Both the position numbers and the translations under genes were made by a program. 52,659 nucleotides of DNA, from NCBI GenBank assembly GCA_018396415.1, contig JAGTRE010000005.1, forward strand, positions 35,388-88,046, read 5' to 3'. Source of the DNA: Candidatus Bathyarchaeota archaeon. GTDB lineage: Archaea; Thermoproteota; Bathyarchaeia; RBG-16-48-13; JAGTRE01. A model generated the notes under the pieces. The model saw only the letters and a program-made list of their open reading frames with translations. It was not told the DNA's origin and made no database searches. This document shows positions 1-52,659 of this stretch, one piece after another (positions within the stretch are counted from its first letter, which is position 1; the number at the start of each line of letters is the position of its first letter).

Positions 1-58
1 CGGTATATTTTACTGCTTCTTCGTTTCCGTGAAAGTCGGTAACAGCAAGAATTTTCAT
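1..58 (-). CDS. Metallophosphoesterase, N-terminal fragment (cut by window edge)
   Basis: Reading leftward from an ATG at 58 gives MKILAVTDFHGNEEAVKYT before the window ends. A beta strand followed by Asp-x-His is the first metal-binding motif of calcineurin-like phosphoesterases. Only 19 residues are visible, so substrate and length cannot be judged. It is divergent from hypC; the roughly 190 bp between them must hold both promoters. Confidence 0.6.
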   Translation of the reverse strand, partial: MKILAVTDFHGNEEAVKYT

Positions 59-246
59 TGCAACCCACCCAGTTAAAGTAAACTGCTACCAGTTCTTACA
101 GGCAAGCTTCTACAATAGGCCTACGTCAGTGGAAGCTGGCTCATTTTTATTATTTTATTATATCAGATTTTTAGAAGTGTTTCTAGAGGTAAATATAAGT
201 ATGTCGGGGTTCTTATCCCCTTTTCACAGATTTGGTTGGTTCGGTT

Positions 247-468
247 ATGTGTCTTGCAGTTCCGGCAAGGGTTGTGGAAATTAAGGGAGAAAAAGCTATA
301 GCAGATTTTGGGGGTATTCGACGCGAAGTCCTCTTATCACTTGTAGGCAAAGTGAAAATCGGGGACTACCTCATCGTCCATACGGGTTATGCCATTCAAG
401 TTATGGATCGTAGGGAAGCGGAAGAAACTCTGAAACTTTGGAAAGAGATTCTTCAGGAGCAAAAATAG
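247..468 (+). CDS. hypC: HypC/HupF-family hydrogenase maturation chaperone
   Basis: A 73-residue protein starting MCLAVPARVV. HypC binds HypD through the N-terminal Cys2 and helps load the Fe(CN)2CO unit into [NiFe]-hydrogenase. Cys2 is present, followed by the small beta-barrel (IADFGGIRREV, VGDY-like turn) and a helical tail, all of normal length. I chose the ATG at 247 rather than an in-frame start five codons upstream because family members begin exactly at MCL and Cys2 must be exposed after Met removal. Its partner gene hypD lies 1.4 kb away on the other strand, so this is a loosened hyp cluster. No hydrogenase structural gene is visible. Confidence 0.95.
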   Translation: MCLAVPARVVEIKGEKAIADFGGIRREVLLSLVGKVKIGDYLIVHTGYAIQVMDRREAEETLKLWKEILQEQK

Positions 469-487
469 CAGGGATTTATTCGGGATT

Positions 488-1039
488 TTATTCGAATACG
501 TAGATTTCTTTTTCAAGTTTGCTATTTATCAACTCATATGCGTGTACTGTTTTTCTCTCATTTTCCACTTCTATAATTATAAAAGATGGAACATAAGATG
601 CAGGTCCTCCTCCCCAGACTCCTGTAGCGGAACCTGGGTTTAGAAGTAAAATCTTCTTTTTGTTTAGTTTGACTTCGTCTACGCTTAATCGATGAGTGTG
701 GCCGCTAATCAGCACATCTACATTCATTTCCGTGGCAATTTCAGTTAATTGACTTACATCGCCTCTAGGAAAAACTTGGTCTCCATGAATCAATCCTATT
801 ATTATGCTCTCAACTTTCAGTTTTTCAATTTTAGGAAAACGCAGATAATCCATGTTTCCACGTACAGCACGTACTTCTTTACCCAGTTTCTTGAGATACT
901 CCAAAACTCCCTCGTGCGTCAAGTCTCCGGTGCTTAGAACGAAGTCAAAATTATTCTGCTTAATCGTATCAAGTATCAACTGTGGAATTTTGGATGCACG
1001 CTCTGGAATATGAGTATCCCCAATGATGAGGAGCCGCAT
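488..1039 (-). CDS. YfcE/MJ0936-type metallophosphoesterase
   Basis: 183 residues with the complete calcineurin-fold metal set: DTHIPE near the N-terminus, a GDLTHEG block, GNMD, then a GLIHGD and SGHTH pair and a GS near the end. The short single-domain form is the YfcE/MJ0936 family of Mn/Ni-dependent phosphodiesterases; the physiological substrate is generally unknown. It converges on hypC with a 19-bp gap and is divergent from the methyltransferase at 1270. The intervening 230 bp carry an unusual series of inverted repeats described separately. Confidence 0.9.
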   Translation of the reverse strand: MRLLIIGDTHIPERASKIPQLILDTIKQNNFDFVLSTGDLTHEGVLEYLKKLGKEVRAVRGNMDYLRFPKIEKLKVESIIIGLIHGDQVFPRGDVSQLTEIATEMNVDVLISGHTHRLSVDEVKLNKKKILLLNPGSATGVWGGGPASYVPSFIIIEVENERKTVHAYELINSKLEKEIYVFE

Positions 1040-1101
1040 TTTTATTCAAAATTAAAGGAAGCACGCATATCTTACTAAAAGTTTTTACATATCTCAAGGT
1101 T

Positions 1102-1195
1102 GGGGCAGTACTGCCCCTGTTCTAGTATAAAAGTCTCAGGCTGAGAACCAAAGGTTTCCGACCTTAGTTGCATGAGCGTTAAGTGTCCCTTAACG
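1102..1195. repeat. Four consecutive inverted repeats in a divergent intergenic region
   Basis: Between divergent genes at 1040-1269 there are four inverted repeats in under 100 bp. They are a perfect 16-bp palindrome GGGGCAGTACTGCCCC (1102-1117), CTCAG-G-CTGAG (1135-1145), AAGGT-TTCCG-ACCTT (1151-1165) and CGTTAAG-TGTCC-CTTAACG (1177-1195). As RNA, three of them make 5-7 bp hairpins. No open frame of note covers them. They could be an unannotated structured RNA, a structured leader of the methyltransferase gene, or stacked operator sites. I cannot tell which from sequence. Confidence 0.5.
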
Positions 1196-1269
1196 TTTAT
1201 GAAATCTTAGAGAAGAATCTTTGTTAGAGTTTTCGTTTAGCCACTGACCTGTAAGGAGGGGGCATAATA

Positions 1270-1833
1270 TTGCTGAGGTGGAATCTCTACATTCCATCTC
1301 CTCCAGAAATAGTTAGAACAATGTTGAAGCTCGTGGAGTTAAAACCGGGTGAACTCTTGTACGATCTAGGGTCTGGGGATGGCAGAGGCTTAATTATTGC
1401 AGTTCAAGATTTTGGCGCAAATGCGATTGGAGTTGAGTTAAATGAAAATTTAGTTAAAAGCTCGCGAGAAATGGTTAGGAAGTTAAATCTAACCAATCGG
1501 ATCCAAATTATACATGGCGATCTTTTTAATGTTAACTTAAGCAAAGCAGATGTTGTGATGCTATACCTCTTTCCTGATATGATCAATCAATTGAAATTGA
1601 AGTTAAAGAGGGAGTTAAAGGATGGGGCGAGAGTTGTCTCACATGATTATGGTATTCCCGGTTGGGTCCCGACGAAAGTCGAGATGCTCAGTAAAAGTTG
1701 GCTTTTTAACAAGCATAAAATCTTCGTTTATAAAATACCCGGTTCTCTGGGTTCGGTTAAAGCTAATGAGATAGAAAAATCTAGGCTGGTTAAATTCCAT
1801 CGTTTCATTTATGGACTTATTCATCGCAGATAG
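1270..1833 (+). CDS. Class I SAM-dependent methyltransferase
   Basis: 187 residues with a Rossmann methyltransferase core: motif I DLGSGDGRG near residue 36, an acidic GVELNE strand-2 end, and GDLF before the motif IV region (ADVVMLYLFPDM). The strand-2 Glu would bind the SAM ribose. The acceptor is not identifiable; the LFP segment does not match the NPPY pattern of N-methylating enzymes. The start is TTG at 1270, preceded by a strong AAGGAGGGGG site. The C-terminus carries a basic tail. The gene ends 6 bp from the convergent end of hypD. Confidence 0.85.
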   Translation: MLRWNLYIPSPPEIVRTMLKLVELKPGELLYDLGSGDGRGLIIAVQDFGANAIGVELNENLVKSSREMVRKLNLTNRIQIIHGDLFNVNLSKADVVMLYLFPDMINQLKLKLKRELKDGARVVSHDYGIPGWVPTKVEMLSKSWLFNKHKIFVYKIPGSLGSVKANEIEKSRLVKFHRFIYGLIHRR

Positions 1834-1839
1834 CTGAGT

Positions 1840-2953
1840 TTACAGTTTATGCTCAATATATCGCATTGCAATATAGCACGCTCCTTCTCGGCTTACGGCG
1901 CATGGACCGATTGGCTTGTTTGGTGTGCATACTTTATTAAATAACTGGCAATCCTGAGGATAGATTAAGCCACGTAAAACTTCTCCGCATCGACAGCCTA
2001 GGGGAGGTTTATATTTCTCCTCGATTCTTACGTCAAACCTTTTTATCGCATTAAAATTCTCAAATTTTGACCTTAACTCAAAGCCTGAGAAGGGAATTTT
2101 TCCAATTCCCCGCCAATCAGCGTCTCTAATGGTGAAAACTTCCTTCATCATTTTTTGGGCTTTAACGTTTCCCCTCTCGCGAACCGACCGGGTATATTCA
2201 TTTTCGACGGTTGCACGACCACTACGAATTTGCTTAAGTAGCATTGTGATAGCAATTAGAACGTCAATAGGTTCGAATCCTGCGATAACTTGGGGGATAC
2301 AATATTTCTTGGAGAGGGGTCGGTATGGTCGTGCACCTATTATCGTTGAGACATGACCTGGGCAAATAAATCCAGCTATTTTGATTTCACCTAATTTTAA
2401 TAGGTGTTCAAGTGCTGGGGGAATTAAGCGGTGGCTACAAATTATACTGAAGTTTTCCGGAGGTTTCATAAGTAGCTCGGCAGCGGTGGAAGGGGCTGTA
2501 GTTTCGAAGCCTATAGCAAAGTGCACATACTCATTTTTCGGATCTCGCCTGGCCATTTCGACTGCGTCATGAATGCTGTAGACAACTTTAACATGCCCGC
2601 CTCTAGCTTTAACATCAGCAAGTGAACCGATTGCACTGGGGACACGAAACATATCACCGAAAGTGGTTACAATAACATTGTTTCGTAGGCTCAGCTGGGC
2701 GGCCGCGTCAATTTCATCTGGGCTTGTAACGCATACTGGGCATCCGGGACCGGATCGGACTTCAACGTTGGAAGGAAGAAGACTCCGCAATCCAAATTGA
2801 ACTATGGTTGCTTCATGTATCGGCCAACTTCCATTATAAAACATATGGAAGCTGTGTGCCGCATACGTGCATAATCAAATAATGCTGTTCGCCAGCTAAT
2901 GTTTTAATATAGTTTGAAAGGTCACGAGCTAATTCCCTATTTCTATAATCCAT
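1840..2953 (-). CDS. hypD: HypD hydrogenase maturation protein, interrupted by a predicted 37-nt mRNA intron
   Basis: HypD carries the 4Fe-4S cluster on which, with HypC and HypE, the Fe(CN)2CO unit is built. The gene reads as two frames. The upstream part (2953 down to 2856) ends in IMHVCGT and then runs into an early stop; the downstream part begins HEATIVQFG and continues to 1840. Joining complement(1840..2818, 2856..2953) gives 358 residues, normal for HypD, with CGTHEAT at the junction, GPGCPVC, GFETTAPST, HV-S and the C-terminal CRCGEVLRG, PQDC and PIGPC cysteine blocks. Unspliced, translation would stop after about 39 residues. Start ATG 2953 matches family N-termini (DYRNRELA); an in-frame ATG at 3040 is less likely. 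See the separate intron entry. The alternative is a frameshifted pseudogene. Confidence 0.88.
2819..2855 (-). other. Predicted bulge-helix-bulge intron in hypD mRNA (37 nt)
   Basis: On the minus strand the transcript reads UAUG-CGGC-ACA, then an inner arm CAGCUUCCAU / AUGGAAGUUG (10 bp, one G-U) with a 10-nt loop, then GCCG-AUA-CAUG. CGGC/GCCG forms the four-pair central helix, ACA and AUA are the two three-nucleotide bulges, and UAUG/CAUG forms the outer helix. This is a full hBHBh' motif. Cutting after the second nucleotide of each bulge (AC|A, AU|A) removes exactly 37 nt and joins GGC AC to A CAU GAA, giving Gly-Thr-His-Glu in frame. Folding and junction were worked out by hand from the sequence. 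Confidence 0.88.
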
Positions 2954-3258
2954 CACCTTGCAGCGTTTCCCTCCCTCAAATTTGTTACGTTCTATTCCTC
3001 CTGCGTGCCCGAGGTTAATTTGAAGTCTATGCTTTTTCACAGCTTCATTAATAAAAAGCTTCTTTGTTTTCCAAAAGAGGAAGAGCTTTAGAAGATAGGT
3101 TATTATGTTGAATGGTGCGAAGTTTTAAAGCAGGTTTGAATACGAGTTTCATATTGTAAACATGTCATATGTGTTTCACCTTAGAACTGTTTAAATTGGG
3201 CTTTCCTGCGTGAATAAATAATTTAAATGAATTTTATAAAGCGATGAGTGAGGTTTGT
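2954..3258. other. Intergenic region between hypD and the SAM-hydroxide adenosyltransferase gene
   Basis: This divergent spacer has no convincing gene. On the minus side an AT-rich TTTTTATTAA element near 3046-3058 could be the hypD TATA box, giving a leader of several tens of nucleotides. On the plus side ATAATTTAAATG (about 3218-3229) sits at TATA distance from the start at 3259. Nothing else stands out. Confidence 0.45.
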
Positions 3259-4062
3259 ATGAATTCGCATCCAATTGTGACGTTGTTGACTGATTTTGGT
3301 ACACGGGATCCATACGTAGCTCAGATGAAGGCTGTTATCTTATCCATTTGCCCCCGAACGGTTATAGTTGACATAAGTCATAACGTGGAAAAGTTCAATG
3401 TGAGAATGGGGGCTTTTATACTAGCTTCTGCGACTCCATACTTTCCTCCAGGGTCTATACATATGGCTGTGGTTGACCCAGCTGTCGGAACTAAACGCGC
3501 TCCACTACTTATAGAAACTAAAAATTTCTTCTTCGTTGGACCTGACAATGGCTTACTAATCTTAGCCGCCCAAGCTGATGGAATAGAGCAGGTGTATCAA
3601 ATTGAAAATCAACGTTATCTGCGACCCGCGATCTCTTATACATTTCATGGGAGAGACGTTTTTGCACCTGTGGCAGGATATCTTGCAAAAGGGGTTTCTC
3701 CTCAAAAAATTGGGTCGAAACTTCTCAGTTACGTAGTTCCCTCGTTCTCAAAACCATCAATAAAAAATGGGAAGATTTCTGGAGAAATAAATTACATTGA
3801 TAGTTTTGGAAACGTTGTGACAAATATTCCAGCTTCGCTTTTAGAGCAACTACGCGTTCTGCCTGGGCAGCTTCTCCAATTACGTATTAAGCGGAAAAGT
3901 TTTGCTATTCGATTCTGCCGGGCTTATGGAGAAGTTCAAGTTGGGGAACTCTTGGGAATTATTGGTAGCCATAACTTTCTTGAGCTTTCTATAAATCAGG
4001 GGAACGCCGCTGGGTTATTTAATGTAGTGGTGGGGGATACGGTAGAGCTACACCTTGCGTAA
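3259..4062 (+). CDS. SAM hydroxide adenosyltransferase (DUF62 family)
   Basis: 267 residues of the DUF62/duf-62 family, which hydrolyses S-adenosylmethionine to adenosine and methionine with an activated hydroxide. Seen are the N-terminal TLLTDFGTRDPYV, the VDPAVGT segment, FVGPDNGLL, YTFHGRDVFAP (the conserved Asp/Arg/His side-chain set that holds the hydroxide), and the C-terminal beta domain with YIDSFGNVVTNI. Start ATG 3259 is preferred to ATG 3244 because TGAGGTTT lies just before it. The gene converges with nadM and overlaps it by 15 bp. Confidence 0.92.
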   Translation: MNSHPIVTLLTDFGTRDPYVAQMKAVILSICPRTVIVDISHNVEKFNVRMGAFILASATPYFPPGSIHMAVVDPAVGTKRAPLLIETKNFFFVGPDNGLLILAAQADGIEQVYQIENQRYLRPAISYTFHGRDVFAPVAGYLAKGVSPQKIGSKLLSYVVPSFSKPSIKNGKISGEINYIDSFGNVVTNIPASLLEQLRVLPGQLLQLRIKRKSFAIRFCRAYGEVQVGELLGIIGSHNFLELSINQGNAAGLFNVVVGDTVELHLA

Positions 4063-4599
4063 TTCACTTGATGGTTTGTCGGTTTTAGTTAATTCAAGTA
4101 GCCGTTGGATGCCTTTGATCTCCTTGATATAGGTGGCTACACTTTTCGGCACTAGTTCCTCCCAATTTTTTCCGGCAAGCATACGCTTTCGAATCTCTGT
4201 CGCGGAGTAAAGGTTGCGTTCATAAAGTTGGATTCCCATTATTTTATAACCCTCTTCTTTGAATAGGCGGCGAGTTAAGGGTTCGTTGGAAAATACTATA
4301 TCAAATCTAGGTGAAAGGGTTCGCACTACGGATACCCATGTTGTATGCATCTCACAGTCGGGTACTGGAACCGTGTAATAGCGGGTTCTTTCTATGCCAG
4401 CTTCGCTAAGGGCTTTATAAATCATTTCAGTTCTTTCCCCGGTTGTGAAGGGGTTATCAATTTCGTGGCTGCGTTGTGAGCTTCCAATTACGATCACAAG
4501 TTCTTCGACTTTTTCTAAAGCGGTTTTGATTGCTTGGAGATGGCCAAGGTGGAAGGGTTGAAATCTTCCGACGAATAAACCACGTTTCACCAATCGCAT
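4048..4599 (-). CDS. nadM: Nicotinamide-nucleotide adenylyltransferase
   Basis: 183 residues of the archaeal NMN adenylyltransferase family, which joins NMN and ATP to make NAD. GLFVGRFQPFHLGH carries the nucleotidyltransferase HxGH motif, followed by GSSQRSHEIDNPFTTGER and, near the end, the ISSTxxR-like site as YSATEIRKRM. Length fits archaeal NadM. The longest frame reaches 4629 (TTG) or 4626 (ATG), but homologues start directly before the first beta strand, which favours ATG at 4599. It overlaps the convergent neighbour by 15 bp. The divergent glycosyltransferase shares its upstream region. Confidence 0.93.
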   Translation of the reverse strand: MRLVKRGLFVGRFQPFHLGHLQAIKTALEKVEELVIVIGSSQRSHEIDNPFTTGERTEMIYKALSEAGIERTRYYTVPVPDCEMHTTWVSVVRTLSPRFDIVFSNEPLTRRLFKEEGYKIMGIQLYERNLYSATEIRKRMLAGKNWEELVPKSVATYIKEIKGIQRLLELTKTDKPSSELRKV

Positions 4600-4696
4600 A
4601 ACCTCATGGTTAAGAGTGATTTGCATCAAGTTTTCTTGTTATGATTTTCGTTGCTTTCAACCGCATATTTTCAGTTCTAGGTGTTGAATTCGATGA

Positions 4697-4744
4697 GATA
4701 TTTAAGGTGCTTTTAATTATTTCTTTCCTAAATCAGAGGTGAGG
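4697..4744 (+). promoter_or_regulatory. Promoter and ribosome-binding site of the glycosyltransferase gene
   Basis: GATATTTAAG (4697-4706) looks like an archaeal TATA box. It is followed after about 30 bp by GAGGTGAGG (4736-4744), a strong anti-16S match. Their placement predicts translation starting near 4749, where the codon is TTA rather than a usual start. Confidence 0.5.
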
Positions 4745-4748
4745 GGCT

Positions 4749-5450
4749 TTAACGTCTTCGGAGGGCGTTTCAGTTATTCTTCCGACGTATAACGAGCGGG
4801 AGAACATTGAGCAGTTAGTTCATGCGATTTTGAAGATCCCTGCTTTTCACGGGTTTCCGTTAGAAGTTATTATTGTCGATGATAACAGTCCTGATGGAAC
4901 AGGGGAGATTGCCGACAGGTTGGCTAAAGAGGTTTCCTGTGTAAAGGTAGTTCACCGTCCAGCTAAGATGGGTTTAGGTAGCGCTATTAAAGCGGGTTCT
5001 AATTTTGCTTCCTATGATCGATTGGTCGTTATGGATGCGGATTTTTCACATCCCCCATCAGAAATTCCCAAGTTAGTTTCAAAGTTGGACCAAGCTGACA
5101 TCGTCGTCGCTTCAAGGTATGTTAAATATGGTAGGATGAACGCTCCGTATCATCGTGTTCTAGCAAGTAAATTCATTAATTACTTCATTAGATGGCTTGC
5201 GGGTTTGAAGGTGAGAGACTGCACAGGCGGTTTTCACGCGATAAGGAAGAGTGTTTTGGATGAGTTAGATGTGCAGGGGCGTGGTGGTGAATATGATATT
5301 GAGCTTCTAACAAAGGCGCAGAGAAGGGGTTATAGTATCGTTGAGGTTCCATTTAATTACGAGTATCGTACACATGGGGTATCCAAGACTAAGGCGCGGT
5401 ATGGAATAACCTATCTCCTCACAGCGTTAAAACTTCGCTTCACTAGTTAA
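4749..5450 (+). CDS. Family 2 glycosyltransferase, dolichol-phosphate mannosyltransferase-like
   Basis: A GT-A fold enzyme like DPM1 that moves a sugar from a nucleotide donor to a polyprenyl phosphate. Seen are VSVILPTYNERENIE, VDDNSPDGTG, the metal-binding VVMDADFSH and the DCTGGFHAIRKSVL acceptor-side motif. No C-terminal membrane segment is visible, as in DPM1. The conserved first strand lies upstream of the first usual in-frame start (TTG 4830), so beginning there would lose the fold's first strand. The frame is open back to a stop just before 4743 and holds no ATG, GTG or TTG. The best-placed codon after the ribosome site is TTA at 4749, used here as provisional start. A sequence error or a mutated TTG is possible. 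Confidence 0.85.
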   Translation, partial: LTSSEGVSVILPTYNERENIEQLVHAILKIPAFHGFPLEVIIVDDNSPDGTGEIADRLAKEVSCVKVVHRPAKMGLGSAIKAGSNFASYDRLVVMDADFSHPPSEIPKLVSKLDQADIVVASRYVKYGRMNAPYHRVLASKFINYFIRWLAGLKVRDCTGGFHAIRKSVLDELDVQGRGGEYDIELLTKAQRRGYSIVEVPFNYEYRTHGVSKTKARYGITYLLTALKLRFTS

Positions 5451-5458
5451 ATTAAACA

Positions 5459-6076
5459 TTAAAATTGTTGGCTGGTTTGTTCTAGAATCGTTAATGTCGG
5501 CGTTAAGTGTAGCGGCTTCCCTTTGATATCTATTATCTTTGGTTCAAGTTTTTGCGCTGTGGCCTCCGCCTCACGGATCAGAATTTCTCGTTTAATTGCT
5601 GTACCATATCCATATCCGCCAATTTCTCCATTACTGCGAATTACTCGATGGCAGGGAATTAATAGGGGGAGGGGGTTAGCTGCTTCGGCATTGCCTACCG
5701 CTCTAGCACCCTTGCTTTTCCCAAGTACATTTGCAATTTCGCTGTATGTTGTCACGTAACCTCGTGGAATAGCAGAGGTCACTGTAAGCACTAATTTAGT
5801 AAACTGGGGGAGGAAGTCTAAGACGAGGTTGAACTTCTCCTCAAAAGGCTGTCCTCTAAAAAGCGTGGAGAGGGCCTGTAATACCTTCTTAGCAAATTCT
5901 TCATTTTTCATATCTCTCTCAGAAGTGAATTCCAGTCCAATTGGTAAGTGAGCTAATATACGCTGGATTACGAGTGCGTGGTTATGGGCGAAACTTGATG
6001 CCCAGACTTTCAACTCTGCGTCGACCGCGGCAGCGAACCAAATTTCATTGACTTCACTACAATATATGTGAATCAA
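5459..6076 (-). CDS. ogt: Methylated-DNA--protein-cysteine methyltransferase
   Basis: Direct-reversal repair of O6-alkylguanine. 205 residues: a poorly conserved N-terminal domain (about 1-105), then the DNA-binding core with IPRGYVTTYSEIA, the helix-turn-helix and asparagine hinge RAVGNAEAANP, and the active site IPCHRVI with the alkyl-accepting Cys, followed by GGYGYG. Start TTG with AGGAGAGCAG just upstream. It is convergent with the glycosyltransferase with an 8-bp gap. Confidence 0.95.
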   Translation of the reverse strand: MIHIYCSEVNEIWFAAAVDAELKVWASSFAHNHALVIQRILAHLPIGLEFTSERDMKNEEFAKKVLQALSTLFRGQPFEEKFNLVLDFLPQFTKLVLTVTSAIPRGYVTTYSEIANVLGKSKGARAVGNAEAANPLPLLIPCHRVIRSNGEIGGYGYGTAIKREILIREAEATAQKLEPKIIDIKGKPLHLTPTLTILEQTSQQF

Positions 6077-6129
6077 GCTGCTCTCCTAGCCTTATTAGTT
6101 TGAATCCGAAACTGCTTTTCAATTTTGGC

Positions 6130-6405
6130 TCAAATAGTAACATTCGTCTTTCGTTTACCTTTACTCCAGACAATCTGGTTGGTCTTTACGTTTCGGATTT
6201 CCATTATTCGATGAAAAGGGATTTGCACTTCTTCTCCTGCTTGGTCTGCATAGGAAAACCAACCAGCTCCAACTCGTATGACGCAATCTAACTTAACCTT
6301 TTTACGATCCATGTACGCGCCTCGGTGGAGAAATGTGATTTCATACTCGCTTTTTCTATCTTTCTCAGCCCAGAGGATTTTGTTAAGGAGGTCACGTATT
6401 CTCAC
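6130..6405 (-). CDS. DUF504/UPF0248 family protein
   Basis: 91 residues matching the archaeal UPF0248 family: RIRDLLNKILWAE at the N-terminus, EITFLHRGA, and the PFHRIMEIRN segment. The family is small, beta-rich and of uncertain function; it is often proposed to act in RNA processing because of its genomic company, which is inference. Start GTG at 6405. It lies upstream of ogt on the same strand with a 53-bp gap and may be cotranscribed. Confidence 0.85.
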   Translation of the reverse strand: MRIRDLLNKILWAEKDRKSEYEITFLHRGAYMDRKKVKLDCVIRVGAGWFSYADQAGEEVQIPFHRIMEIRNVKTNQIVWSKGKRKTNVTI

Positions 6406-6517
6406 GTAAAGTCCTCATTAATCCGAGTCTATTTGTGGCTATTATTATTGCTCTTTAGCGATTAGAAAATTTCTAGAGGCGACTCCTATTTCATCCTATA
6501 AAAAGAAGGGGGAGGTA

Positions 6518-7753
6518 TTAATATAGTTCATTGCTAATGAGCAGAACCGGCATTGTCAGAGTGTGATGCCCAAGGGCACATCCTTTTGGCGATCCCTGTT
6601 CTCCGTAGGTGTTGAAGCCAAAAATCGGCACATCTTTCCCAACGACAGCTTTGATTTCATCCAGAATCTTAGGTGCATCGTCTCCTAAGCCCACAGCCCG
6701 ACCGGTGCAATGTGGCGTGAAAACCACGGCGATATCCTCTGGATTTCCTGCACTTTCTAAAGCTTCCCTCGTGGCTTCACGTGCAGCTTTAAGATGCGAT
6801 TCTTTGGTCGCCTGGCCTAAAACAACCGCTGTATTTTCAGCGACTGGAGCTGCATTAACGATTTTCTTATCCGAGATCGCCACTGTGTGTTTTGGCCAGA
6901 GATAGGTTCCACTTGCATCGGGCACGGTTAATGGATTTGTGATAGTCAATCCAAGTGCTTCTTTTCTTAATTTTTCAAGATCTACACCTAGCATTTCTGC
7001 GAATACGTCTGCCGCAGGCTTTCCATCGAGTTCGTGGATTATCCTTGGCTCTGCTTTTGTTACAAACGCGTTCTTCTCAGTAATTGGTGAATACCCGTTT
7101 TTGATGCCTGTTCCAATTTTTACGTTACCTGCAATTGCAGCACAAACTACTGAGTCTGAGTATAGTTTGCCGTTGCAAAATTGATAGGTCTTCTTAAATT
7201 CAAGCTCGTCGGCAGCGGACCCTCCAATCACAGGAGCGCCACCAGCTATTTCAGCAACTCCCTGCAAAACCAATTCATTTGGAGCTGATAAAGCATCCGG
7301 GATCATTATTAAACAATAGGGCTTAAATTTGACTTGTTCAGCCGCCTTTTTCGGTGCTGCTTTATAGGGGTTAAACTTCAACGTTTTTAACGCGTTAGCC
7401 GCAGCTTTTCTGCCAGCTTTGACCGGATCTTTACTTATTTCTTCTCCGACACCAACTCCGAAGCTCATGTATTTAGAAGAGATCACTCCTACCATTACGG
7501 ACTTTTTATGAAAGCCCTCCCCAGATATGCAGCCGATCGCTGTAGTGCAACCGATACTGGGTGTAGCACCTGTAACTTCCTTAACACCTCGAAGTACCTT
7601 TGTTAAGTCGTATTTTGGGGATGAAAATATCATGGCGATTCCAGGCTTCTGGCGTTTTATCTGCTCTAGGGCGGTCTTTGCAGCTTCTTTCCCGGCTTTG
7701 TACGCATCTTCGGCATCACTGTAACCTACTCCAACATATACTATCTTTGCCAT
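6518..7753 (-). CDS. FIST-domain sensory protein
   Basis: 411 residues with a FIST N-terminal domain (about 1-200; GCTTAIGCISGEGF, VMIPDALSAPNELV, GGSAAD) and a FIST C-terminal domain (about 230-400; TNPLTVPDASGTYLWPKHTV, CTGRAVGLGDDAPKILDEI, FGFNTYGEQGSP). FIST modules are predicted small-ligand sensors. No kinase, GGDEF or methyl-accepting output domain is attached, so this is a stand-alone form whose output is unknown. Start ATG after GGAAAGAGGAG. The proteasome gene is divergent. Confidence 0.88.
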   Translation of the reverse strand: MAKIVYVGVGYSDAEDAYKAGKEAAKTALEQIKRQKPGIAMIFSSPKYDLTKVLRGVKEVTGATPSIGCTTAIGCISGEGFHKKSVMVGVISSKYMSFGVGVGEEISKDPVKAGRKAAANALKTLKFNPYKAAPKKAAEQVKFKPYCLIMIPDALSAPNELVLQGVAEIAGGAPVIGGSAADELEFKKTYQFCNGKLYSDSVVCAAIAGNVKIGTGIKNGYSPITEKNAFVTKAEPRIIHELDGKPAADVFAEMLGVDLEKLRKEALGLTITNPLTVPDASGTYLWPKHTVAISDKKIVNAAPVAENTAVVLGQATKESHLKAAREATREALESAGNPEDIAVVFTPHCTGRAVGLGDDAPKILDEIKAVVGKDVPIFGFNTYGEQGSPKGCALGHHTLTMPVLLISNELY

Positions 7754-7927
7754 CTCTCCTCTTTCCTCCGTTTAGATACTGCTTTTACAAGACTATAATT
7801 ATTTTTCACTTGGGTTCTGTGCAGCTAAGGCATTTCTGTTTAAGACGTGCTTAACGCCAACTCATAATCCACAACTTTTAATAGTTCCATATCGTAAATC
7901 CGTGTGAACTTGAAGGGGGTTATCCAT

Positions 7928-8542
7928 TTGAGCCAAGCGCCGGAAGCTTTCTTTATGCCTGGCGCCACAACTGTAGGCGTGATCTGTCAAGATGGCGTAA
8001 TTCTAGCCTCTGAAAAGAGGGTTTCCTACGGCTATTTAGTCCTGAGTAAGGCAGGGAAGAAAGTTTTCCGAATCACTGAAAGAATTGGGGCTGCATGCGC
8101 AGGGTTAGTGTCTGATATGCAGATTTTGGTTCGGGATGTGGCAGCCTATTCAAACCTATTTGAATTCGACTATGGTCGACCAATTTCAGTACGTTCAGCT
8201 GCGAAAGTAATGGCTAACGTCCTTTTCCAGCGGCGACTCTTTCCACTTATTACCCAAACAATTGTAGGCGGAGTCGACGAATCTGGTCCTAGTCTTTACG
8301 TCCTTGATCCGCTGGGTTCGGTAATTCAGGATAAATTTGCATCAGTCGGCTCCGGTGCCGAGGTTGCAATGGGGGTTCTTGAATCAAACTATAAGGATGG
8401 TTTAACCATGCAAGAGGGTCGTGAACTTGTCCTTAAGGCGATAAAATCAGCGATAGCAAGGGATGCTGCAAGCGGCAACGGTGTTGATCTCCTAATCATC
8501 ACAAAAGATGGAATAACAGAAGAGTCGATTCCCTTTGCGTAA
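7928..8542 (+). CDS. Proteasome beta subunit, predicted inactive paralogue (Thr1 replaced by Ala)
   Basis: 204-residue 20S proteasome beta-fold protein. Active beta subunits are cleaved before a Thr that becomes the nucleophile, in the context G-TTTVG. Here the codons give PGATTVG, so the nucleophile position is Ala (GCC). The residues corresponding to Glu17 (ASEKR), Lys33 (KAGKK), the GSG loop and RDAASG are kept. The start is taken as TTG 7928 behind AAGGGGGT rather than GTG 7904, leaving a 12-residue propeptide-like leader. Some crenarchaeal relatives also have a catalytically dead beta paralogue alongside an active one. An active partner must be elsewhere, since CDC48 at 21.6 kb is the only other core proteolysis component here. 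Confidence 0.9.
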   Translation: MSQAPEAFFMPGATTVGVICQDGVILASEKRVSYGYLVLSKAGKKVFRITERIGAACAGLVSDMQILVRDVAAYSNLFEFDYGRPISVRSAAKVMANVLFQRRLFPLITQTIVGGVDESGPSLYVLDPLGSVIQDKFASVGSGAEVAMGVLESNYKDGLTMQEGRELVLKAIKSAIARDAASGNGVDLLIITKDGITEESIPFA

Positions 8543-8583
8543 AAATTTCCATTATAAGTGTTTTTGAAGCCTTTTGTAATGCT

Positions 8584-8748
8584 ATGCGTTCAAATAAGCC
8601 GATTTGCTTTTCTTGTAATTCCATTGCTAAGGGAAAGGTTCACGATGATACGAAAACGGGTATCACATTCTTTATTCGTTTCCCTGGTTCAGTCAAGGTT
8701 TTCCAGAGTTTTATTACTTTCCCAATGCAAGGGTATGACGAAGATTAA
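8584..8748 (+). CDS. Possible small protein of 54 residues, unknown
   Basis: An ATG-started frame reads MRSNKPICFSCNSIAKGKV and continues with an aromatic-rich beta-like stretch (GITFFIRFPGSVKVFQSF) to GYDED. It carries one CxxC. The frame is open even further upstream and the residue composition looks protein-like, but there is no clear ribosome-binding site and I recognise no family. It sits between the proteasome gene and taw1 on the same strand. It may be a real microprotein, a decayed gene or chance. Confidence 0.3.
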   Translation: MRSNKPICFSCNSIAKGKVHDDTKTGITFFIRFPGSVKVFQSFITFPMQGYDED

Positions 8749-8766
8749 GTTAAAATAAGGCTAAAA

Positions 8767-9759
8767 TTGTCCCCTGACTATCATCCCTATATGGTTGGTC
8801 ACATGGAGCAATCACTACCTAAGCCACTACTCTTAGCGTTGCGGAAGCAGAAATATCAAATAGTGGGCACGCATTCAGCTGTTAAGAAATGCAGGTGGCT
8901 GCATGAGAGTTTAGTTCATAATCGCGTTTGTTATAAGCAGAAGTTCTACGGAATTAAAAGTCATCGATGCCTCCAAATGACGCCGACCGTCGCCTACTGT
9001 ACTATGAGGTGTTTATTCTGTTGGAGAATCCAACCAGATGACATTGGAATTTCTTGGGATGAGTCACGGCCAATTAAATGGGATGATCCCGAGTCCATTG
9101 TGCGGGGCTCCATTGAAGCCCAGCGGAGGATTCTTACGGGATATAAATTACACCCAAAGGTAAATAGTGAAAAATATCAGGAGGCAATCGAACCTAAGCA
9201 TGCGGCCATAAGTTTGGTTGGAGAGCCTACGCTATATCCTGATCTTGGCGCGCTGGTTCGAGAATTTCATCGGCGCAGAATGACCACATTCATAGTTACA
9301 AATGGGACGATGCCAGAAGTGCTTGAAAATCTAAGTGAAGAGCCCACCCAACTTTATGTTTCGGTTTGCGCCTCAGATGAAAAAACTTTCATTGAAACGT
9401 GTCGACCCCAGATACCCGATGCTTGGCAACGGTTGAATCGAACTCTAGAGCTTCTTCAATCATTTAAGTGTCCAACTGTTATGAGGTTGACCTTAGTTAA
9501 TAATCTAAATTTGAAGGATCCAAAGGGTTATGCAAGCCTTGCTAAAAAGGCGAATGTTTGTTACATTGAACCGAAGTCATTTATGTTTGTAGGCTTCTCA
9601 AGGAAGAGACTTAATTTCAATAATATGCCAACTCATAAAGAAATCCGAGCTTTCGCAGAGAAACTGGCATTGGAAACCGGCTACAAAATTGTTGATGAGT
9701 CCGAAGAGAGTCGAGTTGTGCTTCTAAGTCGTCTTGAAAAAATTATTAAACTTGCTTAA
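8767..9759 (+). CDS. taw1: 4-demethylwyosine synthase (TYW1/Taw1), radical SAM
   Basis: Makes the tricyclic wyosine core on m1G37 of tRNA-Phe using pyruvate and a radical SAM mechanism. The radical-SAM motif is C78-x3-C82-x2-C85 (AYCTMRCLFCW). A second set of upstream cysteines (CRWLHES, NRVCYKQKFYG, HRCLQMTP) would bind the extra cluster. HAAISLVGEPTLYPDL is the family's GEPT block, and the C-terminus ends without the flavodoxin domain of eukaryotes. 330 residues is normal for archaea. Start TTG 8767 follows TAAGG; ATG 8803 is possible. Trm5, which makes the m1G37 substrate, is at 18.1 kb. Confidence 0.95.
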   Translation: MSPDYHPYMVGHMEQSLPKPLLLALRKQKYQIVGTHSAVKKCRWLHESLVHNRVCYKQKFYGIKSHRCLQMTPTVAYCTMRCLFCWRIQPDDIGISWDESRPIKWDDPESIVRGSIEAQRRILTGYKLHPKVNSEKYQEAIEPKHAAISLVGEPTLYPDLGALVREFHRRRMTTFIVTNGTMPEVLENLSEEPTQLYVSVCASDEKTFIETCRPQIPDAWQRLNRTLELLQSFKCPTVMRLTLVNNLNLKDPKGYASLAKKANVCYIEPKSFMFVGFSRKRLNFNNMPTHKEIRAFAEKLALETGYKIVDESEESRVVLLSRLEKIIKLA

Positions 9760-9862
9760 CCTCAGTTTTACTTTCCTTAATAAATTAAGTGGGTTGTCCG
9801 TTTGGTTAAGGATTTAAATAAGACTTTTAATAATAGCTAAAATTCCTTAAACGTGACTGTTC

Positions 9863-10234
9863 TTGAAAACCATAAACTTATACCCGTGGTACCGAGGGCT
9901 AGTTATTAATCGTAATAAGACTACAACTGTCAGGCTCGGAGACGAGTGTGCACGGGATTACCGAACCGGAGAAGAAGTACAGATAACTGTGGGCTTTAAT
10001 GGTCAGAAGCCGCGTTTAATTACTTATGGCGTTATTACGTCGCTTCAGGTAAAAAAGATATCAGAAATTACTTTAGAGGATTTAGAAGGAGAAAGTCCAG
10101 ACTCAGCAACTCCGGAAATGCTTAAGGCTACACTAAATAGAATTTATGGTGGCCGCCTCAAAAAACCCGTTAATGGGGACGATATCGTCACAATCGTGAA
10201 ATGGCGATATTTGAACAAGCAAAACCGACAGTAA
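9863..10234 (+). CDS. ASCH-domain (PUA-like) protein
   Basis: 123 residues with an ASCH fold. The N-terminal NLYPWYRGLVINRNKTTTVRLG carries the typical K-TTTVR signature for substrate or RNA binding, followed by a beta core (RTGEEVQITVG, ITYGVITSL) and a DGDDIVTIVKW-like end. ASCH proteins are predicted RNA-interacting or nucleoside-processing proteins; some bacterial members are amidohydrolases. The exact role here is unknown. Start TTG 9863. It lies in a same-strand run of RNA-related genes. Confidence 0.8.
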   Translation: MKTINLYPWYRGLVINRNKTTTVRLGDECARDYRTGEEVQITVGFNGQKPRLITYGVITSLQVKKISEITLEDLEGESPDSATPEMLKATLNRIYGGRLKKPVNGDDIVTIVKWRYLNKQNRQ

Positions 10235-10281
10235 GTTAACTTGAATGAATTTTCAAAATTTGATTAGAAAAGGCTATTAGG

Positions 10282-10995
10282 TTGCCAAAGACCAACATTC
10301 ATCGAACTGATGTTTTCACAGAGTTGGAGCCTTTGTCGCTTAGGGGAATAATTCAAGATATTCAAAAGGACCTTAAGACCAAAGACCGTGTTCGAGAGGC
10401 TGTTTTAGCTAATTCGAGGGAGGCAGTTCGACTCTCTAGTCAGGCTATTCTCCTAGTTCACAGACGTAAATTTGATGAGGCACGAAAGAAGTTGAAACAA
10501 GCCCGCCGACTTCTCGGCGACATGGAAGAAACGCTGAGAGAATGGGTGGAATTAGCCCATGGTGGAGCAGTCTATACAGCATACCAAGAATTTGCCGAAG
10601 CTTCAATTTTTCTCGAATTCTCAGAGAAAGGAAGGTTTCTAGGTCCTAAGAGTTTAGGGGTTCCCTCAATTCCATATGTTCTCGGACTTGCGGATGTTAT
10701 CGGAGAATTGCGAAGAATGGCGCTTGATTCGATTCGCAATAATAATCTGCGGCTTGCTGAAAAATGTCTTAACTCTATGGAAGATATTTACGCGTTACTC
10801 ATGACTTTGGAAAATGCCAATGCACTGGCTCCTGGGCTTAGGAGGAAGTGCGATGTTGCTAGACACCTGATTGAGGCAACTAGGGGCGATGTTACAATTG
10901 AAGTACGGCGCAGCTCACTAGAGCAATCGATTCGCACACTAGAAAAGGTTGTGGGGAAAAAGTTGAGGGAAGTAAAGTCCAAGAGTATGCGGTGA
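10282..10995 (+). CDS. Translin-family protein
   Basis: 237 residues, almost entirely helical, with translin hallmarks: N-terminal REAVLANSREAVRLSSQAI, then the EFAEASIFLEF motif, GLADVIGELRRMALD and a long C-terminal helical bundle. Archaeal translin homologues form octameric RNA/DNA-binding shells, and some family members (TRAX-like) are RNases needing acidic residues in the EFAEA region, here present as E-F-A-E. Start TTG 10282. The stop overlaps the GTG start of sepS by four bases (GTGA), which suggests translational coupling. Confidence 0.88.
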   Translation: MPKTNIHRTDVFTELEPLSLRGIIQDIQKDLKTKDRVREAVLANSREAVRLSSQAILLVHRRKFDEARKKLKQARRLLGDMEETLREWVELAHGGAVYTAYQEFAEASIFLEFSEKGRFLGPKSLGVPSIPYVLGLADVIGELRRMALDSIRNNNLRLAEKCLNSMEDIYALLMTLENANALAPGLRRKCDVARHLIEATRGDVTIEVRRSSLEQSIRTLEKVVGKKLREVKSKSMR

Positions 10996-12617
10996 AGGCT
11001 TTAGGATTTCGGGATGAAGTGTCTATGTCTCCATTTGACGTGAAAAGTATTAGGGCTAAGGCGGAAAGGGATTATGAAAAAGCTTGGTTGGAAACTTCAA
11101 ACCTACTGAAACGTGAAGGGCGAATTTTAAAATGGAGTAAGACGCCCGGTCGAAGTCATCCAGTTATTGACCTGGTTTGGCGGATACGGTCAATTCTGCT
11201 TTCATATGGATTTGAGGAAGTAATCAATCCGACTATTGTCGATGAAGCTGAAGTCTATAAAGAGTATGGGCCTGAAGCGCCGGTTATTCTTGATCGGTGT
11301 TTTTACCTTGCTGGGTTACCGAGGCCAGACATTGGATTAAGCCGCAAAAAAATTGAGCAAATACAGCGCATTGTTCCCACCTTCACAGCCGAGCATATAA
11401 AAACTTTGCAGAAAATTTTTCGGGAATATAAGGAGGGAGAAATAGAGGGCGATAATTTTGTCGAGGAAGTTGTTTCTAGGTTAGGTATAGCGCCTGAACA
11501 GGCTACAAAAATAGTTGGACTCTTTCCTGAGCTTCGGGAATTAAAACCGATCCCGATGAAGCTTACTCTTCGCTCCCATATGACGGCGCTCTGGTTTCCA
11601 GTGCTGGCAAGTTTGCAAGGGAAAAAAGCGTTGCCAATTAAGCTCTTTTCGATCGGTCCTAAATACCGTCGAGAGCAAAGGTTAGATGCGTATCACCTAT
11701 ACGAGTCGTTAATCGCTTCGCTTGTCGTAATGGCAGAGGATTTAAGTTTAGAAGATGGACAAGAGTTAACGCGGCTAACATTGGCTGAACTAGGTTTTGG
11801 GGATGTTAATTTCCAGATCAAGAAGGCTACCAGCAAGTATTATGCCCCGGGCATGGAGATGGAGGTATTTGTTAAGTTTAGGAACGACTGGGTTGAAGTC
11901 GGGGACATTGGGCTTTATTCGCCGGTGTCGCTTGCCCGTTATGATATTCGATTTCCAGTTTTCAATGCTGGGCTTGGTGTAGAAAGGATTGCTATGCTTA
12001 TTGAAGGCGTTGAGGATATTCGAAAGTTAACTTTTCCTCAGCTTTATGCTGAAGTAGAATTTGATGATTTACAGTTGGCGAAGATGATTAAAATTAAAGT
12101 GAAACCCTCGAGTGAAGATGGGAATCGGGTGTTGAACGCCATAATTGAAACTGCGCTGAAAAATGCAGACAAGCCAAGTCCATGCGAGTTTATTGCCTTT
12201 AGGGGAGAAATCCTGGGACGTACTATTGAGGTTTCTGTATATGAGCCTGATGTGGGGACAAAACTGATTGGTCCCGCCGCATTTAACGTTATCTATGTAA
12301 AGAATGGCAACATACTTGGAATTCCACCTAAAGGATTAGAACATGTTCCACTTGTACTCGAAGCTCGAGAAAAGGGAATTTCAACTGGGATTCGTTTCCT
12401 AGACGCAGTTGCTGCGTTAGCAGCTGCAAAAATCGAAGAAATGGCTCAGAAAATGGAGCCTAAGGAATTTAGTCTCCGGGTGAAAATGGCTAAGCTTCCC
12501 AGCGATATAAACGTTGAAGTGGATGAGCTCGCACTACGTTATATTACAAGTAAGAAGAAAGTTGTTGATATAAGGGGACCGGTTTTTGTCGGTGTTAAGG
12601 CAAAAATTATCAATTAG
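10992..12617 (+). CDS. sepS: O-phosphoserine--tRNA(Cys) ligase (SepRS)
   Basis: Class II synthetase that charges tRNA-Cys with phosphoserine, which SepCysS then converts to Cys-tRNA. 541 residues with motif 2-like SIGPKYRREQRLDAYHLYES, the unusual phosphate-pocket MTALWFP segment and the motif 3 region GLGVERIAMLIEGVEDIRKL. C-terminal anticodon-binding domain follows. The start is GTG 10992, overlapping the translin stop; ATG at 11025 is an alternative closer to known N-termini. Presence of SepRS implies tRNA-dependent cysteine synthesis. SepCysS is not in the window. The gene overlaps endonuclease V by 32 bp. Confidence 0.95.
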   Translation: MKALGFRDEVSMSPFDVKSIRAKAERDYEKAWLETSNLLKREGRILKWSKTPGRSHPVIDLVWRIRSILLSYGFEEVINPTIVDEAEVYKEYGPEAPVILDRCFYLAGLPRPDIGLSRKKIEQIQRIVPTFTAEHIKTLQKIFREYKEGEIEGDNFVEEVVSRLGIAPEQATKIVGLFPELRELKPIPMKLTLRSHMTALWFPVLASLQGKKALPIKLFSIGPKYRREQRLDAYHLYESLIASLVVMAEDLSLEDGQELTRLTLAELGFGDVNFQIKKATSKYYAPGMEMEVFVKFRNDWVEVGDIGLYSPVSLARYDIRFPVFNAGLGVERIAMLIEGVEDIRKLTFPQLYAEVEFDDLQLAKMIKIKVKPSSEDGNRVLNAIIETALKNADKPSPCEFIAFRGEILGRTIEVSVYEPDVGTKLIGPAAFNVIYVKNGNILGIPPKGLEHVPLVLEAREKGISTGIRFLDAVAALAAAKIEEMAQKMEPKEFSLRVKMAKLPSDINVEVDELALRYITSKKKVVDIRGPVFVGVKAKIIN

Positions 12618-13320
12618 TAAATTTCCTTCGGGGTTTTCGGTTGAAAAAGCTCATCAACTTCAAATGCGTTTATCCAAGCTTATTATACGTGAAGATTGTT
12701 TACCTCGCAAATTAAAATACGTGGCAGGAGTTGATGTAACATATATCGATCAAATCGCGATAGCTGCCGCCGTCGTTTTAAACTGGAGTAGTCTGAAGTT
12801 AATGGAAACCAAGATTGGATTAACTGGGTGTCGTTTCCCCTATATTCCAACTCTCCTATCATTTCGAGAGGCTCCAGCTATATTCAAGGCATTGCAAGCC
12901 TTAACGTTGAAGCCAGATATCTTTTTGATCGAAGGACACGGATTAGCACACCCCTATCGTTGCGGCTTAGCAAGTCATGTTGGAGTTACGGCGAAAATAC
13001 CTACAATCGGAGTGGCTAAGAGTCTCCTTTGTGGCGAAGTATATGATTCCGAGCACGAAAATTGGAGACCTGTTATCGATAAAAATGAAATTGTCGGTGC
13101 TGCCGTCATCACCAAGGCTTCAACTAAACCAGTCTACGTTAGCATTGGCAACATGGTCACTCTTAAAAGGGCTATTGACATCGTTATTCACTGTATTCGG
13201 AGTTCCAGAATCCCTGAGCCAATATATCTGGCTCATAAAATTGTGAGTAAGGAGAAGGCACGTCTTCAGGAGGAATTCAAATGCCAAAGCCAGTGCTCTG
13301 GTTTACATTGTATAGTTTAG
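12586..13320 (+). CDS. nfi: Endonuclease V
   Basis: Cleaves DNA (or RNA) near deaminated bases, mainly inosine. 244 residues with YVAGVDVTY (catalytic Asp50), PYIPTLLSFREAP (Glu95 and the wedge Tyr86), and HGLAHPYRCGLASHVG. The third metal ligand, normally Asp in a DGHG motif, is Glu116 here (LIEGHG), an uncommon change that may alter metal geometry. C-terminal GVAKSLL and SIGNMVTLKRA are conserved. Start TTG 12586 follows AAGGGG inside sepS; GTG 12592 is possible. The 3' end overlaps ribK by 40 bp. The tight overlaps indicate one operon. Confidence 0.93.
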   Translation: MSVLRQKLSISKFPSGFSVEKAHQLQMRLSKLIIREDCLPRKLKYVAGVDVTYIDQIAIAAAVVLNWSSLKLMETKIGLTGCRFPYIPTLLSFREAPAIFKALQALTLKPDIFLIEGHGLAHPYRCGLASHVGVTAKIPTIGVAKSLLCGEVYDSEHENWRPVIDKNEIVGAAVITKASTKPVYVSIGNMVTLKRAIDIVIHCIRSSRIPEPIYLAHKIVSKEKARLQEEFKCQSQCSGLHCIV

Positions 13321-13979
13321 CTGAGATGGGTGCTTATGGTCGCGGAATAAATACCTCTACCACCCATCTCGCGGAGAAGCTGGAACTATCACAGCAATCG
13401 GCATCGCGGCATTTAATTGAATTGGAGCATCTTGGTTTAATTGAGCGCCATATAACTGCACGTGGCGAATTAGTTCGAATAACTAACAAGGGAGCTGAAG
13501 AATTAAGGCGGGTATATTTAGGTTTGAAGACCATTCTCGAGGCTCCGACACCATCTTTCCTAGCTTTTGAAGGCGAAGTTTTTTCTGGCTTAGGGGAAGG
13601 AGCATACTACATTAGTTTACGCGGTTATCGTAGGCAAATAGTAAAAAAACTGGGTTTTGATCCATATCCTGGAACATTAAACCTTAAGTTAACTTCAAAA
13701 ATCGACTTTCACACCCGTAAAGAGCTCGATATTCATCCTGGAATTATTTTAGAAGGCTTTGAAAATGAGACACGATCCTATGGTCCAGCAAAGTGTTTTA
13801 AAGCCTTAATCAACAACGCAGTAAAGGGTGCGGTCGTAACAGCGTTACGGACCCATTATGACGAATCAGTAGTAGAAGTAATTGCCCCTGTGTATCTTCG
13901 GACCCAGCTAAACCTTAAGGATGGCGACAAAGTGCAATTAAAAGTATTTGTCTCGTCCCAGCAGGAAGACTCTACCTAA
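13281..13979 (+). CDS. ribK: CTP-dependent riboflavin kinase with N-terminal winged helix
   Basis: Archaeal FMN synthesis enzyme that uses CTP. 232 residues: an N-terminal winged-helix DNA-binding domain (about 1-85; LAEKLELSQQSASRHLIELEHLGLIER) and the kinase domain (about 90-225; GEVFSGLGEGAYYISL, LGFDPYPGTLNLKL, ARCF-like AKCFKALI). The fusion with a helix-turn-helix is common in archaea and suggests FMN-linked transcription control, possibly of its own operon. Start ATG at 13281 follows a perfect AGGAGGAATT site. FAD synthase (ribL) lies convergently 400 bp downstream. Confidence 0.95.
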   Translation: MPKPVLWFTLYSLAEMGAYGRGINTSTTHLAEKLELSQQSASRHLIELEHLGLIERHITARGELVRITNKGAEELRRVYLGLKTILEAPTPSFLAFEGEVFSGLGEGAYYISLRGYRRQIVKKLGFDPYPGTLNLKLTSKIDFHTRKELDIHPGIILEGFENETRSYGPAKCFKALINNAVKGAVVTALRTHYDESVVEVIAPVYLRTQLNLKDGDKVQLKVFVSSQQEDST

Positions 13980-14218
13980 AAGGTGAGGGATGAATTGCTT
14001 AAACTGTGAATGTGTTAAACGTGAACAAGCCCCGAACCTTCCACATTAGTCCGAGTTTAATGATGAAGAGCGAGCATATGCTCATTTTGTTGTGTCCGGG
14101 ATTATTCGTTTATTAATTAACTTGACTTGGTTCAAAGATTATTGGGTTTTCGCTTTTCAGTTGCCTTGGTATTCGATGGTTTTTAGGGTTCCGTATCATT
14201 GACAAGTTACTTTGCCAA

Positions 14219-14377
14219 TTATGACAAGTGGAGATTCCATTCGCTGAGGGATTTAAGGGCCAAAGTTGTGGTCTTATCGTCTGTAATGAAGCTTTCTGAG
14301 AGTACGAGGGTTTCGTCGGGTTTGATTCGAATCCCATACACGTCGTTGGTTTCAGGTTTCCCGTATAGCTTCTTCAA
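14219..14377 (-). CDS. Possible small protein of 52 residues downstream of ribL
   Basis: A TTG-started frame 10 bp after the ribL stop reads KKLYGKPETNDVYGIRIKP, then DETLVLSESFITDD and a helical end before TAA. Composition and codon pattern look coding, and position suggests translational coupling with ribL, but no strong ribosome-binding site is present and I recognise no family. The remaining 240 bp to ribK hold no gene that I can see. Confidence 0.4.
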   Translation of the reverse strand: MKKLYGKPETNDVYGIRIKPDETLVLSESFITDDKTTTLALKSLSEWNLHLS

Positions 14378-14386
14378 CGAATATTC

Positions 14387-14911
14387 TTAAGTCTTCTTTT
14401 TTGTGAAAAGACCACTTCGCGTAATCGGGCTTTCAATTCGTCGCTTATAATTTTGCCCCATTTCAAGCAACTTTCGTTTAATTTTCGAGGAGCTGTTCAG
14501 CTCTTCACTTCCGAACTTTCTTACCTTAACAATTCTGACTTTAAACTTTCCCTTTTCCACTACGTCTCGAACTATGCTTTCAACATCGTTTTGATCGTAG
14601 CCGACTGCAATAATATCGGGTTGAATTTTTTGGATAGCTCGTTCAACGCTCTGCTTAAAATCTGAGCTTTCATAGCCGAGAATCGCTTCGTCAACTGGCT
14701 TAAGTGCTTCTACCAACGCTCGCCGTTGGTCTTCAGGGATAACGGTTTTCCGGCCTTTGAGTCGTTCCACTGTGCTATCTCTGGCTACGATAACAACCAA
14801 CTTGGCATTTTTGCCTCCATGTTTTTTTGCCTCCTCGAGAAAGGCGACGTGCCCATAATGGAGGACATCGAAGACTCCTGATGCTAAGACAACTACCTGT
14901 TTCTTCGTCAT
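14387..14911 (-). CDS. ribL: FAD synthase, archaeal cytidylyltransferase type
   Basis: Adenylates FMN to FAD. 174 residues with the nucleotidyltransferase signature GVFDVLHYGHVAFLEEAK (HxGH as HYGH), a conserved RDSTVERLKGR segment and a C-terminal FGSEELNSSSKIKRKLLE containing the ISSTxxR-like site. Length fits archaeal RibL rather than glycerol-3-phosphate cytidylyltransferase, and the nearby ribK supports the FAD assignment. It is third in a minus-strand operon after dphB and the DUF357 gene, with a 10-bp gap. Confidence 0.92.
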   Translation of the reverse strand: MTKKQVVVLASGVFDVLHYGHVAFLEEAKKHGGKNAKLVVIVARDSTVERLKGRKTVIPEDQRRALVEALKPVDEAILGYESSDFKQSVERAIQKIQPDIIAVGYDQNDVESIVRDVVEKGKFKVRIVKVRKFGSEELNSSSKIKRKLLEMGQNYKRRIESPITRSGLFTKKKT

Positions 14912-14921
14912 TCAGGTCCCC

Positions 14922-15209
14922 TCACACTTTTTGTTTTTCTCTAGTTGGCCATGAAAACTTTGCAAATCCAAGTAACCTTAAGGCATCTAATAGCCCCTCG
15001 GAATATACTATAGCTACCAGTCCAGTTACGTAATCCTTCTTTTCTTGAAAGTATTTTGCATCCTCGTAGTAACGTTTCGCTTCATCATAAACAGCTTTCA
15101 CCTCGTTCCCTCTTATCGTAAGGGGTTCGGTGATGAGGCTTATTTCTGCGAAGACCCTTTCTAATGTATGAACATACCTTTTAAGACGTTCGTTTACCTC
15201 ATCCATCAT
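14922..15209 (-). CDS. DUF357 family protein
   Basis: 95 helical residues typical of DUF357: EVNERLKRYVHTLERV, then AKRYYEDAKYFQEKKDYVTGLVAIVYSEGLLDALRLLG. The second half resembles a HEPN/TPR-like helical hairpin often found near nucleotidyltransferases. Function is unknown. It overlaps the 3' end of dphB by 11 bp and is followed by ribL after 10 bp, an arrangement seen repeatedly in archaea. Confidence 0.88.
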   Translation of the reverse strand: MMDEVNERLKRYVHTLERVFAEISLITEPLTIRGNEVKAVYDEAKRYYEDAKYFQEKKDYVTGLVAIVYSEGLLDALRLLGFAKFSWPTREKQKV

Positions 15210-16008
15210 GTTTTTCCCCTAAAACAGTTCTCGGGGCTCCTGCAAGGGTTACCAAAGCTTCGGCTTCCATAAAGTGGAGTTTACCAGGTACAATTAACGT
15301 GTGCGGGGGACCCCCAAAGTTGAACTTCACCAGTTCACGGATATAGCCCGCCCTCACTATTGGATTGTCAGATCCGGCACGCGCAACTCCTATGGCAACC
15401 GTATTTTCAGTGAACACCCCTTCTTTTCTCTTCTTCTCAATTGCTAGAAGTATTTCACAAGCATCACGCAACACCATGTATCGATTTTCCTCTGCCCTGA
15501 TATCAAGAAAGATAAGAGTATGAAGACCCAACCTTTGATTTTCTCGAATTACATCATATGGCGTTTCTGAAAGGTGGCTGGCCTCGGGGAAGGGAATCGT
15601 GACCGATCTCCCAAATTTATAATTTTGCAATCCAGCCAATCCAGGTGCGGCCGAAGCGATAGAAGCCCCGTGTATAACCCTAGTTTTTATACCGATTTTT
15701 TCAGCGGATACCCGTAGGTTAAGATGCGTGGTAGCTACCAATGGATCTCCAGGCACCAACAAAGCTACTCGATGGTTTTTAGCGGGTTTTAAAATAACTT
15801 CGTGGGCATTTTCTTCTAAGTCCGTTCGTTTAAGCTGGATTACTTTTCTCTTCAGCATTCTTTCAAGGCTTTCGATCGATAGGTTTGGCATCGCACTAGA
15901 GTATAACTCGATATAAATTTGATCGACCCTTTGAACTTCGTTCAACCCACGTATCGAAATCCCCTGCTCATCGTGCAACCCTAAACCAATGAAAATGAGT
16001 TCTCCCAA
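15199..16008 (-). CDS. dphB: Diphthine synthase
   Basis: SAM-dependent methyltransferase of diphthamide synthesis on EF-2. 269 residues of the tetrapyrrole-methylase-like fold: GELIFIGLGLHDEQGIS at the N-terminus, VALLVPGDPLVATTH (the GDP loop), HGASIASAAPGLAGLQNYKFGR, and TLIFLDI. The start and length are normal for archaeal Dph5/DphB. It is first in an operon with the DUF357 gene, ribL and perhaps the small frame at 14219. The tRNA-Lys gene is divergent, 85 bp away. Confidence 0.95.
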   Translation of the reverse strand: MGELIFIGLGLHDEQGISIRGLNEVQRVDQIYIELYSSAMPNLSIESLERMLKRKVIQLKRTDLEENAHEVILKPAKNHRVALLVPGDPLVATTHLNLRVSAEKIGIKTRVIHGASIASAAPGLAGLQNYKFGRSVTIPFPEASHLSETPYDVIRENQRLGLHTLIFLDIRAEENRYMVLRDACEILLAIEKKRKEGVFTENTVAIGVARAGSDNPIVRAGYIRELVKFNFGGPPHTLIVPGKLHFMEAEALVTLAGAPRTVLGEKHDG

Positions 16009-16109
16009 TCGCGCTCAACCTCACTACTCTTTATTATATTTGACGCAAAAATTATTAGCTAGGAGTTGTTATTCAGCCATGCGTTAGTTAATGGGCCCGT
16101 GGCTCAGTC

Positions 16110-16142
16110 AGACATCCGCGAGATAACACTCGGGTCCTGGAA
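16110..16142 (+). other. tRNA-Lys intron 1 (33 nt, D loop)
   Basis: Central helix TCAG/CTGG (one T-G pair), 5' bulge TCA cut TC|A, 3' bulge AAA cut AA|A, inner arm starting GAC/GTC and closing on CGAG-ATAACA-CTCG. The outer helix is reduced to one pair, so this is a relaxed motif. The cut falls after tRNA position 17 and restores AGTC-AGG. Confidence 0.85.
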
Positions 16143-16148
16143 AGGTAG

Positions 16149-16168
16149 AAGTTATTAAAACTATCTAA
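16149..16168 (+). other. tRNA-Lys intron 2 (20 nt, D stem)
   Basis: Central helix AGGT/ATCT (one G-T pair), 5' bulge AGA cut AG|A, inner arm AGTT-ATTAA-AACT, 3' bulge AAA cut AA|A. Removal joins tRNA position 22 (G) to 23 (A) and rebuilds the GAGC strand of the D stem. The AGGT strand includes the exon-2 bases exposed at the 3' end of intron 1, so the order of excision may matter. Confidence 0.85.
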
Positions 16169-16320
16169 AGCGTCCGGCTCTTAACCGGGTGGTCAGGGGT
16201 TCAAATCCCCTCGGGCCCGCCACTTTTTACCTGCGGCTCCCTAAGAAGTTGGCTGCGAAGCTATTATATACTATAATGTATAAATATACAAAAATATAAT
16301 GATGTATAACATAAGTAAAG

Positions 16321-16338
16321 CACCCTTCCGGAAAGGTG
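16321..16338. promoter_or_regulatory. Palindromic operator-like site upstream of the V4R gene
   Basis: CACCCTTCCGGAAAGGTG is an 18-bp near-perfect palindrome (16 of 18 positions symmetric, centre TTCCGGAA). It lies 32 bp before the V4R start and just downstream of an AT-rich promoter-like stretch (16263-16310) with several TATA-type elements. This position would suit a repressor that blocks transcription. As RNA it could also form a leader hairpin over the CACC/GGUG ends. Confidence 0.5.
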
Positions 16339-16369
16339 TCCCCGTTTTCTAACAAACGAGGGAGAAGCG

Positions 16370-16864
16370 ATGGGGCAAGAAGAGATCGCGCAGGAGACTT
16401 CTAGCTGCACTAAGCTCCTGAAAGATGGTAAAGCTTTCATTATGCGCGTCGTCACTTTCACAGACTTTAAAAAGGTCATGGAGGAGCGTTTCGCCTCTGG
16501 GGCCTTCGCAATCTTTTACGAGCTTGGATTAGGCTGTGGTAGACGCTCATGTCAACGCCTCATGCAGAAATATCCTGATAGGGCTAAGTTGCTCAAAGCC
16601 ATAGCCCGGTATAAGCGGAACGAGCGATGGGGTAAGATAAAATTCGAACTAGATCCAGAAAATGGAACGGGAAAGGTGTTCGTGGCTGAAAGCTTTGAGG
16701 CAAAACAATATGGATCATCTAAACATCCGGTATGCTACTTTTTCAAAGGCTATCTAGAGGGAGCCTTAAGTCAAGCCTTCAATAAACCTTTAAGTGCATC
16801 CGAAATTGAATGCATAGCCAAAGGCGACAAGCAGTGCGTTTTCCAGATAGAGCTGAAATCATAG
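16370..16864 (+). CDS. V4R-domain protein
   Basis: 164 residues. The C-terminal half is a V4R (4-vinyl reductase) domain: ESFEAKQYG, HPVCYFFKGYLEGAL, then ASEIECIAKGDKQCVFQIE with the conserved Cys pair that usually binds zinc. The N-terminal 60 residues include GAFAIFYELGLGCGRRSCQRL, typical of the family. V4R modules bind small hydrophobic ligands and often accompany transcription regulators; here there is no DNA-binding domain. Start ATG 16370 follows GAGGGAGAAG. The upstream palindrome suggests it is regulated. Confidence 0.85.
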   Translation: MGQEEIAQETSSCTKLLKDGKAFIMRVVTFTDFKKVMEERFASGAFAIFYELGLGCGRRSCQRLMQKYPDRAKLLKAIARYKRNERWGKIKFELDPENGTGKVFVAESFEAKQYGSSKHPVCYFFKGYLEGALSQAFNKPLSASEIECIAKGDKQCVFQIELKS

Positions 16865-17044
16865 GGCGGTCAGAAGTAGAGATGTGAAAACCTTTTAGGA
16901 CATTAATTATCAATGGTGCTCTCTCACTTGAAGGACTAAAGCCATCTTCGGTTCAAGATTAATTTTATTGGGTTAGTAAGAAGGAATTTATATTCTCAGA
17001 CGTAGTGGTCGCTCGTTTCTCTACTGGTCAGGAATGGGTAAAAC

Positions 17045-17953
17045 ATGAAGATTGTTCCAATAGCATTTGACAGTCTTGGTACAAGAAGCATGTGTACTTT
17101 CGTCGAAACAGATGATTGCAAAATTCTTGTGGATCCGGGTGTTGCTTTAGCCCCATCGAGATATGGGCTCCCTCCTCATGCTTTTGAATGGCAAAGGTTG
17201 AATGATCATTTCAATAGAATTCAGAAGTACGCGGGGAAGGCTGATGTCATCATAATTACGCACTACCATTACGATCATCATACCGTCAGTGCAACAGGGC
17301 TTTATGAAGATAAGGTCTTGTATATCAAGCATCCAACAGAGTGGATCAATTTTTCCCAGAGGGAGAGGGCCTCTTATTTTTTAAGTGAGATAGGGGGTCG
17401 TCCGAAACGCTTAGAGTGTTCGGATGGAAAGGAATTTCAGCATGGAAAAACGAAGATAAAATTCTCTAACCCAGTATGCCATGGTACTAATCCACGGTTA
17501 GGGTATGTTACCGAGGTAAGTATCAGCTGTGGTGGAGAGAAAATCCTTTTCACATCTGATGTGGAAGGGCCATCATTACCTGATCAAACTCAATTCATAC
17601 TGGGCGAAAAGCCGGATATTGTCATTTTAGACGGACCTATGACCTATATGCTCGGATTTCGCTATTCATGGAAAAGTCTACAGATATCAATTGAGAACAT
17701 GGTAAAGATCATTCGGGAAACGCCAGCCCACACCCTCATGCTAGAGCATCATTTTATACGTGATCTTCAATATAAATCACGGATCAAGCCTGTTTACGAT
17801 GTCGCAGGAGATAAAGGGGTTAAAGTTATAACAGCTGCGGAGTACCTCGGATGTTCTGTTGAGATGCTTGAAGCCAGAAGGCGAGAGCTTTACAAAAAAT
17901 ATCCTCAAGCTAAATCGACAGAGGCTGGCTGGAAAGTCGTTTTCGAGGAATAA
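17045..17953 (+). CDS. UPF0282 family metallo-beta-lactamase-fold protein
   Basis: 302 residues. The N-terminus PIAFDSLGTRSMCTFVET, with VDPGVALAPSRYGLPP, is characteristic of archaeal UPF0282. The metal site is THYHYDHHT (HxHxDH), a downstream SNPVCHG, the SDVEGP Asp and the terminal LEHHF. The substrate is unknown; related folds include nucleases and phosphodiesterases. 302 residues is normal. It stands alone between the V4R and trm5 genes, all on the plus strand, with spacers over 100 bp. Confidence 0.9.
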   Translation: MKIVPIAFDSLGTRSMCTFVETDDCKILVDPGVALAPSRYGLPPHAFEWQRLNDHFNRIQKYAGKADVIIITHYHYDHHTVSATGLYEDKVLYIKHPTEWINFSQRERASYFLSEIGGRPKRLECSDGKEFQHGKTKIKFSNPVCHGTNPRLGYVTEVSISCGGEKILFTSDVEGPSLPDQTQFILGEKPDIVILDGPMTYMLGFRYSWKSLQISIENMVKIIRETPAHTLMLEHHFIRDLQYKSRIKPVYDVAGDKGVKVITAAEYLGCSVEMLEARRRELYKKYPQAKSTEAGWKVVFEE

Positions 17954-18077
17954 TTTTTCACTTATTTGTGCAACAGATATTCAAACTTGCATAAGACTAT
18001 ACCTGAATGAGAATGAAACTTCCTCCTAACTAATGGCAACCAAAAGCATAATTCCTCCCATTCACTAGGTTTTTGCA

Positions 18078-19145
18078 ATGCCACGATCAACATGTTTGTC
18101 TGTTCCCAAGAGGTTTGCGGAAGCCGTGCTTTTAGCATCGAGGGCCCTAGCTTTAGTTGATAATAGCCTAGCGGTTAAGCGTGTTGGAGAATACGTGCTT
18201 ATCCCATTGCTTCGGGCGCCTAGCCCTAGAGAAATTGATAATTTGAAAAGTAAGTTTATGGACATCACTATTTCGGTTGAAGATTTTGAACCGATAGCGA
18301 AACGCCCAAAGTCTTTAATTGAATTGCTTGAAGAAAAGCTTCCTCCATATCTTATTTCGAGTTTACCGAGATCTTACGACATAGTTGGGGATATCGCAAT
18401 TCTTGAAATCCCTCCAGAACTTGAAAACTATAAAGACCTGATTGGAGAGGCTGTGTTAACCTTACATAAAAATGTCCGGACAGTCCTCGCAAAGGCGAGT
18501 AGCATCCAAGGGGCTTTTCGAACTCGTGAACTTACAATCATCGCTGGAGATCGAAAGACGGAGACAACTCATCGAGAGCATGGATGTGTTTACCACATGG
18601 ATCTATCCAAAGTTTACTTTAGTCCACGACTTGCATATGAGCGTAATCGTGTGGCTTTGCAAGTCCAAGAGAACGAGACTGTTATCGACATGTTCGCAGG
18701 GGTTGGACCCTTCTCGGTCTTAATAGCGAAAAGGCATCGAAACATCAAGGTTTATGCCATTGACATAAATCCTGAGGCAGTGAGGTATTTGAAGTTAAAC
18801 ATCGTGGCTAATGGTGTTCAAGATAAGGTGTTTCCGTTGCAGGGAGATGCTAGGGTGTTAATTAAGGAGAAACTCAGGGGGGTTGCTAATCGTGTAATTA
18901 TGAATTTGCCGGCTGAGGCTATAGCCTACATTGATGTCGCTTGTGAGGCATTGTCATCTGAGGGAGGAATTATTCATTTTTATGAGTTTGCCTCGGAACC
19001 GAATCCATTGGAGAGTGTACGAGCTCGGCTGATCGAAGCTGTAAGCAAATCTGGTAGAAGGGTGCAAGCTATCACTAATATTAGGTTAGTGAAGCCGACG
19101 GCTCCTCGGGAGTGGCAAGTAGCTATAGATTCAATTATTCGTTGA
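18078..19145 (+). CDS. trm5: tRNA (guanine37-N1)-methyltransferase
   Basis: Forms m1G37, which prevents frameshifting and is the substrate for wyosine synthesis by Taw1. 355 residues: N-terminal D1 domain (about 1-60; CLSVPKRFAEAVL, EYVLIPLLR), a linker D2 domain with SYDIVGDIAILEIP, then the Rossmann catalytic domain with DMFAGVGPFSVLIA, IDINPEAVRYLKLN and NLPAEAIAY. Presence of D1 points to the Trm5b-like form, which checks the tRNA elbow. The 3' end overlaps the convergent DUF371 gene by 11 bp. Confidence 0.93.
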   Translation: MPRSTCLSVPKRFAEAVLLASRALALVDNSLAVKRVGEYVLIPLLRAPSPREIDNLKSKFMDITISVEDFEPIAKRPKSLIELLEEKLPPYLISSLPRSYDIVGDIAILEIPPELENYKDLIGEAVLTLHKNVRTVLAKASSIQGAFRTRELTIIAGDRKTETTHREHGCVYHMDLSKVYFSPRLAYERNRVALQVQENETVIDMFAGVGPFSVLIAKRHRNIKVYAIDINPEAVRYLKLNIVANGVQDKVFPLQGDARVLIKEKLRGVANRVIMNLPAEAIAYIDVACEALSSEGGIIHFYEFASEPNPLESVRARLIEAVSKSGRRVQAITNIRLVKPTAPREWQVAIDSIIR

Positions 19146-19566
19146 CTTCAGCAATTAGTGTAATAACAATCATTTGGTTGGGATTTTGCAGTGCTACTAC
19201 AAATTCGCGTGAGAGATCACAAGCTCCTTTGTTTGAGTGGATGCATAGGGTTCGATTGCAGACATAATTGCTTTTTCTAATAACGAGATCGTTTGGATGG
19301 CGGAAAGTAAGTTTGGAGCTTCCCTGACCCCTGAGGACCTCTTCTTTATGATTAACTTTCATAATCACGGTAATAGTGGCATCGTCGCGGCTAGCTATCT
19401 CTTTAAATCTGGGGGTTAGATTAAGTGCTCCCTTAGAAGCCTTAACTGCGACAATACAGTCTCCCCTCTTAGTTAGTTGTTCATCCTTTGTAATCGCGAG
19501 TGTTGTTCGATGGGTTGCTTGAATATTTGGATTACCAAAAGCTTGAATTTCCTCGACAACCCTCAT
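19135..19566 (-). CDS. DUF371 family protein
   Basis: 143 residues with strong DUF371 features: EEIQAFGNPNIQATHRTTLAITKDEQLTKRGDCI, then VLRGQGSSKLTFRHPNDLVIRKSNYVCNRTLCIHSNKGACDL. The family is a beta-rich archaeal protein of unknown role. The frame can be read from 19647, but that would overlap the divergent pcm start; ATG at 19566 matches where homologues begin. Confidence 0.88.
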   Translation of the reverse strand: MRVVEEIQAFGNPNIQATHRTTLAITKDEQLTKRGDCIVAVKASKGALNLTPRFKEIASRDDATITVIMKVNHKEEVLRGQGSSKLTFRHPNDLVIRKSNYVCNRTLCIHSNKGACDLSREFVVALQNPNQMIVITLIAEVNE

Positions 19567-19618
19567 ATAAGAGCCTGCCTTAAGTTGAACCTGTAGATTC
19601 ACCTTTTTAAATAATGGT

Positions 19619-20311
19619 ATGGAAAAGGTTATGGCTAAAGATTTCAAGGAGCAGCGTGATCGCGTAATAGATGCTCTGATTGCCCAGGGGATACTTTGTT
19701 CTCCTTCTGTAATCTCGGCTATGCGTGCAGTTCCGCGTGAAGAGTTTATTCCGAAAAATCTTCGAGATTACGCGTATGTTGATACTCCTCTGCCTATAGG
19801 CTATGGGCAGACCATATCCGCAATTCATATGGTAGCAATGATGTGTGAAGCACTGGACCTAAAGCCAGGTCATAAGGTTCTGGAAGTTGGGGCAGGAAGT
19901 GGCTACCATGCCGCTGTGGTTGCAGAGATTGTTGCGCCGAAGGGGGCAAGTGAATTGGGGCATGTTTACACAATTGAGGTTGTTCCGAAGTTGGTGGAGT
20001 TTGCTCGGAGTAATTTAGAGCGAGCGGGTTACGGTAGTAGAGTGACGGTATGCTACGGTGATGGATCGAAGGGGCATCCATCGGCGGCGCCGTATGACCG
20101 TGTATTTGTGACGGCTGCGGCTCCTAGTATTCCTAACCCTTTGATTGAGCAGCTCAAGCCGGGCGGGTTATTGGTAATTCCTGTGGGAGGATTACACTTG
20201 TTCCAGAGCCTTTTATTGGTTGAGAAGGGTTTGAATGGGAAGACCTCGGTCAAGAACCTAGGTGGTGTTGCATTTGTTCCGTTGGTTGGAGAATATGGTT
20301 GGAAGCCTTAG
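19619..20311 (+). CDS. pcm: Protein-L-isoaspartate O-methyltransferase
   Basis: Repairs isoaspartyl damage in proteins using SAM. 230 residues with RAVPREEFIP, AYVDTPLPIGYGQTISAIHMVAMM (the family's GxGQTIS substrate loop), the motif I EVGAGSGYHAAVVAEI, a GDGSKGHPSAAPYDRVFVTAA block and PGGLLVIPVG. Complete and of normal length. The start ATG 19619 is 53 bp from the divergent DUF371 start. It converges on the FEN1 gene with a 4-bp overlap. Confidence 0.95.
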   Translation: MEKVMAKDFKEQRDRVIDALIAQGILCSPSVISAMRAVPREEFIPKNLRDYAYVDTPLPIGYGQTISAIHMVAMMCEALDLKPGHKVLEVGAGSGYHAAVVAEIVAPKGASELGHVYTIEVVPKLVEFARSNLERAGYGSRVTVCYGDGSKGHPSAAPYDRVFVTAAAPSIPNPLIEQLKPGGLLVIPVGGLHLFQSLLLVEKGLNGKTSVKNLGGVAFVPLVGEYGWKP

Positions 20312-21339
20312 TTTAACCAGCCTTCTAGCGTTACTTTTCCTTTGGCTTCCTTAATCCCTGCAGTTGCTTTCTCGAGGGCAACGCGCACTCGTTCCTCGGA
20401 AAAGTCTCTTTCACGACAAAGAAAATCTATTATTCCTGTAATGTCAGGTGGCTTCCATTTGAGTTGGTAGACATCAGTAACCGTGGGTTTTAGGAAAATC
20501 GATCGTATCTGATCTATTTTTATATCGTCACATGCCTCTCCGATCTTAGGTAAAATCTTTTCAAGGCTTCCGTGTTCTTTCACGAGTTTGAGCGCGGTTT
20601 TTGGGCCAATCCCCTTAATGCCAGGGTTATAGTCAGTTCCAATTAATATTCCAATGTCTACAAGTAACTCTCTCGTAATATTTAACTCAGAGAGAACTTG
20701 GTTAAGTTCAACTACTTCTGGGACAACTTCGATGTAGACATTTTTTCTCGGCAGTTTCCTTCTTCCGCTGATTGTAATATTGCGAACAAGTCTTGGGGCT
20801 CCAAATAACAATGAATCATAATCTTGACTTGCGGCAGCCCATACGTCTCCTTTTGCAGCCATATGGGCTGCTTGCGCTTCTCCCTCTGAGGGAGCTTGAA
20901 TCCAAGGTATTCCCATAAGATCTAGCAGGTGTGTAGCATCCTCAACCATATAGTCTTTAAGTTGAGCGGTTACTTGGGCGTAGCGTCTTGCTTCTTCTAT
21001 CGCCCCTCTCTTCAAGGCGTCTTCGTATTTTATTAGGGCTTCTTCCTTAACCTTGGTTCTTCGTTTTATCTCCATTTCTTTTAATGAGGGGGGTTCGCCG
21101 TCGAAGACGTAGACTAGCTTAATTTCTTTTTCCATGAGATTTGCGTTCCGGTAGAATAAACCGCTGAGGTGACTAGTTACTCGGCCCTGTTTATCCATTA
21201 ATGGGGTGCCATCTGGTTGGCGAATAATGGAAAGGAATTGGTAAAGGGTGTTATAGGCATCGATCGCTATGATCTTGTTGGACAGCTGGTCTAATGAAAT
21301 TTCCCTTCGGGAGACTATGTCCTTAAGATCAACTCCCAA
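20308..21339 (-). CDS. fen: Flap endonuclease 1
   Basis: Structure-specific 5' flap nuclease of Okazaki maturation and repair. 343 residues: N-terminal IAIDAYNTLYQFL with the first metal Asp, VYVFDGEPP, IPWIQAPSEGEAQAAHMA and AAASQDYDSLLFG acidic residues, then the H3TH region IGTDYNPGIKGIGPKTALKLV. The C-terminus TLEGWLN resembles a reduced PCNA-interaction box. Start TTG at 21339 immediately after the upstream winged-helix gene. Operon with that gene and cdc48. Confidence 0.96.
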   Translation of the reverse strand: MGVDLKDIVSRREISLDQLSNKIIAIDAYNTLYQFLSIIRQPDGTPLMDKQGRVTSHLSGLFYRNANLMEKEIKLVYVFDGEPPSLKEMEIKRRTKVKEEALIKYEDALKRGAIEEARRYAQVTAQLKDYMVEDATHLLDLMGIPWIQAPSEGEAQAAHMAAKGDVWAAASQDYDSLLFGAPRLVRNITISGRRKLPRKNVYIEVVPEVVELNQVLSELNITRELLVDIGILIGTDYNPGIKGIGPKTALKLVKEHGSLEKILPKIGEACDDIKIDQIRSIFLKPTVTDVYQLKWKPPDITGIIDFLCRERDFSEERVRVALEKATAGIKEAKGKVTLEGWLN

Positions 21340-21603
21340 TTAACTTGCTCCTTCTTTTTTCCAAGGCTTTCCTATTAGTTCAATACGTTTTTTTGCTTTA
21401 GTTAAGCTGGTTACTTGAATTATTCCTTCAATTTCTAACTTCATCAATGCTTTATTGAAAGCTTTGTAGCTTATATCTTCGTATAAGTCCTTAAGTGCCT
21501 TGTAGAGCTCTGTATCAGTTATGGCTCCCTGCTTTTTATTCAACAACTCAACTATTACAGTGTGTAGTGGGAGCGTTCCTCTATATCGTGGCAAGTATGT
21601 CAC
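21340..21603 (-). CDS. Small winged-helix protein
   Basis: 87 residues. After PRYRGTLPLHTVIVELLNKKQGAITDTELYKAL comes a helix-turn-helix-like pair of helices, then EGIIQVTSLTKAKKRIEL, the beta wing. No enzymatic motif. It is placed directly between cdc48 (14-bp gap) and fen (no gap), so it is probably cotranscribed with both. A role in replication or protein quality control cannot be assigned. Confidence 0.75.
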   Translation of the reverse strand: MTYLPRYRGTLPLHTVIVELLNKKQGAITDTELYKALKDLYEDISYKAFNKALMKLEIEGIIQVTSLTKAKKRIELIGKPWKKEGAS

Positions 21604-21617
21604 CTTTTATCGCTAGA

Positions 21618-23804
21618 TTAAGCTACTGGCGGAGGCAAGGGAGCTCTCTCTGTACGTTTGAACTGTTGGGCGAAACTTTGATACCACGTTTCCATATCGG
21701 CGGTGATGCTTGGCCCTATCTTCTCCAATGCTTTTTTGAAATCGTCAAAGGTAACCTCTTTTGACTCTGGGTTTCTTCGAAGGGCATTCATAGCTGCTTC
21801 GCGGCATAAGGCCTCAATGTCTGCACCTGAATAATTTTTCGTGTTTCGTGCTAGCGTAGCTAGATCGACATCTTTAGCTATAGGCATGTTCCTAGTATAA
21901 ATTTGGAAGATTTGAAGCCTTGTTTTTTCATCGGGTGCTGGAACATAGATTAACCGGTCATATCTTCCCGGTCTAAGCACTGCTGGGTCAAGTATGTCGG
22001 GGCGATTGGTTGCAGCGATAACTACGATATTCTCTAACGCTATAATTCCATCCATTTCAGTTAGAAGTTGGCTGATAACCCGTTCGGTGACTCCGGAATC
22101 CGCGTAGCCAAGCCCCCTCCGCGGAACGATTGAATCAAATTCGTCAAAGAAGATAACGGCTGGTGACGCTGTTCTAGCTTTTCTGAAAACTTCGCGAATA
22201 GCCTTTTCAGATTCTCCGACCCATTTGCTGAAAATCTCCGGACCTTTAATGGTAATGAAATTTGCTTCACTCTCGGTTGCTACAGCCCTCGCGAGGAGGG
22301 TTTTTCCACATCCTGGCGGACCATAAAGAAGGATTCCTTTAGGCGGTCTAATTCCCATTCGCTCAAACAATTCGGGGCGTTTGAGGGGCCACTCAACTGC
22401 TTCTCGGAGCTGTTGTTTTACCTCATCAAGGCCGCCGATATCGTCCCAGTGAATGCTAGGGACCTCAATATATACTTCCCGCATCGCAGTGGGGGTGATC
22501 TCTCGGTATGCGGCTGTAAAGTCCTCCATTTTCACTTCCATTTTCTCCAATATCTGCGGTGGAATTCGCTCCTCTTCGAGATTAATTTCCGGCAGGTAGC
22601 GGCGTAAAGCCTTCATGGCAGCCTCACGGCAAAGTGCAGCTAAATCGGCTCCGGTGTAGCCATGTGTAACTTCCGATAGTTTTTTGAGGTCTACGTCCTG
22701 TGCTAGGGGCATTCCCCGGGTGTGAATTTGGAGAATCTCATATCTACCTTGTTTATCGGGTACTCCGATCTCAATTTCTCGGTCAAACCGTCCAGGTCTC
22801 CTGAGAGCTGGGTCAAGGATTCCTTGCATATTCGTTGCACCGACAACGATTACGTTACCCCTTGTTTCAAGTCCATCCATTAGAGCGAGGAGTTGAGCTA
22901 CAACTCGGCGCTCAACTTCTCCGGTGACTTCCTCTCGTTTCGGAGCGATGGCGTCAATTTCGTCGATGAAAATTATGCTTGGGGAACTCTCTTGCGCTTT
23001 CTGAAAGATTTCACGGAGTCTGGCCTCAGATTCCCCGTAGAATTTGCTCATGATTTCTGGACCATTAATTGAAAAGAAGTTAGCATCAGACTCGTTTGCC
23101 ACGGCCTTTGCGAGGAGGGTTTTTCCACATCCTGGCGGACCATAAAGAAGCACTCCCTTAGGTGGTTCGATGCCTAGTCTTTGGAATAGCTCGGGGTGCC
23201 GTAATGGGAGTTCAACCATCTCCCGTATTCTCTGAATTTCCTCATGGAGGCCTCCTATGTCTTCATAAGTGGTTTTGGGGATTCCTCGTTTCTCTGGTGT
23301 TGGTTCACCCATAACTTGCAATACGGTTGCATCGGAGATCTTTACCACACCATGCGGTCTAGTCCGCGTTACGATTAGGGGGATAGCGCTGCCTAAGATA
23401 GTCAAAAAAACTGTATCACCCTCAACGAGTGGGATCTCTGTCAAACGGCTCTTGACAAAGTTTGTGAAATCTTCGTCAACGTTCAAACGCATATCTACAG
23501 GAGCAAGGACAACATTCTGGGCTTCTTTAACTTCAGCTTTCTTAATTGTCACGAATTCGTTAATTGCTACCCCAGCATTCTTACGGATTAGTCCGTCGAT
23601 CCGAATTATGCCCTGCCCCTGATCCTCCGGATAGGCTGGCCACCCAACTGCTGAAGTGCTTCTTTTTCCGCGGATCTCGATTACATCGCCAGCAGAGATG
23701 CCAAGTAGCTCCATAGCTTCATTGTCGATTCTGGCTTTGCCCCGACCTACATCGCGTTGCCTGGCCTCTGCAACTCTTAATTGAATCTCCTTCGCGTTGG
23801 TCAT
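21618..23804 (-). CDS. CDC48/VAT-type AAA+ ATPase
   Basis: 728 residues, the archaeal p97/VAT segregase that unfolds substrates for the proteasome. N domain (about 1-180: double-psi barrel [19 protein letters not shown], then [14 protein letters not shown]), D1 with Walker A GPPGCGKT near 221 and [10 protein letters not shown], and D2 with GPPGCGKT near 495 and [10 protein letters not shown]. Arginine fingers [11 protein letters not shown] and [11 protein letters not shown] are both present. The tail is short and lacks an obvious HbYX proteasome-docking end (it finishes in PLPPPVA). Start ATG 23804 behind GAGGGTG. First gene of the operon with the winged-helix gene and fen. Confidence 0.97.
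22291..22331. repeat. 41-bp exact repeat, copy in D2 of cdc48
   Basis: This Walker-A-coding tract is identical base for base to 23110-23150 in the D1 module, including all synonymous positions over 13 codons. The flanks diverge at once. It indicates recent intragenic gene conversion between the two AAA modules. Confidence 0.9.
23110..23150. repeat. 41-bp exact repeat, copy in D1 of cdc48
   Basis: Partner of the tract at 22291-22331, in the same orientation and about 820 bp away. It covers the Walker A loop of the D1 module. Confidence 0.9.
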
Positions 23805-23947
23805 AATGCACCCTCTCTTTCAAATTAACTATAATGTTTATGAATGTTATGCGCAAATCTTCCTAATGTATTTGTTAGGCAAATCGTATTTCAAAGTCGA
23901 GAACTATTACAGCGATATTTAAACTTTAGATTGGATTAACAAATCAT

Positions 23948-24217
23948 CTAAATCCGTCTAACCATTACAACCTCAACTTCACTTACATCGTTGATCTTTC
24001 TGATTTTTTCCTCAACCAGCTCTAACTCGCCGCTTTTTTCTTCTGGAATGATTATATGGGCAATTAACGCAACGAGACCGAAGGCTATTGGTTCTTCATC
24101 AAATCTATAAACTGAAGCATCAGAAGGGAGGCTTTTCATCACTTCTTTTTTTAAATTCTCCAAGTCGACGGTGACATCTGAAGGAAAGATCTTGATTGTC
24201 GCTACAACCCTAGCCAT
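23948..24217 (-). CDS. ef1b: Translation elongation factor aEF-1 beta
   Basis: Guanine-nucleotide exchange factor for aEF-1A. 89 residues: VVATIKIFPSDVTVDLENLKKEV, then EEPIAFGLVALIAHIIIPEEK and the C-terminal KIRKINDVSEVEVVMVRRI. The ferredoxin-like fold and size match archaeal EF-1B exactly. Start ATG 24217 follows GGAGAGGTT. In many archaea the gene is directly preceded by a 60-residue zinc-ribbon gene; here that gene is 2.3 kb upstream (26501-26686), with a decayed segment in between. Confidence 0.95.
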   Translation of the reverse strand: MARVVATIKIFPSDVTVDLENLKKEVMKSLPSDASVYRFDEEPIAFGLVALIAHIIIPEEKSGELELVEEKIRKINDVSEVEVVMVRRI

Positions 24218-24230
24218 GCTAACCTCTCCA

Positions 24231-24257
24231 TCATGGTCCCTTGAAACCGCGTTTGCA
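24231..24257 (-). pseudogene. Leftover 3' end of the zinc-ribbon gene next to ef1b
   Basis: Fourteen bases before the ef1b start the minus strand reads CKRGFKGP then TGA. The intact zinc-ribbon gene at 26501-26686 ends CPKCGFMGP then stop. Seven of nine positions including the stop agree or are conservative, although the codons differ. It looks like the original gene tail, left behind when DNA inserted into the 3' end. The match is short, so chance cannot be excluded. Confidence 0.5.
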
Positions 24258-24284
24258 CAGCATTATAGCGATATATGTTGATAA

Positions 24285-24389
24285 AAGTTCTCCCACAAAC
24301 TTCCCCTTGGTGATCTCTACTTCTACATGGATGCGAACCGGGACTACAGCTTCAAGATCCTTTCTGACCTGGCGGTTCAATTTGGTTAA
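24285..24389 (+). pseudogene. Protein fragment of unknown family in decayed segment
   Basis: A 34-residue stop-to-stop frame reads KFSHKLPLGDLYFYM, then DANRDYSFKILSDLAVQFG. It has no proper start codon in place but the second half looks like a genuine amphipathic protein segment. I do not recognise the family. It is probably the end of a gene lost when the surrounding segment decayed. From here to 24554 I see only another short minus-strand frame (MEIKQAKSNF...) and no gene. Confidence 0.35.
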
Positions 24390-24554
24390 GAGGTTTGCTT
24401 TTTCTTTTCATTAAGAAGAAAATCTGAGAGAATTGTGTTCGACAGAAAGGGGCTACTAATTGGCTTGAAGTTGCTTTTCGCTTGTTTTATTTCCATCGAA
24501 AAATGTCCTCTACTTTGTTTCAGCTTCAGCTCCGAGAATAAGGACTAATCAAGA

Positions 24555-25016
24555 TTAATGTCGCGAGGTTTTCCATATCTTTTCAAATTCTTGCTCGTAG
24601 ATTTTGGCAATGTCAGCGCTTTTGATGATTATTAGATTTTCGTTGTTGTATTCCTCTGACTCAATTGTCCAGTTGAACCCCGGCTGCTCTCAGCCTCTGA
24701 TACTCACTGTAGTGATCTGTCTCCTTTCCTTCAAATACAATGTTGACATCGACTCCCCTGTTATGCGCATTTATGAGAGCATCACCTATCGAATACAAGT
24801 CAAAATCATAAATGAGAATGTGAATGGAAACGTTTGCCCTGTTTATCCAATAAATGACCTGGTCTTTGCGGTGACCTTTGGGGGGAAAAGTAAACGCCGA
24901 GAATCTGGGCATTCTGTTCTTGTAGTTGGCTGATTCCTTGTTGTGAAATAATAATATCAAACCATTAAACCGATTAGGAATATGATAATTAAGGCTCCAA
25001 CGGATCTTTTATCCAT
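24555..25016 (-). pseudogene. Phospholipase-D-like nuclease pseudogene with N-terminal membrane anchor
   Basis: From ATG 25016 the sequence reads MDKRSVGALIIIFLIGLMV, a membrane anchor, then a stop. A second frame gives GISQLQEQNAQILGVYFS. After a shift at a run of six C residues (near 24886) a third frame gives KGHRKDQVIYWINRANVSIHI and continues to RAAGVQ. At about 24672 the frame jumps again into FNWTIESEEYNNENLI and ends EFEKIWKTSRH. This is the order of a secreted PLD-family nuclease, but the catalytic HKD block between GV and FNWT is deleted. Several independent lesions show that it is dead. Confidence 0.75.
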
Positions 25017-25236
25017 GTTTTCACCCTTTTCACGTTAGATCATGGAGATGTGCCTAAGTCTCTTAATACATTAAACCATTCAGGCATTTTTTAAAAGAAT
25101 GGTACCATAAAATTAGAAGCAAGAAAGGTGGAAGCTAGAATTCACTTCATCGCGGGATAGGGATGACGCACTGCTTAAGGAGGTAAAAGACTTTCTGATC
25201 ACTTTCTGAACTTAATTATACCTGTAATTCGCATTT

Positions 25237-25388
25237 ACTATGAACATTCTTCACGTCATGGAAACGCTTGATACAGGGAGATCAAAACTACGTTGATCTA
25301 CACGCAACTTATCCATTTTGAAAGCGATGAGTGTCATTCCGCGGTTGCAAAAATCATTGATGAAGCTAAAGCCCTAAAAGATCAGTAG
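25237..25388 (+). pseudogene. C-terminal relic of an archaeal tyrosine recombinase (integrase)
   Basis: TMNILHVMETL is followed, after a frameshift near 25270, by YREIKTTLIYTQLIHFESDE and then a helical tail to TAG. This is the end of the archaeal XerC/D-like integrase family, including the catalytic-Tyr context TLIYTQL. Upstream (25017-25236) I find only broken frames, so the catalytic Arg-His part is lost. It supports an integrative-element origin for this segment. Confidence 0.7.
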
Positions 25389-25410
25389 CTCAGGGAGTGA
25401 TCCAGCTACA

Positions 25411-26001
25411 TTACTTCAGTTTTTCGCCGCAATTGGGGCAGAATTTAGCTCCCGCCGATACTTCTTCTCCACATTTTGGGCACTTCGCAGTCTGGACTAT
25501 CTTCCAACCGCACTCTGGGCAGAACTTTGAGGTGGAGGGGACTTGCGCGTTGCATTTCGGACATATGATCATCGCAGTGGGTGCAACAGCCATCGCCGCT
25601 CCGCAGTTTGGGCAAAACTTGGAAGTTGACGGAACCTGCTGGTGGCACTTCGGGCAGATAACTAACGGTGCAGTTGGCACCTGCGGTGGTGCTCGCCTAT
25701 ATGCTTCTGGTGGGTGAGGAAGGCCCGTTTTAATCAGCGTACTCTTGAATTGTTGTGGATCCCAACCTCTTTTGGCAAAATTTCCCATGACTCGAAAAAC
25801 GTATAGTCGGGTTCTATCATCCGCTGGCCAGCCCACCTTGAGCAACTCGCCCCAAAACCACTCAAGATCGGCTGATGTATACCCCCTTTTCCTAAGCACT
25901 TTACCTAGTTCCTCCATCTCCATCCTTGTCGCTTCATCTATCACACCTTGTTCCACTAGCGCTTTACCTAGTTTCTCTGCCTCTTCGCCGTATTCAGGCA
26001 A
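25411..26001 (-). CDS. Multi-zinc-ribbon protein
   Basis: 196 residues. The N-terminal 110 residues are helical (EEAEKLGKALVEQGVIDEATR, then DLEWFWGELLKVGWPADDRTR) and resemble archaeal coil domains of unknown function. After a Pro-rich linker come three CPKCxxxVPSTSKFCPxCG-type double-CxxC zinc ribbons (about 115-196), the first two nearly duplicates. Start TTG 26001 behind GAGGAGGAG, with a TATA box at 26045-26056. Intact, so it may be a functional gene of the inserted segment. Function unknown. Confidence 0.8.
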   Translation of the reverse strand: MPEYGEEAEKLGKALVEQGVIDEATRMEMEELGKVLRKRGYTSADLEWFWGELLKVGWPADDRTRLYVFRVMGNFAKRGWDPQQFKSTLIKTGLPHPPEAYRRAPPQVPTAPLVICPKCHQQVPSTSKFCPNCGAAMAVAPTAMIICPKCNAQVPSTSKFCPECGWKIVQTAKCPKCGEEVSAGAKFCPNCGEKLK

Positions 26002-26044
26002 AACTGCTCCTCCTCATAGGGACACCTAAATTGTGTATTTTAAT

Positions 26045-26056
26045 TATTTATAAAAA
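26045..26056 (-). promoter_or_regulatory. TATA box of the multi-zinc-ribbon gene
   Basis: The minus strand reads TTTTTATAAATA about 45-55 bp before the TTG start, leaving a leader of about 20-25 nt with a strong GAGGAGGAG site. Confidence 0.55.
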
Positions 26057-26167
26057 CAAAACACTTTCGAAAGTTCGATTCGATCGAGTATGCAAGTTTA
26101 TTGGGATTTTTCCAAATGGCAGAGCATCCGATAAAGGAATAGCGATGATAATTGTGCTTAAATACCA

Positions 26168-26356
26168 ATGATATTTAACAAAGTTTCTAGTGAGGTGTTG
26201 GAGAGAATTTACAACGCTTTCTCTTTGATGCGAGCTGCACCCCCACCAGTTCAGCAACCTCCACAAACTTATTCACGTCCCATATGTGGAAACGTCCTTA
26301 GTTTCATAGAACACTATCAGAGATGGTATTGTTACAACAGCCAGAAGTACGTATGA
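26168..26356 (+). pseudogene. Truncated zinc-ribbon gene fragment
   Basis: A 62-residue frame. The second half, PPPVQQPPQTYSRPICGNVL followed by SFIEHYQRWYCYNSQKYV, matches the C-terminal Pro-rich linker plus zinc ribbon found on many archaeal membrane proteins. In those the pattern is CPxCGxxLxxIxxYxRWYCxxCxxYV. Here two of the four metal Cys are gone (the first Cys of RP-ICG and the Cys replaced by Ser in YNSQ). The body of the gene is missing and the first 25 residues are nondescript. I take it as a relic. Confidence 0.5.
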
Positions 26357-26500
26357 TCAGATGCTCGTTTAAGGCATCTCACGTTTGTCACGCCCGCTAA
26401 ATCGTTTAACCGTTCTGTGAATTCCTCGGGAATACGTCTGCACCTATGAAAATGTCATGCTATTTTGGAAACACAAATGATTGCGGTTCCCTAAATGTCC

Positions 26501-26686
26501 CTAGGGACCCATAAAACCGCATTTCGGGCATTTGTATGGACGCCCAAATTGGCGGCATTTCCAACACCGCCAGATTATAACTTCACCGCAGCCGGGGCAT
26601 GCAAATTTAACTGCACGCTCCCCTGTTATGATCATATGTCCACACCAGTTACAAGTTGGCATCTTAACTTCTTTTGTTTCGCTCAC
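26501..26686 (-). CDS. Small zinc-ribbon protein usually paired with aEF-1 beta
   Basis: 61 residues: CNWCGHMIITGERAVKFACPGCG, then WRCWKCRQFGRPYKCPKCGFMGP, four CxxC knuckles that form two zinc sites. In many archaea this gene sits directly upstream of ef1b and is assumed to act in translation. Here it still points toward ef1b but lies 2.3 kb away. Intergenic 26357-26500 downstream holds only a frame without a start codon. Confidence 0.88.
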   Translation of the reverse strand: MSETKEVKMPTCNWCGHMIITGERAVKFACPGCGEVIIWRCWKCRQFGRPYKCPKCGFMGP

Positions 26687-26765
26687 GTTGAATGGGCCTC
26701 CATGGGTGTGAGAAACGAATACTTATGGACTCCGATATATATGCCTTCTTAGCAACTACCGGTAT

Positions 26766-27740
26766 ATGGTGGCAGACTATATGCCAACGATATGCTCAGA
26801 TGTTTTCAGGCGGCTTGATGACTTGATTTCTATTGATGTTGGTAGCCGCGGCGTGGATAAGCTTTATGTAGCTGCAACTAAAGTGGAAGGCGGACTAACC
26901 TGCGTGAAGGCTGCGGAAACCCTTTGTACTTCAGTTCAGACAAAACGTCCGGTAATCTTAACCACGGGTTTCACTATTATTTCAGCTGGACGTGGAGAAA
27001 CAGATGGTCCGCCTGGTGCAGCTGTTTTAGCGGAACAACTTGAGAAATATGGAGTTAGGACAGTAGTCCTCACGGATAGGCATTTGGTTCCTTTAATTGG
27101 ATCTGTTTTTGAAGCCGTGGGATTGGCGAACGTGGACATTAAGGTTTTTCCACAAACTCGTGAAGATGCGAAGGTTGAGGCTGAAAACATTCTACGAATT
27201 ATTCGTCCTTCCATCCTCATCGCGATCGAACGCTGCGGATGGAATGCGTTGCATGTTTACCATAATATGTTGGGTGAAGATATTTCATCGGTTACCGCAC
27301 CTTTAGATATTCTATTCGAAATTGCATCCCAAGCTCGTATTGCAACTATTGGAATTGGCGATGGAGGGAATGAGATTGGTATGGGAAAAATCAGGTCGAC
27401 GGTACGACGATATGTCCGTTATGGTAAAGTTTGCAGATGTCCATGTCGAGGGGGAATCGCGAATATAACTAAGACAACTAATCTCATTGTGAGCGGCGTC
27501 TCAAACTGGGGGGCATACGCGTTGGCAGCAAGTTTTTCAATCTTATCTCGGCTTCCATATTTTCACGATGGCAAGAGGGAACTTGCCCTTCTAAAGGCAA
27601 CCGCGGATGCTGGTGCTGTCGACGGGAGGAGTGGCATTAATAGTTCCTCAGTTGATGGAGTTTCAATAGAGTATAATGCGAAGATCGCTCAAATAATCAA
27701 TTCCCTAGTAAAATCCATTGTGCCCTCTTCAATTACTTAG
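26766..27740 (+). CDS. DUF4392 (D-glutamate cyclase-like) protein
   Basis: 324 residues of the DUF4392 family, whose eukaryotic member converts D-glutamate to 5-oxo-D-proline. Seen are VILTTGFTIISAGRGETDGPPGAAVLAEQL, a central AIERCGWNA, IGIGDGGNEIGMGKI and SNWGAYALAA, with a final VDGRSGINSSSVDG. Start ATG 26766. The next gene, 71 bp downstream on the same strand, is a glutamate-semialdehyde-aminomutase-like enzyme, so the two may act together on an amino acid. The substrate in archaea is unproven. Confidence 0.85.
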   Translation: MVADYMPTICSDVFRRLDDLISIDVGSRGVDKLYVAATKVEGGLTCVKAAETLCTSVQTKRPVILTTGFTIISAGRGETDGPPGAAVLAEQLEKYGVRTVVLTDRHLVPLIGSVFEAVGLANVDIKVFPQTREDAKVEAENILRIIRPSILIAIERCGWNALHVYHNMLGEDISSVTAPLDILFEIASQARIATIGIGDGGNEIGMGKIRSTVRRYVRYGKVCRCPCRGGIANITKTTNLIVSGVSNWGAYALAASFSILSRLPYFHDGKRELALLKATADAGAVDGRSGINSSSVDGVSIEYNAKIAQIINSLVKSIVPSSIT

Positions 27741-27811
27741 TAAGAAGATATTATCTTCAAAATCACTAAAACATAATTTTCAAACTAGAATAAGATTGAG
27801 AGGTTATACGG

Positions 27812-29137
27812 ATGGTTTCAGAAACGGTCAAAAAATATCTCGTTCGAACCCCAAAATCGAAGACGCTTTTTACAAACGCGCTGAAATTAGCTCCGGGAGG
27901 AGTTCACCATAATATTAGGTACTACCCTCCCTATCCCATATTTGCTGAGAAAGCGAAGGGTAGTAAGATCTGGGATGTAGATGGAAATGAGTATATCGAC
28001 TTTTGGATGGGGCACGGCGCCCACATCCTGGGTCACGCTCCTAATAAAGTTGTGAAAGCGCTACGCCTGCAGGTTAGCAAGTCAACCCATTATGGGATTC
28101 CAAGTGAGATACAGTTGGAACTTGCGAAGCTTATATGTGAGATGGTTCCTGGTGCTGAGAAACTCCGCTTTTCTAATTCCGGTACTGAGGCAACCATGTA
28201 TGCCATACGCTTTGCTAGGGCTTTTACGAGAAGGAGCAAAGTTGTTAAATTTGAAGGGCATTGGCATGGGGGGCATGATATCTTAAATGTCGCTGTGAAG
28301 TGGCCTACAAATCAGCCATCAACTTCCGGTGTTCCCAACGAAACTGTCAAAAATACGATTGTATGCCCATTTAATGATATTGAGGTAACTTCGCGCACTC
28401 TTAAACGCAATGCACGCGATTTGGCGGCGGTTATAATTGAACCGGTTATGATGGCTGGAGGAGGGATACCTGCCGAGGCAGAATTTCTCAAGCTGTTAAA
28501 GGAAACCTGCGAGAACTTGGGTGCGGTGTTAATTTTTGACGAGGTAGTTACGGGCTTCCGATTGTGTAGCGGTGGCGCACAAGAATTCTACGGGGTTCAA
28601 TGCGATTTGGTAACCCTTGGAAAGATTATTGGGGGAGGATGCCCTGTTGGCGCTATAGCTGGTAAAGAAGAGATAATGGATGTGTGTAACCCAAGTAAGG
28701 GTTTTCCTCCGGATAAAGTGGCACAACATGGAGGTACATTCTGTGGGAATCCTCTTACAATGGTGGCCGGTTATACTACTTTAAAGATTCTTAAAGATAA
28801 CCCGGAAATCTATACGCATATTAATCGACTTGGGGAAAAAGCACGTGAGGAAATCGACAAAATCTTTGGAGATGCTGGAATTAATGTCAAATCTACTGGT
28901 GTCGGGTCAATATTTTTAACTCATTTTCTCAAGAAACCAGGAGTTACAATAAATGATATTAAGACCGTTTCGACGATGACCGATAAGACAAAACTTTTTG
29001 AGTATCATCTTGAATTGATGACTAATGGAGTCTTCTTCTTACCGGGTAATGTAGGTTTCTTTAGCTCAGCGCACACCGACGCGGATTTATATAAGTTAAT
29101 TGAGGCAACCGAATTGGCTGCTCGCCGTTTGAAGTAG
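27812..29137 (+). CDS. Class-III PLP aminotransferase, glutamate-1-semialdehyde aminomutase-like
   Basis: 441 residues. PGGVHHNIRYY and GSKIWDVDGNEYIDFWMGHG give the N-terminus; FSNSGTEATMYAIRFARAFT is the phosphate-binding loop; IIEPVMMAGG and IFDEVVTGFR hold the cofactor Asp; TLGKIIGGGCPVGAI holds the PLP Lys. The fold and motifs match HemL/GSA aminomutase, but archaeal relatives of this length include other amino-acid aminomutases and racemase-like enzymes. No other haem gene is nearby and the DUF4392 neighbour points to amino-acid metabolism. I therefore leave the substrate open. Confidence 0.85.
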   Translation: MVSETVKKYLVRTPKSKTLFTNALKLAPGGVHHNIRYYPPYPIFAEKAKGSKIWDVDGNEYIDFWMGHGAHILGHAPNKVVKALRLQVSKSTHYGIPSEIQLELAKLICEMVPGAEKLRFSNSGTEATMYAIRFARAFTRRSKVVKFEGHWHGGHDILNVAVKWPTNQPSTSGVPNETVKNTIVCPFNDIEVTSRTLKRNARDLAAVIIEPVMMAGGGIPAEAEFLKLLKETCENLGAVLIFDEVVTGFRLCSGGAQEFYGVQCDLVTLGKIIGGGCPVGAIAGKEEIMDVCNPSKGFPPDKVAQHGGTFCGNPLTMVAGYTTLKILKDNPEIYTHINRLGEKAREEIDKIFGDAGINVKSTGVGSIFLTHFLKKPGVTINDIKTVSTMTDKTKLFEYHLELMTNGVFFLPGNVGFFSSAHTDADLYKLIEATELAARRLK

Positions 29138-29161
29138 CACCTTTAGGTTGGTGGTTTTTAG

Positions 29162-30358
29162 TTAGCCAAATAAAAGATCGGTTGCCACGGAAGTTAGAGT
29201 CTTCAGCATTTTCGGGTGTCGAATTATAGCCTTTATTACAGCGCTTTGGAAATCCATATCTCCTTTTTGGGCTATGGTTTGATGTAATTCTTCTTTAATG
29301 ATAATTTGGAAGATTTTATCAATGGTCTTATCGGATAGGCGGTTCGCTAACTTGCGTACTAGGGACATTGCGGAAAATTCTTTACCTAGCAACTCTCGCC
29401 AACCCGTCTCATATTCTTTTAAAGTTTTTTCAGAGGTATCGTTTAGTTCAATTGCCTTGGCGGCGGTTTCTCCAGCGACCTTTGCACAAATAGCACTGGT
29501 TATGACTCCGCCGCCGGTTGTTGGTTTAACCTGCCCAGCTGCATCGCCGACTACTAAAAAACCATCTTTAAATGTTCGGGGTATCGGTCCACTAAGTACA
29601 ACCCATCCAGGGCGAATCTGATTCACCTCAACTTTCCCTAATGTTTTATCAACAAAATGTTTAAGCCGCTGATAGAGGTTTCTACCTCTACAAGCCAGGC
29701 CGACTCTCACAGAATCCGAGCTTGTGGGAACAATCCAAGCAAAAAATCCGGGTGCTATATCTCTTCCAAAAAAGAGTTCAACCATGGTTGAATCAACATT
29801 TAGGTTACTGATTTCAAACTGTAAGGCAGGGAGCATGCATTTTGGATTAGGAGGTTTTAAATTCACCTGTCTGAGTAGTCGGGCTGCATATCCCTCAGCA
29901 TCTATTATAACTTTTGCATGTACATTCTCTCCATTGGTCTCGGCGAAATATGTTTGTTCACGCCTACTGAGTTTCAGCTTTTTTACTTGTGTGTTAAGTT
30001 TTATTTCAACTCCGGCTTGAATAGCCCTCATACCCAGCATCTTATCAAAGGCGCTTCGATCAATGACATAGGCTTTGACATCTTGAGTCTCAATCGTAAA
30101 AGTTAGCTGTGTAGGCGAGTGGAAACGTGCCCCTCTAATCTCATTTTGGACGAAGTCCTTTTCAGGTGCTATTCCGATTCGCTTAAGTCCGCTGGCACTC
30201 AATAATCCTGTGCAATGATTTGGAACCCCTATTTCCTTATGTTCCTCGAATACCGCCACGGTTTTGCCAAGCTCCGCTAATCTAATAGCTGCAGTTAAGC
30301 CGGCAGGTCCAGCACCTATGACTACTACATCAAATTCCTCTGCCGTATTGTCCAGCAA
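29162..30358 (-). CDS. Geranylgeranyl reductase family flavoprotein
   Basis: 398 residues. The FAD-binding VVVIGAGPAGLTAAIRLAELG and EHKEIGVPNHCTGLLS (the Cys of this motif is family-typical) are followed by GFLVVGDAAGQVKPTTGGGVITS. It reduces the double bonds of archaeal lipid precursors, probably digeranylgeranylglycerophospholipid, at the membrane face. A helical C-terminus ends the protein. Start TTG 30358. Divergent from pth2 and convergent with the aminotransferase. Confidence 0.9.
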   Translation of the reverse strand: MLDNTAEEFDVVVIGAGPAGLTAAIRLAELGKTVAVFEEHKEIGVPNHCTGLLSASGLKRIGIAPEKDFVQNEIRGARFHSPTQLTFTIETQDVKAYVIDRSAFDKMLGMRAIQAGVEIKLNTQVKKLKLSRREQTYFAETNGENVHAKVIIDAEGYAARLLRQVNLKPPNPKCMLPALQFEISNLNVDSTMVELFFGRDIAPGFFAWIVPTSSDSVRVGLACRGRNLYQRLKHFVDKTLGKVEVNQIRPGWVVLSGPIPRTFKDGFLVVGDAAGQVKPTTGGGVITSAICAKVAGETAAKAIELNDTSEKTLKEYETGWRELLGKEFSAMSLVRKLANRLSDKTIDKIFQIIIKEELHQTIAQKGDMDFQSAVIKAIIRHPKMLKTLTSVATDLLFG

Positions 30359-30428
30359 CGTTTAACAACCCTCACTGATTTAGAGATGATGTTAATTAAC
30401 GATAATTCAATTACGGAGTTTAACTAAA

Positions 30429-30791
30429 TTGTCAGAGTTTCAATTTAAGCAGGTTATTGTTGTTCGCACGGACTTAAAAATGAGCAGGGGAAAGGTTGCA
30501 GTTCAGGTAGCTCATGCAGCGGTTTCAGCAGCCGAGGAAGCCAGAAAGCAATACCACAGCTGGTGGGAAGGCTGGCTGGGTGAAGGTCAATGTAAGATTG
30601 CGGTAAAAGTCAATTCGGAACATATGCTATTTGAGTTAAAGCAGAAAGCTTCAGAACTGGGTTTGCCGACGGCGTTAATTCAGGATAGTGGTTTAACCGA
30701 AATCCCGCCAGGAACGGTAACCTGCTTAGGCATTGGGCCAGGTCCATTTTCTTTAGTTGACAAAGTAACTGGTAATCTCCCTCTTCTATGA
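30429..30791 (+). CDS. pth: Peptidyl-tRNA hydrolase Pth2
   Basis: Recycles stalled peptidyl-tRNA. 120 residues of the archaeal/eukaryotic Pth2 type: [28 protein letters not shown], then [36 protein letters not shown]. Complete. Start TTG 30429. The stop overlaps the ATG of truD by four bases (ATGA), so the two tRNA-related genes are translationally coupled. Confidence 0.96.
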
Positions 30792-32164
30792 GGAGCTTAG
30801 GATTAATGCAAGTTCCAGAACTGGAAGCCAAACTCGGCATAGAAGTTTACGCTACAAAAACGGAAGGAATCGGGGGCTGCCTTCGCCAACTTCCCGAAGA
30901 TTTTATAGTTGAAGAGATTTTAATTGATGGTTCCTTTGCAGGGGTTCAAAACGTCCCTGAACCAGTATTTGCAGAAAAGGGGCGTTTTCTCATCTGCCTT
31001 CTTGTGAAGAAAAATTGGGATACATTCTTAGCTGTACGCTGGCTTGCTAGGCATTTAAAAATCAGCGAAAAACAGGTGAGCTATGCCGGGATAAAGGATG
31101 CACGCGCGTTAACAGCGCAGCATATAAGCATTCGCAACCCAGGACTGTTAAGCTTGGAAGGTGTATTTGGAAGCGATTTAAAAGTCTATCCGCTTAGGTT
31201 TACCAATCGCCCCATAACGGCAAGGGCTTTGCTTAGGAATAGATTTCGAATAATTGTAAGGAACGTTGATTCCACATTTGAACAGATTAAACATATTGTG
31301 GATACGGTGGTAAGGGAACTTAGCCTGCTCGGAGGTATCCCAAATTTCTATGGGTATCAACGATTTGGTACGATTCGTCCGGTATCTCATGTTATTGGAA
31401 GGTATTTATTAAAAGGTGATTTTGAAAAGGCGGTCCTAACATTTCTTACAGAACCCAGTCCGTATGAGCCTCCAGAAACCTTTATCGCTCGAAAAAATCT
31501 TTTGGAAACCGGTGACTTTAAGGTGGCTAAAACCACCTTTCCCAAGTATTTAGTATATGAACGGTTGATGCTTAGTAAATTAAGCGATGAGCCTAGGAAT
31601 TTTATAGATGCATTTCGCTGTCTACCAATAAGGTTGCAAAAACTGCTCGTTCAGGCATATCAGGGATATCTTTTTAATCGCATCTTAAGTCGCCGAATAA
31701 AGCTGGGGTTAGCTCTTAACCGCGTAGAAATAGGAGACTTTGTCCTGCGGCTTGATGCTCAGGGACTTCCCTCCTATTCTGTAAAGGTTACTGGTCAAAA
31801 TCAGGAGGAAATAAACAAGCAAATCGCTTTGGGGAAAATGCGTTTAGGTATCCCCATCATAGGTTATAATAATGTTCTTTCAGACGGAATCCAAGGGGAA
31901 ATTGAACGGAAAATCTTGGCTGAAGAGCAGATTAGTCCTGAGGATTTCTATAATAGATCTGTGCCTGAAATAAGTGTGCCATCTGAGCTGAGGATGGCAT
32001 TGGTTCCTATTGAAGGTTTTATGCCTATAGCAGTTTCCGACGATGAATTGAATGCTGGTAGATACAAAGTTGGTTTTGGCTTTGAATTATTAAGAGGTGC
32101 TTATGCCACTGTTGTTATGCGCGAATTCATGAAGTGTAAGGATCCAGTTAAGGCAGGTTATTAA
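30788..32164 (+). CDS. truD: tRNA pseudouridine synthase D
   Basis: Makes pseudouridine at tRNA position 13. 458 residues: [11 protein letters not shown] at the N-terminus, then [15 protein letters not shown] with the catalytic Asp, [21 protein letters not shown] and an inserted TruD domain (about 200-400). The ending [18 protein letters not shown] is typical. Coupled to pth. An ATG at 30806 with GAGG upstream is an alternative start. Confidence 0.95.
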
Positions 32165-32234
32165 ATCGATTCTAATAGGGGGAATGTGTTCAAAAGGACG
32201 AGGGGCGAGTTTACAATTTTAACAATTTGTTCTA

Positions 32235-33218
32235 TTAGATTGATTCTAATTCCGCTTTTATCATACGTGTGGCGAGTCTGACGGATTCCTTGCTGTTATG
32301 TCTTGGTTTCCATCCTAATGATTTAATTTTGTCAATTGCGAGAAACGAATGTTTAACATCACCTTTCCAGCCTCGTCCGCCATTTACTCCTCCAGTAAAT
32401 TTGAGTTTAACATTCTTCAAGCCAAGTTCGTCTATTACGATCTTCGCCACCTCTCTGACGCTAATTCTATCCTCGGAACCTATATTAAATAACTCAAATC
32501 GGTTATGTAAATGCTCTAAGCCGAAAAGTAAACCTTCAACACAATCATCGACTAGTAAAAATGACTTCGTTTGCGTTCCATCTCCCAGAACTTCTAACTC
32601 TCGTGGGTTAGCTCTCAATTTTTGAATAAAGTCATAAATTACGCCGTGCTTGCTTCTTGATCCTACAATATTCGCAAATCGATAGACCACTGCTTGCATG
32701 TCAAAGGTGTGACAGTAAGAGTATATGAGGCTCTCGCCTGCTAGTTTAGATGCGCCGTACAGGGAAATTGGCATCAGTGGGCCGTAATTCTCAGTGGTCG
32801 GTAATGATGTTGCGTCGCCGTAAACAGCAGAACTGGAGGTGAATACAATTGTTTTTGCCTCCTTGCTTTTTCTCATCGCTTCCAACAAGTTATATGTAGC
32901 CACGATGTTTTGCTCAAAGTGTATGCGTGGGTCTTCGATGCCTAGCCTAACCTCTGGGTTTGCAGCCAAGTGAAAAACAAGCTCACAGGGATTTACGGCT
33001 TTTTCTATCTCCTTCGCCTTTAAAAGATCTCCCACGATTAGGGTGAAGTTTGGATTATGAAGCCATTTTTTTATGTTTTTTCGTTCACCAACACTTAAGT
33101 TATCAAAAACAACAACGCTTGCACCAGATGCCATCAAAAAATCGACTATATAGCTCCCTATGAAACCGGCGCCACCTGTAACTAAAATTTTTTTGCCTTT
33201 GTATTTCATTTCTCTCAC
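32235..33218 (-). CDS. NAD-dependent sugar-nucleotide epimerase (UDP-glucose 4-epimerase-like)
   Basis: 327 residues of the extended short-chain dehydrogenase family. KILVTGGAGFIGSYIVDFL binds NAD; VFHLAANPEVRLG, FTSSSAVYGD (catalytic Ser) and YGASKLAGE (Tyr-x3-Lys) complete the active site; YRFANIVGSRSKHGVI is substrate-side. It most resembles GalE-type UDP-hexose epimerases and would feed cell-surface glycan synthesis. The exact sugar is not determined by these motifs. Start GTG 33218 or ATG 33209. Confidence 0.9.
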   Translation of the reverse strand: MREMKYKGKKILVTGGAGFIGSYIVDFLMASGASVVVFDNLSVGERKNIKKWLHNPNFTLIVGDLLKAKEIEKAVNPCELVFHLAANPEVRLGIEDPRIHFEQNIVATYNLLEAMRKSKEAKTIVFTSSSAVYGDATSLPTTENYGPLMPISLYGASKLAGESLIYSYCHTFDMQAVVYRFANIVGSRSKHGVIYDFIQKLRANPRELEVLGDGTQTKSFLLVDDCVEGLLFGLEHLHNRFELFNIGSEDRISVREVAKIVIDELGLKNVKLKFTGGVNGGRGWKGDVKHSFLAIDKIKSLGWKPRHNSKESVRLATRMIKAELESI

Positions 33219-33268
33219 ATGTGTTAAATTGTATGTGCGGCTGAGTTTTCTGTGTTTAGGATAAAGCT

Positions 33269-34597
33269 TTAAGGAGTTAACCTAAATCGGTCTCTAGGGA
33301 ACAAGACGACTTCACGAATATTTTCCTTACCCGTTATTACCATGAGCAGCCTAGCCAACCCCAGTCCCCAGCCTGCATGTGGGGGCATGCCGTAATCAAA
33401 TGTTTTTAAGTGGTATTCAAACATCTTTGGATCAAGACCCTGTTGCTTCAGTCTTTTTATAATGGTTTTCTTGTCGTGGATCCGCGTGCCACCGGATGCA
33501 ACCTCAATCCAGCTATACATTAAATCAAATGCTTCGCAGAGTTTCGGAGCATTATCGCGGGGTTTAATGTAGAATGGTTTGGATTTCGTTGGCCAATCGG
33601 TAATGAAATAAAAGTGGGGGTGAATTTCTCCAAGCGTTCGGAAAGCCGGTGTTGGAATATCTTCTCCCCACGGAATTTGAATCCCCTTCTCTTTTAATTC
33701 ATTAACAATTTGATCGTAGGTATATCTTGGAAGGGGCAATTTTAAGCTGGGAGGACTGTGATTAAGGGTTTTCAACTCATCCTTACACTCGTTTTTAACA
33801 ACTCGAAAGACATGGAGAAGCATATCTTCCAATAGCCGCATCACATCAGTGGCATCAACAAAGGCTTCTTCCACATCGACGGATATGAATTCGCTAATGT
33901 GTCTAGTCGTATGCGACTCTTCAGCTCTAAAGAAGGGAGCGATTTCATAGACTTTTTCGAAATCACTGACAAGTCCTTCCTTGTATAATTGGGGACTTTG
34001 AGCGAGAAATGCTTCCCGTTCGAAATAGGCAATCGGGAAAAGTGCAGCCCCTCCTTCAGTTGCGGATGAAATTATCTTTGGAGTGTGAACTTCAAGGAAT
34101 CCACGACATGAAAGGAACTTCCTAATTTCCCTATTTACGACATGTTGTATCCGGAAAATCGCTTGGCACTCCGGTCTTCGAAGATCTAGTATTCTCGAAT
34201 TTAGGCGGACATCTATGTCAGCTGGAGTTCGACCTGTCGGGTCTAATGGTAAAGGATGTTGAACTGTATTGAGGATTTTAATTTCTTTTGGAATGATTTC
34301 GGCGTTACGAGGAGCTTTTTCCATTTTCTTAACAATACCTCGTACACCTATGACAAATTGTTTCTGTAGTAAATCGGCTTTCGCTAGCACTGCATCACTT
34401 GCAACGTTACGAGGAATTGTGACTTGAACTATTCCTTCCTTATCCCTGAGTACGATAAATCGAATCCCCCCGAGGTCACGAATTTCTTCAACCCAACCGA
34501 AAACAGTTACCTCTTGTTTATCGATTTCCGGTTTGATCTCGCTTGAATAATGTGTTCGACGCCAGTTTTCTAAGGCATCAATTCGCAAGGATTTCAC
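33269..34597 (-). CDS. aspS: Aspartate--tRNA ligase
   Basis: 442 residues: N-terminal OB anticodon domain (THYSSEIKP, TVFGWVEEIRDLGGI), motif 1 near FLEVHTPKII, the flipping loop TEGGAALFPIAYF, AQSPQLYKE, motif 2 FRAEESHTTRHI and motif 3 GWGLGLARLLMVI. At the OB-domain site that discriminates tRNA-Asp from tRNA-Asn (GWVxE) the residue is Glu. From memory, archaeal enzymes usually have Trp there if discriminating and His if not. Whether it makes Asp-tRNA-Asn is thus open. Start GTG overlaps the upstream KH gene by four bases. Confidence 0.95.
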   Translation of the reverse strand: MKSLRIDALENWRRTHYSSEIKPEIDKQEVTVFGWVEEIRDLGGIRFIVLRDKEGIVQVTIPRNVASDAVLAKADLLQKQFVIGVRGIVKKMEKAPRNAEIIPKEIKILNTVQHPLPLDPTGRTPADIDVRLNSRILDLRRPECQAIFRIQHVVNREIRKFLSCRGFLEVHTPKIISSATEGGAALFPIAYFEREAFLAQSPQLYKEGLVSDFEKVYEIAPFFRAEESHTTRHISEFISVDVEEAFVDATDVMRLLEDMLLHVFRVVKNECKDELKTLNHSPPSLKLPLPRYTYDQIVNELKEKGIQIPWGEDIPTPAFRTLGEIHPHFYFITDWPTKSKPFYIKPRDNAPKLCEAFDLMYSWIEVASGGTRIHDKKTIIKRLKQQGLDPKMFEYHLKTFDYGMPPHAGWGLGLARLLMVITGKENIREVVLFPRDRFRLTP

Positions 34598-35115
34598 CTT
34601 GCTCTTGCGGTTTCAGACTCAATTCGCAGGGTTATACCACGAATTTTTCTTGCCAATTCCTTTAAAGTTTCAACGCTGGCTGGTAATCTCTTAAGGTCTC
34701 GCTCAGGTAGTATAACTCGCGTTTCAGTGCTTCCATCGGGTAGCCAAATCGTGTTTATTGTTACAATCGATGCGGGAGCGAAAATGTCCTCTAAAAACTT
34801 CCGGAGATCGCATTTGTAATCTAGGATACGAACCTTCTTTCCGGTTTCATCTCCAATTGCACGGAGGATTTTTCCTCCCAGACTTAAAATTCGCGAGACA
34901 TCGTTACGATCAACTAAAAGGGTGAGAATATTTCCAGCTTCAACTGCACGATATAGATAGACGTCTTGGAGTGCTGGAAATTTTTCCTCTAACTTGAGAA
35001 GCAATTTAGCTATTTTAATGTCTAGTTCAGTTATTTCACCCGCTCGTACTTTTTCCTCACATTTTGGGCAAAGTATCCCACTCTTTAGGCAGAAGTTGCA
35101 TAGTGGCGACTTCAC
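34594..35115 (-). CDS. Zinc-knuckle plus NusA-like KH protein
   Basis: 173 residues. An N-terminal CNFCLKSGILCPKCEEKVRAG is a four-Cys zinc knuckle. After a helical linker come KH-like segments: VSRILSLGGKILRAIGDETGKKVRI, then DLRKFLEDIFAPASIVTINTIW. Archaeal proteins with this layout are predicted RNA-binding factors related to NusA. Start GTG 35115, six bases after GGGAGG, is preferred to TTG 35130. Coupled to aspS by the GTGA overlap. Confidence 0.8.
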   Translation of the reverse strand: MKSPLCNFCLKSGILCPKCEEKVRAGEITELDIKIAKLLLKLEEKFPALQDVYLYRAVEAGNILTLLVDRNDVSRILSLGGKILRAIGDETGKKVRILDYKCDLRKFLEDIFAPASIVTINTIWLPDGSTETRVILPERDLKRLPASVETLKELARKIRGITLRIESETARAR

Positions 35116-35210
35116 TTGGTTTCCTCCCAAAAATTAGGGAGGATGGGAGAGCAGGCTAATTAAGTTGAATGGAACTACTTCATTAGGTGGTTTCAATTGC
35201 ATTGACATTT

Positions 35211-35224
35211 TGAAAGCGCTTTCA
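35211..35224. promoter_or_regulatory. Perfect 14-bp palindrome upstream of the Lrp-like regulator
   Basis: TGAAAGCGCTTTCA is fully symmetric. It lies in the 313-bp spacer (35116-35428) between the divergent KH/aspS operon and the regulator gene. It could be an operator, possibly autoregulatory, but no second copy was noticed in the window. The rest of the spacer has no gene. Confidence 0.4.
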
Positions 35225-35428
35225 TATTATCAATTTTTGGCCAACTGAGACTGGGTTTATTTCTTCTCATCCATTGCTTCCTTCTACGGTTCTTCGCTCA
35301 CCCATTCTCGGCTTCCTACTCCTAGTTAATCTTGAAATAAATATGTTGTGGTGAATCGGAAACGAAAGTATTTTATCTTCTTCTTTACGTATGTAAAAAA
35401 ACATTTAACAAATCATGAGGCATCTTCC

Positions 35429-35893
35429 ATGCCCCAAGAAATTATTTCAGGTCGACCTTTACGTATTTTACATATGCTCTATGAGCGGAGTAGATCTATG
35501 ACTACTTTTTCGGTCCAAACAAGACAAAGCGAACTGGCTAAAGAGCTTGGAATTACCCGTCAAGCTTTAAACGTGCACTTAAGGAAACTTCGAGATGAAA
35601 ACTATATACGAACTGGTAGGGGCTTCATTGATATCACTGAAAAGGGTTTGCGCGTGCTTGGGCTATCAGCAAATCCGACTTTCGTCTTCGTTAAAGTTTC
35701 ACCGAGGAAACGGTCAGACGCTTATAGTACAATCTGCAAATTACCCATTCAGCGGGTTTTTCGTGTTGCCGGAGATATGGATGTTGTAATAATCGTTGAT
35801 CGTGACAAGTTGGACGAAGTTCTCCAGCAGATTTCCCAAATTGAAGGTGTAGAGGACACACGTTCGTATATGACCATAGAAGCAATCAAGTGA
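35429..35893 (+). CDS. Lrp/AsnC-like transcription regulator
   Basis: 154 residues: a winged helix-turn-helix (about 20-75; RQSELAKELGITRQALNVHLRKLRDENYI, DITEKGLRVLGL) and a C-terminal ferredoxin-like ligand domain (FVFVKVSPRKRS, RVFRVAGDMDVVIIVD, EGVEDTRSYMTI). The frame can be opened back to 35348, but those 27 residues look like translated AT-rich spacer. ATG 35429 has GAGG at proper distance. It precedes sucC by 113 bp. Confidence 0.88.
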   Translation: MPQEIISGRPLRILHMLYERSRSMTTFSVQTRQSELAKELGITRQALNVHLRKLRDENYIRTGRGFIDITEKGLRVLGLSANPTFVFVKVSPRKRSDAYSTICKLPIQRVFRVAGDMDVVIIVDRDKLDEVLQQISQIEGVEDTRSYMTIEAIK

Positions 35894-36006
35894 CAAAGTT
35901 GCTCTTTCAAATGTTAGGCAAGCCGCACTTATTTTCAATGTTGGATGATTCGGGGTCACACTTAAATCGAAATGAACAAGCCACTAACTAGTGGAGTGGG
36001 GTTTTC

Positions 36007-37143
36007 TTGCGATTATTAGAGTATGAAGCGAAAGCCATCTTTTCTCGTTATGGAATACCAGTACCGAGGGGAAGAGTTGCTTCAACTCCTGCCGGCGCAA
36101 GACGGGTTGCAGAACTACTCCGTAAACCTGTTGTTGTGAAAGCTCAAGTGGCAATTGCAGGTCGAGGAAGGGCTGGCGGAATCAAGTTTGCAGCCACTCC
36201 TGATGAAGCAGAAGCCGCCGCGGCTAGCCTTATTGGCAGAGAACTTAAGGGTTTCAAAGTTAGGCGTGTCCTCGTTGAAGAACAGCTTAAAATCGCAAAT
36301 GAACTGTTTCTTGGAGTTACAGTCGACAGAGTCGCTAAAAGTTATGTGATGTTAGCATCTCCAGTAGGTGGGGTTGAGGTCGAAGAAATTGCATCAAAAA
36401 GTCCAGAGAAAATTATTAAGCTTCCAATTGATCCGCTGCTTGGGCTTCGTCCACATAAGACTAGAGAGATTGCGGAAATGCTGGGATATCGGCGTGAAAA
36501 ACTACTTTCTTTAGCTGATTTGGCACTACGGCTTTTTCATGTTGCATCCTCTTACGATGTTGAATTAGCTGAGGCAAACCCATTAGCAGAGGTGGCTGAA
36601 GGAACTTTTTGTGCGGCTGATGCTCGTATGATCATCGATGACAACGCATTGTATCGCCATCCGGAGCTTGAGAAAAGACGACCAAGGGCTGAAGCAGATC
36701 TGACTCCACGTGAAATTAAAGCTTCTGAGAAGGGGCTTTCCTATGTTGAGCTTGATGGAAACATCGGGGTTATTGGAAATGGGGCAGGCTTAGTTATGGC
36801 AACTCTTGACCTAATTAGGCTGAAGGGCGGAAAACCTGCGAATTTTTTGGATGTTGGAGGGGGAGCATCCGCCGAGAAGATTAATGCGGCGTTAAATATC
36901 GTTCTCTCAAACCCTAATGTCAAAGTTGTGTTCATTAACATTTTGGGGGGCGTTACCAAGTGTGATGAAGTTGCCACTGGTATCGTTAGGGCGCTTCAAG
37001 CTAAGCCCCGTCGAAGGCCGATAATCATTAGACTGACTGGGACACATGAGGCAGAAGGAATAAAGATTTTACAGGAAGCGGGGTTACAAGTGTTGAGGAC
37101 TATGGAAGATGCAGCTCAAAGGGCGGTTGAAATCGCCACTTAG
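36007..37143 (+). CDS. sucC: Succinate--CoA ligase (ADP-forming), beta subunit
   Basis: Citric-acid-cycle enzyme that makes ATP from succinyl-CoA. 378 residues: ATP-grasp domain (LEYEAKAIFSRYGIPVPRG, KAQVAIAGRGRAGGI, DVELAEANPLAE) and a C-terminal CoA-ligase domain (NGAGLVMATLDLIRLKGGKPANFLDVGGGA, NILGGVTKCDEVA). Complete. Start TTG 36007. sucD follows after 12 bp. Confidence 0.96.
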   Translation: MRLLEYEAKAIFSRYGIPVPRGRVASTPAGARRVAELLRKPVVVKAQVAIAGRGRAGGIKFAATPDEAEAAAASLIGRELKGFKVRRVLVEEQLKIANELFLGVTVDRVAKSYVMLASPVGGVEVEEIASKSPEKIIKLPIDPLLGLRPHKTREIAEMLGYRREKLLSLADLALRLFHVASSYDVELAEANPLAEVAEGTFCAADARMIIDDNALYRHPELEKRRPRAEADLTPREIKASEKGLSYVELDGNIGVIGNGAGLVMATLDLIRLKGGKPANFLDVGGGASAEKINAALNIVLSNPNVKVVFINILGGVTKCDEVATGIVRALQAKPRRRPIIIRLTGTHEAEGIKILQEAGLQVLRTMEDAAQRAVEIAT

Positions 37144-37155
37144 TGAGGTGTTATT

Positions 37156-38064
37156 TTGGGGATCCTTGTTAACAAAGAAACCAAGGTTATTGTTCAAGGT
37201 ATTACTGGAACGCAGGGAAGTTTTCATACGAAGCTCATGCTAGATTATGGGACAAAGATTGTGGCTGGCGTTACACCAGGCAAAGGCGGAACCGTGGTGC
37301 ATAACGTTCCAGTCTATGATACCGTTAATAAAGCACAGAGTATGCATCAAGCAGATGCCTCAGTTATCTTTGTTCCAGCTCAATTCGCAAAAGATGCTGC
37401 TTTTGAAGCGATCGATGCAGGGATAAAATTGCTTGTAATTTTAACGGAGCACATTCCAATTCGCGACTCAATGGAAATTATGGCTAAGGCAAAGATGGAA
37501 AAAACGATTGTTATTGGCCCAAACTCTACAGGTATAATTACCCCTGGCGAATGCAAACTTGGCTTCATGCCTGCGCATATCTTTAAACCTGGAGTTGTAG
37601 GGATAATTTCTAGGAGTGGGACCTTAACATATGAGATAGCTAATCAGTTAACAGCCAGAAATCTTGGTCAGAGTACATGTGTTGGCTTAGGCGGAGACCC
37701 AATCGTCGGCTTAAGTTTTGTTGATGTAATGAAAATGTTTCGCGTTGATCCCGTGACTAAGGCTGTAGTTCTGATTGGCGAAATTGGGGGGGACCTAGAG
37801 GAGAGAGCTGCAAATTATATAATTGAGGATGGCTTTGAAAAGCCGACTGTGGCCTTTATCGCAGGTAGGACAGCTCCACCGGAAAAGCGAATGGGACACG
37901 CTGGAGCTATCATTCTCGGGAAGGCTGGATCTGCGGAAAGCAAGGTTGAGGCTTTACGTGCAGCGGGGGTGCATGTAGCCGACACTCCTGCTGAGGTTGC
38001 TGATTACTTGGTAAAATTGCCCGGCCTTAAAGAAAAGTCTATATTTAACAGCCCTCAATCATAA
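37156..38064 (+). CDS. sucD: Succinate--CoA ligase, alpha subunit
   Basis: 302 residues. [20 protein letters not shown] binds CoA, followed by [34 protein letters not shown] and the phospho-His motif RMGHAGAII. Works with SucC. Start TTG 37156 with GTGAGGTG upstream. The eL40 gene follows 19 bp after the stop. Confidence 0.97.
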
Positions 38065-38083
38065 GCAAGCCGAGGGATAAGCC

Positions 38084-38248
38084 ATGCCGATCACTGATCC
38101 GACTAAAAAAATAATTGCGCAAAAGCACCGGTTGTTCATAAAAATTTGCAGAAGTTGTGGAGCAAGAAACCCTGGATCCGCGGTTAAATGTCGACGGTGC
38201 AGAGGTCATAATCTCCGATGGAAAAACCGTGAGCTAGGTGCAAAGTAG
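38084..38248 (+). CDS. rpl40e: Ribosomal protein eL40
   Basis: 54 residues: MPITDPTKKIIAQKHR, then ICRSCGARNPGSAVKCRRCRG, an eL40 zinc ribbon with two CxxC pairs and a basic end RWKNRELGAK. It is shorter than many gene-finder cut-offs. Start ATG 38084 follows GAGGGATAA. It is in line with sucCD. Confidence 0.93.
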   Translation: MPITDPTKKIIAQKHRLFIKICRSCGARNPGSAVKCRRCRGHNLRWKNRELGAK

Positions 38249-38369
38249 TTTTTCCTACTATTATCCTGCTAAGAAAGAACTATCGAACCTGTTTTTGACA
38301 GCATTTTCAGAAATAGTTGTTAATAACAAAGAAAAGTTAAACCCCTTCAAAATAATAATACCTACTCTT

Positions 38370-38442
38370 GGACCGGTAGTCTAGCTGGTAGGACATCCGC
38401 CTCACGCGCGGAAGATCGCAGGTTCAAATCCTGCCCGGTCCA
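38370..38442 (+). tRNA. tRNA-Val(CAC)
   Basis: Acceptor GGACCGG/CCGGTCC, D arm GTCT-AGCTGGTA-GGAC, anticodon arm TCCGC-CTCACGC-GCGGA (anticodon CAC at 38403-38405), T arm GCAGG-TTCAAAT-CCTGC, discriminator A. No intron, and CCA is not encoded, unlike the tRNA-Lys gene. Confidence 0.97.
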
Positions 38443-38559
38443 CTATTGTTTACTATTAGAAACTCGTGGAGATTATGATCTAAAGTTTAAGCTCGAGTAA
38501 AGCGAGTCGTATGCTCGGTTTATAACCTATTTTATTAGGTAACTATCATTTTATGAAAT

Positions 38560-38763
38560 CTACTCGGTGACCGTAATTGCTTGCGTGGGACATTGGACCT
38601 CACATGCTCTACAAACGATGCAGGCATCATTATTTACTACAACTGACTTCTTTTCACCGGGATATTCTGGTACCTCTTTTAACTCAAAAACCGCCACCGG
38701 GCAGACGTCCACGCATATTCCATCTCCATTGCATTTAGCATGGTCAACTGAAACTTTTACCAA
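38560..38763 (-). CDS. 2x[4Fe-4S] ferredoxin
   Basis: 67 residues with two cluster motifs, CNGDGICVDVCPVAVF and CIVCRACEVQCPTQAI. Each has three closely spaced Cys plus a CP; in the first motif the spacing is C-x5-C-x3-CP. An electron carrier of the cytosol. Start TTG 38763 with a near-perfect AAGGAGGTG site; a longer frame to 38823 is less likely. A short hairpin ACCTA-TTTTAT-TAGGT (38525-38540) lies just past the stop. Confidence 0.9.
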   Translation of the reverse strand: MVKVSVDHAKCNGDGICVDVCPVAVFELKEVPEYPGEKKSVVVNNDACIVCRACEVQCPTQAITVTE

Positions 38764-38965
38764 GTTTTTACACCTCCTTTTACTGGCGACTAGGTTAATG
38801 TACGTTCTAGATTGGCGAACCAAAGGTTGATTTTAGAGATTGTGGACACTTAACCTATATAGGCGTAACTATCTCTAATCGATTTTTAAGAATAACCTAC
38901 TTCCCGCATCATCTTAAATCTCATAAACTCCTCTAAAATAACGACAATGAGTTGGAGGTGGAAGA

Positions 38966-39544
38966 ATGGCGATCCTTACTGGCGAGGAAGTTGAAAAGGA
39001 AATGGTAATGCAAGTTTCAAAGTTGATGCTTGTTTCTGCTAGAACATCACCGAAGTCTTGGGGTGTAGATGATGTGTTAACAGCGGTCTTAATAGGGGCT
39101 GAAAAAGAGTCGTTGGCAGCTGAGATGGATAGGATAGCTGACGAAAGGGGAATTGATGGATTTAATCGGGATGCTGACAATGTAAGGAATTCTGAGACCG
39201 TTGTGCTAATTGGGGTTAGGGGGACAAAAAGTGTGGGAGACTCGGACTGTGGCGCCTGTGGATTTAAGACTTGTGTCAACTTCAATAGGGTTGAGAGAAC
39301 GGAGGGTAAGGATTTCTTGGGGCCGACATGCGTTTTTAAAGCAATAGATCTTGGTATTGCATTGGGGTCGGCGGTGAAAACGGCTAGCTTGCATAATGTT
39401 GATAACCGAACAATGTATCGAGTTGGAGTTGCAGCTCGACGACTAAAGTTTCTTCCCGAAGCTACTATTGTTATAGGGATTCCGGTTTCAGCTAAGGGTA
39501 AATCCATTTATTTTGACAGAAAGTGGAAAGCTCCAACAAAGTGA
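38966..39544 (+). CDS. DUF2148 ferredoxin-domain protein
   Basis: 192 residues of DUF2148: SARTSPKSWGVDDV at the N-terminus, then GDSDCGACGFKTCVNFNR with a Cys cluster resembling a [4Fe-4S] Fe-S domain, and GPTCVFKAIDLGIALGSAVKTAS. Its substrate is unknown. The start ATG follows GGAGGTGGAAG. The next gene, LarA-like, begins 26 bp downstream, suggesting joint transcription. Confidence 0.85.
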   Translation: MAILTGEEVEKEMVMQVSKLMLVSARTSPKSWGVDDVLTAVLIGAEKESLAAEMDRIADERGIDGFNRDADNVRNSETVVLIGVRGTKSVGDSDCGACGFKTCVNFNRVERTEGKDFLGPTCVFKAIDLGIALGSAVKTASLHNVDNRTMYRVGVAARRLKFLPEATIVIGIPVSAKGKSIYFDRKWKAPTK

Positions 39545-39570
39545 TATAGAAAGGCGAATCAATTGCTAGA

Positions 39571-40848
39571 TTGGAGATAGATGGTATGGGTCAAAGCTGG
39601 ATCTACTATAAAGGGAAACCCCTTGAATTTGAAACTCCTCGCGACTGGAATGTAGTAGCTGTGGCTAGTCCAAAGGATGTTCAAGCCGTAACAGACGTGA
39701 AGGGGGAAATTCGTAGGGCGGTCAATAATCCAGTGGGCTCCGAGACGTTAGATGAGTTTGTGTTGCCTACACATAAGGTGGTAATAATCAGCGACGATCA
39801 TTTACGTCCAACGCCAACCGCGTCTATGATTTCAGTTCTCTTGGAGGAGCTGAATAAAATTGGCGTAAGCAGTAGTAATGTTACCGTGGTGATTGCACGG
39901 GGAACGCATGGGTTTCCGAGTGATGCTGCATTAAAGGTTAAGGTTGGAGAAGAAAATCTCAGCCGTGTGAAAGTTGTAGTTCATGACCCTGAGAACAAGC
40001 GAGAACTTATAGACTTAGGTTCCTCCTCTAGAGGCACCCCAATTTTAGTGAACAAAACCGTTGTCGAAGCTGACATAAAAATCGGTTTGGGAACTATTGC
40101 ACCTCACTATTTTGCAGGCTTTAGCGGCGGTCCTAAGATAATTCTTCCTGGAGTCTCTGGGAAAGAATCTATAGTTGGAAATCACAGCATGTCAAAGGAG
40201 CCAAATACAGTTCTTGGCGTACTTGAAGGAAATCCGATTTGGGAGGATATGCTTGAAGTAACGAGGCGAGTCGGTTTGAATATGAAGCTCGACTCAATTT
40301 TGAATATGAAGAATGAAGTTGTTAACATAGTGGCGGGTGATGTTGAGCGCGCTTTTAAAGCTGGGATTGAGACTTTTAATCGTATTTATCGGGTTACCGT
40401 TCCAGAAAAAGTGGATGTCGTTATTGCTTCCGGCTATCCCTTAGAGGCTGAGCTTGCACAGGCTTGCAAGGCTGTCATAGCCGCGGATTTAATCACGAAG
40501 GATGGTGGCACAATAATTCTTGCGGCGTCATGTTCGAATGGTGTTGGATCCGGGTTATATGAGATTCTGAGGGAAAAGGCAACGCCAGACACGATTTACA
40601 GTTGGATACCTGAACATAAGATTTCACCATCGGGTGGTCCGATGGGTGCTAGGCTTAGGCAGTTGACTAGAACTAAGCGATTAATTGTTGCTACGGACGG
40701 GTTAACTCAGAGGACAGTTGAGGAAATGGGGCTAGGCTACGCGGGCGATCTTAGTGATGCCATTCGCGAGACTGCAAAGCTGTATAAACATCCCGATGTT
40801 GCTGTGTTACCTGCTGGGGCTTCTACTTTTCCGGCTGCATTAAGGTAG
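39571..40848 (+). CDS. LarA-like nickel-pincer racemase (DUF2088)
   Basis: 425 residues of the LarA superfamily (lactate racemase and relatives acting on 2-hydroxyacids). SDDHLRPTP, ARGTHGFPSD, HDPENKR and IAPHYFAGFSGGPKIILPGVSG, with GNHSMS, carry the conserved His and Lys residues that hold the Ni-pincer cofactor. The C-terminal half (VDVVIASGYPLEAELAQACKAV) is typical. Cofactor genes larB, larC and larE are not in the window. Start uncertain: ORF TTG 39571 shown, ATG at 39586 possible. Confidence 0.88.
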   Translation: MEIDGMGQSWIYYKGKPLEFETPRDWNVVAVASPKDVQAVTDVKGEIRRAVNNPVGSETLDEFVLPTHKVVIISDDHLRPTPTASMISVLLEELNKIGVSSSNVTVVIARGTHGFPSDAALKVKVGEENLSRVKVVVHDPENKRELIDLGSSSRGTPILVNKTVVEADIKIGLGTIAPHYFAGFSGGPKIILPGVSGKESIVGNHSMSKEPNTVLGVLEGNPIWEDMLEVTRRVGLNMKLDSILNMKNEVVNIVAGDVERAFKAGIETFNRIYRVTVPEKVDVVIASGYPLEAELAQACKAVIAADLITKDGGTIILAASCSNGVGSGLYEILREKATPDTIYSWIPEHKISPSGGPMGARLRQLTRTKRLIVATDGLTQRTVEEMGLGYAGDLSDAIRETAKLYKHPDVAVLPAGASTFPAALR

Positions 40849-40944
40849 CGTTTTATGGCAGGCTAGTAGAGGGCTTAACAAAGTTTAAACCAGTTTTCTG
40901 ATGTTTGTCTATCTTACATTACGGTACTCGGAGGGTGCAGGTCG

Positions 40945-41139
40945 ATGCCGGAGGAAATATTTGATCCTGATGAGTTTGTTAGACTTTCTGAGAATGCTGA
41001 AGCTTGTCGAGTAAAACGACTTAAGGATGTTGTAAAATTAAAGCTGAGGACGCCGGGTAAATTGTATACTTTAAAAGTAGAACCTGCGAGGGCTGACGAG
41101 ATTTTAAAGAGAGTAAAATGTGAGGTTGTTGAGGTTTAG
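40945..41139 (+). CDS. eL38-like ribosomal protein
   Basis: 64 residues: EEIFDPDEFVRLSENAEACRV, then VVKLKLRTPGKLYTLKVEP, the two-strand pattern of eL38 (a DxxEFL helix, VKxKxR, then YTLxV), with a final KVKCEVVEV. Size and pattern fit eL38, known from some TACK archaea. The assignment rests on a short protein. Start ATG 40945 behind GGAGGGTG. It overlaps the convergent archaemetzincin by 4 bp. Confidence 0.72.
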   Translation: MPEEIFDPDEFVRLSENAEACRVKRLKDVVKLKLRTPGKLYTLKVEPARADEILKRVKCEVVEV

Positions 41140-41702
41140 GGCGTTTTACTTTTAGTTAGAATTTCCAGATTCTTTTCTAATGTCTGATTACATGTCTCAC
41201 AGAATGAACTGTGTTTGCGGTCGGTATCCAGAATACTATTAGAGAAGAACATTACGCACTTGGGTTGTTGACAGTGTTTAAGTCCAAATGTGTGACCTAA
41301 TTCATGAACGGCTTCCTTCAAAGTACGTGCACGGAAAAGATCTATGTCAGGTGGAAAGCCGTAAAATTCAGGTTGGAGCCGGTGAAGTGAGATTATTGCT
41401 GTTCTCCCAGGGCACTGGGCTTCTCCGAAGACAAAATTAAGGTGTGGGACATATAGATCCACGTTGGTAACTCCTAAAACTCGATCCGCCTCTATTTGTT
41501 TCGAATAATTAATGAGAACTTCGAGGATTTGTGTAGAAAAAAATTGGGCTCGTGCAGGGTTATATGCTTGTTTTGGAATCGGCATTTCATTTGTTAGAAT
41601 GTTACAGTCTGTGTTGGGAAAAATTTGGATTAATTTGTCTCTGAGAGTATTTAATGTGTCTAAATCGATTTGGCCAATTGGTACTATCAGAATACGCAGC
41701 AT
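41136..41702 (-). CDS. amzA: Archaemetzincin metalloprotease
   Basis: 188 residues with the full archaemetzincin signature: zinc site ELGHTFGLKHC (HExxHxxGxxH as VHELGHTFGLKH), then CVMFFSNSILDTDRKHSSFCETC, in which four Cys bind a second zinc. Start ATG 41702, behind AGGAGAAGAAGG, avoids the overlap with the upstream gene that the longer frame (41768) would create. Located 13 bp after aCPSF2 on the same strand. Confidence 0.92.
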   Translation of the reverse strand: MLRILIVPIGQIDLDTLNTLRDKLIQIFPNTDCNILTNEMPIPKQAYNPARAQFFSTQILEVLINYSKQIEADRVLGVTNVDLYVPHLNFVFGEAQCPGRTAIISLHRLQPEFYGFPPDIDLFRARTLKEAVHELGHTFGLKHCQQPKCVMFFSNSILDTDRKHSSFCETCNQTLEKNLEILTKSKTP

Positions 41703-41715
41703 CCTTCTTCTCCTG

Positions 41716-42990
41716 TTAAATATGATGTACTTCTCCAGCTTCTGGAGCCACAGCGTTAAAGCCTGCATCTCGTTTTATCCATTCAGCGAATTGCTGGCAG
41801 TTTCCTTCTGCTCCATGTATCACGAATAAAGTAGGATCACCTTTAAGCTTCTTTACGGTTTCATGCAGTTCCTTCATTCCACAATGTGATGAGAAATCAA
41901 AACGTTCCACCAAGGCCTCCACTTTTCGAGTTCTTCCACCGATGATAAATTGTTTCTTCTCCAGTAGTTCTCTACCGGGTGAACCAGGTATTTGATAACT
42001 AACTAGGAAGATGGCGTTTTCCCTTTTCTTCGCTAAATTCTCTAAATAGAAAACTGCAGCGCCTCCTTTTAGCATGCCTGCTGGTGAGACTATTACCCCT
42101 GGTTTCTTGGTTGCTAGCCTTCGATCTCTCCAGCCACCTACCCAATTTGCCGTGTGAACTGCATTCATAAAGAGTTTGAAATCGCGGAGGTTTTCGGGGT
42201 GTCGCATAATTACTTCGTTAACTTCTAGCGCCATCCCGTCGATCGTAATTGGATATTCAAAATGGTGTGCAGTCAGTACGCAGAGTATTTCTTGGGATCT
42301 CCCTACAGCGAAGGCTGGAACCAGCACAGTTCCGCCATTTTCCACGATCTCAGTAACCCGCTTAACGAATTCCATTTCAAGCTGTTTCCTATTTGGGTGG
42401 TCTTCATTTGCATAGGTACTTTCAATGATTACAGCATCAAGATCTGGATAATTGTTGTCAGCTCCCTTTAAAAGGCAGGTATCAAGTGTGTTAAAGTCTC
42501 CTGTGTAAAGGATATTTCGACCCGAAGTATTGATAAGGATTTGAGCGCTTCCTGGGATGTGTCCCGCATCTAAGAACTCGATTTGAGTCTCTCCTATTTT
42601 TACCGATTTATTGTAATTCATATGAACAACGCAATTCATCATACTTTCCAAATCAAGGTACTCGTAGGGAAGGTAGTAACTGGATAGGTGGATGAAATCT
42701 GAAATCAATATGCGGGCTAACTCGAATGTTAATGCTGTTCCGTAGACTGGCGTATGTTCTCTGATATGGAACATTGGGATGGCTCCGGAATGGTCAAGGT
42801 GGGCGTGGCTGAGTATGATCGCATTAATTTCGCGGGGTGGAATATGTGCGGGGAAGCCAGGTTCATGATTCATCATTACACCACAGTCAAGGAGAAACTG
42901 TTGATCTTCAACTTTAACAGCTACAGCGGATCTGCCAATCTCCCCAGCCCCGCCTAGAAACTTGATTTTTATCGGTTCAGTCATAATCAC
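41716..42990 (-). CDS. aCPSF2-type beta-CASP RNase
   Basis: 424 residues of the beta-CASP metallo-beta-lactamase ribonucleases. GGAGEIGRSAVAV, SHAHLDHSG (HxHxDH), DAGHIPGSAQI and TGDF form the metal site; ESTYANEDHP starts the beta-CASP insertion; SPAGMLKGG and FSSHCGMKEL finish it. It lacks the N-terminal KH domains of aCPSF1, which makes it aCPSF2-like. Role in RNA 3'-end processing or decay. Starts ATG 42990 or 42984. Confidence 0.92.
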   Translation of the reverse strand: MIMTEPIKIKFLGGAGEIGRSAVAVKVEDQQFLLDCGVMMNHEPGFPAHIPPREINAIILSHAHLDHSGAIPMFHIREHTPVYGTALTFELARILISDFIHLSSYYLPYEYLDLESMMNCVVHMNYNKSVKIGETQIEFLDAGHIPGSAQILINTSGRNILYTGDFNTLDTCLLKGADNNYPDLDAVIIESTYANEDHPNRKQLEMEFVKRVTEIVENGGTVLVPAFAVGRSQEILCVLTAHHFEYPITIDGMALEVNEVIMRHPENLRDFKLFMNAVHTANWVGGWRDRRLATKKPGVIVSPAGMLKGGAAVFYLENLAKKRENAIFLVSYQIPGSPGRELLEKKQFIIGGRTRKVEALVERFDFSSHCGMKELHETVKKLKGDPTLFVIHGAEGNCQQFAEWIKRDAGFNAVAPEAGEVHHI

Positions 42991-43055
42991 TCAACGCAAA
43001 AGATTTTTCTATAACCATGGTTTTATGGCTAATGATTCTATTGAAGGTTTACTAT

Positions 43056-43757
43056 ATGCCTATCCATATAAATGTCCCAAGAATGCGTTTTGAGGACTGT
43101 ATTTTCATTACAGGTTTTCATGGAATTGGCGCGACGGGGTATATAGCAGTTTCGCATCTCATTGACTCACTTAAGGCTAAGAGGATAGGTTATGTTGAGA
43201 CTGATTTGATGCCACCCTTCGTAACAATGGCGAATGACCGCTTGGTTACTCCCTTTGAGATTTATAAGTTGGACTGTTTCGTTTTCATGAAATCCGAATT
43301 TCCGCCGCATCGTGATGAAGAAATTACTTTTGCAAAGGCGTTGGCTGAATGGGTTGTTACTAAGAGGTTTAAGGAAGCAGTTCTCATCGGCGGTTTAGAT
43401 AATAGTTTTAAGACTGGGGATAGTTCGATGCGTGTGGTTTCAACGAAAGCCTTTTCTCATAAGGTACGGGTTTTTGGTGCTCCGTTTTTGGAGCCTGGCT
43501 TATATGTCACTGGGCCTCTAGCCGTCATGTTAACTGTATTTGAGGCAAACAACTTTCCTGCCATTGCGATATTACCGTACGCAGCCTTAACTCGCCCTGA
43601 TCCGAGTGCGGCAGCTGTGGCAATTGATAAAATTTGCCGTGTCTATGGATTGAATGTTGATGTATCTTCGCTGATCAAGGATGCCAGTGAAATCGAAGTG
43701 GAATTGCAGGAGCGGAGAGAACGGGCAAGAACAAGCTACGAAGGCTTATGGGTTTAA
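43056..43757 (+). CDS. PAC2-family protein (proteasome assembly chaperone-like), copy 1
   Basis: 233 residues with the PAC2 fold: IFITGFHGIGATGYIAVSHLIDSL, then PPFVTMANDRLVTPFEIYKLD, AVLIGGLDNSFK, YVTGPLAVMLTVFEANNFPAIAILPYA. Archaeal members may assist 20S proteasome assembly, but this is inferred from eukaryotic PAC2. Start ATG 43056; the longer frame from 43017 adds a hydrophobic stretch that is probably untranslated. Divergent from aCPSF2. A second PAC2 gene is at 46.2 kb. Confidence 0.88.
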   Translation: MPIHINVPRMRFEDCIFITGFHGIGATGYIAVSHLIDSLKAKRIGYVETDLMPPFVTMANDRLVTPFEIYKLDCFVFMKSEFPPHRDEEITFAKALAEWVVTKRFKEAVLIGGLDNSFKTGDSSMRVVSTKAFSHKVRVFGAPFLEPGLYVTGPLAVMLTVFEANNFPAIAILPYAALTRPDPSAAAVAIDKICRVYGLNVDVSSLIKDASEIEVELQERRERARTSYEGLWV

Positions 43758-43863
43758 CGCTTCCACGCATCGTGCCCTTTAGTTTAATATTTATTTAATG
43801 ATTTTTGCGTTAGATCCAAGTTGTTTGGAAACATGTGGATTTCCTCAGTTTTTGTAAGATGTG

Positions 43864-44460
43864 TTAGCCGAGTTTACATGGTCGTATTTTTCTATTTTTT
43901 ATGGCTTTTAAAATGTCGTCTATGTTTTGGTTTGCATCGATTTCTGTGTAGGCTTTCCACATTTGATTGGGGTTATGGCAATCGCTGCCAGCCGTTGCAG
44001 GTAGATTAAGATCTTTAGAAAGTTTTAGGGCTCGTCGGTTTTCGTGGTCGCTTGCATTGGGGTTAATCACTTCGATTGCATCTGCTATAATCGACTTTGC
44101 AAAGTCGCATAACCCCGAGTAGGCGCGGTAGGGATGAGGGATGATCACGATGCCGCCGACGCTTTTACCATAGTCAACTGCTTCCCAAACAGTTAGGGGA
44201 AGCCTTGGTTTCTCATTTATGCCTAAAATAATTAGGTGGCCTTGCAGGGTTGTTACTTCAATTCCAGGGATAATTATGATGCCTGAATACGGCTCCGCTA
44301 ACTTGCGGATTACCTCATATCCTCTTACTGTGTCGTGATCTGTAAGTGCTATTCCCGTAATTAGGGGATGGGCATTTAATTTCTCAATTAGAATTTTTGG
44401 TGTGACAGTGCTATCTCCTGAGAAACTAGTATGGATGTGTAGGTCAATATTAACTACCAA
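43864..44460 (-). CDS. PHP-domain phosphoesterase
   Basis: 198 residues: NIDLHIHTSFSGDS, ALTDHDTVRGY, GIEVTTLQGHLIILGI, IIPHPYRAYSGL and TAGSDCHNPNQMW make a complete PHP trinuclear metal site. Stand-alone PHP proteins are phosphoesterases such as nucleoside or RNA phosphatases; the substrate here is unknown. It starts 6 bp after the tgtA stop, so it is cotranscribed with it. Confidence 0.9.
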   Translation of the reverse strand: MVVNIDLHIHTSFSGDSTVTPKILIEKLNAHPLITGIALTDHDTVRGYEVIRKLAEPYSGIIIIPGIEVTTLQGHLIILGINEKPRLPLTVWEAVDYGKSVGGIVIIPHPYRAYSGLCDFAKSIIADAIEVINPNASDHENRRALKLSKDLNLPATAGSDCHNPNQMWKAYTEIDANQNIDDILKAIKNRKIRPCKLG

Positions 44461-44466
44461 TTTTAA

Positions 44467-46101
44467 TCACTCCTGCTCCGCAAGTGTCAGGTTTAGCATG
44501 TTTTGGAGTGCTTGGAGCGATTTTGAACTCCATGGGTCTAATTTGTTCGAGCTGATGAGAAATTGTATGTTCCGCATTTTGCATGCTCGTCTGCTGGCGT
44601 TCAAGATAGCGTTTCCCCAATTTTTCGGGTCATTGTGAAAAATTACTATTTTATAGTTTGCCGCCATTAGGTATTCTGAAATTTGCTTTGCGACATAGCG
44701 AATAGTCTCGAGGTCTGGTGGCCAGGTTATTTCAAATTGTGAAAGGGGGTAAGTATCATCTATCTCCAATGGCACCACTCCAAAAGGTGCGGCGTATGTA
44801 CACATATGGATTTTATGTAATTTCTCCCCAGAGGTTTGGGCAATGGTTCGCATGATTTTCTTATATTCAGGTGAATTGTGGAATGGTTTTACAGATGTTT
44901 GAGGTAGCAAGATCAATATCTCTGCTTCTTCTGGTGGATTGTAGTTCTCTTGGATTCGTTGTTGATGTCGAATCACTTCAGGTCGGCAAAGGCCTGTTGA
45001 ACCAAAGTAAAAAATTCCTCGCTTCTTTGTGACCGGGCTATGTTTCTCTATATACTCAGCATAATTGCAGATTTTTCTAAGGGCTCGAAGTAGCGAAGGG
45101 TGGCTCCGAGCACGTAACTCTAGTAGCTCCCAAAGCCTGCCTTCCACAATCGCTTGCTTTATTCTTCTGATTTCCGCGAGGCTTACGTAAAGGTTATGTT
45201 CAGCTAGTAATCGCTCCCTTTCTGATTTAGGACTTGCCTTTAAATCAGCAACATCATGTCTTGAACAGACCGGGCAGTGGCATGGGAGATATTTTAATTG
45301 ATCAATCTTTACCGTTCCATAGTCAGTCATATATCGGTTCTTTCGCGCATAGATAGCGTATGCCGCGGAATCAAACATATCGCAACCGAGAGCAATTGCA
45401 AGGGCAAACATGAACGGATGTCCAGCGCCGAAAAGATGAAAGGGCTTCTCAGGGGGTAAATTCATTTTGGCCGTAGCAATCATGTCAACGAGTACGTCGA
45501 AGAGGTATCGTTCCATTACTTGAGTTGGACTGCCCAGCGCATAAATTGAGAAAGGCAGTTGGCCAACTTCTTTGGCTGAGAAAGCCACTAAATCTAAATG
45601 GTTTCCTCCTTGGATTGGACCAACCCAGTGAATATCTTCCCTAGTTCTTAGTTTAAGCGTTAATGCAGCGCGGCGGAGGGTCTCCTTCACAGTCCATTCT
45701 GCGTGGCGGCGGTTTGTTTGCCAGCCAGTGGGGACATCAAGGATTACAGCGATATCTGTTCCGATTTGTTCTTGAAACTTGGCGATTTCCTCAGGAGTGG
45801 TTTTGACTTCGCCGTAAACAAGAATTTGATACGCTCCGGAATCGGTCATAATTGTTCCTGGGAAGTTTAGGAGTTTGTGAACACCTTTTTCTAAGGCGAG
45901 TTTTTCAAATTTTTTTTTGATAAGATAGGCATTTGTAATAATGATTTGGCATCCAAATTTCTTCCATAACTCTTCAGGAGAAATCGGTTGGGCTAGTGGA
46001 CTCACCACGGGCAGTAAGGTTGGAGTTTCGATTTTCCCTCGTCTTGTTTCAAGCTTTCCAATTTTAGCTAGAATATCTCGCTCCCGAATTTCGAATGACA
46101 T
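44467..46101 (-). CDS. tgtA: tRNA-guanine(15) transglycosylase (archaeosine pathway)
   Basis: Inserts preQ0 at G15 of tRNA. 544 residues: catalytic TIM-barrel domain with TDSGAYQ (catalytic Asp), DIAVILDVPTGW, WVGPIQGG, DMFDSAAYAIYARKNRYMT and a zinc site CHCPVCSRHD; then a C-terminal DUF5591-like domain (about 380-535; GIFYFGSTGLCRPEV, FEITWPPDLETIRYVA). No PUA domain is visible at the end, so it is shorter than the Pyrococcus enzyme. A further archaeosine step (ArcS or QueF-like) is not in the window. Confidence 0.94.
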   Translation of the reverse strand: MSFEIRERDILAKIGKLETRRGKIETPTLLPVVSPLAQPISPEELWKKFGCQIIITNAYLIKKKFEKLALEKGVHKLLNFPGTIMTDSGAYQILVYGEVKTTPEEIAKFQEQIGTDIAVILDVPTGWQTNRRHAEWTVKETLRRAALTLKLRTREDIHWVGPIQGGNHLDLVAFSAKEVGQLPFSIYALGSPTQVMERYLFDVLVDMIATAKMNLPPEKPFHLFGAGHPFMFALAIALGCDMFDSAAYAIYARKNRYMTDYGTVKIDQLKYLPCHCPVCSRHDVADLKASPKSERERLLAEHNLYVSLAEIRRIKQAIVEGRLWELLELRARSHPSLLRALRKICNYAEYIEKHSPVTKKRGIFYFGSTGLCRPEVIRHQQRIQENYNPPEEAEILILLPQTSVKPFHNSPEYKKIMRTIAQTSGEKLHKIHMCTYAAPFGVVPLEIDDTYPLSQFEITWPPDLETIRYVAKQISEYLMAANYKIVIFHNDPKNWGNAILNASRRACKMRNIQFLISSNKLDPWSSKSLQALQNMLNLTLAEQE

Positions 46102-46166
46102 GCCACCACAAGCTTATAGCGTTTAATTATGAGTTTTAGATATTTCTGTGTTGGAAGGTCTTCTCT

Positions 46167-46904
46167 TTGGTTGAGATTATCATTCATACGCTTGAGAAAC
46201 CAGTTCTTCGCGAACCAGTTTTAATTGAGGGACTACCGGGAATTGGTTTTGCAGCCAATATTGCGGCTTTACACCTGATTAATGAGCTTAGAGCCACTAA
46301 ATTTTGTGAGATTCATGCTCCCTCATTTCAAGATGTGGCTCTCTGCGGCGAGGATGGCTTCGTTCGGTCGCCAGTTAACGAGCTTTACTATTGCCGTCCA
46401 AGTGATGTATCACGTGACTTAATGATACTTTATGGGAATACCCAAGCTCTAACCACTTATGGTCAGTATGTTCTTTGTGGTAAGGTACTTGACCTTGTCA
46501 AAAGCTTAGGATGTCGTTTGGTCGCTTGCATGGGGGGCTTGAAGAGGGAGCAGGTCAGTAGTTTCCCTAAGGTGTATGGTACTGCTACTCACCGTGAGAC
46601 GCTGAATGAAATTCTCAATTATGGGGTTAACATTATCCAAGGGAAGGTTGTTGGAGCGGCAGGTCTTCTTGTCGGTTTAGCAAAGTTAAAGGGGATGCAG
46701 GGGTTTTGTCTACTTGCTGAAACCCTTGGGATTTATCCGGATGCCATCGCTGCTCAAGCATTATTAGAAGTGCTATGCAAAATTTTGCATTTAAAAATAG
46801 ATTTAACTAGGCTTGAAATCGCCGCGAATGAGACACGTAAAATTTTGGAACTCTCTGGTCTATCCCGCCTTCAGTCTAAGCCTGATTTCCCAAGTTTCGT
46901 ATAG
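46167..46904 (+). CDS. PAC2-family protein (proteasome assembly chaperone-like), copy 2
   Basis: 245 residues: EPVLIEGLPGIGFAANIAALHLINELRA, then LMILYGNTQALTTYGQYVL, GCRLVACMGGLKREQV, GAAGLLVGLAKLKGMQGFCLLAETLGIYPDAIAAQALLEVL. This is the canonical archaeal PAC2 type and is more typical than copy 1. Start TTG 46167. It is divergent from tgtA and converges on the Sm-like gene with a 1-bp gap. Confidence 0.9.
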   Translation: MVEIIIHTLEKPVLREPVLIEGLPGIGFAANIAALHLINELRATKFCEIHAPSFQDVALCGEDGFVRSPVNELYYCRPSDVSRDLMILYGNTQALTTYGQYVLCGKVLDLVKSLGCRLVACMGGLKREQVSSFPKVYGTATHRETLNEILNYGVNIIQGKVVGAAGLLVGLAKLKGMQGFCLLAETLGIYPDAIAAQALLEVLCKILHLKIDLTRLEIAANETRKILELSGLSRLQSKPDFPSFV

Positions 46905-46905
46905 C

Positions 46906-47331
46906 CTACTTGGTTGCGGAGCGCGTGAATTCATCGTAGACTCGCTGAACTCTTTCAGCGGCTGGGCCTGTCCCTTCAATCAACCCTTTCTCAGTTAATC
47001 GTATCTTATCCATAACAACAATTACGCCAGCATCTTCATACAACTTAACCATTTTTGGAAAGACTTTCTCTAATCTCTCAGCAAGCCCGCGGAGGTCAAA
47101 TGGTTTTTCAGTTGTAAAGACTTGGGCAACAATACTTCCGTTAATAAATACTCGAACAAGGGATAGCCCAGTTTCATCTTTGGCGTCTGCTAAGCACAAA
47201 CTCATTGTATCAGGGTCGTAACCTATCAAATTTCCAGCGTAAGTTTTTCCAGTTGTAGTGACAACCGTTACAGGTTTTTGAAGCAGGAGACCAAGTTCTT
47301 CATGAAATCTTCTTCCAGCTACTGTTGACAT
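46906..47331 (-). CDS. Sm-like archaeal protein with C-terminal extension (SmAP3-like)
   Basis: 141 residues. The N-terminal Sm fold (about 8-75; ELGLLLQKPVTVVTTTGKTYAGNLIGYDPDTMSLCLADA, with FINGSIVAQV as Sm2) is followed by a second alpha/beta domain (about 80-141; LRGLAERLEKVFPKMVKLYEDAGVIVV, AAERVQRVYDEF). That two-domain form is the SmAP3 type described from crenarchaea. RNA-binding ring protein. Start ATG 47331 behind CCGGGGAAA; TTG 47349 is possible. Confidence 0.87.
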   Translation of the reverse strand: MSTVAGRRFHEELGLLLQKPVTVVTTTGKTYAGNLIGYDPDTMSLCLADAKDETGLSLVRVFINGSIVAQVFTTEKPFDLRGLAERLEKVFPKMVKLYEDAGVIVVMDKIRLTEKGLIEGTGPAAERVQRVYDEFTRSATK

Positions 47332-47502
47332 GCTTTTTCCCCGGTTCAAACTCGTATGAATTGATGATGAAGAAACTTATTTTGCTTTTGACTCTCTCTG
47401 ACGTGGGTAGTTTTACCCTTCACTGTCTCCCTCCAATGTTCTCATATATCAAAAAGAATAAAATGTGCTCTGTTTAGCATTATAAGGTTCTAACTAATTT
47501 AA

Positions 47503-47523
47503 ATTTTAGTTTTAAGCTAAAAT
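47503..47523. repeat. Inverted repeat upstream of the TFB gene
   Basis: ATTTTAG-TTTTAAG-CTAAAAT is a 7-bp perfect inverted repeat 53 bp before the TFB start, inside AT-rich promoter-like DNA. It could be an operator or simply part of the promoter. Confidence 0.3.
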
Positions 47524-47576
47524 TAATACGTAAACTGAAAATTAGGTTAATTTTACCGTAATATGGAGGCATACTT

Positions 47577-48581
47577 TTGGGAGCTTCCCGAAGTACTAAA
47601 AAGCCAACTGAAGTCTGCGAGGAATGCGGTGGGGGAATAATAGTTGCTGATGGCGAGCAGGTATGTTCTCACTGCGGCCTTGTATATGAACGTACGATCG
47701 TACATCCGAGATACGCCTTAAACGAAGACGGAAATAGCGAAAGTTTTCGCTTGTATGTTGCACCAGGTGAACGGCTTCATATGGTTGATGGTCTCGGGAG
47801 CTACATCGATTACCCCAGCTCCTCATATTTTAAAGACGCCTCGGGTGTTCCTCTTCCACCACACATGCAACGGTATTACCTTAATTTGAAACGTTTATCT
47901 GATAAGAGGACAAAATACTACAAGCGCGAAGCCGATTTTAGGGCCTTTTGCTCCCTTAATCGAGTAGTTCAACTGCTTAATCTTCCTAAAAGTATTCGAG
48001 ATCATGCGGCTTACCTTTATCGTAAAGTAGCTCGATCTGGTGTTAGTAAAAAGCAGCTGTCGAGTGTTGTTCTTGTTGCATATTGCCTTTTTTTGGCAGT
48101 TCGGGAGTTTGAAACTGGTAAGCTAGTGACAATGAAGGACATAACTCAAGCCTTTCGGAGGGTTGGGCATCGAGTCACCATTCAGAGTATTATACACGCT
48201 GGTCTCGAGTATCGGGCATCCTTGAATGTTCGTCTAACCTTTCGAAAAAGCGAAAACTATTTGCCCATGGTTTTAGACAAGGTTATAGCTTCTCATCAAG
48301 TGAATAGAAATCTGTTAAGAAATGGGGAAAATCTTCAACATTATCGCCAAAGGCTTTTTAAAACCAGCCAGAGCCTTCTTAGAAAAATAGATGGAATTAC
48401 TCGTGGTGGACGGAATCCATATATTTTCGCGGTTTCAGTAGTTTACGCAGCTGATAAAATTATAGCTCGGCAGAATCGGAGGCCCCAACTTTTGACGCAA
48501 AAGCTCTTAGCTCAACTGACAAGTGTAGCTGAATATAGCATACGCGAGCACTTCTCCGCCCTTCTCAAGAACTTCATTTGA
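47577..48581 (+). CDS. tfb: Divergent transcription initiation factor TFB
   Basis: 334 residues. N-terminal zinc ribbon C14-x2-C17, C30-x2-C33. A linker with GERLHMVDGLGSYIDY matches the TFB B-linker (GLGSxID), but the preceding B-reader region (ESFRLYVAPG) does not show the usual EWR-F sequence. Two cyclin folds follow (about 115-215 and 235-330; VVLVAYCLFLAVR, NPYIFAVSVVYAADK). This divergence suggests a specialised TFB paralogue rather than the main one. Start TTG 47577 behind GGAGG. Confidence 0.88.
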   Translation: MGASRSTKKPTEVCEECGGGIIVADGEQVCSHCGLVYERTIVHPRYALNEDGNSESFRLYVAPGERLHMVDGLGSYIDYPSSSYFKDASGVPLPPHMQRYYLNLKRLSDKRTKYYKREADFRAFCSLNRVVQLLNLPKSIRDHAAYLYRKVARSGVSKKQLSSVVLVAYCLFLAVREFETGKLVTMKDITQAFRRVGHRVTIQSIIHAGLEYRASLNVRLTFRKSENYLPMVLDKVIASHQVNRNLLRNGENLQHYRQRLFKTSQSLLRKIDGITRGGRNPYIFAVSVVYAADKIIARQNRRPQLLTQKLLAQLTSVAEYSIREHFSALLKNFI

Positions 48582-48584
48582 ACT

Positions 48585-49535
48585 CTAATTGCTTACGACA
48601 TCCTTAACAATCATTTGTCTGGGGCCAGCGCTGCTAGTCAGTGTTAGATATTTCAATGTTATTTTAAAGTTCGTAATATAGGAAACGCGGATAAACCTCT
48701 TTTCAATTAGAACGAACGCGTATTTACTTATATCCGTTAGCTCAATTTTCGTGAGGTGAAGATCAACCGTATATTGAAGGGAACCTATTTTGCGCACTAC
48801 GATCTGGTATGAGATTTTCCCTGAAAAGAAGCTTTGAGAGAGTTCCCTTAGGAATGAAACCAGAAACTCTCTTAATTCCTTTTTTAGGTTCAATGCAATG
48901 CTTTCCGCGTTAGTACCTTTAGTCCAACCTCTAATCTTGGATGCAATACTTTTACAGAGGCTTCCTGAGATCGTGTAAAGACTGTAAACACGCACTGGGT
49001 GAAGCGATTTAACGGTGAACTTCACGAAAAGGGTAGCTTTAACGCCCGTATCCACGAGATTCGCTGTAATTGCAGCGTTGATGTCAACAGCTCCTTCATA
49101 GAACTCAAACTCTTGAGGAATACCGAGTGCACTCATTAGAATTAAGTCGCGCTTCTTATTTGGAGTATGCCGGTTTGTTTGGATGTCTTGTACCTGTATA
49201 GACGCTATTATCCCATTGCCTTTCACCCAAGCTTCCGTAGTCTTTACCCATTCTTCCACACTTAATCTATAATTTAACTGGTTGAGGCTTTCTCCGTTTT
49301 TGGCAAGCAGGTACAGTTCGATTCCAACTTTTTTGTGCAGGTATTCATTGAAGTCGAATAGCAAATTGTATGCGGTAAGTTGAAGTCGATCTACAGCCAT
49401 CCGATTAGCTGCCGTTTGGGCAATTAATTCTGCTGCACTATTCTGTGAGATTGAACAGAATATCAGAATTACAAGGAGGTAAACTATTGCAATTGACCAT
49501 ATGAAAGCATTTTTCACTTTGCGCTTACTTGACAT
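48585..49535 (-). CDS. Membrane-anchored surface protein of the pilus-like locus, largest subunit
   Basis: 316 residues. A basic start (MSSKRKVKNAF) is followed by a membrane segment (about 12-30; WSIAIVYLLVILIFCSIS). The rest is a long beta-rich exterior part with no motif that I recognise. In similar archaeal pilus-like loci the largest N-anchored protein may be a tip or minor pilin; here that is inference. It overlaps the preceding gene by 22 bp. Last in a six-gene minus-strand operon; it converges on TFB with a 3-bp gap. Confidence 0.75.
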   Translation of the reverse strand: MSSKRKVKNAFIWSIAIVYLLVILIFCSISQNSAAELIAQTAANRMAVDRLQLTAYNLLFDFNEYLHKKVGIELYLLAKNGESLNQLNYRLSVEEWVKTTEAWVKGNGIIASIQVQDIQTNRHTPNKKRDLILMSALGIPQEFEFYEGAVDINAAITANLVDTGVKATLFVKFTVKSLHPVRVYSLYTISGSLCKSIASKIRGWTKGTNAESIALNLKKELREFLVSFLRELSQSFFSGKISYQIVVRKIGSLQYTVDLHLTKIELTDISKYAFVLIEKRFIRVSYITNFKITLKYLTLTSSAGPRQMIVKDVVSN

Positions 49536-49921
49536 ATGACTTCCAACATACCACGGCTAGTTGTTACAAAATATTTTGCTTCCCCAAAAACTGGGTCAGC
49601 GAGATAGCCGAAAAATGTCAATAATTTTCCATTGTATAGGATGTAAAGCCTACACGTTAGTTCAGGAGGACACAAATCTCCAATCTTTACTAATATGGGG
49701 GTAATCTCCTGCCCGAGTTCTACTTTATTGATTAATTCGGTGAAGTAACCCTTCATTGCAGAAACTAGGAGGATTTGCTGCGCTACCTTTTGAAGATAGC
49801 TGGTTTGAGCAGCCAGTAAATAGTCATTGTTGGAATAAGTGTGGACGCATACGGCCAAAATTACTACTACGCTGAAGCATAGCGCTGTCATCGCGTCAGT
49901 CATTGAAAGGAAGCCGCTCAT
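49514..49921 (-). CDS. Small pilin-like membrane protein
   Basis: 135 residues: MSGFLSMTDAMTALCFSVVV, then a membrane segment (about 9-27), followed by a 105-residue exterior domain with several Cys (CPPELTCRLYI). A short polar lead into a single N-terminal membrane helix is the layout of type IV pilins and TadE/F-like minor pilins. No conserved prepilin cleavage motif is clear. Overlaps both neighbours by over 20 bp, so the operon is very compact. Confidence 0.72.
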   Translation of the reverse strand: MSGFLSMTDAMTALCFSVVVILAVCVHTYSNNDYLLAAQTSYLQKVAQQILLVSAMKGYFTELINKVELGQEITPILVKIGDLCPPELTCRLYILYNGKLLTFFGYLADPVFGEAKYFVTTSRGMLEVICQVSAK

Positions 49922-50285
49922 TTTTCTCTCCTAACTTGATTAGTCTAACAATAATTTGGCCACGTGAGTGGACTAAAATTGGGAGAGTGACTTCTACACT
50001 TGTAGCGCTTTTAACCGAGATCATACGGTCTCCAGTTTGTTTTATTATCAGATGGCTTGAAGCTTTATCTAGGTCTAAGATGGGATAACTATTGCCCGAG
50101 CTTGCATCGATATAGGAATATTTTTGCATAATAGTTTGGGCTTCATCAATCCCATGGCCTATTCGCATCGTTAAGCATAGGTTTTCCTTACCAATTTCAG
50201 CGTTTGTTGCAACAGTAGCAACGAGTATAATGAGTACAAAAATTGCAACTGAAGCGGAAAGTTCAATTATTCCCCCCTCCTTCAA
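49896..50285 (-). CDS. Small pilin-like membrane protein
   Basis: 129 residues: LKEGGIIELSASVAIFVLII, then a helix to VATVATNAE. The KEGG-IIE lead resembles a class III or TadE-like prepilin site (Gly before a hydrophobic segment with an early Glu). The start is TTG at 50285, which overlaps the previous stop (TTGA) and follows GGAGGGGG. The longer frame to 50360 is not needed. Exterior part is beta-rich. Confidence 0.72.
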   Translation of the reverse strand: MKEGGIIELSASVAIFVLIILVATVATNAEIGKENLCLTMRIGHGIDEAQTIMQKYSYIDASSGNSYPILDLDKASSHLIIKQTGDRMISVKSATSVEVTLPILVHSRGQIIVRLIKLGEKNERLPFND

Positions 50286-50671
50286 AGCGCCCCCTCCATG
50301 AAAACCACTTGGTCTTCTTGAAAAGTAACAATGTAACTTCGTCCGGGATAGAGTGTACATTCTCGGGTGTTGAACATGGCGTTTTGGCTAATCGTTAGGT
50401 CATCCGTTTTTGCTGTTACTGTTTTTCCTTGAATTTGGACGGTATATGCGCTTCTTTCCGTCATGCCCGGCATCTCTATGCAAATCTTTACTCTCCTAGA
50501 ACCCACTATGTTGATTGTTTCAACGATGCCTTCGGTGACGTAGGTGAGTTGCAATCTAGCATTCCACTTTAGTAAATAGTTTCCAGTATTGATACTGCAT
50601 GTGAGCAAGACAACTCCGAGAGTGAGCCATACAACAATTTCAAATCCAAATTCAGCGGTTTCTACTGGCAA
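50282..50671 (-). CDS. Small pilin-like membrane protein
   Basis: 129 residues. PVETAEFGFEIVVWLTLGVV gives a lead with an early Glu and a membrane helix (about 10-27), then a beta-rich exterior domain (KICIEMPGM, YTVQIQGKTV, SYIVTF). The FGFE pattern again recalls prepilins with Glu at position five. Start TTG 50671, two bases from the previous stop. Stop overlaps the next start. Confidence 0.72.
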   Translation of the reverse strand: MPVETAEFGFEIVVWLTLGVVLLTCSINTGNYLLKWNARLQLTYVTEGIVETINIVGSRRVKICIEMPGMTERSAYTVQIQGKTVTAKTDDLTISQNAMFNTRECTLYPGRSYIVTFQEDQVVFMEGAL

Positions 50672-50673
50672 GC

Positions 50674-51087
50674 TTAAACCTCTAAGAAGTTTACAAGGAC
50701 TTCTCTCTCGCTGCGTGATAGGGCTACAAAGTACGTACCTTCCTTCGTCGGCTCTCTGAGAATTCTAATTAAAATTGGGTAAGTTCTCCTGTCAACATGC
50801 CATTGTTCAAATGCCAGATACTCGATTATGACCTTGTTGCCATCCGCGTGAATACGGAGTTTATTTGGACAAAAAATTTTGAAAGAATAATAGTCAACTT
50901 CTCTAATAAATATACGCCATATTCCGTTATCGAGGTTTGTTGTAAGTTGGTTTACTAACAATGTTTTGTAGCAGTCTTCTACAACTCGGCTTCCAGTGTT
51001 TATGATCTGTATCCCAGCTGAGGCTACTATAAGTAACGCGAGCAGCGTTGTCAACGTTTTTTCTATTAGTTCGGCCAAACTTTTCAC
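50674..51087 (-). CDS. Small pilin-like membrane protein
   Basis: 137 residues: MKSLAELIEKTLTTLLALLI, then VASAGIQIINTG, a membrane helix (about 11-28), and a beta-rich exterior part. GTG start overlaps the prepilin peptidase stop by four bases (GTGA), so the two are translationally coupled. The first of the small anchored proteins in the operon. Confidence 0.72.
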   Translation of the reverse strand: MKSLAELIEKTLTTLLALLIVASAGIQIINTGSRVVEDCYKTLLVNQLTTNLDNGIWRIFIREVDYYSFKIFCPNKLRIHADGNKVIIEYLAFEQWHVDRRTYPILIRILREPTKEGTYFVALSRSEREVLVNFLEV

Positions 51088-51755
51088 CCGAAAAATAGAA
51101 TTGAAAGATCACCGAGGGTTAACGAAACTATTAATGCTGCAAATAGGCAAGGGATAAGAGGAAGTTTATCCCTTTTCGGATTCTTTTCTATGATTGTGTA
51201 GAGCAGGGCTGGCAGCGGTAATGCTAGCAACGCTTTAGGTGTTATAAGGATAGAAACCACAACCACTATGGCTGCGTAAATCGCAAAATAAGCCTTAGGA
51301 CGATTACTTTGAGCTACCTTATATATCGTCATAAGATATGCCAAGACAAACAACGTGTTTATCATCAAAACCATTGAGAATGGTATTAAAACAGATATCC
51401 TAGGAGTCACACCTAATGGTTGTGAAAGACAGAAAGCCAATGACTCCGGATAGGTGGGATAGCAAAGTGATAATGCAAACAAATATCTTCCATCCCCATC
51501 TCCGATAGCACCAAGCTTCCAAAGGATAGCAGAGGAAATTCCAGCAAAACCAAGGTTAACAATACTCTTCAAGACAACAAGTTGGCTAAAGTTGAAAAGA
51601 GTTTGATGTAAGATAAATGAAGTGAACCCTACTGCGAAGAGAAAGCGATCTACAAAATCTGGATATACATAATTTTGAAGATCCTTAAAAGACGCGTAAA
51701 TCGAAGCTACTGTAAGAATAAGAAAAATCCCTCCCTCTTCAAGTAAAATTAGCAT
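51084..51755 (-). CDS. A24-family prepilin peptidase (PibD/FlaK/EppA-like)
   Basis: 223 residues with several membrane helices. The two catalytic Asp of aspartate prepilin peptidases are visible: one in ASIYASFKDLQNYVYPD (residues about 20-35) and one in GAIGDGDGRYLFAL (the GxGD motif). It would cut the N-terminal leaders of the small anchored proteins encoded downstream. Start ATG 51755 shortly after GGGGGT; GTG 51770 is an alternative. First gene of the operon and divergent from the ParA-like gene. Confidence 0.9.
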   Translation of the reverse strand: MLILLEEGGIFLILTVASIYASFKDLQNYVYPDFVDRFLFAVGFTSFILHQTLFNFSQLVVLKSIVNLGFAGISSAILWKLGAIGDGDGRYLFALSLCYPTYPESLAFCLSQPLGVTPRISVLIPFSMVLMINTLFVLAYLMTIYKVAQSNRPKAYFAIYAAIVVVVSILITPKALLALPLPALLYTIIEKNPKRDKLPLIPCLFAALIVSLTLGDLSILFFG

Positions 51756-51821
51756 CTGACCCCCAATCACTGCATGCGTGGTATATTTAAGCCTCCCTAC
51801 CTATTGAACTCGGGGAAAATT

Positions 51822-52472
51822 GTGTGCAAGTTTCTTCTATTTACAAGTGCAGTTGAAGACGTTGGAAAACGGCAGCTCGTAAATAATCTCGCTTATGCCT
51901 TAGCTAGTTATAGCAAGAAAGTCGCGGTGTTAACTTTAGATCACCGTAGGGAAGAAAGTCGTGAACAATTGGAGAAAGAAAGCATTAAAACATTTGATCG
52001 CCCTGACGTTTCATCATCAGGGCAATTCGATTTCATCTTGGTTAATTCGCCGTCGGGTGTTTTTCCCTGCGATGTGAGTGGTCATTATTTTATAGTTCTT
52101 ACACCGCTCTTCGACGTTATTTCTGTAAGCAGAACTTTTATGGATTCGCTAAATGTCGACTCAGCAATCCAAATCATCGTTAATATGGTAGGCCGGCATA
52201 AGGAATTGGAAGTTTATGGATATAGAATAGAAAGTTTGATGGGGGCTCCGGTAACTTACGAGATTCCATACGATAAAGTCGTAGTTAAGGCTGAGGCAAC
52301 GAAGCGGTTAGCAGTTAAAGCTTATCCTGGGTCAGCTTTTTCGCAAAGCATCTTAAAAATGGCAGCCCTAATTTCAGACCTCAGCTACCTGCCTCCACCT
52401 AATTATATAACCCAGAAATTTTTCAGAAATTTGCCTATGGCGTTTTCAAGGCTTATTTTGAGATGGTGTTGA
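51822..52472 (+). CDS. Divergent ParA/MinD-superfamily protein (TadZ/CpaE-like)
   Basis: 216 residues. KFLLFTSAVEDVGKRQLVNN, then LAYALASYSKKVAVLTLDHRRE, aligns with the deviant Walker A region of MinD/ParA proteins, but the KGG and the Thr/Ser after Lys are missing (EDVGKRQ). The FDFILVNSPSG strand matches Walker B with Asp replaced by Asn. It may bind nucleotide weakly or not at all, as TadZ/CpaE proteins can. The start GTG 51822 has GGGG upstream; ATG 51774 is possible. Probably recruits the pilus-like machine to a site in the cell. Confidence 0.75.
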   Translation: MCKFLLFTSAVEDVGKRQLVNNLAYALASYSKKVAVLTLDHRREESREQLEKESIKTFDRPDVSSSGQFDFILVNSPSGVFPCDVSGHYFIVLTPLFDVISVSRTFMDSLNVDSAIQIIVNMVGRHKELEVYGYRIESLMGAPVTYEIPYDKVVVKAEATKRLAVKAYPGSAFSQSILKMAALISDLSYLPPPNYITQKFFRNLPMAFSRLILRWC

Positions 52473-52476
52473 GTTT

Positions 52477-52659
52477 ATGGTTTCATACGAATTTGATCAA
52501 GAAACCAACAACGGTCTTAGAGAAAGTGTTAGGGATCTTAAACTTGGCTTCAATGGGTTGAATGAAGAAATACGTCAGCTGAAAATTCGCTTACTTGAAG
52601 TTGAAGATTACGTCTCGGCTTTAAAATTTCAACTCGATTTCATCCAAGAATTAATGGAA
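52477..52659 (+). CDS. Coiled-coil protein, N-terminal part (runs off window)
   Basis: From ATG 52477 the first 61 codons read MVSYEFDQETNNGLRESVRD, then heptad-rich LKLGFNGLNEEIRQLKIRLLEVE. It begins 4 bp after the ParA-like stop, so it belongs to the same transcript. No family motif is reached before the window ends. Likely another component of the pilus-like system. Confidence 0.7.
   Translation, partial: MVSYEFDQETNNGLRESVRDLKLGFNGLNEEIRQLKIRLLEVEDYVSALKFQLDFIQELME

Follow-up and report, generated by a model that had tools for sequence, protein, structure and literature searches.

Introns in the pre-mRNA of archaeal cbf5 genes were reportedly described in 2002 by Watanabe and in 2006 by Yoshinari. 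Those of Desulfurococcales and Sulfolobales were surveyed by Yokobori 2009 (PMC2738675); as of that survey, cbf5 was the sole archaeal cellular protein gene with demonstrated bulge-helix-bulge (BHB) introns, and there is earlier mention of introns predicted for further archaeal protein genes (PMC2738675). The BHB introns of archaeal tRNA and rRNA have the same substrate motif as the locus described here and would share its endonuclease and ligase. For pre-mRNA, an article on these enzymes in NAR 2025 refers to the cbf5 work alone (PMC12397907).

We analyzed a hypD gene that, unlike the usual HypD (TIGR00075; 2z1d), is interrupted at the CGT/HE junction of a conserved motif, and for which we are highly confident that a BHB intron in the mRNA is the best explanation. 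It shares with the cbf5 introns (16-44 nt) that it is short, lies in a protein gene and falls within the codons of a catalytic motif; it further resembles them in its patchy gain and loss, in predicted cuts between bulge residues 2 and 3, and in its expected dependence on a hetero-oligomeric EndA. It differs from them in gene and site (HypD CGT/HE). Most hypD BHBs are canonical hBHBh' motifs, whereas most cbf5 BHBs are unconventional, and splicing has been demonstrated for cbf5, whereas we infer it for hypD. In contrast to tRNA and rRNA introns, the hypD exons are protein-coding, so that the BHB strands located in exons have to specify conserved residues as well.

The interrupted hypD gene

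In the window, by which we mean the whole 52,659-nt stretch of DNA that was analyzed, the gene occupies the minus strand. Exon 1 (2856..2953, 98 nt) begins with an ATG at 2953, from whose Met the hypD homologues align, and has ..TGC GGC AC as its last letters, a phase-2 break inside the Thr codon of CGTHE. It is followed by the predicted 37-nt intron (2819..2855; 5' splice site 2856/2855, 3' splice site 2819/2818) and by exon 2 (1840..2818, 979 nt including the stop), whose 326 open codons keep all motifs and encode GPGCPVC and the C-terminal Cys motifs. Read unspliced, exon 1 continues as ..VCGTQLPYVL and then meets a TAA.

With the 37 nt removed, the gene reads ..VCGTHEATIVQFGLR.. and stays open as far as 1840. 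The product is a complete 358-aa HypD in which both CGTHE and GPGCPVC are present; it scores 471 bits against TIGR00075 (cut-off 192.8) and matches the solved HypD structure 2z1d over its full length (E 7e-106). A first-pass annotation of this DNA had claimed that hypD is out of frame through these 37 nt only, and that canonical cuts restore CGTHEAT. Translation bears out both points: canonical BHB cuts give the predicted exon-exon joint ..TGCGGCAC/ACATGAA.. and restore VCGTHEAT. The gene for the HypD partner chaperone, hypC (247..468, plus strand), is intact and lies near hypD on the opposite strand (TIGR00074 91.2 bits, cut-off 48).

The bulge-helix-bulge motif

The annotation had described a full hBHBh' motif at 2819-2855 and left the strand unstated. 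The motif is there, on the minus strand, where the RNA reads UAUG-CGGC-AC/A-CAGCUUCCAU-AUGUUUUAUA-AUGGAAGUUG-GCCG-AU/A-CAUG (slashes mark the predicted cuts). The outer helix of 4 bp, one of them G-U, is formed by UAUG in exon 1 (2862..2865) and CAUG in exon 2 (2814..2817), the latter including the His codon. The central 4-bp helix pairs CGGC of the Cys-Gly codons (2858..2861) with GCCG of the intron (2821..2824). Two 3-nt bulges lie on opposite strands, the 5' bulge ACA at 2855..2857 and the 3' bulge AUA at 2818..2820, each with its predicted cut past the second nucleotide (between 2856 and 2855, and between 2819 and 2818). The intron hairpin within (2825..2854) consists of a 10-bp stem (2854-2845 with 2834-2825) and a 10-nt loop (2844-2835). 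Thus, the segment has all elements that define an hBHBh' motif: the 4-bp central helix, the opposed bulges and the flanking helices.

In the minimum-free-energy fold of the host segment, GUAU/AUAC replaces the outer helix at an energy approximately 4 kcal/mol below that of the canonical BHB; the central helix, the 5' bulge and the inner stem are common to both folds. This predicted energy difference in favor of a fold other than the canonical BHB is counted, as a caution, against splicing in the host.

In a scan of the window for BHB geometry the hypD site was the top scorer, and it ties for the top score across 423 kb of the host genome. The motif coincides exactly with the frame break, and its cuts restore the frame. 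The view that a random insertion is unlikely to provide both fold and frame agrees with 200 dinucleotide shuffles of the window, in which motifs of equal strength and no longer than 60 nt occurred at 0.095 per Mb of strand, or approximately 0.01 per window; with all scanned lengths admitted, the score of the hypD site was matched in 13 of the 200 shuffles. Rfam models matched only a tRNA in the window, with no group I or II self-splicing intron or other RNA family.

Inserts at the same site in other genomes

An insert at the CGT/HE junction of hypD occurs in at least ten genomes from two classes, nine times at the identical nucleotide and once (G137) shifted by 2 nt. The lengths range from 20 to 37 nt and cover every residue modulo 3, and removal restores CGTHE in all ten cases. 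The host (G000) has 37 nt, and in its own class G127 and G137 (L140) have 33 nt each. In the class of Ca. Methanomethylicota archaeon B10_G16 (G084, QMRB01000001.1) the inserts measure 26 nt in G084 itself, 21 nt in G298, 20 nt in G300, 25 nt in G297 and 22 nt in G296, as well as 22 nt in G299 (L158) and 23 nt in G301 (L159), the last two placed by alignment with their neighbors because of an A-C mismatch in their outer helix. Such BHBs would need relaxed EndA recognition. The G084 insert (L035) came from a set of 15 loci taken from named records, and genomes were matched between searches by contig and coordinates. The exact 37-nt copy comes from one assembly, the comparison set being drawn from outside the host's own family.

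Of 257 genomes searched in the host's class, 192 have hypD, and at least two besides the host are interrupted at CGT/HE among the matches listed (G127 and G137). Of 40 genomes from the class of B10_G16, 34 have hypD and seven an interrupted copy; a phylum-wide search placed these seven in the host's phylum, six belonging to a single family and the seventh to a different one. The query of that search was a hybrid (N-terminus from G298, remainder from the host) and was used for distribution only.

The reading of the segment as a BHB intron gains from these nine further genomes with foldable inserts at the same site. When aligned with its relatives, a check that the first-pass annotation had named, hypD proves to be without the segment in most of them, with CGTHE uninterrupted. 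Relatives sharing the frameshift without a foldable motif, which the annotation would have taken as evidence against an intron, did not appear, the interrupted ones carrying a BHB that restores CGTHE.

Nine of the ten inserts follow the consensus TGCGGYAC/A-hairpin-GCCGAN/NCAYGA. The exception, G137, has a different central helix (UGUG/CACA), and its hypD sits far off in the HypD tree, amid intronless genes, which suggests that its insert is a separate gain. Since the tree requires no fewer than three changes on the starred branches, with a best fit of four and a direction that is not readable from it, the hypD intron was likely gained at least twice, or gained and also lost.

Several other hypD genes came up as candidates and were rejected. 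In G061, G148, G249 and G219 the matches are split, yet CGTHE is intact in the copies whose motif was read, and the TAA or TAG flags in hypD of G047, G019 and G031 are located away from the CGT/HE site. As a separate observation, hypD matches occur at two places on one contig in G249 (C1:1809471 and C1:1047877), G061 (C1:346074 and C1:348182) and G148 (C1:674623 and C1:728977); these pairs may be duplicates, fragments or rearrangements.

Conservation of structure and selection on the exons

In an alignment of nine motifs, hand-cut to the four inner pairs beside the bulges, with loops removed and with a structure chosen from the same sequences, which favours it, standard pairs occupy 97.2% of helix cells, changes on both sides occur in five of the 12 helix pairs, the covariation score is reached by no shuffle, and pairing falls to 28-36% when the partner is slid by 1-3 columns. 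The central helix is nearly invariant, and the covariation is contributed by the inner stem together with a single outer pair.

The exons were compared by dN/dS, which is 0.056 for the pair G299 and G301, with inserts of 22 and 23 nt, respectively, and 0.06-0.10 in the other computable pairs, synonymous sites being saturated in many hypD pairs. These ratios indicate that the exons of intron-bearing hypD genes are under purifying selection.

Alternative explanations

The interruption could be bridged in translation, with ribosomes shifting by +1 or hopping over the insert on uncut RNA. Such a bypass would find two reading frames that overlap by several codons in the host, and matching take-off and landing codons in one of the ten inserts (G296). 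The other nine, however, are without the matched codons of a classical hop, and nine of ten hold an in-frame stop when read unspliced. Nor is the offset constant, as the lengths leave remainders of 0, 1 and 2 modulo 3, even in close relatives (22 versus 23 nt). A frameshift product would gain residues within CGTHE, a motif unbroken in intronless relatives, and what is conserved is the structure of an EndA substrate. RNA splicing explains the combination of lengths varying through all residues modulo 3, in-frame stops and purifying selection, whereas a frameshift or a fixed hop does not, and we regard translational bypass as highly improbable.

The disrupted frame and the stop in the raw DNA are also what a pseudogene broken by a small insertion would display. 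This idea deserves hardly any credence: exon 2 is open throughout with all motifs present, the host has this hypD only and carries NiFe-hydrogenase genes, the low dN/dS (0.06-0.10) is found in intron-bearing relatives, and the insert has been kept in all six genomes of one family. An assembly or sequencing error might be suspected because the assembly behind the window is a draft of 30 contigs, but different inserts with the same fold occupy the same site in independent genomes, in two of which (G296 and G301) hypD lies on a single contig of more than 1 Mb, making an error extremely unlikely. It is scarcely more than conceivable that HypD is made in two pieces, with exon 2 translated from an ATG of its own (2844) and acting together with a short N-terminal peptide. 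An in-frame ATG for exon 2 does lie inside the host intron; this arrangement, however, would part CGT from HE in an active-site motif that is contiguous in intronless homologues, and would leave a conserved BHB of 20-37 nt in ten genomes unexplained.

Splicing machinery of the host and proposed mechanism

The host genome (1.39 Mb, 30 contigs) encodes two tRNA_int_endo (EndA-type) proteins, their genes being at G000 C10:24216 and C2:137318. One aligns best with the archaeal tRNA-splicing endonucleases 2cv8 and 3p1z chain B, keeps the VYxxGPG, HAPY and VKK stretches and appears to resemble the catalytic subunit; the other, which has no His stretch, probably serves as the structural subunit. The RtcB ligase is encoded at G000 C2:90883-93678 by a 1032-aa ORF in which the family match is split by approximately 1.45 kb, a gap that suggests an intein. 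Most tRNA genes of the host are longer than intronless tRNA, measuring 85-145 nt with the introns assigned by ARAGORN, and most of the 24 Rfam tRNA hits (L049-L072), a low number, span 85-134 nt. Introns are thus abundant in the tRNA genes of this genome, and a number of these genes may contain multiple introns or have escaped detection.

With splicing as the preferred reading, hypD would be transcribed together with its 37-nt intron, and the pre-mRNA would fold as a BHB over the Cys-Gly-Thr/His codons. The tRNA-splicing endonuclease, which is probably of the (alpha-beta)2 type and built from the two EndA-type subunits, would cleave both 3-nt bulges between nucleotides 2 and 3, and the exons would be ligated by RtcB to yield an intact HypD with the catalytic Cys in its CGTHE motif. 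We infer all of these steps, from transcription through cleavage and ligation to the enzymes that act, from genome sequence. HypD itself is probably needed by the host, since hypD is single-copy in a genome that encodes several NiFe-hydrogenase-type large subunits, three of them with C-terminal DPCxSC motifs.

Other candidate introns in the host genome

The cbf5 gene of the host (L091) contains an 18-nt insert (G000 C3 6914-6931) that interrupts the catalytic Asp codon between its first and second letters and fits the site and size class of the cbf5 introns reported in PMC2738675. We also observed that cbf5 apparently carries an interruption at this Asp codon in many relatives of the host's class (L117, L118, L122, L131, L136, L138) and in G084 of the other class (L099).

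BHB scans at strict and relaxed settings, combined with a test for fused ORFs, covered 423 kb of the host genome (approximately 31%, window included) and recovered both hypD and cbf5. Nine other fused-ORF candidates look like neighboring genes or gene starts when their translations are inspected; the candidate at C4:26563, for instance, reads as an Orc1/Cdc6-like gene with another, dissimilar gene behind it. The relaxed scan gave 39 candidates, most of them judged from their listing alone, and further introns may be present among the candidates. In a search for a shared origin, the 13- and 14-mers of the hypD intron had no copy elsewhere in the sampled host sequence, and one 12-mer was repeated once.

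Implications

The literature search, which covered few subscription journals, found no paper on hypD introns. This agrees with the first-pass annotation, which knew of none; its picture of an isolated case has to be amended, as it was unaware of the recurrence in other genomes. The kind of element, an archaeal BHB pre-mRNA intron, is already known; what appears to be new is the gene, the conservation and the apparently repeated gain. Apparently, hypD joins cbf5 as the second protein gene of archaeal cells in which BHB introns are conserved.

As a tentative and rather doubtful extension, BHB introns may settle time and again in the codons for catalytic motifs of conserved archaeal genes (the catalytic Asp in cbf5; CGT/HE in hypD, with at least two separate gains), either by a route at the level of RNA, for example reverse splicing with retro-integration, or because only introns at such positions resist loss; in that case, the splicing state of the hypD mRNA could act as a gate on the maturation of hydrogenase.

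Archaeal pre-mRNA splicing would thus be more than a lone oddity, given a second gene, two classes and an additional, separate gain in almost the same codons. Gene-finding programs would divide hypD genes of this kind or annotate them wrongly, and comparison of genomes can address the origin of their introns. For the lineages concerned, the prediction is that production of NiFe hydrogenases would depend on the enzymes of tRNA splicing.
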